The notes: generated by a model not told the origin, from the letters alone. DNA of 38,668 bases from Bacteroidota bacterium (GCA_039111535.1 JBCCIM010000036.1:1-38668), one strand, 5' to 3'; positions 1 to 38,668 are shown, counted from the stretch's first letter. Numbers and translations: made by a program.

Positions 1-368
1 ACACGCCCGCCCATGTGAGACTGCAAACCTGAAAAACTTGAATCAGGAAGTATTTCAGAAAACAAAGTAACCCATGAAGTATACGGCTTGCCATCAAGTG
101 TAAGCTGGATGCTTTCTATTTTTGCCGGTCCAATGCCCTGATTAACCAGCACAAACTGAAACCCACGTGTATTATATCCCTTTCCAAACTCAAGATGCGG
201 CCAGGCTTCCGCGCGACGCTGAATAGACAACTCTTCTTGTTGTGCCCGCATGATCGAGGCCTGGTACAACGATACCCCTAAGGCGCAAATGCCTACAAAG
301 ACCGCTGCTGCAGCAACAATCATTTCAGGCTGAATGCGGCGTCGGCGTTTAAGGGAGGGAGATTCCAT
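1..368 (-). CDS. Membrane-anchored hypothetical protein, partial (C-terminus outside window)
   Basis: An open frame runs on the minus strand from an ATG at 368 to the window edge, so only the first ~122 residues are visible. It opens with a basic stretch (MESPSLKRRRRIQPEM), followed by one hydrophobic segment at about residues 17-33. An extracytoplasmic part begins after a short helix rich in Q and E (residues ~37-45). The visible soluble part (LEFGKGYNTRGFQFVLVNQG) looks like a beta-rich domain, but I do not recognise the family. There are no stops in frame, and codon use matches the neighbours. The topology suggests an inner-membrane protein with its bulk in the periplasm. Function is unknown. 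Confidence 0.6.
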   Translation of the reverse strand, partial: MESPSLKRRRRIQPEMIVAAAAVFVGICALGVSLYQASIMRAQQEELSIQRRAEAWPHLEFGKGYNTRGFQFVLVNQGIGPAKIESIQLTLDGKPYTSWVTLFSEILPDSSFSGLQSHMGGR

Positions 369-431
369 CTTTCGTTCAGCAAGTAAATCGAAAATCCAAG
401 AGTAGTCGTTAAACTACGTATGCAGACACAC

Positions 432-579
432 CCCGCTCAAGAGCGCAATGCTCAATGGGCGCACCATAGGTTTGTAAATAATGTAGTATGCGAAAACTAA
501 AAGCAATGCTCACCAGCCTGCAATCCTGAACAAAGTACAACCCATTCCACACTTGAGCGGGTGCCTGTCGCAGACAGGC
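432..579. repeat. Inverted-repeat element with small hairpin between divergently placed genes
   Basis: CCCGCTCAAG at 432-441 is the exact reverse complement of CTTGAGCGGG at 552-561, about 110 bases apart. Directly after the right arm lies a second hairpin: GCCTGTC (563-569), loop GCA, GACAGGC (573-579). The rest of the 264-base gap between the partial gene and the SDR gene shows no ORF. It could be a small intergenic repeat element. The 563-579 hairpin lies downstream of the minus-strand SDR gene but has no T-run, so terminator function is doubtful. Confidence 0.45.
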
Positions 580-632
580 GGGGGGTGTCCTTCCCTGAAT
601 GGCTACAAAAAATCGCCGGGTGTGCCCTAAGA

Positions 633-1409
633 TTAAATCAGCGACCGCGATTGACTGCCATCAACCGTAATACACGCGCCGGTAATCAAGCTGGCGCGCT
701 CAGAGCATAGGAATGCAACGGTATCTGCTACTTCTTCCGCCTTGCCAAAACGACCCAGCGGCAGGTTCTGTGCGATAAACTTAGCCATGCCTTCGGGGTC
801 TTCATTACAGCGCCTGTCCCAGCTTCCTCCGGGAAATCTAATGGAGCCTGGTGCAATCGTGTTAACGCGGATGCCATCACCGGCAACTTCAAGTGCCAGG
901 ATTTTGGCCATACTGATCAAGGCAGACTTGGTTGTGTTGTAAATGGATAGCCCTGCACCGCCAGCTTCGCGTCCAAAAATCGAGGAAATAAATACGATGG
1001 ACCCACCGCCCGCTGCTTTCATTGCGGGGATGGCTGCACGACTGCAACGCACATGCCCCAGCAAGTTCAGGTTCAGGATATCATCCCAATCCTGATCAGT
1101 TGTTTCTTCAAGCGGTTTGCGACGGTTGCCACCGGCGTTGCCAACGAGAATGTCTACCCGGCCATAGACTTTCATGGCTTCCTCAACCAGCGTAGTGCCC
1201 GCCGTCTCACTCGTTACATCCAGCGCAACAGTATGCACCTCCGCGCCATCTCCTCGCAATGCTTCAGCTGTTGCCTCGAGGGCTTCTGCACCACGTGCGC
1301 ACAAAACCAGGCGTGCCCCTTCAGCAGCCAGTGAATGTGCTATTGCTTTTCCGATGCCACGGCTCCCTCCTACCACGAGGGCCACCTTTCCACGCAATCC
1401 TAAATCCAT
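633..1409 (-). CDS. SDR family NAD(P)-dependent oxidoreductase
   Basis: A classical short-chain dehydrogenase/reductase of 258 residues, the usual length for the family. The cofactor loop GGSRGIG is at residues 14-20 (TGxxxGxG type, with G for T), NAG is at 91-93, and the catalytic set is N114, S142/S143, Y157 and K161 (YNTTK). The C-terminal part has IAPGSI and the substrate-lid region, ending ITVDGSQSRSLI. It should be a soluble cytoplasmic Rossmann-fold enzyme reducing or oxidising a keto/hydroxy group. The FabG-like sequence does not define the substrate. The gene stands alone on its strand, so context gives no pathway. Start is the ATG at 1409, with about 230 bases to the divergent xseB gene. 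Confidence 0.9.
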   Translation of the reverse strand: MDLGLRGKVALVVGGSRGIGKAIAHSLAAEGARLVLCARGAEALEATAEALRGDGAEVHTVALDVTSETAGTTLVEEAMKVYGRVDILVGNAGGNRRKPLEETTDQDWDDILNLNLLGHVRCSRAAIPAMKAAGGGSIVFISSIFGREAGGAGLSIYNTTKSALISMAKILALEVAGDGIRVNTIAPGSIRFPGGSWDRRCNEDPEGMAKFIAQNLPLGRFGKAEEVADTVAFLCSERASLITGACITVDGSQSRSLI

Positions 1410-1642
1410 TGTATTTCTGTTTTATTGTAGCGCAATGTATAGAGTGGCCGGCCGGCTGCGTCATCTCAACGCAAATCGCCCGCCTCATCCGCGGTAATAT
1501 AGCGCTAATCATTAAAAATGGCGGGCATTTTCAACGGGATGTAATAAGTTCTCTTTTATTTCTACAAACCTCCTGTAGCTGAACAAAAATGATCTGCGGC
1601 GTTCAAAAAATGACGCCAACGCTATCAAACCCCATACACGTT

Positions 1643-1837
1643 ATGTCTGAAGACAAACCAACTTTTGAAGACCAGTTACGCGCCCTCGAATCTATCGTCG
1701 AAAAGCTGGAGACCGACATGCCGCCCCTCGACAAGGCACTGGCTTCTTACGAAGAAGGTGTAACGATTGCCAAAGACTGTCTTACTGCGCTTGAAGCTGC
1801 AGAACTTCGCATAAAAACCCTCAAACTGGAAGACTGA
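1643..1837 (+). CDS. xseB: Exodeoxyribonuclease VII small subunit
   Basis: Small subunit of exonuclease VII, which binds the XseA large subunit and helps degrade single-stranded DNA in both directions. The 64-residue helical protein carries the family pattern: FEDQLRALESIVEKLE at the N-terminus, PPLDKALASYEEGV in the middle and LEAAELRIKTL near the end. An upstream in-frame ATG at 1589 would add 18 residues with no family resemblance, so the ATG at 1643 (MSEDKPTF) is preferred. No Shine-Dalgarno sequence is obvious. The stop is two bases before the next gene's ATG, so the two are probably co-transcribed. xseA is not in the window. Confidence 0.9.
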   Translation: MSEDKPTFEDQLRALESIVEKLETDMPPLDKALASYEEGVTIAKDCLTALEAAELRIKTLKLED

Positions 1838-1839
1838 AT

Positions 1840-2628
1840 ATGATCGTCTGGGGTATCCGGATTTCCGGACTACTGCTTTGTCTGATTTGCCTGCCCGTTC
1901 ATGCGCAGGATCAAGCCTTGTCGGTACGCGATCTGGTTGTCAAGGGAGATTCTGTATATGCCCAATTTGACAACCGTGCTGCACTAGAACATTACCAGGC
2001 TGCAATTGTGCTTGATTCCATGCATTTTGATACCCGGATCAAGCTCTCTAGAACCAGTTATGACTATGGCCTCGACCTCGTTGCGCAAAACAACATGGAA
2101 GCAGCATACGAGGAATTCCAGGCGTCCATTGTCCATGCCCGTCACCTCGTTGCGCATTTTCCCGACAGCGCCCAATCACATTTCCTCCTGGCAGCAACCC
2201 TCGGTAACCTGGCACTTTTTAAAAACGGGCGAGAGAAAATTATTCTTGGCAGAATGGTAGCAGAGCACAGCCAGGAAGCTATTTCGATTGATTCATTGCT
2301 GGCCTATCCTTACGTATCACTGGGTATTTACTACCGCGAGCTTGCCAACCTGAGCTGGATTGAGAAAACCCTCGCAAAAGTCTTCTTTGGCCGGCTCCCT
2401 AAAACCTCCTTCGAACAGGCGCTCGATTTACTCCGCACAGCACTCAAACTCCGGCCAAATTTCCCCTTCTTGCATTTTGAGTTGGGGAAAACCTTTTTGA
2501 TGTTGTCGGAAAATGAGGAAGCGCGACGGCATTTCGAAACACTCGTATCTCTTACTCCGGAGACCACACAAGACAGGCGAAATCAGGACTACGCGCGCGA
2601 CCTGCTCAAGAATTGGAAAAACCAGTAA
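1840..2628 (+). CDS. Exported tetratricopeptide-repeat protein
   Basis: A 262-residue protein with an N-terminal signal peptide (hydrophobic residues ~6-20, then VHAQDQ), so probably periplasmic. TPR-like helices are visible: residues ~40-60 (ALEHYQAAIVLDSMHFDTRIKL) and ~83-110, and near the C-terminus LLRTALKLRPNFPFLHFELGKTF and LSENEEARRHFETLVSLTP. It likely acts as a protein-protein interaction scaffold, but the partner is unknown. It begins two bases after xseB, yet the two products share no obvious function. It ends 23 bases from the convergent MBL-fold gene. A short palindrome-like stretch (2636-2651) fills that gap and may help end transcription. Confidence 0.8.
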   Translation: MIVWGIRISGLLLCLICLPVHAQDQALSVRDLVVKGDSVYAQFDNRAALEHYQAAIVLDSMHFDTRIKLSRTSYDYGLDLVAQNNMEAAYEEFQASIVHARHLVAHFPDSAQSHFLLAATLGNLALFKNGREKIILGRMVAEHSQEAISIDSLLAYPYVSLGIYYRELANLSWIEKTLAKVFFGRLPKTSFEQALDLLRTALKLRPNFPFLHFELGKTFLMLSENEEARRHFETLVSLTPETTQDRRNQDYARDLLKNWKNQ

Positions 2629-2651
2629 ACCACATTCTGTTTCAAAACAGA

Positions 2652-3473
2652 CTATAGCCTGAATGTCAGCCCTTCATACGCAGCAGTGCAATTAACGCCG
2701 GCATCTTTCAAAACATCCTGTGCCTCGTCCTGAATTGCATCAATGGCATCATCCATTCGCTCTGGTGCGTGGTGGAACAAGGCCAAGTGACCGACTGACG
2801 ATTCGCGCGCAAGTTTGCACGCCTGTAGTACCGTGCTATGGCCCCACCCACGCTTCTCAGGCATGTCTTTGGCCACATACATCGCATCGTGAGATAAGAG
2901 ATCAGCACCTGTACAGAAGGTGACAAACTGCTCAAAAGAAGTGACTGGATTTTTAGGTGCAAGCTCATTGTCCGGTATATGCACCATCACTTTCCCTTCG
3001 TGCTCCACCCGGTAGCCATAGGCACCACCTGGGTGATTTAACTTGAGCCGGGAAATACCAAATCCTTCGCTGCGAAGATATTTCATCGGGCGCCGCTTGA
3101 TTTGCTCGTACTCAGCCACTACTGCTGACGGGCGCATGGGATAATGGATGCCATCAAGCATAGAGATCAAAGACCAGGTTTTTTTGCCTCGTCGATAATC
3201 GATCAGGTGGACGCGCCGGCCAGGTTTGTACAGCGGTCCAAAAAAAGGAAAACCATCCAGGTGATCTCGATGCAAGTGGGTCAGAATAAAATAAATGTCC
3301 GTTACTTCATCCCCCAATGCATCCCCCAGGATTCGCACGCCACTTCCCGCATCAATAACAAGCAGCTTGTTATCAATTTGCACGCTGACACAGGAGGTAT
3401 TCCCTCCATACTTCAGTGCCCTTGCGTCTGATATGGGATAGGAGCCGCGTACGCCCCAGAACTTAACGATCAT
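2652..3473 (-). CDS. MBL-fold metallo-hydrolase (possible phosphodiesterase)
   Basis: A metallo-beta-lactamase fold hydrolase of about 273 residues. The N-terminus MIVKFWGVRGSYP and KYGGNTSCV are typical of the PhnP/COG1235-like branch. Metal ligands are visible: HLHRDHLDG (HxHxDH motif), a later His in LNHPGGAYG, the bridging Asp in LLSHDAMY and a final His pair in LFHHAPERM. The frame extends upstream to 3539, but the sequence before ATG 3473 is not family-like. Members of this fold hydrolyse phosphodiesters, including cyclic nucleotides in some branches; the substrate here cannot be read from sequence. The gene lies downstream of, and on the same strand as, the PycTM-like gene, with a hairpin in the 102-base gap. 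Confidence 0.85.
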   Translation of the reverse strand: MIVKFWGVRGSYPISDARALKYGGNTSCVSVQIDNKLLVIDAGSGVRILGDALGDEVTDIYFILTHLHRDHLDGFPFFGPLYKPGRRVHLIDYRRGKKTWSLISMLDGIHYPMRPSAVVAEYEQIKRRPMKYLRSEGFGISRLKLNHPGGAYGYRVEHEGKVMVHIPDNELAPKNPVTSFEQFVTFCTGADLLSHDAMYVAKDMPEKRGWGHSTVLQACKLARESSVGHLALFHHAPERMDDAIDAIQDEAQDVLKDAGVNCTAAYEGLTFRL

Positions 3474-3494
3474 AGTTTGAATCCGGAATACACA

Positions 3495-3515
3495 GAGCCG
3501 GCCCGATGCCGGCTC
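3495..3515. terminator. GC-rich hairpin between PycTM-like and MBL genes
   Basis: GAGCCGGC (3495-3502), loop CCGAT, GCCGGCTC (3508-3515) form a perfect 8-bp stem. It sits after the stop of the minus-strand PycTM-like gene and just before the MBL start. There is no U-tract on either strand, so it could be an attenuator, a processing site or a repeat element, not a clear intrinsic terminator. Confidence 0.4.
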
Positions 3516-3575
3516 ATTCTTACCCACATTGGTGATCAAATGGAAAAACTGAAATGACGCAACGTGCCCGCGTTA

Positions 3576-4307
3576 TCACGGAGGCACTGCGCCACTAAGA
3601 CCCGACTGTGAAAATACTACCCACGCATAGACGCCTATAAACAGCAACACACCGATAATCAGGCCAAACATAAATACATTATACGACCGACGGAGCAAGC
3701 TAAACTTCTTCTTAAGTACCGTTCCGAGCCCGTAAATGTCGCGAATCATGTTTACATAGAGGCTATCGGTATTTTGAAGCAATTCTTTCATCCCGATCAC
3801 AAAATCCTCTTCCGGCAGGCTCACAAAGTTGCCAAAAAACAACAGATTCTTGTTGTTATTCCGAACGTCTTCCAGGTTTAGCACTTGACTCGAAACCCTT
3901 GGCCGGGCAGCCAAAACAGCCAGCGCCATAGAGCCAAGACAGGTAAGGAGCAATACAGCTGTCGGAATCAACAACCACGGATTGGTATCTATCTTCGGAG
4001 AAATGGAAGCCAGAATAATGGAAATAATAATCCCATTGATACTGATCATAATGTTGGCCTTGGCATCAGCGAGCGCACTCAAGTCCATGTTAGTCCGGTA
4101 CGATGTTCTGAACATCGTTTCAATTCCCCGTGAAGTCCCCAACCCGGATTTATTGTCGTCCTTTTTCTTTTTCTTCTTTTTCTTCTTTTTACCCGCACTA
4201 GCCTCTCCTACTGCCGTTTCATAAACAGCAGATGATTCGCCTGATTCGGAGGACGCAGGTGACAACGCAGACGCATCTGCCTCGTCGGCTTTTACTTCTT
4301 CTGACAT
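3576..4307 (-). CDS. PycTM-like (DUF5706) membrane protein, Pycsar effector family
   Basis: A 243-residue membrane protein. Its core (FRTSYRTNMDLSALADAKA then NIMISINGIIIS) matches the DUF5706 / Pycsar-effector transmembrane family as I know it, including the LADxKANIMI signature. Three hydrophobic segments are visible: NIMISINGIIISIILAS, LLIPTAVLLLTCLGSMALAV and VFMFGLIIGVLLFIGVYAWV. In characterised Pycsar systems such proteins respond to cCMP or cUMP and damage the membrane during phage infection. Here no cyclase gene is visible, so a defence role is inference. The N-terminal ~60 residues are hydrophilic, Ser/Glu/Ala-rich, and carry a run of ten lysines. The ATG at 4307 (MSEEVKAD) is preferred over an upstream start at 4355, whose extra residues look non-coding. 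Confidence 0.75.
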   Translation of the reverse strand: MSEEVKADEADASALSPASSESGESSAVYETAVGEASAGKKKKKKKKKKDDNKSGLGTSRGIETMFRTSYRTNMDLSALADAKANIMISINGIIISIILASISPKIDTNPWLLIPTAVLLLTCLGSMALAVLAARPRVSSQVLNLEDVRNNNKNLLFFGNFVSLPEEDFVIGMKELLQNTDSLYVNMIRDIYGLGTVLKKKFSLLRRSYNVFMFGLIIGVLLFIGVYAWVVFSQSGLSGAVPP

Positions 4308-4531
4308 AAATGACTGTGGTCCGTTGTGACTAAACAAGGGCAACCGCACAAACAATTGCCCTTACTTGGTAAGGGCTAAATTACCATCTAGGCCCCTCTG
4401 TTCCAACTCTGGTTAAAACTATCTGATCAAAATCTGGTATTATACGCACCCCAATTGACAGAATTTGCAGAAAAGCCTATACCGGTTTTATACTCAAATT
4501 CACCAATTTCTTTCTATTGGACGGCCTACAC

Positions 4532-5581
4532 ATGCTGGTATTCTACCCATACCCCCTGCTCAAATACTTGGCCCTTGCGCTCAGCCTGGCTTGTTGTTCA
4601 CCGGCAGCACAGCCACAAACGCCCGAACCGCAAGCCACTGAATCCAATATATCTGAATCAGCAGACACCCTTGGCCCTGTTCCTACCGCACCAACTATGG
4701 CTGCACAAAACACCTCATCGCAAGATTCCCTAATACCGACACCTACCGCTGACCATACGCCTGCTAATGCGCACCCTTTTCCAAACAGCTATTCCTTCGA
4801 TGCGCCCGATGCATTGATGAAACTGGACAAATCGCTCAAAGAAATTTCCGGACTCACCTTGCTGGATGAACAACGCCTGGCAGCCGTCCAGGATGAAAAG
4901 GGAAAACTCTATATCATCAATGCCAGGAACGGCGAAATCAGCACGGACCGACGATTTGCTAAAGACGGCGACTTTGAAGGCATTGAACTGGCCGGCGATC
5001 TCCTTTATGCGCTCCGAAGCGATGGTGATCTTTATGAGATATCCGATTGGGACACCAAAGACCCCGATACCGAGAAGTTTGAAACGCACCTGGGTTCGAA
5101 AAACGATACGGAAGGCCTCACGTACGATGCAATGAACAACAGGCTACTGATTGTTTGCAAAGAACAACCGGGCGCCGGTCTGAAAAACGCGCGGGCAGTC
5201 TATAGTTTTGATCTCTCAACAAAAAAGATGAGCAAAGACCCCGTGCTAGTCATTGACCTCAAAGCGGTTGAAGCCCTTACTGAGAAGAACAAACTGAACA
5301 GCATTGTCCGCAACCTGGCAGCCCCCCTGACAAACCTCAGCGGTTTCAAGCCGGCCGGCCTTGCCATCCACCCGATAACCGGACAGCTGTTCATTATCTC
5401 CTCCGTACGCAAAGTTATCCTTGCCTACAACATGGATGGAACGCTTGAAGATGTCTGGTTGTTACCGGAAGATGATTTCCGCCAACCGGAAGGGTTGGCA
5501 TTTTTGCCCAATGGTGATTTATTTATTGCCAATGAAGGCGGCAACGGGGCGGCAACCCTGATGCGCTTTAACTACAAGTAA
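4532..5581 (+). CDS. SdiA-regulated-domain lipoprotein (beta-propeller-like)
   Basis: A 349-residue predicted lipoprotein: a hydrophobic leader ends in a lipobox-like ALSLAC at about residues 17-22, followed by a Pro/Thr/Ala/Ser-rich linker to about residue 85. The rest resembles the SdiA-regulated (YjiK-like) family, a beta-propeller of repeated strands: LKEISGLTLLDEQRLAAVQD, GDFEGIELAGDLLYALRSDG, NDTEGLTYDAMNNRLLIVCK, and near the end RQPEGLAFLPNGDLFIANEG. Family members are usually secreted or membrane-attached, with poorly known function; some resemble phytase-like or esterase propellers. A TTG 15 bases upstream is also in frame, but the ATG at 4532 gives the better signal peptide. The gene lies 106 bases before the large phosphoesterase-barrel gene on the same strand. 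Confidence 0.8.
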   Translation: MLVFYPYPLLKYLALALSLACCSPAAQPQTPEPQATESNISESADTLGPVPTAPTMAAQNTSSQDSLIPTPTADHTPANAHPFPNSYSFDAPDALMKLDKSLKEISGLTLLDEQRLAAVQDEKGKLYIINARNGEISTDRRFAKDGDFEGIELAGDLLYALRSDGDLYEISDWDTKDPDTEKFETHLGSKNDTEGLTYDAMNNRLLIVCKEQPGAGLKNARAVYSFDLSTKKMSKDPVLVIDLKAVEALTEKNKLNSIVRNLAAPLTNLSGFKPAGLAIHPITGQLFIISSVRKVILAYNMDGTLEDVWLLPEDDFRQPEGLAFLPNGDLFIANEGGNGAATLMRFNYK

Positions 5582-5687
5582 AGATAAAACAGGGTACCTG
5601 CCGAACGCCATACCCCGGCAGCTCTCCTACCTTGTTTCCGACACCACACGACCACATTCCTTTTAAAGACGGCACCCGTCTTCTTAC

Positions 5688-8600
5688 ATGATAGACACCC
5701 GCTACTTTCTAGTCCTCGTCCTTTTGTTGGCTGGCTGTGCGACCTCCAAGCCCTACGTTGCTGAGCGATACCGAGACTGGCAATCCAAGGATGCCCCGCC
5801 AGCCTCAGAACTGGACTATCGCGTGTTCCTCATTGGCGATGCAGGTGGTGCCCCCGAAGGCGGGACAACCCCTGGCCTCACCTTGCTAAAAAACCAACTG
5901 GATGCTGCTGGTGAAGATGCCGCCGTCGTTTTTCTTGGTGATAACATTTATTGCTGCGGCCTGCCGGATTCAGCCGCAGAAAACCGCGCATTTGCCGAGC
6001 ACCGACTCCTCGCCCAACTAAGGGCCGTCGAAGACTTTGGCGGGCGCGTTGTATTTGCACCCGGCAACCACGATTGGAACCACTCAGAACCTGGCGGCCT
6101 CGAAGCCCTTGCCCGGCAGGAAGCCTATGTAGAAGCATATCTGGGCGGAAAAAACGTTTTTAGGCCCGATAATGGTTTCCCTGGCCCTGAAGTAATAAAA
6201 TTAACGGACCGCGCCCGGCTTGTTGTTATCGACACAGAATGGTGGATCACCCCCCACGAAAAAGGCCAAGGTGAATACGACAACTTTGACATCGAGGAAA
6301 AAGGCGATTTCCTCGTAGCCCTCAATGAAGTTGTCAAAGAATATGACAAAGAAGATCTGCTTGTCATTGGACACCACCCCATCTATTCCAACAGTGAACA
6401 CGCGGGCAGATTCCCGTTACGCACACACATTTTCCCGCTCACAGAGCTCGCCCCCAAAGCCTACGTCCCCTTACCAATTTTAGGCTCGTTAGTGCCCATT
6501 TTTGTCCGTTATATCGGATTTAGGCAGGACATAGCGCACCCTACCTATCGTGCGCTTACCAGTTCGCTCCTCAGGGTTTTTGGAGAGCATGAATCAATCA
6601 TCTACGCCTCTGGCCACGATCATAACCTGCAATATTTCAAGGATCTACACCACGATTACATCGTCAGCGGTGGTGGCTCTCGCACATCTTATGTTGCCCG
6701 CGGCGGAGCAGCAAGTTTCACGTACGAAACGCAGGGCTTCTCCACACTCAATTATTATAAAGATGGCTCGATATGGATGACCATGTGGGCCGCTGATGAA
6801 GCCGGCGAAGGCGAAGTGGTATTCCGCAAAGAAATCAAGGGACCGGCGCGCGATGCAGTTGACGCTGAAGTCCCGGATAACCCTGACATGGTGTATCCAG
6901 ACTATTCAGACAGCACGTACGTCATAGCTGCCAACCCGAACTACAAGGCAAACGGCCTCTACGAATTCTTGCTTGGCAAACACAACAGAGATATCTGGGC
7001 CCTCCCCGTTGAGGTCCCTTATCTCGATATGGGTAAAGTTGCCGGCGGCCTTACGCCTGTCAAACGGGGTGGCGGGATGCAAACGTTCTCCTTGCGGCTT
7101 GCCGGCGAAGATGGCTTTGAATACGTTATTCGATCAATCGACAAAGACCCTTCGGTTTCTGTCCCGGAAGAATTACGCCAATCATTTGTGGCTGCCATCG
7201 TACAAGACCAGATAGCCTCCATCCATCCCTATGGCGCCTTTATCATACCCAAGCTCGCCAGTGCAGCCGGCGTTTACCATACTACCCCGCAACTCGTCTA
7301 CGTACCCGACGACCCGCGTCTCGGTGTGTACCGTGAGAAATTTGGTAAGCAACTCATGATGTTTGAGATTCGTCCCAGCGACGACATGTCGAACATGCAA
7401 CAGTTTGGCAACTCAGAAGACGTCATCAGTGCGACCAAATTTTACCAGGAAATTGAGGATGATAATGACAATCGCCTGGATGCCCCTGCATTTGCAAAGG
7501 TCCGGCTGTTCGACATGCTGCTCAGTGACTGGGACCGGCACAAGCTACAGTGGCGATGGGCCGAGTTTGACGATGATGACGGCAAAGGCAAGATGTATCG
7601 CCCCGTACCGCGCGACCGGGACTGGGCATTCAACAAGTTCGACGGCGTAATGCCTGCGCTGGTGCGTATTTCGTTTGACCCCAAATTCCAGGAGTTTGAC
7701 GAAGACTTTGGCAACCTGAAAGGGCTGTCTAAAAACGGGCACTGGCAAGACCGCCGGCTCACGGCCACCATCTCGCGCGATACATGGATCGAAAAAGCTG
7801 CCGAATTACAGGCAAGCCTCACGGACGAGGTGATTGATGCTGCCGTACAGGACTGGCCGGCGTCTGTTGTAGAATACCACGGCGATGAAATTGCAGCAAC
7901 CCTCAAGGTCCGGCGCGACAAATTGCATCTCGTTGCCGAAGAATACTACGAGATTCTGGCGCGCTACGTCGACATCGTCGGCTCCAATAAACACGAGCGG
8001 TTTGAAGTTAATCGTATCAGTGAAGAAGAAACTGAGTTAATTGTTTACAAAACCAGCAAAAAGGGAGAAAATCGCCAGGAGCTTATACGTCGGACGTTTT
8101 ATGCTGATGAGACAAGAGAATTGCGCCTTTTTGGTCTTGGTGGTAACGACCATTTCGAACTGGGTGGCCGCGTAAACACCGGCATTCTTGTACGCGCCAT
8201 TGGCGGCGTTGGGGATGATGTGTTTACTGACCACTCTGAAATCCTTGCCGGCGGCAACCGCGCCATTTTCTATGATACGCGCACCAGCAACGAAGCCACA
8301 GCCGGCCCAAACACCAAGGTGGTATTCTCCAACGACCCGGGTATAAATGCCTACGATCAGAAAGACTACCTGCACGACGCCAAGCTCCCCCAGGTGTTTT
8401 TCGGGCGTAACCAGGATGATGGAATCTTTGTCGGAGGCGGGATGAAGTTTGTCAAACATGGTTTTCGCAAAAAACCGTTTGACCGTTCCCAACGCATCGT
8501 GGGTAACTTTGCCGCGCTCACACAGGCCTTTAACCTGGTTTACGAAGGACAATTTGTCAACACGCTCGGCCAATGGGACCTGGGAATTGACGCCAACTAC

Positions 8601-9410
8601 CGCTCTCCCAACAACTTCCGAAACTTCTTTGGCCTTGGCAACGAGACCGTAAAAGACCAGGATGCAGAGTTTTTCCGGGCGCAACTGGCAACTGCCCTCT
8701 TTGCACCATCTCTTGAACTGACAGACTACGCCGGCACATCAATTGAGCTAGGCAGTTTTGTGCGCTATGTAGATGTGCGCAATGAAAGCGACACGTTCAT
8801 CAGTCAGGCCGGCATCGACGCGGGAAGCTTCAGGGATCAGGTGTTCTTCGGTCTATCCAGTGCAGCAACGCTCGATTTCACCGACCATCCGGCAAACCCG
8901 AAACAAGGCTTCCTCTGGGCAAACGATGCAGAGGTTAACATAGGCCTGTCGAACTCGGATGAAGTGTATTCAACCTTGCAGTCTGCCCTTTCCTTCTATA
9001 TATCACCTTCAACTTCTCCTCAAGTTACTCTGGCATTGCGCTTTGGGGGCGCCCACAACATAGGCGACTTTCCGTTTTATGCGGCCAACACCATTGGTGG
9101 TCGCCGAACGGTACGCGGCTGGCGTAGTAACCGGTTTGCCGGCCGCACAAGTGTTTACACCAACGCTGAGGTTCGTGCCAAGCTGTTCAACGTCAATTCC
9201 TACGTCGCCACCGGCGAATTTGGGTTGCTCGGTTTCTATGATAACGGACGCGTTTGGACGGAAGCAGATACGGTAACGGGCCGCGTCTGGCACCAGGGCT
9301 ACGGCGGCGGAATTTGGATAAGCCTCTTTGATGCCTTTGTACTCAATGCCACCATGGGCTTCTCTGAAGAAGATGAGATTTTCGACCTGAAATTTGGGTT
9401 TTTGTATTAG
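5688..9410 (+). CDS. Metallophosphoesterase / kinase-like / Omp85-type barrel fusion lipoprotein
   Basis: A 1240-residue outer-membrane protein with three parts. Residues 1-17 are a lipoprotein signal (LVLLLAGC, Cys17). Residues ~45-320 are a calcineurin-like metallophosphoesterase with GDAGG (50-54), GDN (84-86), GNHD (126-129), GHHP (~228-231) and GHDHN (~307-311). The middle (~470-730) has DWDRHKLQWRW near 614-624 and PRDRDWAF near 640-647, a pattern recalling the catalytic and metal-binding motifs of atypical kinases of the CotH/FAM20 type. Residues ~905-1240 resemble a BamA/TamA-type surface-antigen barrel (GGRRTVRGWRSNRFAG), ending in an aromatic residue (KFGFLY) as expected for BAM-dependent insertion. 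It probably removes phosphate from a substrate at the cell surface. Similar phosphoesterase-barrel fusions occur in Bacteroidota; the kinase comparison is my inference. Confidence 0.85.
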   Translation: MIDTRYFLVLVLLLAGCATSKPYVAERYRDWQSKDAPPASELDYRVFLIGDAGGAPEGGTTPGLTLLKNQLDAAGEDAAVVFLGDNIYCCGLPDSAAENRAFAEHRLLAQLRAVEDFGGRVVFAPGNHDWNHSEPGGLEALARQEAYVEAYLGGKNVFRPDNGFPGPEVIKLTDRARLVVIDTEWWITPHEKGQGEYDNFDIEEKGDFLVALNEVVKEYDKEDLLVIGHHPIYSNSEHAGRFPLRTHIFPLTELAPKAYVPLPILGSLVPIFVRYIGFRQDIAHPTYRALTSSLLRVFGEHESIIYASGHDHNLQYFKDLHHDYIVSGGGSRTSYVARGGAASFTYETQGFSTLNYYKDGSIWMTMWAADEAGEGEVVFRKEIKGPARDAVDAEVPDNPDMVYPDYSDSTYVIAANPNYKANGLYEFLLGKHNRDIWALPVEVPYLDMGKVAGGLTPVKRGGGMQTFSLRLAGEDGFEYVIRSIDKDPSVSVPEELRQSFVAAIVQDQIASIHPYGAFIIPKLASAAGVYHTTPQLVYVPDDPRLGVYREKFGKQLMMFEIRPSDDMSNMQQFGNSEDVISATKFYQEIEDDNDNRLDAPAFAKVRLFDMLLSDWDRHKLQWRWAEFDDDDGKGKMYRPVPRDRDWAFNKFDGVMPALVRISFDPKFQEFDEDFGNLKGLSKNGHWQDRRLTATISRDTWIEKAAELQASLTDEVIDAAVQDWPASVVEYHGDEIAATLKVRRDKLHLVAEEYYEILARYVDIVGSNKHERFEVNRISEEETELIVYKTSKKGENRQELIRRTFYADETRELRLFGLGGNDHFELGGRVNTGILVRAIGGVGDDVFTDHSEILAGGNRAIFYDTRTSNEATAGPNTKVVFSNDPGINAYDQKDYLHDAKLPQVFFGRNQDDGIFVGGGMKFVKHGFRKKPFDRSQRIVGNFAALTQAFNLVYEGQFVNTLGQWDLGIDANYRSPNNFRNFFGLGNETVKDQDAEFFRAQLATALFAPSLELTDYAGTSIELGSFVRYVDVRNESDTFISQAGIDAGSFRDQVFFGLSSAATLDFTDHPANPKQGFLWANDAEVNIGLSNSDEVYSTLQSALSFYISPSTSPQVTLALRFGGAHNIGDFPFYAANTIGGRRTVRGWRSNRFAGRTSVYTNAEVRAKLFNVNSYVATGEFGLLGFYDNGRVWTEADTVTGRVWHQGYGGGIWISLFDAFVLNATMGFSEEDEIFDLKFGFLY

Positions 9411-9436
9411 AGAAAATCTTTAAACAAGATTTTCTC
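9411..9436 (+). terminator. Hairpin directly after the phosphoesterase-barrel stop codon
   Basis: GAGAAAATCTT (9411-9421), loop AAAC, AAGATTTTCTC (9426-9436) form a perfect 11-bp stem with a tetraloop starting at the base after the TAG stop. It is A/T-rich and lacks a clean T-tract afterwards, but its place fits a transcription end or a 3'-stabilising structure. Its right arm is also the start of the first direct repeat. Confidence 0.55.
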
Positions 9437-9525
9437 GTATCCTGAACTCGATTCAGGATCCATACAGGTCAACTCAGAACCTGTAGAAAAAAAGATTTTC
9501 TCGTATCCTGAACTCGATTCAGGAT
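9426..9525. repeat. Two 34-bp direct repeats, each with an internal palindrome
   Basis: Identical 34-base copies lie at 9426-9459 and 9492-9525, 66 bases apart. Each begins AAGATTTTCTCG and contains ATCCTGAA-CTCGA-TTCAGGAT, an 8-bp stem with a 5-base loop. Between the copies is another short inverted repeat (ACAGGT ... ACCTGT, 9464-9484). This is typical of intergenic palindromic repeat elements and has no coding potential. Confidence 0.75.
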
Positions 9526-9719
9526 TCCAACACGATTCAATGGGTTTATTACACCCAACCGTTCTCTGGATACCGGATCAAGTCTGGCATAACTTGGAGG
9601 GTAGAACGAGCATAGTCGCCCTTTTTATAGAGGCCCATCGAGCGATATGCATATCGCGGTATAGAGACAGAATCAAGATGGGCATGACGTTTAAAGGATC
9701 GCGCGGCCAGCGTTTCGCC
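9526..9719. other. Remainder of non-coding gap, with 16-bp perfect palindrome
   Basis: The rest of the 309-base gap between the barrel gene and the GDPD-like gene has no credible ORF. It includes GCGATATGCATATCGC (9642-9657), a perfect 16-base palindrome, flanked by GCCCATC near 9634 and GATGGGC near 9678, which pair around it. There are also degraded repeat-like words (GGATACCGGATCAAGTCTGG near 9570). I see no promoter that I can defend. Confidence 0.5.
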
Positions 9720-10928
9720 CTATTGATTGCCGTTGTCCATATCGGCGTGGATATGCCACCGACCGTCATCTCCCCTCTTAAGGGCTAGAATAAATTTGCC
9801 GGCATCCGGACCGTCTGCTATCGCACGATATCCCCCAATGATATAAGCCACGGCATCTTCCACCGCAAAATCTTTCGCGCGTAACAACAATGGACCGCCG
9901 GAATTCCGGTACGCTTCAGCAATGGCAACGCGCCCACGGACAGCCGGACGGCCCGGGCGTAAAATGAAGCCATCTTCAGTAAACAGCGCCGCAAGCGCCT
10001 CCGCGTCGCGGTTTTGCCAGTGCGTTTCGTAATCACGGAGCACGCGGTCTAGTTCAGCCGGCAGCTCCACCGAAGGCAGCGCGTGTGGATACGGCTCATT
10101 TGAATCCTGTTTCTCTAGTAAAAACTCCTGCACGCGCGCCAAATCATCAGCATTCAGGAAATCTACCCCGGCATCGTATAATACCTGCCACACAGCCGGG
10201 TTATCAGACGTAGCCCAGAATCGAATTTTACGGCCCTCACTGTGGGCTTGCGCGACAATTTCAGCCAATTTTTCGCGGGCTTCTGCCGGCATTTCGCCAT
10301 TTCCAAACCACCTGGCTACCTGCATCCAGTTACTGCTAACCAGCGGCATGAACGCAGTTGGCAGGGGCGGATTCAGGCCAAGGTCTTCCAGCCGGCCGTC
10401 ATATGCTGCAAAACGGACCGTTTCCTCTAACATCGTTTCTCTATCTCTGTTGCCAGAGATAATGGCGGTCACTGGCCCAGGAATCGCTACACCATCGTTG
10501 AATTCTGTAAACATGTTGGGGTACCCGGCCAGCACTTCGCGCAAAACTTTGTAGGTCGAAACGGCTTCCGATTTCACATCAATCAACAACACAATAGAAT
10601 GGGGCAGACCATATACACTGCCGCCGTTTACCTGGATCTGTTCCTTTAACGGATCGAGATACATGTGCTCTAACGTTAGCTCAGAATCAACATCCTCAAG
10701 GTCGTGCGCCACAAGCAGCGCACCGTCAACCAGGTGGATATCTACTTCGATGCTCCCTATTCCACGCGAAAGAGCCTCCAACAATGGGCGCTCCTGTTCG
10801 TAATCATTGTGCGCATGCGCGCGCCAGAGCGGCGTCACTTGCGATGCTTCCTGGGCGTATGCGTTACCGGGTATTGAACTCAGCAATACTAAAAGCATTA
10901 CACCAAAATAACACACAAGATATTTCAT
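9720..10928 (-). CDS. Secreted GDPD/PI-PLC-like phosphodiesterase with C-terminal SnoaL/DUF4440-like domain
   Basis: A 402-residue exported protein. The ATG at 10928 (MKYLVCYFGVMLLVLL) starts a signal peptide ending near AYAQ (residue ~26); the longer frame to 11039 overlaps the divergent PhoX-like gene and is not used. Residues ~35-275 form a TIM-barrel phosphodiesterase: HAHNDY (38-43), EVDIH (61-65), VAHD (73-76) and WATSDNPAVWQ near the end of the barrel. Glycerophosphodiester phosphodiesterases and PI-PLC-like enzymes share this fold. Residues ~285-402 (RDYETHWQNRDAEALAALF, then VRGRVAIAEAYR) look like an NTF2/SnoaL/DUF4440 domain, often a small-molecule pocket. The likely role is periplasmic hydrolysis of a phosphodiester; the substrate is unknown. 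Confidence 0.85.
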   Translation of the reverse strand: MKYLVCYFGVMLLVLLSSIPGNAYAQEASQVTPLWRAHAHNDYEQERPLLEALSRGIGSIEVDIHLVDGALLVAHDLEDVDSELTLEHMYLDPLKEQIQVNGGSVYGLPHSIVLLIDVKSEAVSTYKVLREVLAGYPNMFTEFNDGVAIPGPVTAIISGNRDRETMLEETVRFAAYDGRLEDLGLNPPLPTAFMPLVSSNWMQVARWFGNGEMPAEAREKLAEIVAQAHSEGRKIRFWATSDNPAVWQVLYDAGVDFLNADDLARVQEFLLEKQDSNEPYPHALPSVELPAELDRVLRDYETHWQNRDAEALAALFTEDGFILRPGRPAVRGRVAIAEAYRNSGGPLLLRAKDFAVEDAVAYIIGGYRAIADGPDAGKFILALKRGDDGRWHIHADMDNGNQ

Positions 10929-10933
10929 TAATC

Positions 10934-10979
10934 TACCTTTGATTAGGTATGTGAATAAGCGCTGCATTGCGTACCTTTG
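10934..10979 (+). promoter_or_regulatory. Two TACCTTTG (-7-like) boxes upstream of the PhoX-like gene
   Basis: TACCTTTG occurs exactly at 10934-10941 and again at 10972-10979, in the 81-base gap between the divergent GDPD-like and PhoX-like genes. Both fit the TAnnTTTG -7 consensus of Bacteroidota sigma factors. I do not find a well-spaced -33 TTG for either, so this is a weak prediction. The second would place transcription start shortly before the ATG at 11010. Confidence 0.3.
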
Positions 10980-11009
10980 CCCATCCTCGAACAAAACGAC
11001 AAAAAGCCG

Positions 11010-12383
11010 ATGGCCAGCCGCCGTAAATTTTTCAAACAAGCTACCGCCGTTTCACTGGGTTTTGCAGGTCTCCATTCTTTTATGGGTTGTGCAAACCCAG
11101 CTTTACAATCCATTGCAACCCCACCCCTTGTAGCTGATCCGCTGAAGGTACTGAGCCTGCCAGACGGTTTTTCCTACAAAGTTATTTCAAAAGCCGGCAA
11201 TCAAATGATTGATGGGTTCCGGGTGCCTTATGCTCCTGATGGCATGGCTACGTTTGATGGACCTGACGACTTGACCATCATCGTGCGCAACCATGAAGTG
11301 GGACTACAAACAGGCGCCGGCGCTTATGGGCCAGAAAATGCGCTTTTTGCTAACATCGACCCAACGCTGTTGTACGACGCAGGCTTTGGCAAAACCCCCT
11401 CACTTGGTGGGACGTCGACCATTGTCTATGATACAAAAAAGCAGGAAGTGGTTCGGGAATTTCTGAGCCTTGCCGGCACCATTCGTAATTGTGCTGGCGG
11501 CCCTACGCCCTGGAGCAGTTGGATCACCTGTGAAGAAAGCACAGAGCGGGCCGGCAAAAACACAGAAAAAGACCACGGCTACAACTTTGAAGTACCGGCT
11601 ACACTTGAGCCTGCCATTGCAGCGCCCGTCCCTTTGAAAGCGATGGGCAGATTCAACCACGAGGCAGTGGCTGTCGAACCGGAATCAGGCATTGTCTATC
11701 AGACTGAAGACCGACATGATGGTTTAATTTACCGGTTCATTCCCGACGTCCCCGGGCAGCTCGCGGAAGGTGGCAAACTTCAGGCCCTTGCCGTTATCGG
11801 ACAGGATAGCATGGATACCCGCAACTGGGAGTCAGACGCAACCGTGCGACTTGGCGAGCAACTGCCAGTGCGCTGGGTAGACCTCGACAATGTCGAGGCA
11901 CCAGACGATGATCTACGCTACCGCGGATATGCCACAGGTGCGGCGCGTTTTGCACGTGGTGAAGGGATGTGGTATGGCGACAACACCATTTTCTTTGCTT
12001 GCACCAACGGTGGTATTGCAAAGAAAGGACAGATCTGGAAATACGTACCGAGTGCTGCAGAAGGCACACCACAGGAAAATGATAACCCAGGTTACCTGGA
12101 ACTGTTTGTTGAGCCGAATGACAGAGAAATTGTAGAAAACGCGGACAACCTGACGATTGCCCCCTGGGGTGACCTGTTTGTCTGTGAAGATGGAGATGGC
12201 AAACAAAATCTGCTCCGCGTTACCCCTGCCGGCGAAGTTATCCGATTTGGCACCAACATGATCAGCGAATCAGAATTTGCCGGCTCCACGTTTTCGCCCG
12301 ATGGCACAACCTTGTTTGTAAACATCCAGGGAGACGGCCTTACACTCGCCATTACTGGACCATGGGAGCAATTTAGTGGGTAA
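11010..12383 (+). CDS. PhoX-type (DUF839) phosphatase family protein, Tat-exported
   Basis: A 457-residue protein of the PhoX/DUF839 family, Ca2+-dependent phosphatases that release phosphate from organic esters outside the cytoplasm. The N-terminus MASRRKFFKQATAVSLGFAG has a twin-arginine motif (SRRKFFK), followed by Cys27, so a Tat-exported and perhaps lipid-anchored form is possible. Family-like stretches include LPDGFSYKVIS, DGMATFDGPDDLTIIVRNHE, CAGGPTPWSSWITCEES, GRFNHEAVAVEPESG, EDRHDGLIYRF and ADNLTIAPWGDLFVCEDG. The start at ATG 11010 keeps the Tat motif at the extreme N-terminus; a TTG at 10977 is less plausible. It is divergent from the GDPD-like gene and ends ten bases from the convergent ppk1, so phosphate acquisition is a plausible shared theme. 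Confidence 0.88.
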   Translation: MASRRKFFKQATAVSLGFAGLHSFMGCANPALQSIATPPLVADPLKVLSLPDGFSYKVISKAGNQMIDGFRVPYAPDGMATFDGPDDLTIIVRNHEVGLQTGAGAYGPENALFANIDPTLLYDAGFGKTPSLGGTSTIVYDTKKQEVVREFLSLAGTIRNCAGGPTPWSSWITCEESTERAGKNTEKDHGYNFEVPATLEPAIAAPVPLKAMGRFNHEAVAVEPESGIVYQTEDRHDGLIYRFIPDVPGQLAEGGKLQALAVIGQDSMDTRNWESDATVRLGEQLPVRWVDLDNVEAPDDDLRYRGYATGAARFARGEGMWYGDNTIFFACTNGGIAKKGQIWKYVPSAAEGTPQENDNPGYLELFVEPNDREIVENADNLTIAPWGDLFVCEDGDGKQNLLRVTPAGEVIRFGTNMISESEFAGSTFSPDGTTLFVNIQGDGLTLAITGPWEQFSG

Positions 12384-12392
12384 CCAACGACG

Positions 12393-13391
12393 TTAAACCT
12401 GGCCGCCAAGCAATTCGTACGAAGCATATTGCGCACGCGTTTTTTTGCGGCGTGATTTCACGTACGCGTTGCTGTGCTGGGCATCGATAACCCGCGCCTT
12501 CGTGTTGTCTCGAAGCTGTATGTCGAGCATGCGTTTCATTTCGCGGAACAGGGTGCGGTTGTAAATCGGGAATGCCACCTCAATGCGCCGGCTCAGGTTG
12601 CGCTTCATCCAGTCTGCTGAAGCAAGATACATGACCGGTTTACCGGCATTGTGAAACAGGTATACCCGCGCGTGTTCGAGGAAACGATCCACAATGCTCG
12701 TAACCTGGATATTTTCACTCTGCCCCGGTATGCCCGGTACAAGGCGACAAATACCCCGCACAACGATCCTGATGTTCACGCCGGCCTGGCTTGCTTTGTA
12801 TAACCGGGCGATAATTTTCTCGTCTTCGAGGCTGTTCATCTTCAAGGTCATCTCAGCCTTCCGCCCCGCTTTTGCCTCCGCAATTTCCTGTTCGATCAGC
12901 GCATTAAATTGTTTGCGCATGTTAAATGGCGCAACCAGCAGGTGCTCGAACTTCGGGTTCTTCCGTTTGCCGTTTAGAAATTGAAAGACTTTGTTGATCT
13001 CAGCAGTGAGGCGTTTGTCAGCTGTTAAAATTGCCTCATCTACATAAACACGCGCTGTTTTCTCGTTGAAATTACCCGTACCGAGATAACAATACCTTAC
13101 ACGGTTCTCCCCTTCTCTGCGCACAACCATGGCAATTTTTGCATGCACTTTGAGTCCGGGCATGCTGTATAGCACCTTCACGCCGGCCTCTTCCATTTGA
13201 GAAGCCCAATATAAATTAGACGCCTCGTCGAACCGTGCTTTCACCTCCACAAAAACCGTTACTTTCTTGCCGGCTTTCCGGGCAGCAATCAGCGCCTGCG
13301 TTATCGCAGATTTGCTTGCAACACGATAGAGCGAAGCCCAGATCTCCTCAACCTGCTCATCTGCAGCTGCTTCTTCGAAAAAGCGGATCAC
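12393..13391 (-). pseudogene. ppk1: Polyphosphate kinase 1, C-terminal fragment after an in-frame stop
   Basis: This is the catalytic C-terminal half of PPK1, which makes polyphosphate from ATP. From a GTG at 13391 it reads 332 residues, including KKVTVFVEVKARFDEASN, GLKVHAK (His83 of the fragment, matching the autophosphorylated His of the family), GTGNFNEKTARVY, and RFLEHARVYLF (His240, the second conserved His), ending RAQYASYELLGGQV. Eighteen in-frame codons between the TAG at 13446-13448 and the GTG (encoding VIAKKDQLLHFPFQSYDP) are also family-like. The break is therefore one nonsense codon, not a frameshift or deletion. Translation could restart at the GTG, but no strong ribosome-binding site is seen. 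It converges on the PhoX-like gene with a nine-base gap. Confidence 0.85.
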
Positions 13392-13445
13392 AGGGTCGTA
13401 AGACTGGAAGGGAAAATGCAGTAGTTGGTCCTTCTTTGCAATGAC

Positions 13446-14438
13446 CTACAATATGGAAGGTGCTTCCGTCAGCACAGGATGCGCCAGCGGCGGCATCGGC
13501 TTATACATCAAGTGCTTTTTATCAAACCGGGGGAAACCAAACAAATCGTGCAGGTTGTGATAGCGCCCGCCCAGCACCATGTCTGAATTGTTGAGGTTCA
13601 GCTTCTCTTTAACCAGCGCGGCAAGCGCAAAAGGCATTGATAAATCGTAGAGGCAACGCGTGGGCAAGCCCGTGACTCGTTTTTTCAGGCTTTTGCGGAT
13701 CATCTCGACAAGGTCTCCTGAAAACTCATCTTCGAGATAAAGATCTGCATCACGCGAAAGCTTGATTCCGTATGTATTCCCCGTTTCGCGCTCCGGATAT
13801 ACTTTCCCAATGTTGAAGCGGATGACGTCTTCAATAAACATGACATACCGCTTCCTCCCTTGCGCTGGCAATTCTACAAAACGCGGAAGCGTTTCACAGG
13901 GTACTTCCAGTAGCATGTGGTCAGGTGCATCTGAATTTTCCCGCCAAATTTCAGTTGCGAGGTATACAGTGCGGTTTTTCACAAAGTAGTCTGCAGCCAG
14001 AGTTTGCAATGCAACCGGCTTTAATTGTGCTAAAACCTCTTTTTCGAAATAAGACTGCAGGAAAGTCTGCTGGCGCTCACTCAGGTTTTGCTCGTTTAGC
14101 AGAAAGATGCCTTCTGCCTCAAGCGCCGGCAACAGGTCCCGCCAAATGGCACCAAAACGCTCTTGCTGCGCCGTAACAATTTCGTTGATCTCTCGGACAA
14201 GCCGGGCCGGATTGAAATCTAACTTCTTGACTGACTTCCGCTTTAATCGCACCAGGCTGCGCATCGATGCGACCCGAACCCGAAAAAACTCATCCAAATT
14301 GGAAGAATAGATGGCAAGAAATGACAGGCGCTCTAAAAGTGGCACATTTGGATCTTCAGCTTCCTGCAGGACGCGGGCGTTAAACGATAGCCAGCTGATC
14401 TCACGGTTCTCATATACCATTGCTTTTTTCTCAGCCAT
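13446..14438 (-). pseudogene. ppk1: Polyphosphate kinase 1, N-terminal fragment ending at premature TAG
   Basis: The N-terminal 330 residues of PPK1. NREISWLSFNARVLQEAEDP near the start and AIYSSNLDEFFRVRVASM are hallmark N-domain sequences, and the fragment ends GFPRFDKKHLMYKPMPPLAHPVLTEAPSIL before TAG. In normal PPK1 this region runs straight into the catalytic C1 domain, as the following codons do here in the same frame. Together with the C-terminal fragment the gene would encode about 681 residues, the usual PPK1 length. TAG serves as an ordinary stop elsewhere in the window (e.g. at 9408-9410), so general stop-codon reassignment is unlikely. The fragment alone lacks both catalytic histidines. 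A sequencing error, a recent nonsense mutation or readthrough are all possible. Confidence 0.85.
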
Positions 14439-14488
14439 ACTTCTAAACCTTGGGTGTCTTCCTGGGACGCAAACGGTGTTTTATCTGT

Positions 14489-14854
14489 TTAACGATCGTG
14501 CCGGTACACGGCCTCTGCGCGATCACAAGGGCCTCCAACGGGCGGATTGGCTTTGCGCACAGTTACTTCAATACCAAGCACAATGTTATAATGCTCAATG
14601 ATTTCATGCGCAATCAGATACGCTAGTTTTTCGATGAGGTAAAACTTGTTCTCTGTCACAATTTTTTTCACAACTTTGTATACGGCCTCATAGTCGATTG
14701 TGCGCGCCAGATTATCCTCAAGGGCAGCTTTTTCAAAATCAACCTGCATCACTACATCCACTTCATAGCGCCCGCCAATCCGATGTTCTTCCTGCATCAC
14801 GCCGTGGTGGGCGTAGAACACCGCATTTATCAGTCTTACCGTTCCAATCGACAT
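14489..14854 (-). CDS. folB: Dihydroneopterin aldolase
   Basis: FolB converts 7,8-dihydroneopterin to 6-hydroxymethyl-dihydropterin and glycolaldehyde in folate synthesis, in the cytoplasm. The 121-residue protein has the right length and family pattern: MSIGTVRLINAVFYAHHGV, EEHRIGGRYEVDVVMQVDF, the DNLARTIDYEAVYKVV stretch containing the conserved TIDY, KFYLIEKLAYLIAHEIIEHY with the catalytic-type Lys/Glu region, and the C-terminal VRKANPPVGG. The frame is open upstream to 14971, but the ATG at 14854 matches the family start and is preceded by AGGA. It lies 50 bases downstream of ppk1 on the same strand, so the two may share a transcript. Confidence 0.92.
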   Translation of the reverse strand: MSIGTVRLINAVFYAHHGVMQEEHRIGGRYEVDVVMQVDFEKAALEDNLARTIDYEAVYKVVKKIVTENKFYLIEKLAYLIAHEIIEHYNIVLGIEVTVRKANPPVGGPCDRAEAVYRHDR

Positions 14855-15231
14855 ATCCTGTTCCAGTTGTAGTGGGCCTTGCATGAATGGTTTAACGCCA
14901 GAGGGTAAGGAAAATACATCTACCAAACAATGCTCCACCGAAAATACGCTAAACGGGCGTCTTTGGGGCATTATCGTAAATCAGGGCACCAAGAAATCCC
15001 CAAAGCACTGTAGGTCAATTTGCCTAAACGTTATATGCCTATGCGTATTTGGCGCACCTCCGACAAGCTATAGTCTATTTATTTTTGCTTGCGGGTACCC
15101 TACCATGGGTACATCTTATAAAGAAATCTGTCACTACTCCGACCTCTTACTCCTCCATCTCCAGTTCAGATTTCTTGAGAATGTTCTGCTTTCGCTTTTT
15201 CGTTTAACAACTTATCTCTGTACCCACGAGC
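14855..15231. other. 377-base divergent intergenic region
   Basis: This gap separates folB (minus) from the HhH protein gene (plus) and should hold both promoters. TATTTTTG at 15080-15087 fits the TAnnTTTG -7 pattern for the plus-strand gene, but I find no correctly spaced -33 box. A 161-codon frame starting at 14883 runs into the next gene out of frame and has a Cys/Phe-rich, non-protein-like translation, so I do not annotate it. Confidence 0.4.
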
Positions 15232-15816
15232 ATGTCTCTATTTTCACTTTTATCTACTGCGGTTGCTGTTCCGTTGGCCGTAGTATTGGCTGCCTTTATG
15301 TGGTTTTTTATCCGAGCCCAAATGGCAGACAAACAAAAGGGATCCAAATCCTCACGCAAACCCATTAAAAAGATTGCCTATGACAAACCAGCCGCTACTA
15401 CTCCTTTTATTTCTAACATGAACCTCTCAGCCAGCATGCCGGTGCACCAGGATACGGTTGCAACGCTGGCTACAGCATACACTGCCAACAGTTCGGATAC
15501 GCTGAGCTATCAGCCCTTATCCAACTTTTTGGGCAGCAGCCCCCTTGAACAGAATACCTTACCCAACACAGCAAGTAGCGAACTTGCCACACTATTGCCT
15601 GAGCCGGCAACCATAGAATTTGACATCAAGGACATTCCGGGTATCAACAGCGCGATGGAAAAGGAATTGTTCGAGCTTGGTTATACGTCGGTAGAGCAGA
15701 TCGCCCGATGGGGTCGCGCTGATGTGCGCGCTGTGTCAGCCACCCTTGGCGTTGACCAGCAGAAAATCGAAGATGAATGGATTGCGGGGGCCCGCCTCAT
15801 CCTATCAATAAGATGA
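15232..15816 (+). CDS. Membrane-anchored helix-hairpin-helix protein
   Basis: A 194-residue protein with one N-terminal membrane segment (residues ~5-28, LLSTAVAVPLAVVLAAFMWF), then a basic stretch (DKQKGSKSSRKPIKK), which by the positive-inside rule places the remainder in the cytoplasm. After a Ser/Thr/Ala-rich linker (~50-125), residues ~130-190 form a helix-hairpin-helix-like domain: IEFDIKDIPGINSAMEKELF and LGYTSVEQIARWGRADVRAV, with the GINSAMEKELFELGYTSVEQIA pattern found in HhH folds that bind nucleic acid or act as protein modules. I do not recognise a named family. It overlaps the convergent PfkB gene by twelve bases, and the terminator stem lies over both 3' ends. Confidence 0.75.
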   Translation: MSLFSLLSTAVAVPLAVVLAAFMWFFIRAQMADKQKGSKSSRKPIKKIAYDKPAATTPFISNMNLSASMPVHQDTVATLATAYTANSSDTLSYQPLSNFLGSSPLEQNTLPNTASSELATLLPEPATIEFDIKDIPGINSAMEKELFELGYTSVEQIARWGRADVRAVSATLGVDQQKIEDEWIAGARLILSIR

Positions 15817-15827
15817 GGCGATTTTTT
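15793..15827 (+). terminator. Rho-independent terminator overlapping convergent gene ends
   Basis: CGCCTCATC (15793-15801), a ten-base loop, and GATGAGGCG (15812-15820) form a perfect 9-bp stem followed by ATTTTTT (15821-15827). It is a good terminator for the plus-strand HhH gene. The stem includes the gene's own stop region and lies inside the last codons of the convergent PfkB gene. There is no T-run on the minus side. Confidence 0.75.
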
Positions 15828-16749
15828 CGGCTAGTTTGCTGGCCGGAATGGCAGTCAGATCGTGTAAGGAAGCAACCCGTGCATCGATATCAGCACGTTC
15901 AATTTCCAAAAGCTGATCCGGACCGAAGCGTTCAACCGTAAATGAGGCGAGCGCCGTACCAAATACAACAGCGCGCTTGAACGCCGCGTCGTCAAATTCT
16001 GGGTACTGGGAGAGGTATCCAACAAAACCGCCCATAAAGGTATCGCCGGCACCCGTTGGGTCCTGAATTGCATCCAGCGGATACGCCGGCAGCGCAAAAA
16101 GGGAATCATTATCGATGACCATCGCGCCATGCTCTCCTTTCTTGATCACCAGCACGCGGGGACCCATTGTCAGGATTTTACGTGCTGCTTTAAGCAGGTT
16201 AAATTCACCCGCCAACTGGCGCACTTCTTCGTCGTTGATCATCAGGCAATCAATTTTGCGCAATGTTGCACGCAACCCATCAAGCGTGTGATCGATCCAG
16301 AAGTTCATGGTGTCGCAAACAACCAGTTGTGGACTTGACATCTGTTCAAGCACACTTGATTGAAGCGTCGGGTCGATGTTACCCAGGCACACGATACGGC
16401 TGTCTTTATACATTGACGGCACAACCGGGTCGAACGTCTCCAACACATTCAGGTGTGTATAAAGCGTATCGCGCCCGTTGAAGTCATCGTGATATTTACC
16501 AGCCCATGCAAAGGTCTTGCCCTGCTCCTGCACTTCGAGGCCGGCTATATTAATCCCACGACTGTCGAGCACGTCGATATAGTCCTGGGGAAAATCATTG
16601 CCCACAACGGCAACAAGCCGCACATCATCACAAAAGAAACGGGACGCCAACGAAATATAGGTTGCACTGCCTCCAAGCACCTGCTCGGCAGATCCTGCTG
16701 GCGTTTCAATAGAATCAAACGCAACAGTGCCTACTGCTAAAATACTCAT
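15805..16749 (-). CDS. PfkB-family sugar/nucleoside kinase
   Basis: A 314-residue ribokinase-like enzyme transferring phosphate from ATP to a hydroxyl of a small sugar or nucleoside. The N-terminal GGSATYISLA (26-35) corresponds to the first PfkB signature, and DPTGAGDTFMGGFVGYL (beginning about residue 231) is the second signature, with the catalytic Asp and the anion-hole GAGD. VIKKGEHGAM precedes it as in adenosine/ribokinase relatives. The Asn commonly seen at the end of signature 1 is replaced (GGSATY), a feature of some uncharacterised subgroups. The substrate cannot be named. It is monocistronic by position, with a 57-base gap to the glycine-zipper membrane gene on the same strand. Confidence 0.9.
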   Translation of the reverse strand: MSILAVGTVAFDSIETPAGSAEQVLGGSATYISLASRFFCDDVRLVAVVGNDFPQDYIDVLDSRGINIAGLEVQEQGKTFAWAGKYHDDFNGRDTLYTHLNVLETFDPVVPSMYKDSRIVCLGNIDPTLQSSVLEQMSSPQLVVCDTMNFWIDHTLDGLRATLRKIDCLMINDEEVRQLAGEFNLLKAARKILTMGPRVLVIKKGEHGAMVIDNDSLFALPAYPLDAIQDPTGAGDTFMGGFVGYLSQYPEFDDAAFKRAVVFGTALASFTVERFGPDQLLEIERADIDARVASLHDLTAIPASKLAEKIASSY

Positions 16750-16806
16750 ACCATCTTAAATTTAATGAACCGGAGAGCCGCGTAATTATACACAAACAAG
16801 TGCTTA

Positions 16807-17535
16807 TTAATAGCGCGTTCTGATCCAATCGCTAATCCGCTTGAATACAAATGCACTGAAAACTGTTTTTGCAGATTGTAAAAGCGATTCATACAGCGAC
16901 GAAGCTTCCCCTTTCTGCTTTTTGATCGTTTTCGATAGATCAGTTGCAGCTACCTGCAAAGAATCGGCAGCGCGTTCTGCAGCATCGGAGAATGAGGAGA
17001 TGATCTCACCAGTCTTCTCGTTGGCTACGTGTCCAAGATCACCTGCACGCTGGTTGATCAAATCGCCCAATGAGCCGGCGCGGTCATATATAGAGCCCCG
17101 CGTGGATCGAACACGGTCGGCCATCTGTTCACCTGCAGCGGCAGCTTGTGCTGAAAACCGGTCTACGGTATCTCCCGCAAATTGACGAGCAGAATTGGTC
17201 AGATAGCTCGATTTCTGCCGCGCGCGCTGTGATAAGCTAGGCGGCGGGGGCGGTTCCAGCGCCTTGGTTAGGGCCCGGCCTACAACCATGCCGGCGCCAA
17301 CAGCCATCAGGAAAGCGAGTCCGGGATTGTCTTTCACCCAGGTTTTGGCTGCGTCACCTGCTTCTTCGAGGTCAATTTTATTAATTTCGCTCCGGAGCCG
17401 ATCACTTGTCTGTTTGAGATCTACTCGTGCCTGTTCGTATGCCTCACGTAATTCGTTGAGCATTTCGCCAGTTTCCTGTGCATCGGATGCTTCAGCGGTC
17501 GGCTGTTCTGCGGCTGGTTCTTGTTTTTTTGCCAT
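16807..17535 (-). CDS. Glycine-zipper membrane protein, ElaB/YqjD/DUF883-like
   Basis: A 242-residue protein. Residues ~25-65 are a charged amphipathic helix (LNELREAYEQARVDLKQTSD, then RLRSEINKIDLEEAGD), then KTWVKDNPGLAFLMAVGAGM and VVGRALTKALEPPPPP gives one Gly-rich membrane segment (~70-88). This resembles the DUF883/ElaB/YqjD layout, whose members anchor helices to the inner membrane. The rest is a long helical, Ala/Ser-rich tail (SQRARQKSSYLTNSARQFAG...) longer than in those families, which are about 100 residues. It may interact with envelope or ribosome partners, but nothing specific is shown. The gene below (17657-17893) has a similar plan. Confidence 0.65.
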   Translation of the reverse strand: MAKKQEPAAEQPTAEASDAQETGEMLNELREAYEQARVDLKQTSDRLRSEINKIDLEEAGDAAKTWVKDNPGLAFLMAVGAGMVVGRALTKALEPPPPPSLSQRARQKSSYLTNSARQFAGDTVDRFSAQAAAAGEQMADRVRSTRGSIYDRAGSLGDLINQRAGDLGHVANEKTGEIISSFSDAAERAADSLQVAATDLSKTIKKQKGEASSLYESLLQSAKTVFSAFVFKRISDWIRTRY

Positions 17536-17656
17536 AGCGATAGTCTATGCGCCCCCTTTCGGAGAATTTGATCGATAAATAGGTGTTATTTTTAGCGTAG
17601 GTCTTTTATATTAAGGACTTACAAACTTGCTAATCCTTTTCAGGCCAATTAAGGTA

Positions 17657-17893
17657 TTATCGGCGCAACAGGACTCCAATGAATACCCCGAATCCGAATC
17701 CACTCAACATGGCGGCCGTCTGGTTCTCTTCGATCCAATCTTTGGCCTGTTCTACGAGATCCGCATATTCTCCATTAATCGTATGATCTGTGCCGTTTTT
17801 ATAGGGTTCACCGGCATGAAGGTCGCCGGCGCCATTTGATTCGCCATACAGATTTTTCTCAGAAGATGCGGTGCCCGATTTTGATTTTGCCAT
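17657..17893 (-). CDS. Small membrane protein with C-terminal glycine-rich segment
   Basis: A 78-residue protein with a hydrophilic N-terminus, an amphipathic helix YADLVEQAKDWIEENQTAA and a short C-terminal membrane segment (MLSGFGFGVFIGVLLRR, ~62-78). This is the layout of DUF883-like membrane anchors, and it shares the Glu/Lys helix plus Gly-zipper plan with its neighbour 121 bases downstream on the same strand. Both may form one transcription unit. There is no known family that I can name with certainty. Confidence 0.6.
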   Translation of the reverse strand: MAKSKSGTASSEKNLYGESNGAGDLHAGEPYKNGTDHTINGEYADLVEQAKDWIEENQTAAMLSGFGFGVFIGVLLRR

Positions 17894-18252
17894 CTTTGCC
17901 TGTCTCAGGTTGAATGCGACTTTTTCTTATGTCCGGTTTCTTAAATCCAGTGTCTTTTGTTCGTACCCTGCCCGGCAGCCCACAGTTCACCACACTCAGG
18001 TGTAGGTGCTGTCTGGGATGCCTTTGGTACCACTAAATAATAATAATTATGCTGCAGCCTCAACCCGGCGACTATGTGACAAGATCCAGGACATGCAATT
18101 TAAGCTATCATCTGCACGTTTTAGGCATGAGAATAGTTTATGATTTGGTTCATCACAAGTTTGCGACGAAAACATTTAACGCCTTATAAACGTTGAGTCT
18201 ACCCATCTTCAACCATTCATTGCCCAAATGGATGCATCCCTTAAATTCATTT
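17894..18252. other. 359-base divergent intergenic region
   Basis: This is the gap between the small membrane gene (minus) and the TPR operon (plus), presumably with promoters for both. It is A/T-richer near 18030-18060 (TAATAATAATTATG). I see no hairpin, repeat or RNA gene that I can defend. An in-frame TTG at 18193 upstream of the TPR gene is not credible as a start. Confidence 0.4.
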
Positions 18253-21200
18253 ATGGCTAAAATCTCTCGAAACGTTTTTCTGGCTCTTTTGCTGATGTTT
18301 GGCGGCCTGAGTCAGCCGGCAGCTGCGCAGATGCCTCCCGAGAACGGTGACCGGGTTTTTGCAGAAGCATTCAAACTGCATACCGATCAGTTGTTTGAAC
18401 AGGCCAATCATGCGTTTGATAAATTTCGCCGACAATACCCGCAGCACATCAACGCACCGGAAGCGCTGTATTATCAGGCGGAGTCTTCGCTGGTTGTTGG
18501 CCGCGAAGAGGAAGCTGTGCATTTATTCAGCCAGTTTCAAGATCTATACCCTTCTCATCCCCTTGCGTTTGAAGCCCGGCTGGCCCTCGGCAAATACTAC
18601 TACGCTGCCGGCCAGCACGACAAAGCCATTAACACCCTGGCCCGTGTTGTCCAGAAAAACCCACCCGACGAAGTTGCTGCGCGCGCACTCTATTGGATGG
18701 GCGAGTCAGCGCTGAATCTCAACAACCTCGCAGAAGCCGTTGGGTACTTCGAACGGGCAGCCATTGAATACCCGGAAACAACCACTGCACCAATCGCCCT
18801 GTATGCCGTTGCAGCAACACAGGTGCGCCAGGAAAACCCGGAAGCCGCTGTTCGGTTTTTCGAACTGCTCTCTGCGCGCTACCCGCAGTCTCCCTATACG
18901 CAGAACCTCGGATTAACGCTTGCTGAAGTGTATTACGAATTGGGCGACTACCGCCGGTCTATCGATGAAGTGAAACGCCGGCTACCCAACCTGAGCGGCC
19001 CCGCACTCGACCGCGCAAACTTCCTGCTGGCTGAATCGCACAACCAGCTCCGCGAAAGCGACCAGGCCATTGTCTATTACAGACGCTTCACGGAAAACAA
19101 CGCTGACAGTCCGTTTTACCGCAACGCCCTTTATGGCCTCGCATGGAATTACCACTCGGAAGGTGCCTACCAGTGGGCAGCTGAGCATTTTGGGCAAGTG
19201 CTCCAGCAGCGCCAGAAAGACGAACTTGCAGCCAACGCTGCATACTACCGCGCCGTTAACACCAAACTGGCAGGCCAGCCTTTCGAAGCGCTGAACATGT
19301 ATAAAGATGCAGCCGCCCAGTATCCCAAGAACGAAATCTCGGACCAGATCATGTTTGAGCTCGGGATGACGGCGTATGAGTTACGCAGGTGGGAAGAAGC
19401 CCGCGATGCGTTCACCCGCGTGATCAATGAATTCCCGGCATCCAACCGCCGCGGCCAGGCATTTTTCCGGCGCGGCAGTTCGTTTATTGCGCTCGGTGAT
19501 TTTGACGCAGCGCTGAGTAATTTTGACCGGGCCATCGCGCTTGACGCAGCACCGGCTTCGCTCAAGCAGGAAGTTATTTTCCAGAAAGCCTGGCTGCAAT
19601 ACCGCAGCGGCAATTATTCAGCGTCAGCGCCAGCATTCATGGAGCTGTTTCAGAAAAACGCGTCCACCGAAGTTGGCGGCGAAGCCCTCTTCTGGGCAGC
19701 AGAGAGCTACCATCAGTTAGGTGACCTCCTGCGCGCTTCGCAGCTTTTCCGGCAATACCTCCGCGGCTACAGCGGCGGCAAACAAGCTGACGCTGCACAC
19801 TATGCCCTTGGCTGGACACACTTCAAACAGGGCAACTACGAATCAGCCATCGGTGAATTCCGGCAATTCCTCAGTCAATACAGAAATGTAGACGAGTTTG
19901 TCCCCTACCGGACCGACGCCCTGCTCCGCATGGCCGACAGCTACTATGCACTCAAGCGTTACCCGGAAGCCATCCAAACCTACGCCCGTATCGGCGGCGA
20001 AGATGGCAACGACTACGCCCTCTACCAGGTTGGACAGGCCTATTATAACGCCGGTGAAGGATTTGAAGCAATTACCACGTTCCGCCGGCTCCTGCGCGAC
20101 TTCCCTGAAAGTGACTGGGTTGAAGAATCACAATACAACCTCGGCTACTTGTATTTCCAGAACCAGAATTACCAGGAAGCCATTGGCGAATACCAGAAAC
20201 TGATTCGGGATTATCCGAGGGACCCGCTTGCAGCCAAAGCCCAGTATGGCATTGGCGACGCACAGTTTAATGCCGGCAACATGGAAGAGGCGGTCGAATC
20301 TTACCGCACCGTGCTCCAGCAATATCCTAACAGCCCGTTTTCTTCTGATGCAGCAGCCGGCATCCAGACGGCGCTCATTGTTTTGGGTGATGAAGAACGC
20401 GCCAGCGAAATCATCGAATCGTTTGCCGGCGACAGCAACTCAAACGCCCTTGCAGATGAAATGCGATTCCGCCAGGCAGAAGTGAAATATCAGACCGGCC
20501 AGATTGACGAAGCGTTGCTCGACTTCCAGCGGTTTGTCCGTAATTCCGAAAATACGCAACTCCTCCCTGATGCGTACTTCTATCTGGGTTCAATTTTCTC
20601 CGAGCGTAACCGTCCCCAGGAAGCAGAGGCATACCTCAAACGTATCGTCACCCGCCACCCGCAGAGCCCGCGTAACGCCGACGCTACACGGAAGCTGGGC
20701 GACTTGCTCCTCGCACAAAACAGAAGCCAGGAAGCGCTAGACACCTTCCAAAGCCTGGAAGGGTTGCAAGCAGATAACCCACAAGTGGTTGGGGAAGCGC
20801 GCTACGGCCAGGCCAAAGCGCTCTTGCAACTGGGCCGACAGGCAGAAGCGGAGCGGTTGCTCAATGAATTGACACAAGCCGGCGGCGATCCGTCACAGCT
20901 GGGGCCAGTCCAGTTGGGCCTTGCCCGCGTTTACGAAAGTGAAGGCCGCACCCAGGATGCCGTCAACATGTACCGGAATGTTGTTGATCAAAACCTCGAT
21001 GCAACAGGTGCTGAAGCGCTGTACCGTCTCGGACAATTGCTGGTCAACCAGGGACAAGATCGGGCTGCACTCGAAGAGCTTGGCCGCATGTCGGTGCTCT
21101 ATGCCGGCTACTCCGACTGGGTTGCCCAGGGCTACCTGGCACAGGCCACAGCATTCCGTAATCTGGGCCAGCGCGGTGACGCCCTGCAGCTCTACAATCG

Positions 21201-21267
21201 CATCATAGAAGAATACAGTGGTACAACGTTCGCAGATTTGGCAGCAAAAGAGAAGGCTTCGCTCTAA
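18253..21267 (+). CDS. Large periplasmic tetratricopeptide-repeat protein
   Basis: A 1004-residue protein, first gene of the envelope operon. It has a signal peptide (residues ~4-25, FLALLLMFGGL to PAAAQ) followed by roughly twenty TPR-like units of ~34-36 residues over almost the whole length, many with AxxxF..a...yP..p.a..A: DKFRRQYPQHINAPEALYYQ, FQDLYPSHPLAFEARLALGK, YQKLIRDYPRDPLAAKAQYG. The FxxxxxxYPxSxxxxxAxY pattern is typical of BamD/YbgF-like TPR proteins of the outer-membrane machinery. It probably acts in the periplasm as a scaffold for the barrel protein that follows only four bases downstream. The ATG at 18253 (MAKISRNVFL) gives a proper signal peptide. Confidence 0.85.
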   Translation: MAKISRNVFLALLLMFGGLSQPAAAQMPPENGDRVFAEAFKLHTDQLFEQANHAFDKFRRQYPQHINAPEALYYQAESSLVVGREEEAVHLFSQFQDLYPSHPLAFEARLALGKYYYAAGQHDKAINTLARVVQKNPPDEVAARALYWMGESALNLNNLAEAVGYFERAAIEYPETTTAPIALYAVAATQVRQENPEAAVRFFELLSARYPQSPYTQNLGLTLAEVYYELGDYRRSIDEVKRRLPNLSGPALDRANFLLAESHNQLRESDQAIVYYRRFTENNADSPFYRNALYGLAWNYHSEGAYQWAAEHFGQVLQQRQKDELAANAAYYRAVNTKLAGQPFEALNMYKDAAAQYPKNEISDQIMFELGMTAYELRRWEEARDAFTRVINEFPASNRRGQAFFRRGSSFIALGDFDAALSNFDRAIALDAAPASLKQEVIFQKAWLQYRSGNYSASAPAFMELFQKNASTEVGGEALFWAAESYHQLGDLLRASQLFRQYLRGYSGGKQADAAHYALGWTHFKQGNYESAIGEFRQFLSQYRNVDEFVPYRTDALLRMADSYYALKRYPEAIQTYARIGGEDGNDYALYQVGQAYYNAGEGFEAITTFRRLLRDFPESDWVEESQYNLGYLYFQNQNYQEAIGEYQKLIRDYPRDPLAAKAQYGIGDAQFNAGNMEEAVESYRTVLQQYPNSPFSSDAAAGIQTALIVLGDEERASEIIESFAGDSNSNALADEMRFRQAEVKYQTGQIDEALLDFQRFVRNSENTQLLPDAYFYLGSIFSERNRPQEAEAYLKRIVTRHPQSPRNADATRKLGDLLLAQNRSQEALDTFQSLEGLQADNPQVVGEARYGQAKALLQLGRQAEAERLLNELTQAGGDPSQLGPVQLGLARVYESEGRTQDAVNMYRNVVDQNLDATGAEALYRLGQLLVNQGQDRAALEELGRMSVLYAGYSDWVAQGYLAQATAFRNLGQRGDALQLYNRIIEEYSGTTFADLAAKEKASL

Positions 21268-21271
21268 TTCT

Positions 21272-23071
21272 ATGAAATACTCAAAATCCCTTTTGCCGTA
21301 CGCGTTATTGATCGCAGCATGTTTGCTGGCGAACCTGACTGCAATTGCACCAGCTCTTGCGCAGCAGCGTGACACAACCGGTACCCTGCTCCCCGACATT
21401 TCGCCCCGCGAAGTTGAAATCCGTGGCGAATTGCAGATTGCGTTTCCTTCCCTGATTCGGCAGCCGCTCATCGGCTTCAACCCGCCACCACGCGTGCCGG
21501 AGTTGCCAGAAGGCCGCATGCCTTTTATCGAGGACTACAAACTCGCAAGTGCCGACTTGCCCAATACACCGCTCGGCCAACCCGATCCGCCTTCTGTAAG
21601 CTCGCTTGGCGACTTGCAGCCTTTGCGCGGTGAATTTGAAGCCAGCGCCGGCCGATACCTGAGCCGCATTATCCGTGCGCGCTTGAGTGCTTCAATAAAT
21701 CGGAATAGCGCGCTCTACAGCCGGATCGACTACCAGGGCACAGAAGGGTACTTTCTCGAAGACGATTCGAGATTTCCCGACCTGAGAAACCCGTTTGATG
21801 GCCTGTATGCCGTGCTCGGTTACCAGTCAGTTGGCGCCAGAAGAGGCTGGGGTATTGAGTTAGACGGCAACGTCGATTCGTACACCCTCTTCGGCACCAA
21901 CATTCTCGAGAACGATTCTATTTCTTCACAAGTAGTACTTCCAGACCGCAACGGCCTTGCCGGCAATGCTGAGTTCTGGATCCGTTCGCAAGGTGAAGCG
22001 GCAGTTGACGCAGAATTCCGTCTCAAATATGGCGGCACGCGGTATCAAACTGATTTATTTGACAACGCACTCAACGCCTTGCCGCGGCTGGATCAAAAAG
22101 AGAAACGTCTCACAAGTGTATTCAATCTGGGCGTCCCGTTTAGCATTGGCGATTTCCTGGTACGTACGGAAGTCTCTGGCGCTGGTCTGGATGACGAATC
22201 AGTTTTTGACTTCTCAACCTACTATCTGAACGTCGGCTCGGGCTTCAAAGTAGTCTTCAGTCCAACGTTCAATATCCAGCTTTTGGGCCGCTACCTCGGT
22301 ACCTCATTCATCGATGGCGGGCAAGACGAATTCCGTAGCTACCTGAGTGCTGATGCACAGTTGAATCTGTACCCGGCACCGGGCGTTTCTATTTTTGCCA
22401 GAAATACCCCGGGACTCGACCGCAACACAATGTGGGAAGTCTTCCGGCAGAACCCGTATGTCTCAGACATGCTGCAACTGCAGTCGAGTATCCGCCCGAT
22501 CGATGCCGAAGCCGGGTTTACGTTGTTCAAAGGCAACGTCCAGATGTCGGTCAAGGCCGGCTACATCCAGTCGCCAAACTTCCTCTTCTTCGAATCAGAA
22601 GCAGACCAGCCAGGCATTACAGGCTATAATTATCGCAGGGGAATCTTTGCGTATAACTATGCAGATGTCGAAATTCTGCATGCTGACGGCGATATCTCTA
22701 TCTCTTTCCCGAGCGGTATCCACGCCAAATTTGGGGTATCGGTACGCGAGGCACAGTTGACAGACAGTGAAGTGAACGTACCTTACTACTCCCCTATCAT
22801 CAGCGAAAACCTTATCTCGTATACCTTTGCTGAAAAGCGTATGATGCTTCAGTTGCTAACCACTTACCATAGCAGCAGAAATCGCAACCGCTTCGACAAT
22901 TCCAAGGTTGATGATTACTTCGACATGGACCTGAGCTATTCCTATAAAATGCACCCTGGTCTTGGGATGATAGTCAGGCTGGAAAACATTGTAGGTAGCC
23001 GGCTTGAGCACTGGGAGCATTACCGCGAGGCGCCTTTCACCGTTTCAGCAGGATTACGGGTGTTCTGGTAA
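21272..23071 (+). CDS. Outer-membrane beta-barrel protein of the TPR/TolQR operon
   Basis: A 599-residue protein with a signal peptide (residues 1-30, LLPYALLIAACLLANL to ALAQQ). A proline-rich stretch at ~60-115 (PPPRVPELPEGRMPFIEDY) leads into a long series of alternating hydrophobic strands (YLSRIIRARLSASINRNSAL, GWGIELDGNVDSYTLFG, FNIQLLGRYLGTSFIDGGQD, FRSYLSADAQLNL) ending SAGLRVFW with a terminal aromatic residue, the usual barrel signature. It resembles a TonB-dependent-receptor barrel without the plug domain, or a related porin-like barrel; I cannot name the family. It sits four bases after the TPR gene, so they are probably co-translated, and the TPR protein may help it. Confidence 0.75.
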   Translation: MKYSKSLLPYALLIAACLLANLTAIAPALAQQRDTTGTLLPDISPREVEIRGELQIAFPSLIRQPLIGFNPPPRVPELPEGRMPFIEDYKLASADLPNTPLGQPDPPSVSSLGDLQPLRGEFEASAGRYLSRIIRARLSASINRNSALYSRIDYQGTEGYFLEDDSRFPDLRNPFDGLYAVLGYQSVGARRGWGIELDGNVDSYTLFGTNILENDSISSQVVLPDRNGLAGNAEFWIRSQGEAAVDAEFRLKYGGTRYQTDLFDNALNALPRLDQKEKRLTSVFNLGVPFSIGDFLVRTEVSGAGLDDESVFDFSTYYLNVGSGFKVVFSPTFNIQLLGRYLGTSFIDGGQDEFRSYLSADAQLNLYPAPGVSIFARNTPGLDRNTMWEVFRQNPYVSDMLQLQSSIRPIDAEAGFTLFKGNVQMSVKAGYIQSPNFLFFESEADQPGITGYNYRRGIFAYNYADVEILHADGDISISFPSGIHAKFGVSVREAQLTDSEVNVPYYSPIISENLISYTFAEKRMMLQLLTTYHSSRNRNRFDNSKVDDYFDMDLSYSYKMHPGLGMIVRLENIVGSRLEHWEHYREAPFTVSAGLRVFW

Positions 23072-23101
23072 ACTGGTTTTACATGATTTAAGTGTTTGAT
23101 T

Positions 23102-23149
23102 CATTGCGCCTCAAATTGTAACGCTCCGGAAACAATTTGAGGCGCAATG
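23102..23149 (+). terminator. Perfect 18-bp-stem hairpin after the barrel gene
   Basis: CATTGCGCCTCAAATTGT (23102-23119) is perfectly repeated inverted at 23132-23149 around a 12-base loop. It lies 31 bases after the barrel stop and about 150 bases before the small HU-like gene. There is no T-tract after it. It could end the TPR-barrel transcript, or be an attenuator or a repeat element. Confidence 0.65.
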
Positions 23150-23228
23150 CCTATATTAACGCCACCTTTGATTCTTCAAAGACTTGTACATATCTTATTT
23201 CACGACCGAGATAGTTTCTACAGAGACA

Positions 23229-23236
23229 TAAATTTG
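23229..23236 (+). promoter_or_regulatory. Possible -7 box for the HU/SPOR/TolQR genes
   Basis: TAAATTTG fits the TAnnTTTG -7 pattern and lies 60 bases before the first HU-like ATG, downstream of the long hairpin. No well-spaced -33 element is visible, so this is a weak prediction. It would let the second half of the operon be transcribed independently. Confidence 0.25.
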
Positions 23237-23295
23237 GTACCGTTCTTGCATCTCTCTGTGCTTCTCCCTAATGGCGCTTATACCCCGGAAGTCTT

Positions 23296-23502
23296 ATGAC
23301 TACGACTACTTTAGACCAACTAAAAGAGACGCTTGCTGATGTTGTCCGTGAAGCGCTGGCTAATGGACAAGATGTGCAGCTCCCGGGTTTGGGTACACTC
23401 CGCGTAGTACACAAACCAAGCGAAATGATAGAAGATGATAACGGTCAAATCGTTATGCGCCCCCCACGAGATGAAGTAGTTTTCGAACCCGAAAACGCTT
23501 GA
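23296..23502 (+). CDS. Small HU-like protein with acidic rather than basic arm
   Basis: A 68-residue protein. LDQLKETLADVVREALANGQ and DVQLPGLGTLRVV match the second helix and following strand of HU/IHF proteins (the GQDVQLPGLGTL segment parallels HU's conserved GFGTF region). The first helix of HU is reduced, and the DNA-binding arm is replaced by SEMIEDDNGQIVMRPPRDEV, which is short and acidic. It may pair with the HU-type domain of the next gene product, or bind protein and not DNA. It sits 51 bases upstream of the SPOR gene on the same strand. Confidence 0.7.
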   Translation: MTTTTLDQLKETLADVVREALANGQDVQLPGLGTLRVVHKPSEMIEDDNGQIVMRPPRDEVVFEPENA

Positions 23503-23553
23503 TTCTCCCGCTCCCTTCTCTTCTCCATTATTAGCTGAACATAATTACCAGGC

Positions 23554-25314
23554 ATGCCAATGCTCCTCATCGAACAACTCGCAAAGCAACTTGACTTGCC
23601 AACGGACGATGTAAACAACGCGCTTGCAGAGCTCGTTGACAAAATTAAATCTGACCTGGACAACAACCAGCCGGCAATACTTCCCGGTGTTGGTACGTTT
23701 GAACAAGGCGAAGACGCCCTTGCCTTTGAACCTACCGAAACGCTGGCAATGGCCGTTAACAACCGTTATGCGGCCCTCGATTCAGAAATGATTCAACTCG
23801 GGTTCGAAGAGCCTGAGTTCTCGCTTTCTGACAACTTACAGGAAGGGAACGACCAAGAGGTAGACCAGTCTCTTATCGATCAGATAATTGCTGACGACAT
23901 GAGCGCCAAGGGTCTATTTACTGATAATGACGATTCCAATCCTCAACCAAACCCCATCGAAGGCTTAGATCCATTTGAAGGCGATCTGCTCGAACCAGCT
24001 TTAGAAAATCAAAATTCACCCACGCCCGACGCTACCACGCCCGAAACTGAGGTGGAACCCGCATCCATGAAAGAAGAAGATCCAAATTCAAAAAATCCAT
24101 CGAACAACGATCCCCTCGGATCGGACACAGAATGGAGTCCTTTCTTTGAAGAACTTGAAGGCGAAGAATTCGATATCGACAATACGATCGACTTGAGCGC
24201 TGAGGATTGGCAAGCAGACGTTCCTGCACCGCCCCCCTCGCCATTTGCCTCATCTTCTGATTCATCCAATACCAATGCGGATGACTTGTATTTTGATGTA
24301 GATGCAGACCCGGATGATACGCTTTTTGCGCCGGCCGGCAGCATAGACGTCGAAAACCCAAGCAACGAAGACATGTCCTGGGCCACCGCCCCATTGGACG
24401 ATGTAACCGACTTTTTTGAAGACGATCCTTCCATGAGTTCGTCTTTTGGTGAAGAAACTGATGTCCTTTCAGCAATGTCTGCTGAAGACGAGTTTTTCTC
24501 CCCCGTCAGTGGCTCTGCTAACGTAACCCCGGACGACACGCTTTTTGCCCCTTCCGAGTCCATTTACTCTGAAGATGCTTCTACCGAAGCTGACGACACC
24601 ATCTTCCTCGCGCCTGACCAGACGGTCCAGGCCGGTGCACAGGCTGAACAGCCCGATGCATATGCGCCGCAAGCTGAAGCCCAGACGCAGCCTGATGCAG
24701 CGCCGGCACCGCCGCCGCGTTCTCGCAATCCTTATGCATACCGCGAAGATCGCAGAAAAAAGTCTGCATCTTCTTTCCCTTGGATTGCTTTCCTGATTGG
24801 CACCCTACTCGTAGGCGGTATTGGCACAGCTATCTGGCAGGACTGGATTCCGCTACCATTTGGTAACTCGGATGCACCGGCAACAACTGCTGTTGCAACG
24901 CCTCCTCCGGTGGAAACGCCACCAGAATCAACACCGGCAAACGTAGATCCACAACCGCAGCCAGCTACTGCGGGTGGCGAAGTGAGCACCGAAAATACAC
25001 CACCAACACAAGCGGCTACACCGCCGCCGGCACCTGTTGCTCAGCGTATTCCTATCGACCGCGCACGCGGCGGATGGACCGTTGTTGTTACCTCGAAAGA
25101 GCAACGTATTGAAGCTGCACGAATAATGGATAATTTTGTAGAATTATTTAGCAGTTCTCAGGTACCAGTTGATATATTACCTACCAACGATTTTGATAAC
25201 ACGCGGTATCGTGTAGGTATTGGTCAGTTTTCTTCTCGGGATGCAGCAAGCACCTTCATGAGTAGAAGCAGAACCAGCCTTCCAGAAGATGCTTGGATTT
25301 TGAGGATTGAATAG
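23554..25314 (+). CDS. HU-CCDC81-like / transmembrane / SPOR-domain protein
   Basis: A 586-residue single-pass protein. Residues ~1-90 are HU-like (LIEQLAKQLDLPTDDVNNAL, QPAILPGVGTFEQGEDALAF), as in the HU-CCDC81 plus SPOR proteins known in Bacteroidota. Residues ~95-380 are a highly acidic low-complexity region with a repeated DDTLFAP motif near 254, 327 and a variant near 347. A membrane segment (FPWIAFLIGTLLVGGIGTAIW) is at ~408-428, then a Pro/Thr/Ala-rich periplasmic linker, then a C-terminal SPOR domain (~505-586: GGWTVVVTSKEQRIEAARIM, RYRVGIGQFSSRDAASTFM) that would bind denuded peptidoglycan. The topology puts HU in the cytoplasm. The next gene starts seven bases after the stop. Confidence 0.8.
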   Translation: MPMLLIEQLAKQLDLPTDDVNNALAELVDKIKSDLDNNQPAILPGVGTFEQGEDALAFEPTETLAMAVNNRYAALDSEMIQLGFEEPEFSLSDNLQEGNDQEVDQSLIDQIIADDMSAKGLFTDNDDSNPQPNPIEGLDPFEGDLLEPALENQNSPTPDATTPETEVEPASMKEEDPNSKNPSNNDPLGSDTEWSPFFEELEGEEFDIDNTIDLSAEDWQADVPAPPPSPFASSSDSSNTNADDLYFDVDADPDDTLFAPAGSIDVENPSNEDMSWATAPLDDVTDFFEDDPSMSSSFGEETDVLSAMSAEDEFFSPVSGSANVTPDDTLFAPSESIYSEDASTEADDTIFLAPDQTVQAGAQAEQPDAYAPQAEAQTQPDAAPAPPPRSRNPYAYREDRRKKSASSFPWIAFLIGTLLVGGIGTAIWQDWIPLPFGNSDAPATTAVATPPPVETPPESTPANVDPQPQPATAGGEVSTENTPPTQAATPPPAPVAQRIPIDRARGGWTVVVTSKEQRIEAARIMDNFVELFSSSQVPVDILPTNDFDNTRYRVGIGQFSSRDAASTFMSRSRTSLPEDAWILRIE

Positions 25315-25321
25315 TCTTAGT

Positions 25322-26074
25322 ATGACCAAACTTGCTGTTGCTCTGCTGCACCTGAATGTAGCGCGCCCCCAGGATATTTCAGCGTTTCCTGCCCAGGACT
25401 CATTACTTACCAACGCTCCCGCCGAAGTTGGTACCCCCCTGATCGAGATTATTCTCCAGGGCGGCTGGGTCATGATTCCGCTCGGATTGCTTTCTGTGCT
25501 GGCGATATACCTGTTTATTGAGCGCCTTGCTACGTTACGTGCTGCGCAGTCCGACCCATACCAGCTTACCGACCGCATCCGCAGATATATCCAGGTCAGC
25601 GACGTACGCGGCGCCATTGGTTTCTGTGATGCGCAAGACAATCCTATTTCTCGCATCCTCAAGCGTGGCCTCGAGCGCCTTGGCCGGCCCATTTCTGAAA
25701 TTCAGGATGCCGTGCAAGCCGCCGGCAAACACGAAGCTTTTGAACTGGAAAAACGAACGGACATGCTCGCCAGTATTGCGAGTATTGCACCCATGCTTGG
25801 TTTCCTCGGTACCGTAATTGGTATGATCGAGGCCTTCCAGGAAATCCAGAACCTGCAAGGTAATGTAAACCCAAGCGTACTCGCCGGTGGTATCTGGGAA
25901 GCATTGATTACCACCGCAACCGGTTTGTTGGTCGGGATTGTAGCTATTTTCTTCTACAACTTTCTCATCAACCGCATAAACCGCCATGTGAATAACATGG
26001 AGCGGTCTGCAACCGACTTTATCGACCTCCTTCAGGAGCCCGTTCCGTCACGCGCTGAAGAACGCGCGTATTAA
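25322..26074 (+). CDS. MotA/TolQ/ExbB proton-channel family protein
   Basis: A 250-residue inner-membrane protein with three hydrophobic segments: ~47-68 (GGWVMIPLGLLSVLAIYLF), ~155-175 (LASIASIAPMLGFLGTVIGM) and ~200-222 (ALITTATGLLVGIVAIFFYN). The sequences APMLGFLGTVIGMIEAFQ and LITTATGLLVGIVAI are hallmark TolQ/ExbB stretches. With the TolR/ExbD protein it should form the proton-driven stator. The ATG at 25322 is chosen; a TTG at 25307 overlaps the previous gene. An N-terminal ~40-residue extension before the first segment is somewhat longer than in minimal ExbB. No TonB or TolA gene is near. Confidence 0.92.
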   Translation: MTKLAVALLHLNVARPQDISAFPAQDSLLTNAPAEVGTPLIEIILQGGWVMIPLGLLSVLAIYLFIERLATLRAAQSDPYQLTDRIRRYIQVSDVRGAIGFCDAQDNPISRILKRGLERLGRPISEIQDAVQAAGKHEAFELEKRTDMLASIASIAPMLGFLGTVIGMIEAFQEIQNLQGNVNPSVLAGGIWEALITTATGLLVGIVAIFFYNFLINRINRHVNNMERSATDFIDLLQEPVPSRAEERAY

Positions 26075-26092
26075 TCCAGCCCGCCCAACGCG

Positions 26093-26494
26093 ATGTCTTT
26101 TCAATTTTCGTCTTCGAAAAAGCCATTAAACGTGTTTAGCGCAGCTGGTCTGACTGACATTGTTCTGCTGCTGCTGATCTTTTTCTTGCTTACCTCTAGC
26201 TTTATCCCGCAATTTGGGATCAAGGTAAACCTGCCCAATGCTGACGCCTCTGCGCCGGCCGACCCAAACTACGTTACCGTAGTCATCACCGATGATGGGC
26301 GGTATTTTGTAGAGCAGGACCAGGTAAGCGAAGAAGCGCTCCTCGACGCCATTATAGCCGCAAGAGGGCAACGCAACGCCCTGTTGCTTCGTGCTGATGA
26401 AGCGGCAACCATCAACCAGTTTGCTGCTGTAGGCAATGTAGCAAAGGCGCTGAACCTATCCTTCTCCATGGCCACCGAACGCGGCCGGCGTTAA
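26093..26494 (+). CDS. ExbD/TolR family protein
   Basis: A 133-residue biopolymer-transport protein with a short cytoplasmic N-terminus, one membrane segment (AGLTDIVLLLLIFFLLTSSF, ~18-38) containing the conserved Asp (D22) needed for proton use in the family, and a small periplasmic domain (IKVNLPNADA, VVITDDGRYFVEQDQVSEEA). It lies 18 bases after TolQ/ExbB and ends the envelope operon. A weak GCCTT/AAGGC hairpin (26505-26520) follows the stop. The periplasmic domain should contact peptidoglycan or a TonB/TolA partner that is not encoded here. Confidence 0.92.
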   Translation: MSFQFSSSKKPLNVFSAAGLTDIVLLLLIFFLLTSSFIPQFGIKVNLPNADASAPADPNYVTVVITDDGRYFVEQDQVSEEALLDAIIAARGQRNALLLRADEAATINQFAAVGNVAKALNLSFSMATERGRR

Positions 26495-26673
26495 CCTGCG
26501 CACGGCCTTTCCCGTAAGGCGCTTCCCCTTTCTCAACTCCTCTTTCTCCCTGCATGCACCTGCATCGCTGAGGCGTTGAATGTATTGGATTTGATTTCTA
26601 TACTGACACCTGTGCAAGCGCACAGTTTTGTGTGTCTTGGTCTATTGCGTCATCAACTTTCCTCTACGCCGGC

Positions 26674-27636
26674 ATGCCTCGCGTATCCCCCGCCCTGCTC
26701 TACCGCGCCTGTTATGGCAAATATGCCATTGCAGCCGTAAATGTTTTTTGCATGGAGCAGATCCTCGGCTTGTTTGAAGCAGCGCATCGTGCCAGGGCCC
26801 CGTTTATTGTAGCCATCACCCCTTATGCACGCGACTATGCCTCCCCCGTCATGTTCGAACACATGATCCGGGCGGCCGCAGCCCAATATCCTGATGCCAT
26901 TTTCGCCACACACCTCGACCATGGCAACGACGCCCATTGCGTTGACGCCATTGCATCCGGGTGGTATACTTCGGTCATGATTGATGCCTCACACGATGCA
27001 TTTGAGCAGAACGTTGCGCGCACGGCCAAAGTGGTCGAACTTGCCCATCAAAAGGACCTTGTTGTAGAAGCAGAGCTGGGCGTATTAAGCGGCGTAGAAG
27101 ACGACCTCGTTGTTGCCGCCGGCGATGCCAGTTACACGAACCCAGACCAGTGCGCTGATTTTGTAACGCAAACAGGCTGCGATAGCCTCGCCATAGCAGT
27201 AGGCACAAGCCACGGTGCTTATAAGTTCTCAGGCGATCAAGGCTTGCAGTTTCATATTCTGGAAGCCATCCAGCAACGCCTGCCCGGCTTTCCACTTGTC
27301 CTACATGGTGGCTCCAACGTCGACGTAGACGAAGTAGATCGGATCAACAACGCCGGCGGCACACTCAAAGCCGGCGCAAAAGGGGTTGCCCCTGATGAAA
27401 TCAGACGGGCAATCCCCTACGGGATATGCAAAGTAAACGTTGCTACAGACACGCGTATTCTGTGGACACGCGTCCACAGAGAGTATTTTCGGGACCAGCC
27501 TGAAAACATTGACCTCGTGGTACCCGGAAAAATGTACATCGAAGCATACGCAGATTTGATAGAACAAAAGTTTGCGTTATTTGGCGCCCGAGACAAAGCA
27601 CCGGAGCTACAGCAAATGTTGTTGGCCTCCAGGTAA
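26674..27636 (+). CDS. Class II aldolase (FBA family), IolJ-like
   Basis: A 320-residue zinc-dependent class II aldolase. THLDHGND (80-86) gives the catalytic Asp and zinc His83, [10 protein letters not shown] (131-140) the conserved Glu, GTSHGAYK the second zinc His (180), and VLHGGSN the third (211), followed by NVATDTR for phosphate binding. Family members cleave fructose-1,6-bisphosphate, tagatose-bisphosphate or 2-deoxy-5-keto-gluconate-6-phosphate (IolJ). Because IolA, IolE and IolG-like genes follow on the same strand, the IolJ reaction is plausible, but sequence alone does not prove it. A GTG at 26632 is rejected in favour of ATG 26674, which starts right before the conserved [17 protein letters not shown]. 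Confidence 0.87.
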
Positions 27637-27668
27637 TTTCTTTCACCCCTTTAGCTCATACCAAGTTT

Positions 27669-29138
27669 ATGGTCCAGACGCTACAAAACTACATTTCGGG
27701 CAACTGGCGCAAAAGTCAGAGCACCGACCTGATTGATGTAGAAAATCCGGCTACGCAAGACAAACTCGCGTACGTACCCGTAGGTCAGCCTACGGATGTA
27801 GCAACTGTTGTTGAGGCAGCAAAAAAAGCATACCCCGAGTGGAGAAATACGCCGGCCAATGAGCGCGTGCAGTACCTCTTCAAACTCAAGCAGTTGCTCG
27901 AGGAAAACGTGCGCGACATAGCCAAAACCATCACCATCGAATCGGGCAAAACCTTAAAGGAGTCGATGGGTGAGATGCGCCGCGCCATTGAAAACGTCGA
28001 GGTCGCGTGTGGCATCCCGTTGATGCTGCAAAGCGAATTCTCCGAAGACATTGCCCGGGGTATCGACGAGTACATGATTCGGCAACCACTCGGCGTATGC
28101 GCGGCCATTTGCCCCTTCAACTTTCCGGGCATGATTACCTTCTGGTTTTTGCCCTATGCCATTGCATGCGGCAACACCTTTATCGTGAAACCGTCGGAGA
28201 AAGTGCCGCTCACCATGGCCAAGATCTTCGAATTGATCGATCAGACGGGTATCCCTCCCGGTGTTGTAAACATGGTACACGGCACAAAGGACGTCGTTAA
28301 TGGCATCCTGGAGCATCCGGACGTGAAAGCCATCAGCTTTGTTGGCTCAACGCCCGTAGCACGTCACATCTACCAAAAAGCAGCAGCCCATGGCAAACGC
28401 GTGCAGGCGCAGGGTGGTGCCAAAAACCCCATCCTCGTGCTGCCCGATGCAGACCTGGATACCACAACCAAAATTGTGACCGACAGCGTCTATGGCTGCG
28501 CCGGCCAGCGGTGCCTTGCTGCCTCCATTGTAGTTACCGTGGGTGAGCACAAACCGTTTACCGAGCAGTTGATCGACGCCACGCGCGATCGCGTTACCGG
28601 ATTTGGACTCGACGATGGCGTAGAGATGGGCCCCGTGATCACCCCCCAAAGCAAATCCAGGATTGAACAGCTGATTGAAGAGGGTATCTCAGAAGGCGCC
28701 AACGCTGTGCTTGATGGCCGGCAGAGTGCCATCAAAGGATACGAACGGGGCAATTTTGTAGAGCCCACCATTCTCGAAAACGTACCGATGAATGGCAAGA
28801 TCATCCAAACAGAAATTTTTGGCCCGGTGATGAGTCTCATCCATGTTGACACCATCGAAGAGGCTATACATTTTGTAAACAGCGGCCGGTATGGCAACAT
28901 GGCCTGCCTTTTTACCAGCAGTGGCGCCAATGCGCGCAAATTCAGACACGAAGCTGAAGCCGGTAACATCGGCATCAACATCGGCGTCGCCGCGCCTATG
29001 GCACAATTCCCTTTTTCAGGCTGGAAAGAAAGCTTTTTTGGAGACCTGCACGGACAAAGCCGGCATGCAGTCGAGTTTTTCACCCAGACCAAAGTTGTTG
29101 TCGAACGCTGGCTCAAGGACTGGAACCGCAAGTTCTAG
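27669..29138 (+). CDS. iolA: CoA-acylating (methyl)malonate-semialdehyde dehydrogenase
   Basis: A 489-residue aldehyde dehydrogenase of the MmsA/IolA branch, which converts malonate semialdehyde to acetyl-CoA (or methylmalonate semialdehyde to propionyl-CoA) with CoA and NAD+. Typical sequences are [34 protein letters not shown] (cofactor Lys), [15 protein letters not shown], and [12 protein letters not shown] with catalytic Cys near residue 282. It lacks the Glu of ordinary ALDHs, as expected for CoA-acylating members. It starts 30 bases after the aldolase and fits the last steps of inositol breakdown; valine catabolism is an alternative. Confidence 0.9.
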
Positions 29139-29165
29139 CGCCCCTCCCACTTTTATAATGCAGCT

Positions 29166-30062
29166 ATGATTCAGATTGCAAATGCTCCTTGCTCGTGGGG
29201 CGTAATCGAAAACCTGGTAGGCGACCGGTTTGGTTACAAAAACGTGCTTACAGAAATGCAAGAGGCGGGGTACGCCGGCACCGAGTTGGGTGACTGGGGA
29301 TTTATGCCCACTGATCCTGCAAAACTGGCGACAGAACTCAAGCACCATGCCTTGCAGTTGCTCGGCTCATGGGTGAGCGTACGGCTTTACGATGCCAGCT
29401 ACCACGATGCCGGCATTGCGCAGGCTGTAAAAACCGCCCGGCTCATGGCAGAGGTCGGTGGCCCCGACTGTTTTGTAATTATAGGCGACGACCACAGCAC
29501 CATCCCCGATCGGTCCAATTTTTCCGGCCGGATAACACAAGCGCACTGGCTCAACGAAGCCGGCTGGGAGGTGTATACAACGGGAGCGATGCGGGTAGCT
29601 GAAGCGGTAAAAAAAGAAACCGGCTTGCGCTCCATCATCCACCACCACGGTGCTACCTACGTCGAGACACCAGAAGAAATCGACGAATTTATGGCGCGCA
29701 CTGACCCCGACCTGGTAGGTCTTTGTTTTGACACCGGCCACTGCGCACTCGGCGGTGGAGATCCCGTTGCGGTGCTCAAAAAACACCATGACCGCATCTG
29801 GCACGTGCACTTTAAAGATTTTGACCCCGAAATTGTCGAAGAAGCCAAAGTCGCTGGCTGGGACTATCAGGGCATGATAGGCCGCGGCCTGTTCCCCGAA
29901 CTCGGTCAGGGCAATGTCGATTTTGCCAGCGTCTTAGAGACCCTTCAAGACCTCAACTACAAAGACTGGATTGTGGTCGAGCAAGATGTCCTCCCCGGTA
30001 TGGGCACCCCGCGAGATAGTGCTATTCGAAATCGGGCGTTTCTAAAGGCACTGAAGGTTTGA
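29166..30062 (+). CDS. iolE: Inosose dehydratase / sugar-phosphate isomerase-epimerase family protein
   Basis: A 298-residue TIM-barrel protein of the AP-endonuclease-2/IolE family. It starts IANAPCSWGVIENLVGDRFG, typical of IolE (2-keto-myo-inositol dehydratase). Metal-binding segments are visible: GYAGTELGDWGFMP, SIIHHHGATYVET, LVGLCFDTGHCALGG, RIWHVHFKDFDPE and DWIVVEQDVLPG. Length matches IolE. It starts 27 bases after iolA. The downstream gap carries an inverted-repeat element before the IolG-like gene. The assignment is strengthened by the neighbours, but related isomerases of other sugars share the fold. Confidence 0.85.
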   Translation: MIQIANAPCSWGVIENLVGDRFGYKNVLTEMQEAGYAGTELGDWGFMPTDPAKLATELKHHALQLLGSWVSVRLYDASYHDAGIAQAVKTARLMAEVGGPDCFVIIGDDHSTIPDRSNFSGRITQAHWLNEAGWEVYTTGAMRVAEAVKKETGLRSIIHHHGATYVETPEEIDEFMARTDPDLVGLCFDTGHCALGGGDPVAVLKKHHDRIWHVHFKDFDPEIVEEAKVAGWDYQGMIGRGLFPELGQGNVDFASVLETLQDLNYKDWIVVEQDVLPGMGTPRDSAIRNRAFLKALKV

Positions 30063-30070
30063 CACCATAC

Positions 30071-30188
30071 ATCCCCACCGTCATCCTGAGCCTTGCGAAG
30101 GATCTGGGGAGGCTACAACCAATGCCTAACTCCCCACTCCTGTCATACCTGTGGATCCCGTATCAAGTACGGGATGACGGTGGGGGAT
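30071..30188. repeat. Intergenic inverted-repeat (REP/MITE-like) element between iolE and the IolG-like gene
   Basis: CCCCACCGTCATCC (30073-30086) is exactly mirrored by GGATGACGGTGGGG (30172-30185). Inside lies ATCCCGTA (30155-30162), loop TCAAG, TACGGGAT (30168-30175), another perfect 8-bp stem that shares bases with the right arm. The words TCATCCTGAGCCTTGCGAAG and TGTCATACCTGTGGATCCCG resemble commonly dispersed non-coding repeats. The element ends right at the ATG region of the next gene and has no ORF. Confidence 0.7.
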
Positions 30189-30222
30189 CATGAATAACGT
30201 CCCCCAATCATCGCAATTCACC

Positions 30223-31236
30223 ATGCAAAAAGTAAAAACAGGCATCGTTGGCCTTGGCCGACTGGGGCAGCGCTACGCAGAGAACCTGCGCTTCAAAATA
30301 CCACAGTCTGAGTTGGTCGCCGCGTGCAGCATCAACCCGAAAGAGCTGCAATTTGCAAGGGAAGAACTCGGGCTTACAGCGTGCTACGATAACCTCGACG
30401 CCATGCTGGCCAACGAGCAACTAGACGCGCTATTCGTCATCAGCTCAACCGACCAGCATGCCCCCCACATGATCAAGGGGCTCGAAGCTGGCCTGCATGT
30501 ATTTTGCGAAAAGCCCTTGTCGCTCGACCTGAACTCGTGCGCAGAAGTTGTCCGCATAGCGGATGCACATCCGGACCAATACGCTGTTGTAGGCTTTGCC
30601 CGCCGGTTCGACCCAAGTTATGCGTACGCTAAACGGAAAGTCGACGCCGGCGCTATTGGCACACCCTTTCTTGTAAAATCCCAAACGGTGGACGTGGACG
30701 CCACGGCTAAATTCCAGATAGAATTTGTCAAAACCAGCGGTGGACTGTTTCAGGACTACAACGTGCACGACCTCGATCTCGCGCGCTGGTTTCTGGGCAG
30801 CAACATCAAAACCGTATTTGCCACGGGCGGCGCATTCAAGCACCCGGAGTTTGCTGCTGCCGGCGATGCAGACAACGTACTCTCGACCTGCGTATTGGAT
30901 AATGGCACCATGGCCACAATCCATGCATCCCGTACGGCCCAGCACGGCCACGATACGTTTACCGAGGTGGTGGGCACCGAAGGTACGCTGCGCATCGGCC
31001 GGCCGGCTTCGATGCATCTGGTAGAGATTAGCGACAAACACGGCGTCCGCAAAGAGTGCGCGCAAACGTTCTACGAGCGCTTCCAGGAGGGCTTCCTTTT
31101 GCAAACGCAGGATTTCATTGACTGCATCATCGAAGGCCGCGAACCTGAACTCAAACTGGAAGACGCCATCGAAGCCACAAAAGCCGCGATTGCGCTGACG
31201 CGTTCGTTTCGGGAGAAGAAGTTGTGCGAGGTATAG
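30223..31236 (+). CDS. Gfo/Idh/MocA family oxidoreductase, IolG-like
   Basis: A 337-residue NAD(P)-dependent dehydrogenase. The Rossmann loop KTGIVGLGRLGQRYAENL is at residues ~5-22, CEKPLS is the usual EKP motif with the conserved Lys, and QDYNVHDLDLARWFLG carries the DxxxH catalytic pair. The family includes IolG, which oxidises myo-inositol to 2-keto-inositol, the substrate of IolE next door. The ATG at 30223 places the Rossmann motif at the usual distance; an upstream ATG at 30190 would start inside the repeat element. It is separated from iolE by the repeat, but on the same strand. Confidence 0.85.
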   Translation: MQKVKTGIVGLGRLGQRYAENLRFKIPQSELVAACSINPKELQFAREELGLTACYDNLDAMLANEQLDALFVISSTDQHAPHMIKGLEAGLHVFCEKPLSLDLNSCAEVVRIADAHPDQYAVVGFARRFDPSYAYAKRKVDAGAIGTPFLVKSQTVDVDATAKFQIEFVKTSGGLFQDYNVHDLDLARWFLGSNIKTVFATGGAFKHPEFAAAGDADNVLSTCVLDNGTMATIHASRTAQHGHDTFTEVVGTEGTLRIGRPASMHLVEISDKHGVRKECAQTFYERFQEGFLLQTQDFIDCIIEGREPELKLEDAIEATKAAIALTRSFREKKLCEV

Positions 31237-31262
31237 ATGCTTTGTTCATCACATAAATCGTC

Positions 31263-32783
31263 ATGAAAGTCCTTTCAGCCGACATTGTGATTATGGGATC
31301 TGGTCCCGGTGGAAGTGCGCTGGCTTATGCCTTGAAAGACGCTGGTGCAAAAGTATTGGTTGTGGAGCGCGGCGGGTATCTACCGATTGAGCCGGCAAAC
31401 TGGGATGCTGAAGCCGTGTTTGGTCATGGCAGATATAAAACCAGCGAAAAGTGGTTTGATGTCGCCAACAACGCCCTGTACAGCCCGGGCAATCACTACT
31501 GGGTAGGCGGGCAAACCAAAATGTATGGCGCCAACTTGCAGCGCTTCCGTGCTGAAGACTTTGAGGATATAGAACACGTCGCCGGCATTTCGCCGGCATG
31601 GCCGATCAAGTATGCAGATCTGGAACCGTTTTATGGCGAAGCTGAAGCACTTTTTGCCGTGCGAGGTGAGGCCGGCATTGACCCCACAGAACCAGAGAGA
31701 AGTACGCCTTTCCCCTTTCCACCTATCCCCCATGAGCCAGCAGTTGCCGCGCTGGTTCATAAACTGGAGGCCAACGGATTTAAACCACATCCGCTTGAAA
31801 TGGCGGTACACTGGGAAGGCGCAGGCTGCAATCCCGAGCATCCGTGTACCGGGTGTGATGGCTTTCCCTGTTATGCACGGGGCAAAGCCGACGCTGAGAC
31901 CCAATGCCTTACCCCAGCGCTTGCATCCGAAAACGTCGAACTGCTCACAAACACGCAGATAGACCGTCTCACAACCTCTGCCAATGGTAAAGAAATTGTC
32001 TCTGCAGAGGGAAATTGCAGGGGTGAAGCATTCTCAATCAAAGCCAAAATTTTTGTATTGGCGTGTGGTGCTGCAAATTCACCCGCTGTGTTGCTGCGGT
32101 CTCAATCTTCAGCCTGCCCCAATGGAATTGGCAACACCCATGACCAGGTAGGCCGGCACTACATGTTGCAGAATCAGAGTGCCTTGATGTCGGTCCGCCC
32201 GTTTGGCAAAACCGATTTGACCATGCAAAAAACGGTGGGCATCCACGACTTTCTGTTTAATGCCCCCGGTTTTCCCTACCCCGCCGGCGCCATTCAGACC
32301 TTGGGCAAACTAACAGGATTAATGATCCAAAGCGACCAACCATACCTACCAACCCGGTTACTGGATGGTATAGTAAAGCGCAGCATCGACTGGTGGATGA
32401 CAAGCGAAGAACTGCCTGACCCAAACAACAGCATTCAGATAGGCAAAAAAGGAAGATTAGACGTAACCTGGCGGCCAAACAATGAACAAGCACATCAAGT
32501 GCTACTGGCACAGGTCAAGAAAATGATGCGCAGCGCCGGCTACCCGTTCAACTTCCACAAGCGATTTGGCATCGCAGCCAACGCACACCAGTGCGGCACT
32601 TTGCGGCTGGGCAATGAGCCGGCCAATTCAGTGTGTGATCCCACAGGCAAAGTCCACGGCGTCGATAACCTCTATGTAGCAGACGCAAGCGTCTTTCCTT
32701 CTTCTACAGCCATGGCACCAACCCTCACCCTTGTGGCACTGAGCCTAAAAATGGGTCGAAAGTTGATCTTAAACAATTTGTGA
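31263..32783 (+). CDS. GMC-family FAD-dependent oxidoreductase
   Basis: A 506-residue flavoprotein of the glucose-methanol-choline family. FAD-binding GSGPGGSALAYAL is at ~12-24, followed by VVERGGYLP and WVGGQTKMYGANLQRFR. The C-terminal half shows NAHQCGTLRLG (conserved active-site His near 442) and VDNLYVADASVFPSSTAMAP, which is typical for the family. A Cys-rich stretch CNPEHPCTGCDGFPCYARG (near residue 190) occurs in bacterial members. It should oxidise a sugar, polyol or alcohol. Position after the IolG-like gene (27 bases) suggests an inositol-related substrate, which is inference. No partner cytochrome or gluconate-dehydrogenase subunit 3 gene is visible. Confidence 0.88.
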   Translation: MKVLSADIVIMGSGPGGSALAYALKDAGAKVLVVERGGYLPIEPANWDAEAVFGHGRYKTSEKWFDVANNALYSPGNHYWVGGQTKMYGANLQRFRAEDFEDIEHVAGISPAWPIKYADLEPFYGEAEALFAVRGEAGIDPTEPERSTPFPFPPIPHEPAVAALVHKLEANGFKPHPLEMAVHWEGAGCNPEHPCTGCDGFPCYARGKADAETQCLTPALASENVELLTNTQIDRLTTSANGKEIVSAEGNCRGEAFSIKAKIFVLACGAANSPAVLLRSQSSACPNGIGNTHDQVGRHYMLQNQSALMSVRPFGKTDLTMQKTVGIHDFLFNAPGFPYPAGAIQTLGKLTGLMIQSDQPYLPTRLLDGIVKRSIDWWMTSEELPDPNNSIQIGKKGRLDVTWRPNNEQAHQVLLAQVKKMMRSAGYPFNFHKRFGIAANAHQCGTLRLGNEPANSVCDPTGKVHGVDNLYVADASVFPSSTAMAPTLTLVALSLKMGRKLILNNL

Positions 32784-32959
32784 GACAGCTAAACGCTTTT
32801 CCATAACAAAGCATTGACGCGGTAAAAGACCAGGCGATGCAGCGCGGTTGGCAAGATTGTCCATCATCCATCCGGTACAATCCATGTTAACCGCGACAGC
32901 TAATACGCAAATTGGCGTTGTCACAAAAAAACAAACAGCTCAACAAAACAGACAACACC

Positions 32960-33262
32960 ATGATAAAAGTAGGTTTATTGGTCAGACTCAAAGCAAAACC
33001 CGGCAAAGAAACAGCTGTACAAAACTTCATCACGGATGCCTTGCCCCTGGCGGTCGCTGAACCAGATACAACAACCTGGTACGCCATCAAAATTGATGCC
33101 TCCACGTTTGGTATCTTCGATACCTTCCCCCATGCATCAGGAAGGGACGCCCACCTCGGTGGTAAAATTGCTGCGGCCCTCATGGCAAACGCACCTGAGC
33201 TTCTGGCAGAAGATCCAGTGATCGAAAAAATTGACGTACTCGCTGCCAAAAGAGCCGGCTAA
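32960..33262 (+). CDS. Antibiotic-biosynthesis-monooxygenase (ABM) domain protein
   Basis: A 100-residue dimeric alpha/beta-barrel-like protein with the ABM pattern: MIKVGLLVRLKAKPGKE, AVAEPDTTTWYAIK, FGIFDTFPHASGRDAHL, GGKIAAALMANAPELL. Family members degrade heme, oxidise quinones or act as small stress proteins; the substrate is not evident. The ATG at 32960 matches the family start, whereas the frame open to 32912 adds a Lys/Gln-rich segment without similarity. It is followed by a strong hairpin (33279-33310) before the AraC gene. Confidence 0.82.
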   Translation: MIKVGLLVRLKAKPGKETAVQNFITDALPLAVAEPDTTTWYAIKIDASTFGIFDTFPHASGRDAHLGGKIAAALMANAPELLAEDPVIEKIDVLAAKRAG

Positions 33263-33278
33263 GATGGTATAGATCAGC

Positions 33279-33310
33279 GCTGAAGGCAGGGTGCCTGCTC
33301 TGCCTTCAGC
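33279..33310. terminator. Perfect 11-bp hairpin between ABM and AraC genes
   Basis: GCTGAAGGCAG (33279-33289), ten-base loop, CTGCCTTCAGC (33300-33310). It ends 11 bases before the AraC start codon and has no T-tract. It may terminate the ABM transcript or block the AraC ribosome-binding region. Confidence 0.5.
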
Positions 33311-33321
33311 CCATTAACCGT

Positions 33322-34188
33322 ATGGACAAAAAAGCTTCTACCCTCATCAACCAGCAAAATGGCGAACTGGCCTTCAAAATTTTCTCCTTTGAAAATGATG
33401 ACCCTTTTGGCCACATTCAGCGGCACAATTACTACTCGATCATCCTGATCTATGCCGGCACCTTTGAATTACAGATTGAACACGCCAAACAAGAAATCTC
33501 AGCCAAAGTAGCCATCTGTGTTTCCCCCTACCAACCTTATTCAATAAAGGCAACAGGGCCCATCGCCGGCGTTACACTGCATTTCCATCCCGATTTTTTT
33601 TGCACGTACAAACACCAAAATGAAATCCAGACCGAAGGCGTTTTATTCCACAACATCTTCCAACCCAGCTTTTTCTCAGTACCGGATGAAATGCCCTTGC
33701 TAAACCTGCTCACACAGATGCGCGAAGAGATCGATGCAGATCAGGTGGGGCAACATCAACAATTGGTGTCTTATCTAAAAATCTTCCTCCTTTCGATGGT
33801 CAGGATCAAACAAGGCACCATCGAAGACCTGCCGGTAGCCACAAGCAACAGTGATCGGATGATCCGGGACCTAATTTATTATATCGAAAAATACTACCAG
33901 CATAAACACTCCACAGCAGACTACGCGCAATTGCTCAATACGTCAACCAGTGCACTGGGCAAGCTCGTGAAAAAGCAGTTTGGCAGAAGCTTGACTAACC
34001 TGCTTGCAGAACGTATTGTTGTCGAAGCCAAAAGAGAGTTGTATCTCACCTCAAAAACGGTAAAAGAAATTGCTTTCCTTTTTGGCTACAACGATGAATA
34101 TTACTTCAGTCGTTTTTTCAAAAAACATGCGGGTATTTCGCCAACGTTGTACCGCAATACCGTAGGGTTTGCCAAACAGGAGAGTTGA
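33322..34188 (+). CDS. AraC-family transcriptional regulator
   Basis: A 288-residue regulator. Residues ~20-120 form a cupin-like ligand-sensing domain (GHIQRHNYYSIILIYAGTFE, CVSPYQPYSIKATG). Residues ~185-285 form the two-HTH AraC domain: TADYAQLLNTSTSALGKLVK for the first helix-turn-helix, and VKEIAFLFGYNDEYYFSRFF followed by KKHAGISPTLYRN, the classical AraC signature. It is a DNA-binding regulator of unknown targets. The stop is four bases before the GNAT gene ATG, so the two are likely co-transcribed. A hairpin just before its start codon may influence translation. Confidence 0.92.
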   Translation: MDKKASTLINQQNGELAFKIFSFENDDPFGHIQRHNYYSIILIYAGTFELQIEHAKQEISAKVAICVSPYQPYSIKATGPIAGVTLHFHPDFFCTYKHQNEIQTEGVLFHNIFQPSFFSVPDEMPLLNLLTQMREEIDADQVGQHQQLVSYLKIFLLSMVRIKQGTIEDLPVATSNSDRMIRDLIYYIEKYYQHKHSTADYAQLLNTSTSALGKLVKKQFGRSLTNLLAERIVVEAKRELYLTSKTVKEIAFLFGYNDEYYFSRFFKKHAGISPTLYRNTVGFAKQES

Positions 34189-34192
34189 GCCC

Positions 34193-34624
34193 ATGAACTT
34201 CAGGTCGTACACGTCCTCGGACCGCAGTTCCTGTATACAGCTGCTGGAAGCCAACACCCCGGCGTATTTTGCCCCCAACGAGCGCGCTGACTATGTGGCT
34301 TACCTGGACAAGGGGCCAACGGGCTACATGGTCTGTGAACGTGATGAAAAGATCATTGCGGCATTTGGCTTTGCAGTCAACGGTACACACGGGCGGGTAC
34401 AGTGGATTATGACTTCACCGGCAGCGCAGGGATCGGGTATGGGAGGTGCGATGATGCGGTTGGTGTTGCAAAAAGCCGAAGCCGCTGGCGTACAGGTAAT
34501 TGATATCGCAGCAAGCCAAAAGTCTGCCCCGTTCTTCGCGCACTATGGCGCGGTCGAAATCAAATTTACCGCCGCCGGCTGGGGACCAGGACTCGACCGG
34601 ATTGATATGGAATTGACCTTCTGA
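34193..34624 (+). CDS. GNAT-family N-acetyltransferase
   Basis: A 143-residue acetyltransferase of the GCN5 fold. MNFRSYTSSDRSSCIQLLEA opens the domain, GYMVCERDEKIIAAFGFAV is the beta4 region, and QGSGMGGAMMRLVLQKAEAAG is the acetyl-CoA-binding motif A (Q/RxxGxG). KSAPFFAHYGAVEI is the typical motif B. The ATG at 34193 follows AGGAG at about 34178-34182, a rare clear Shine-Dalgarno sequence in this window. An earlier non-ATG start at 34169 overlaps the AraC gene. Substrate unknown. It converges with the PepSY gene, with 11 bases between them. Confidence 0.9.
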   Translation: MNFRSYTSSDRSSCIQLLEANTPAYFAPNERADYVAYLDKGPTGYMVCERDEKIIAAFGFAVNGTHGRVQWIMTSPAAQGSGMGGAMMRLVLQKAEAAGVQVIDIAASQKSAPFFAHYGAVEIKFTAAGWGPGLDRIDMELTF

Positions 34625-34635
34625 ACAAAGGGATA

Positions 34636-36282
34636 TTAGCGTTCCACTAACATGGTCTCTTGGATAGGAACACCTTCCTTCCGTGCTCTCAACTCTACAG
34701 GGGAGGAATCTCCTCCACTTAGGCGGCTAGATATCCAAAATAATATTATCCCGCTCATAAAGAAGCCGATGTCTACACGCCAAACGCCCCAATCTCCATG
34801 CGTTACTGCAATCCAGGGCCATGCCCCTGTTCCAATACCATTAGATATCGGCACGAGCACACTTAGTATGCCGGCAAGAAAAAGTAATTTCCCACCTATC
34901 TCAAGGGGAGGCCTGCCAATAAAAGCCACAAGAATCAGGACAAGCCAGCTCCCAAAGAAAATGGCCTCTTCCCAGAACGCTCGTCCTTCCATTTCGATCG
35001 GCAATAGCCTCGAAACAATCATCAAGAAGGGAATAGCTGCAACCAGACCAATACCAGCACCAATCGTCAGACGGCCAAGAAACTTGTGCAATGCCGGCGT
35101 CGCGAGCGGATCTTTAGGCCGACGAACGAGAATCCACAATACATTACCCGTTAGAATCACCGCACTTGCAGCTATTGCAAGAACAAAGAACAGAAAATTC
35201 AATAACCAACCACCAAAAGAAGCAAAATGCAAATTGGTCATCACAGCCACAGTTTTACCCAGCGCTGTTGTTTGCTGCGGTGTTGACTCATCTAGAATTT
35301 CTCCCGTCCCTGCAAGTACTACAGCCGCACCTGCAGTTGCCAACGTCTCCACAGTCTGCCCAGATACAACAGCTATGGCGTTGGCGTCACCCCACCCCTC
35401 ATAACTCAGACTCGTAATACTCACATCGCCCCATCGCTCACTGACCTGGCGAATAATTTCAGATGGATACAACATTTCCTGGGCATTTCCACTTGCCTCA
35501 AATTCGGCATGTTCAACGCCTTCAAGCAATGACTCCACCATTCCTTGATCCCCATCAAAAACTACTAGTACAGTGGGAGCCAAAACTAGAATGAGCAAGC
35601 TAAAGAACGCACCGGTAATTGCGTACATGATCGTAAAAGGAAAACCAATCAACCCAAGTACAGTGTGTGCATCAGCCAGGGAGGTTCGGAGTTTTTCTTT
35701 AGGCCTGAAAGTGTGCCAGTCTTTGGGCAGCTTTCGCAAATGGATAAGCAAGCCGCCAATAAGCGTGAATAAGAAAAATACGGCAACAATTCCTGACAGA
35801 ATACGGCCTGGCGTCCCCGCTTGTCTGAAAAAATGTAGATCATAAATAATGCGAGCAAGCCGGCTACGGCCCTGCCAGGGCAATTCCATTCCTGTGGTGG
35901 CACTGAGTTGAACCTCTAGTGTGTCACCGGCCACTGTTTCATACCGTAGCCAATAATAAGGACGTTCATCAAAAGCATTGATGAACAGTACGTCAGCTCC
36001 TTCTGCCGGCGGTTGCGATTTCATGATTGGATCAATTACATCTTCAACCGGAAGTTTATTCTGGCTGACACGGTATGCAGGATCAGCCCACTGCATTAGA
36101 TCAGCCCGGTAAAGCGTAAAGGCACCGCAATAAAAGATTACAAACAGCCCAATTCCAATCACAATCCCTACAATGGAATGGCTATCCCATAACAGTTTAT
36201 ACGCACGGGGCTTAACAAACTGCCGGCTTTTTTTGCTGGATTTTGAGACACCATTAGGTGCAACTGCTGGTTTTGATTCCAT
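34636..36282 (-). CDS. PepSY-associated transmembrane protein (iron/siderophore uptake type)
   Basis: A 548-residue inner-membrane protein of the PepSY-TM family (PiuB-like). A first membrane helix follows SHSIVGIVIGIGLFVIFYCG (~35-57), then a periplasmic region with PepSY-like strands (YYWLRYETVAGDTLEVQLSA), RLARIIYDLHFFRQAG, a second and third helix (GIVAVFFLFTLIGGLLIHL; PFTIMYAITGAFFSLLILV), a second periplasmic domain, and several C-terminal helices to ~525. Such proteins often reduce or release iron from siderophores, in company with TonB-dependent receptors. It is the last gene of a four-gene minus-strand operon, nine bases after the small membrane protein. Confidence 0.87.
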   Translation of the reverse strand: MESKPAVAPNGVSKSSKKSRQFVKPRAYKLLWDSHSIVGIVIGIGLFVIFYCGAFTLYRADLMQWADPAYRVSQNKLPVEDVIDPIMKSQPPAEGADVLFINAFDERPYYWLRYETVAGDTLEVQLSATTGMELPWQGRSRLARIIYDLHFFRQAGTPGRILSGIVAVFFLFTLIGGLLIHLRKLPKDWHTFRPKEKLRTSLADAHTVLGLIGFPFTIMYAITGAFFSLLILVLAPTVLVVFDGDQGMVESLLEGVEHAEFEASGNAQEMLYPSEIIRQVSERWGDVSITSLSYEGWGDANAIAVVSGQTVETLATAGAAVVLAGTGEILDESTPQQTTALGKTVAVMTNLHFASFGGWLLNFLFFVLAIAASAVILTGNVLWILVRRPKDPLATPALHKFLGRLTIGAGIGLVAAIPFLMIVSRLLPIEMEGRAFWEEAIFFGSWLVLILVAFIGRPPLEIGGKLLFLAGILSVLVPISNGIGTGAWPWIAVTHGDWGVWRVDIGFFMSGIILFWISSRLSGGDSSPVELRARKEGVPIQETMLVER

Positions 36283-36291
36283 TGTGCAACA

Positions 36292-36585
36292 TTAAAGTAG
36301 TTTAGTTACAGCTATAACAGCTACAAAAAACAGCGTGACAAGTCCTGTCCACAACCATGCGTGCCGGCCATTTTTAGCCAGCATGGCAAATAGGATGAAC
36401 CCTCCCCAGACAGGAACACTCATACCCACAGAAATTGCAACAGCCAGATTAAGATTCACACCAAGAGCAGGTAGACCCGTCCCGATTGCCATGCCAAAGG
36501 TTAAAAACACCAAGAATCCTCCAAACAACGCAGCAGTTGTTTTACCCCAGGCTTCTCCCCGCGTCCAGTTATGTTTCATTGCCAT
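36292..36585 (-). CDS. Small three-helix membrane protein, DUF3649-like
   Basis: A 97-residue inner-membrane protein with three hydrophobic segments (~17-37, ~46-65, ~74-96). AMKHNWTRGEAWGKTTAALF and FAMLAKNGRHAWLWTGLVTL recall DUF3649, a family found next to TonB-dependent receptors and PepSY-TM proteins in iron-uptake operons. I place it there with moderate certainty. It overlaps the end of the preceding gene by ten bases, so the two are probably translationally coupled. A second ATG lies two codons downstream. Confidence 0.65.
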   Translation of the reverse strand: MAMKHNWTRGEAWGKTTAALFGGFLVFLTFGMAIGTGLPALGVNLNLAVAISVGMSVPVWGGFILFAMLAKNGRHAWLWTGLVTLFFVAVIAVTKLL

Positions 36586-36860
36586 GCTTCCCCCTTCCCT
36601 GACCGCAATTTCTCAAACACAAAGGGTCCTATTAACGCCATCACAGATCCTGTAGTCATCATTACAGTAATCACAAGTGTGGGCCCTAACCCAATGCCAA
36701 AAGCTCTAATACCCAAAACGATCGACACCACAGCTAAGCCTGCTGCAACTGCACGCTTTGAAGCACTGTATTTAATGGATTTACTGACTTGTCTACCAGG
36801 CGCTGCCAAATAGAACAAGGCGTAACTCAAGGCTGCAAGTAACAAGGCCAACATATTCAT
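36576..36860 (-). CDS. Small membrane protein, DUF3325-like
   Basis: A 94-residue inner-membrane protein with three hydrophobic segments (MLALLLAALSYALFYLAAPG, AVAAGLAVVSIVLGIRAFGI, TLVITVMMTTGSVMALIGPF). The layout, small size and position between a TonB-dependent receptor and a DUF3649-like/PepSY pair match DUF3325 proteins of iron-uptake operons. Identification rests on layout and context more than on a clear motif. It starts 15 bases after the receptor stop. Confidence 0.62.
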   Translation of the reverse strand: MNMLALLLAALSYALFYLAAPGRQVSKSIKYSASKRAVAAGLAVVSIVLGIRAFGIGLGPTLVITVMMTTGSVMALIGPFVFEKLRSGKGEAWQ

Positions 36861-36875
36861 GATTAAGTGCCGAAC

Positions 36876-38668
36876 CTAGAAGTCAACATCAAGCGTTACG
36901 CCATAGACTGCAGGCAATCCAAATTGCACAACTCGTCCACCAAAACCGCCTGTCACAGCCTGCAATTCTACAGGCTCATCAAAGAGATTACGCGCAAAAA
37001 GGGAAACGCCCAGCATTCGCCCACGAAATCCGTACTCGTAGCCAACTCGCGCATTGACAACAGTATAATCTCCTGCTTTCAAATCAGGATCGTTTTGACC
37101 GTCAGACCCGGTTCCAACGGCGCTGAAATAACTGCCCGTATGACTGACATCAGCTGTTGCAAAAAAACCATTTGCAAGACCATTACCTGGCCGATAGAGA
37201 AATCCAATACTATAAGACTCTCCTGCAGAGCTCGGAAATGAGAAACCAGAGAGATCAACACCATTTAGAATGAACTCATCAAATTCTGTCTCTACAATCC
37301 CCAAAGAACTAAATAAGGTTAACCCTAATACTGGAATAGCACGTAGTTCCATTTCGAAGCCATACAGCGTAGATGCTCCTGCATTTGCCGTTCGAACCAA
37401 TGTTGTACCCTCGATAGGAACACTTAACTGTTGGTCGGTCCAATCCATATAAAACGCGTTGACGTTAGCCGTTAGCCGGCCATTAAGCCACCGGCTTCGT
37501 AGTGATACTTCGTAGTTCCACGTATACTCAGGATCGAAGACGTTAAGCTCCCCATTTACCAGAATCTGGGCTCCGCCAGAACGATAGCCGCGTTGTACGG
37601 TAGCACCAACCGTCAAATCGCTTGTTACATCGTAGGCCAATCCTACCTTGGGCAGGAATGCACTGTAAGTTGTTTCAGGATTAGTTGGAGGCTCCTGAAT
37701 TTGAGCACGTAGCACACCCAGAATGATTGGCGTGAACATTCCAAATGCCTGGGGATCAGCTGAAACGTCGGCAACTGATTCACTCGACTGTGTAAAGTTT
37801 TCATTATCGTACCGTAGGCCCACGGTCACCTTAAGAGCTTCTGTTACCTCCTGATTTACTTCGCCAAAAACGGCAATATTATCTACTACAGTCTCAAAAT
37901 CTGTGTAAGCGTCATAAAGGATCTCTGCCGGTGGCACAGGACCACCGACAGCCTCTGCGATCAGTCCTTCGACGATCGGAAAAATATCTCCAAGATTTCT
38001 GTTCTCGCTGTCCGAGTCAAAATGTCCGAAATATCCCCCAATCACTGCCTGTGTGCGGTCGGTTTCATAATTTAATCGCAATTCCTGGGTAAAATCTGAA
38101 TTGATCAAATCCCCCTTGCTGCCAACAGGAATAATGAGCGTTGGGTCGGGATCAATAAATCGTAAACCATCACGATCTCTCCCCCCACTATGAAATGCGG
38201 AGACTGATGTTAGTGTTATAGCTTCAGTAAGTCCATAGCCTAATTCCAACGCAGCATTGTGTACCGTGCCATCTTCTAGCGTTGCATAAGGTGCAAAGCT
38301 CTCTCGGGCCTCAAAATCTGGACCCGTGGCTTGCAGCAGAAGTGTAGGACGGTCATTGGCAAAGCTATATGAAAGCCGTGCTGATAACTCGGGTACTCCT
38401 TTCGGCGTAAACAGCAATCGCGCTTTCACATTGGCGTATTCACTACGAACCAGATCGTCGGAACCACCAAGGTTAAGCGCATCAAGTCTGGGGTAACGAA
38501 AACCCGTATCTAAAAACTGATATTCGCCCGAAATACGGAATGCAAGTTGATCAGCAATCAGCGGCCCAGTGAAAGCCACAGCAACTTCACGATTTTCCTG
38601 GTTTCCACCTGTCAGTCTAGCAGCACCTCCCCATGAGAACTCTGGGTCTTTAGATCGAAGAGCAACAG
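36876..38668 (-). CDS. TonB-dependent outer-membrane receptor, partial (N-terminus outside window)
   Basis: The frame is open from the right window edge to the stop at 36876, giving about 596 visible residues; there is no need for the internal GTG at 38579. Visible sequence covers the end of the plug region and the beta-barrel: DPEFSWGGAARLTGGNQENR, AFRISGEYQFLD, LRLNYETDRTQAVIGGYFGH, VGLRYDNENFTQ, VQRGYRSGGAQ, TWNYEVSLRSRWLNGRLTAN, and a C-terminus YGVTLDVDF ending in Phe. This is typical of siderophore-type receptors related to iron-complex uptake (e.g. FyuA/pesticin-like). The signal peptide and TonB box lie outside the window. It is first in the operon with the two small membrane proteins and PepSY-TM. 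Confidence 0.9.
   Translation of the reverse strand, partial: VALRSKDPEFSWGGAARLTGGNQENREVAVAFTGPLIADQLAFRISGEYQFLDTGFRYPRLDALNLGGSDDLVRSEYANVKARLLFTPKGVPELSARLSYSFANDRPTLLLQATGPDFEARESFAPYATLEDGTVHNAALELGYGLTEAITLTSVSAFHSGGRDRDGLRFIDPDPTLIIPVGSKGDLINSDFTQELRLNYETDRTQAVIGGYFGHFDSDSENRNLGDIFPIVEGLIAEAVGGPVPPAEILYDAYTDFETVVDNIAVFGEVNQEVTEALKVTVGLRYDNENFTQSSESVADVSADPQAFGMFTPIILGVLRAQIQEPPTNPETTYSAFLPKVGLAYDVTSDLTVGATVQRGYRSGGAQILVNGELNVFDPEYTWNYEVSLRSRWLNGRLTANVNAFYMDWTDQQLSVPIEGTTLVRTANAGASTLYGFEMELRAIPVLGLTLFSSLGIVETEFDEFILNGVDLSGFSFPSSAGESYSIGFLYRPGNGLANGFFATADVSHTGSYFSAVGTGSDGQNDPDLKAGDYTVVNARVGYEYGFRGRMLGVSLFARNLFDEPVELQAVTGGFGGRVVQFGLPAVYGVTLDVDF

Follow-up and report, generated by a model that had tools for sequence, protein, structure and literature searches.

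The protein encoded at positions 5,688–9,410 of a 38,668-nucleotide stretch of Bacteroidota DNA (GCA_039111535.1, JBCCIM010000036.1:1-38668; the whole stretch is called the window here) joins a metallophosphoesterase, a middle domain and an outer-membrane Omp85 barrel, and its middle domain represents a new family of exported kinase-fold proteins that lacks annotation, set in an architecture already known in part. The kinase-like fold, seen in a predicted model, is well supported. We propose that the fusion protein is, on balance, probably an outer-membrane-tethered phospho-enzyme, with a putative role in phosphate transfer to, and removal from, an envelope substrate. Computed support comes from the fold, the conservation of catalytic-type residues, the export signals, a split-gene version of the three modules and conserved neighbours. 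The gene and its parts, all on the + strand, are laid out as follows:

5,688–9,410, +: metallophosphoesterase (MPE)–kinase-fold–Omp85 fusion protein, 1,240 aa; open frame, Pfam Metallophos and Omp85 matches, full-length homologues among the relatives searched
5,688–5,738, +: lipoprotein signal peptide, MIDTRYFLVLVLLLAGC, with lipobox LAGC and Cys17; export signal in all family members examined
5,820–6,857, +: calcineurin-like MPE domain, residues 45–390; PF00149, E 6.7e-7, with all metal-ligand motifs
6,933–8,087, +: predicted kinase-fold domain, residues 416–800, aligned to kinases over residues ~442–760 (AlphaFold, Foldseek, VIA)
7,059–7,085, +: glycine-rich stretch KRGGGMQTF of the N-lobe, residues 458–466, between model strands 40–48 and 51–58; G462 kept in 132/133 aligned members
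7,143–7,145, +: K486, candidate nucleotide-binding lysine, directly after the third N-lobe strand of the model; K in 134/134 aligned members
7,365–7,367, +: E560, at the end of the inter-lobe strand (model strand 140–146); E in 133/134 aligned members
7,527–7,550, +: catalytic-loop motif DWDRHxxQ, residues 614–621; conserved, aligned with the CotH catalytic loop
7,608–7,631, +: metal-binding-type motif PRDRDWAF, residues 641–648; D643 and D645 conserved, aligned with CotH PIWDFNLAFG / IPWDYDATWG
7,983–8,342, +: beta-rich segment between the kinase-fold domain and the barrel, residues ~766–885; strands at 5–115 of the 766–1240 model
8,379–9,407, +: 16-stranded Omp85 barrel with a VRGW-type loop-6 motif, residues 1142–1145; strand count, Foldseek, Pfam Omp85

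Domain layout and the predicted fold of the middle domain

The gene is a single open frame running from an ATG at 5,688 to a stop that ends at 9,410, and the N-terminus of its product reads as a lipoprotein-type signal. Pfam placed Metallophos at residues 45–245 (E 6.7e-7) and Omp85 at residues 959–1209 (E 5e-13) with no match between the two segments, and an NCBIfam search returned nothing beyond sub-threshold Omp85-type matches. An earlier note on this DNA had described a phosphoesterase, a usually unannotated middle and an Omp85-type barrel, and all of these were found as described, behind the lipoprotein signal; the middle domain is missed by sequence searches of Pfam, NCBIfam and the PDB. 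The note had put the middle at ~250 residues; the domain is present, and at ~385 residues (416–800) it is considerably larger.

The complete set of phosphoesterase motifs that had been reported is also there: IGD51AG, GD85NIY, GN127H128D, GH229H230P and GH310DH312. The PF00149 profile scores 30.4 bits against a cut-off of 21.5, placing the domain in this family, and the motif pattern DDYNHHHH is common to 80 of the ~100 aligned MPE segments.

The middle domain was modelled with AlphaFold from an input of 70 homologous middle domains, giving a mean pLDDT of 93.2 and a pTM of 0.92. In the predicted model the domain takes the two-lobe form of the protein-kinase-like fold superfamily. Comparison of this model with the PDB by Foldseek returned CtkA (4.9e-6) and HipA (3.9e-4) among the best matches, along with Rio2 and PI4KIIa, while VIA alignment gave Z scores of 14.5 for PI4KIIb, 14.2 for CotH, 13.4 for CtkA, 11.0 for HipA and 10.4 for Golgi casein kinase. 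CotH (5jda) superposes over 256 residues at 4.4 Å, and the alignments to kinases cover model residues 27–345. Among the best 50 VIA matches listed, 49 are kinases by name, the exception being LepB of Legionella. These data bear out the suggestion that the middle of the protein is kinase-like: the top structural matches of the predicted fold are the kinase folds of CtkA, HipA, PI4KII and CotH.

At the level of sequence the relationship is far more distant. Searches of PDB and Pfam sequences with the middle-domain alignment and its members gave chance matches only, and the Pfam profiles for CotH (PF08757), HipA (PF07804) and FAM20 matched neither the fusion protein nor the middle-domain members. 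When 19 profiles were compared with the middle domain by hhalign, CotH came out on top at a weak E of 0.006, with the best unrelated control at 0.019 and HipA at 0.11, so that remote homology to CotH or HipA by sequence alone is not significant. As these matches are too weak to prove homology by themselves, they were used for motif register only, in which GDWDRH falls on the WD loop of CotH and PIPRDRDWAF on IPWDYD/PIWDFNLAFG.

Conservation of kinase-type residues and distribution of the family

Conservation was counted over ~135 aligned members, some of them found by profile score instead of by motif. Within the catalytic-loop motif, D614 is kept in 134/135, D616 in 126/135, H618 in 130/135 and Q621 in 132/135; within the metal-binding-type motif, D643 is kept in 134/135 and D645 in 133/135. 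With K486 and E560 included, conservation of the seven residues K486, E560, D614, D616, Q621, D643 and D645 thus lies at 93–100%. The conservation of the Asp and His positions, which the earlier note had offered as a check on its reading, is therefore borne out by counts of 126–134 of 135 for D614, D616, H618, D643 and D645. Its placement of DWDRH at 614–618 was correct, and its "D641–D643" lay two residues off, since in PRDRDWAF, at 641–648, the two Asp fall at 643 and 645.

The near-invariant set includes a conserved Lys (K486), a catalytic-type Asp (D616), and a metal-type Gln and Asp (Q621, D643), as expected of a kinase by motif. By motif comparison, rather than by geometry, D616 would be expected to act as the catalytic base and D643 as the metal-binding Asp. 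The position of Q621 is occupied by Asn in most kinases, and an invariant Gln there is unusual.

It is unlikely, though deserving of weight, that the middle domain is instead a pseudokinase, which would bind a ligand or partner and gate the phosphoesterase or the barrel without transferring phosphate. Seven otherwise intact homologues, all without an MPE domain, have replaced D616 with Gly (four) or Ser (three), and three of the seven have also replaced H618 with Arg; K486, E560, D614, D643 and D645 are retained in them. These seven are pseudokinases, or else D616 is not essential. An exported location without ATP would also suit such a protein. However, D616 is retained in every MPE-carrying member examined, and K486, E560, Q621, D643 and D645, residues of the kind that pseudokinases usually lose, are near-invariant over the ~135 members. 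Two further proteins, L197 and L200, are broadly degenerate, and some standalone copies of the kinase-fold domain read DWSRR instead of DWDRH.

Full-length homologues at 38–63% identity were found in many of the 60 relatives searched, and 17 full-length proteins align end to end, with DWDRH and both Asp of DRD invariant. A scan of GTDB genomes identified at least 577 encoded relatives, in Rhodothermota, Bacteroidota, Ignavibacteria and Gemmatimonadota, and a profile search independent of the motifs found the kinase-fold domain in 115 of the 296 sampled genomes of the phylum. With homologues down to 38% identity, motifs kept in the aligned ones and this breadth of occurrence, the DWDRH and DRD motifs are far beyond chance.

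Displayed on a tree, the family comprises 90 MPE–kinase–barrel rows, 17 kinase–barrel rows and 19 standalone exported forms, with the N-terminal part gained or lost at least four times. Across the family the kinase-fold domain is the constant element, to which phosphoesterase and barrel are variably joined. At L183 and L184, in two genomes, a kinase-fold lipoprotein, an MPE and a barrel are encoded by three consecutive genes on one strand, in that order, an arrangement that speaks for joint action of the three modules. An export signal is present in 126/126 family members examined: a simple hydrophobicity rule for a lipobox or hydrophobic N-terminus called it in 125, and the N-terminus of L094, where this crude rule called the signal absent, reads by eye as a signal peptide.

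Kinase-fold genes of the standalone exported form are found alone or in groups of two or three (L185, L186, L047, L048, L087), and at L047 and L048 such a gene lies beside an MPE–kinase–barrel gene. At L199 (4011–6089, −), a 693-aa relative has kept the barrel, but of the kinase-fold domain it retains no more than a C-terminal remnant (E 3e-9); it is likely a degenerate form. The genome of the window encodes a second copy of the fusion protein (G000:C134:42-2561 and G000:C192:4-1194), apparently a single gene interrupted by the ends of two contigs.

The barrel and the side of the membrane

Residues 766–1240 were modelled at a pLDDT of 90.6, as a beta-rich segment followed by 16 strands that begin at model residue 133. 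Foldseek matched the barrel model to BamA (4.8e-11) and also to Sam50 and TamA, in agreement with the BamA/TamA-like barrel that had been claimed. The PF01103 match (E 5e-13), the 16 strands and VRGW at 1142–1145, a motif of the VRGF/Y type, place the barrel in the Omp85 superfamily. The segment ahead of it, seen within the 766–1240 model, is predicted to be all-beta and almost without helix, unlike POTRA domains. Omp85 members without N-terminal domains have been described (PMC4104836). Here the barrel is preceded by the kinase-fold and MPE part, so that the enzymatic domains stand where POTRA domains usually are.

On which side of the membrane would these domains lie? The earlier note favoured the cell surface; in such a reading the barrel would be a translocon and the MPE and kinase-fold domains its surface passengers, much as in the original type Vd proposal. 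Many members carry lipoprotein signals, and Bacteroidota are known to have lipoproteins at the cell surface; both points count for this arrangement. We nevertheless regard it as improbable: the N-terminal patatin domain of PlpD, which is the most thoroughly studied fusion of an enzyme to Omp85, was shown to be periplasmic (PMC11116518), and some standalone members of the family (L188–L191) have an N-terminal membrane helix that looks uncleaved. The part before the barrel is periplasmic in Omp85 proteins, as shown for PlpD (PMC11116518), which makes the surface the less likely side. By this analogy, the enzymatic domains of the fusion protein more likely face the periplasm.

Gene neighbourhood, mechanism and known systems

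Three neighbours of the gene in the window recur near kinase-fold genes elsewhere:

3,576–4,355, −: PycTM (PF18967) membrane protein, divergent neighbour; PF18967, 1.9e-29
4,517–5,581, +: SdiA-regulated/phytase-like beta-propeller, upstream partner; PF06977, 2.2e-10
12,393–14,438, −: polyphosphate kinase PPK1 with one in-frame TAG; PP_kinase domains, stop at 13,446–13,448

We surveyed neighbours at 97 loci, which span several bacterial classes and include related species, so that the counts are not independent. A homologue of the SdiA-like propeller adjoins the kinase-fold gene in 28/97, most often immediately upstream, and at several loci the two genes overlap; an HD-PycTM homologue lies near it in 52/97, PPK1 in 19/97 and SixA in 16/97. 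These conserved neighbours suggest a phosphate or polyphosphate context.

The PycTM protein of the window is without the HD domain that is carried by homologues near the same gene. As HD-PycTM is a conserved neighbour, the label "Pycsar effector" need not mean defence here. An anti-phage reading was considered and set aside: the PycTM neighbour matches the PADLOC Pycsar and 2TM-effector models, but no PADLOC model matches the fusion protein, and no cyclase partner was established. The TAG of the PPK1 gene falls between the middle and C-terminal domains, both halves being otherwise intact, and may reflect a mistake in sequencing or assembly, a genuine nonsense mutation or a site of read-through. 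Downstream of the fusion gene, positions 9,720–12,383 hold a GDPD-like/DUF4440 protein (−) and a PhoX-type alkaline phosphatase (+), forming a run of phosphate-related genes. Scans of the region for promoters and terminators found promoter-like sites no denser than in shuffles.

With PhoX, the GDPD-like protein, the phytase-like propeller and PPK1 all in the window, and with MPE motifs intact in most MPE-bearing members, the fusion protein might be thought a phosphate-scavenging outer-membrane enzyme, whose MPE domain hydrolyses organic phosphates for uptake while the kinase fold recognises the phosphorylated substrate. We hold this to be quite improbable. The MPE domain is dispensable, being absent from kinase–barrel and standalone forms through at least four changes on the tree; in L041 and L085 its motifs are degenerate while those of the kinase fold, DWDRH among them, stay; and PhoX was not found near the gene at the other loci of the neighbour survey.

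In the phospho-enzyme reading that we prefer, the lipid anchor and the 16-stranded barrel would tether a pair of enzymatic domains that most likely face the periplasm: the metallophosphoesterase and an atypical, exported kinase-fold domain whose fold is akin to those of CotH, PI4KII and HipA/CtkA. Together these would put phosphate on, and take it off, a substrate in the envelope, be it protein, lipid or small molecule, amid genes linked to phosphate and polyphosphate, and the beta-propeller encoded upstream would work together with the fusion protein. Such catalysis is inferred, as are the roles of individual residues, the periplasmic side, the substrate, the phosphate donor and a possible cycling between the two enzymatic domains. 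The periplasm is without ATP, as noted for Omp85 proteins (PMC11116518), so that a phosphate donor must be found; that polyphosphate serves as this donor is speculation. In CotH, too, the source of ATP has been called unanswered (PMC7821199).

These results assign a type of structure to a large and conserved domain left blank by Pfam and NCBIfam, and point to phosphorylation reactions beyond the bacterial cytoplasm, where ATP is not expected. With its clear catalytic-type residues, its standalone exported members and its split operon, the family lends itself to a direct test of activity. It is conceivable, if unlikely as a whole, that the domain represents an unrecognised family of exported bacterial kinases at work in the envelopes of Bacteroidota, Rhodothermota, Ignavibacteria and Gemmatimonadota, in many cases joined covalently to a phosphatase of its own upon an outer-membrane barrel, and drawing on a non-ATP donor, possibly polyphosphate from the neighbouring PPK1.

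The fusion protein almost certainly belongs to the Omp85 "Metallo" subfamily, in which a PF00149 domain likewise stands ahead of the barrel. This subfamily was defined by PF00149 and termed metalloprotease, with no mention of a kinase (Heinz and Lithgow, 2014; PMC4104836). That reading would be corrected: the members of PF00149 are phosphoesterases, and a predicted kinase fold occupies the middle of the protein. Among openly licensed papers, none was found to describe a kinase-like domain in Omp85 proteins; the MPE–Omp85 architecture is already published, and its kinase-like middle appears to be unreported.

Of the kinases compared, the spore-coat kinase CotH (PF08757; PDB 5jd9, 5jda) has a like fold (Z 14.2), with the catalytic loop and a DxDxAF-type motif in alignment; its D228 is required for activity (PMC7821199). 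The fusion protein differs from CotH in having no PF08757 match, a loop Gln in place of Asn, a barrel and MPE fusion, and export to the outer membrane. The PI4KII lipid kinases, HipA and CtkA are the top structural matches of the middle domain, with no match at the sequence level. The loop of PI4KII reads D-R-G-N-D-N-W, which the D-R-x-x-x-Q-W of the fusion protein resembles; HipA and PI4KII act in or on the cytosol side. Kinases of the secretory-pathway FAM20 type (PDB 4kqa), with a DRH catalytic motif, are exported too, and are a weaker structural match than CotH (VIA Z 10.4); unlike the fusion protein, they are eukaryotic and have neither barrel nor phosphatase. PlpD and other patatin-Omp85 proteins share with the fusion protein the arrangement of an enzyme domain ahead of an Omp85 barrel, but where PlpD joins a patatin lipase to POTRA, the fusion protein joins an MPE domain, a predicted kinase fold and a beta-rich segment without POTRA-like helices.
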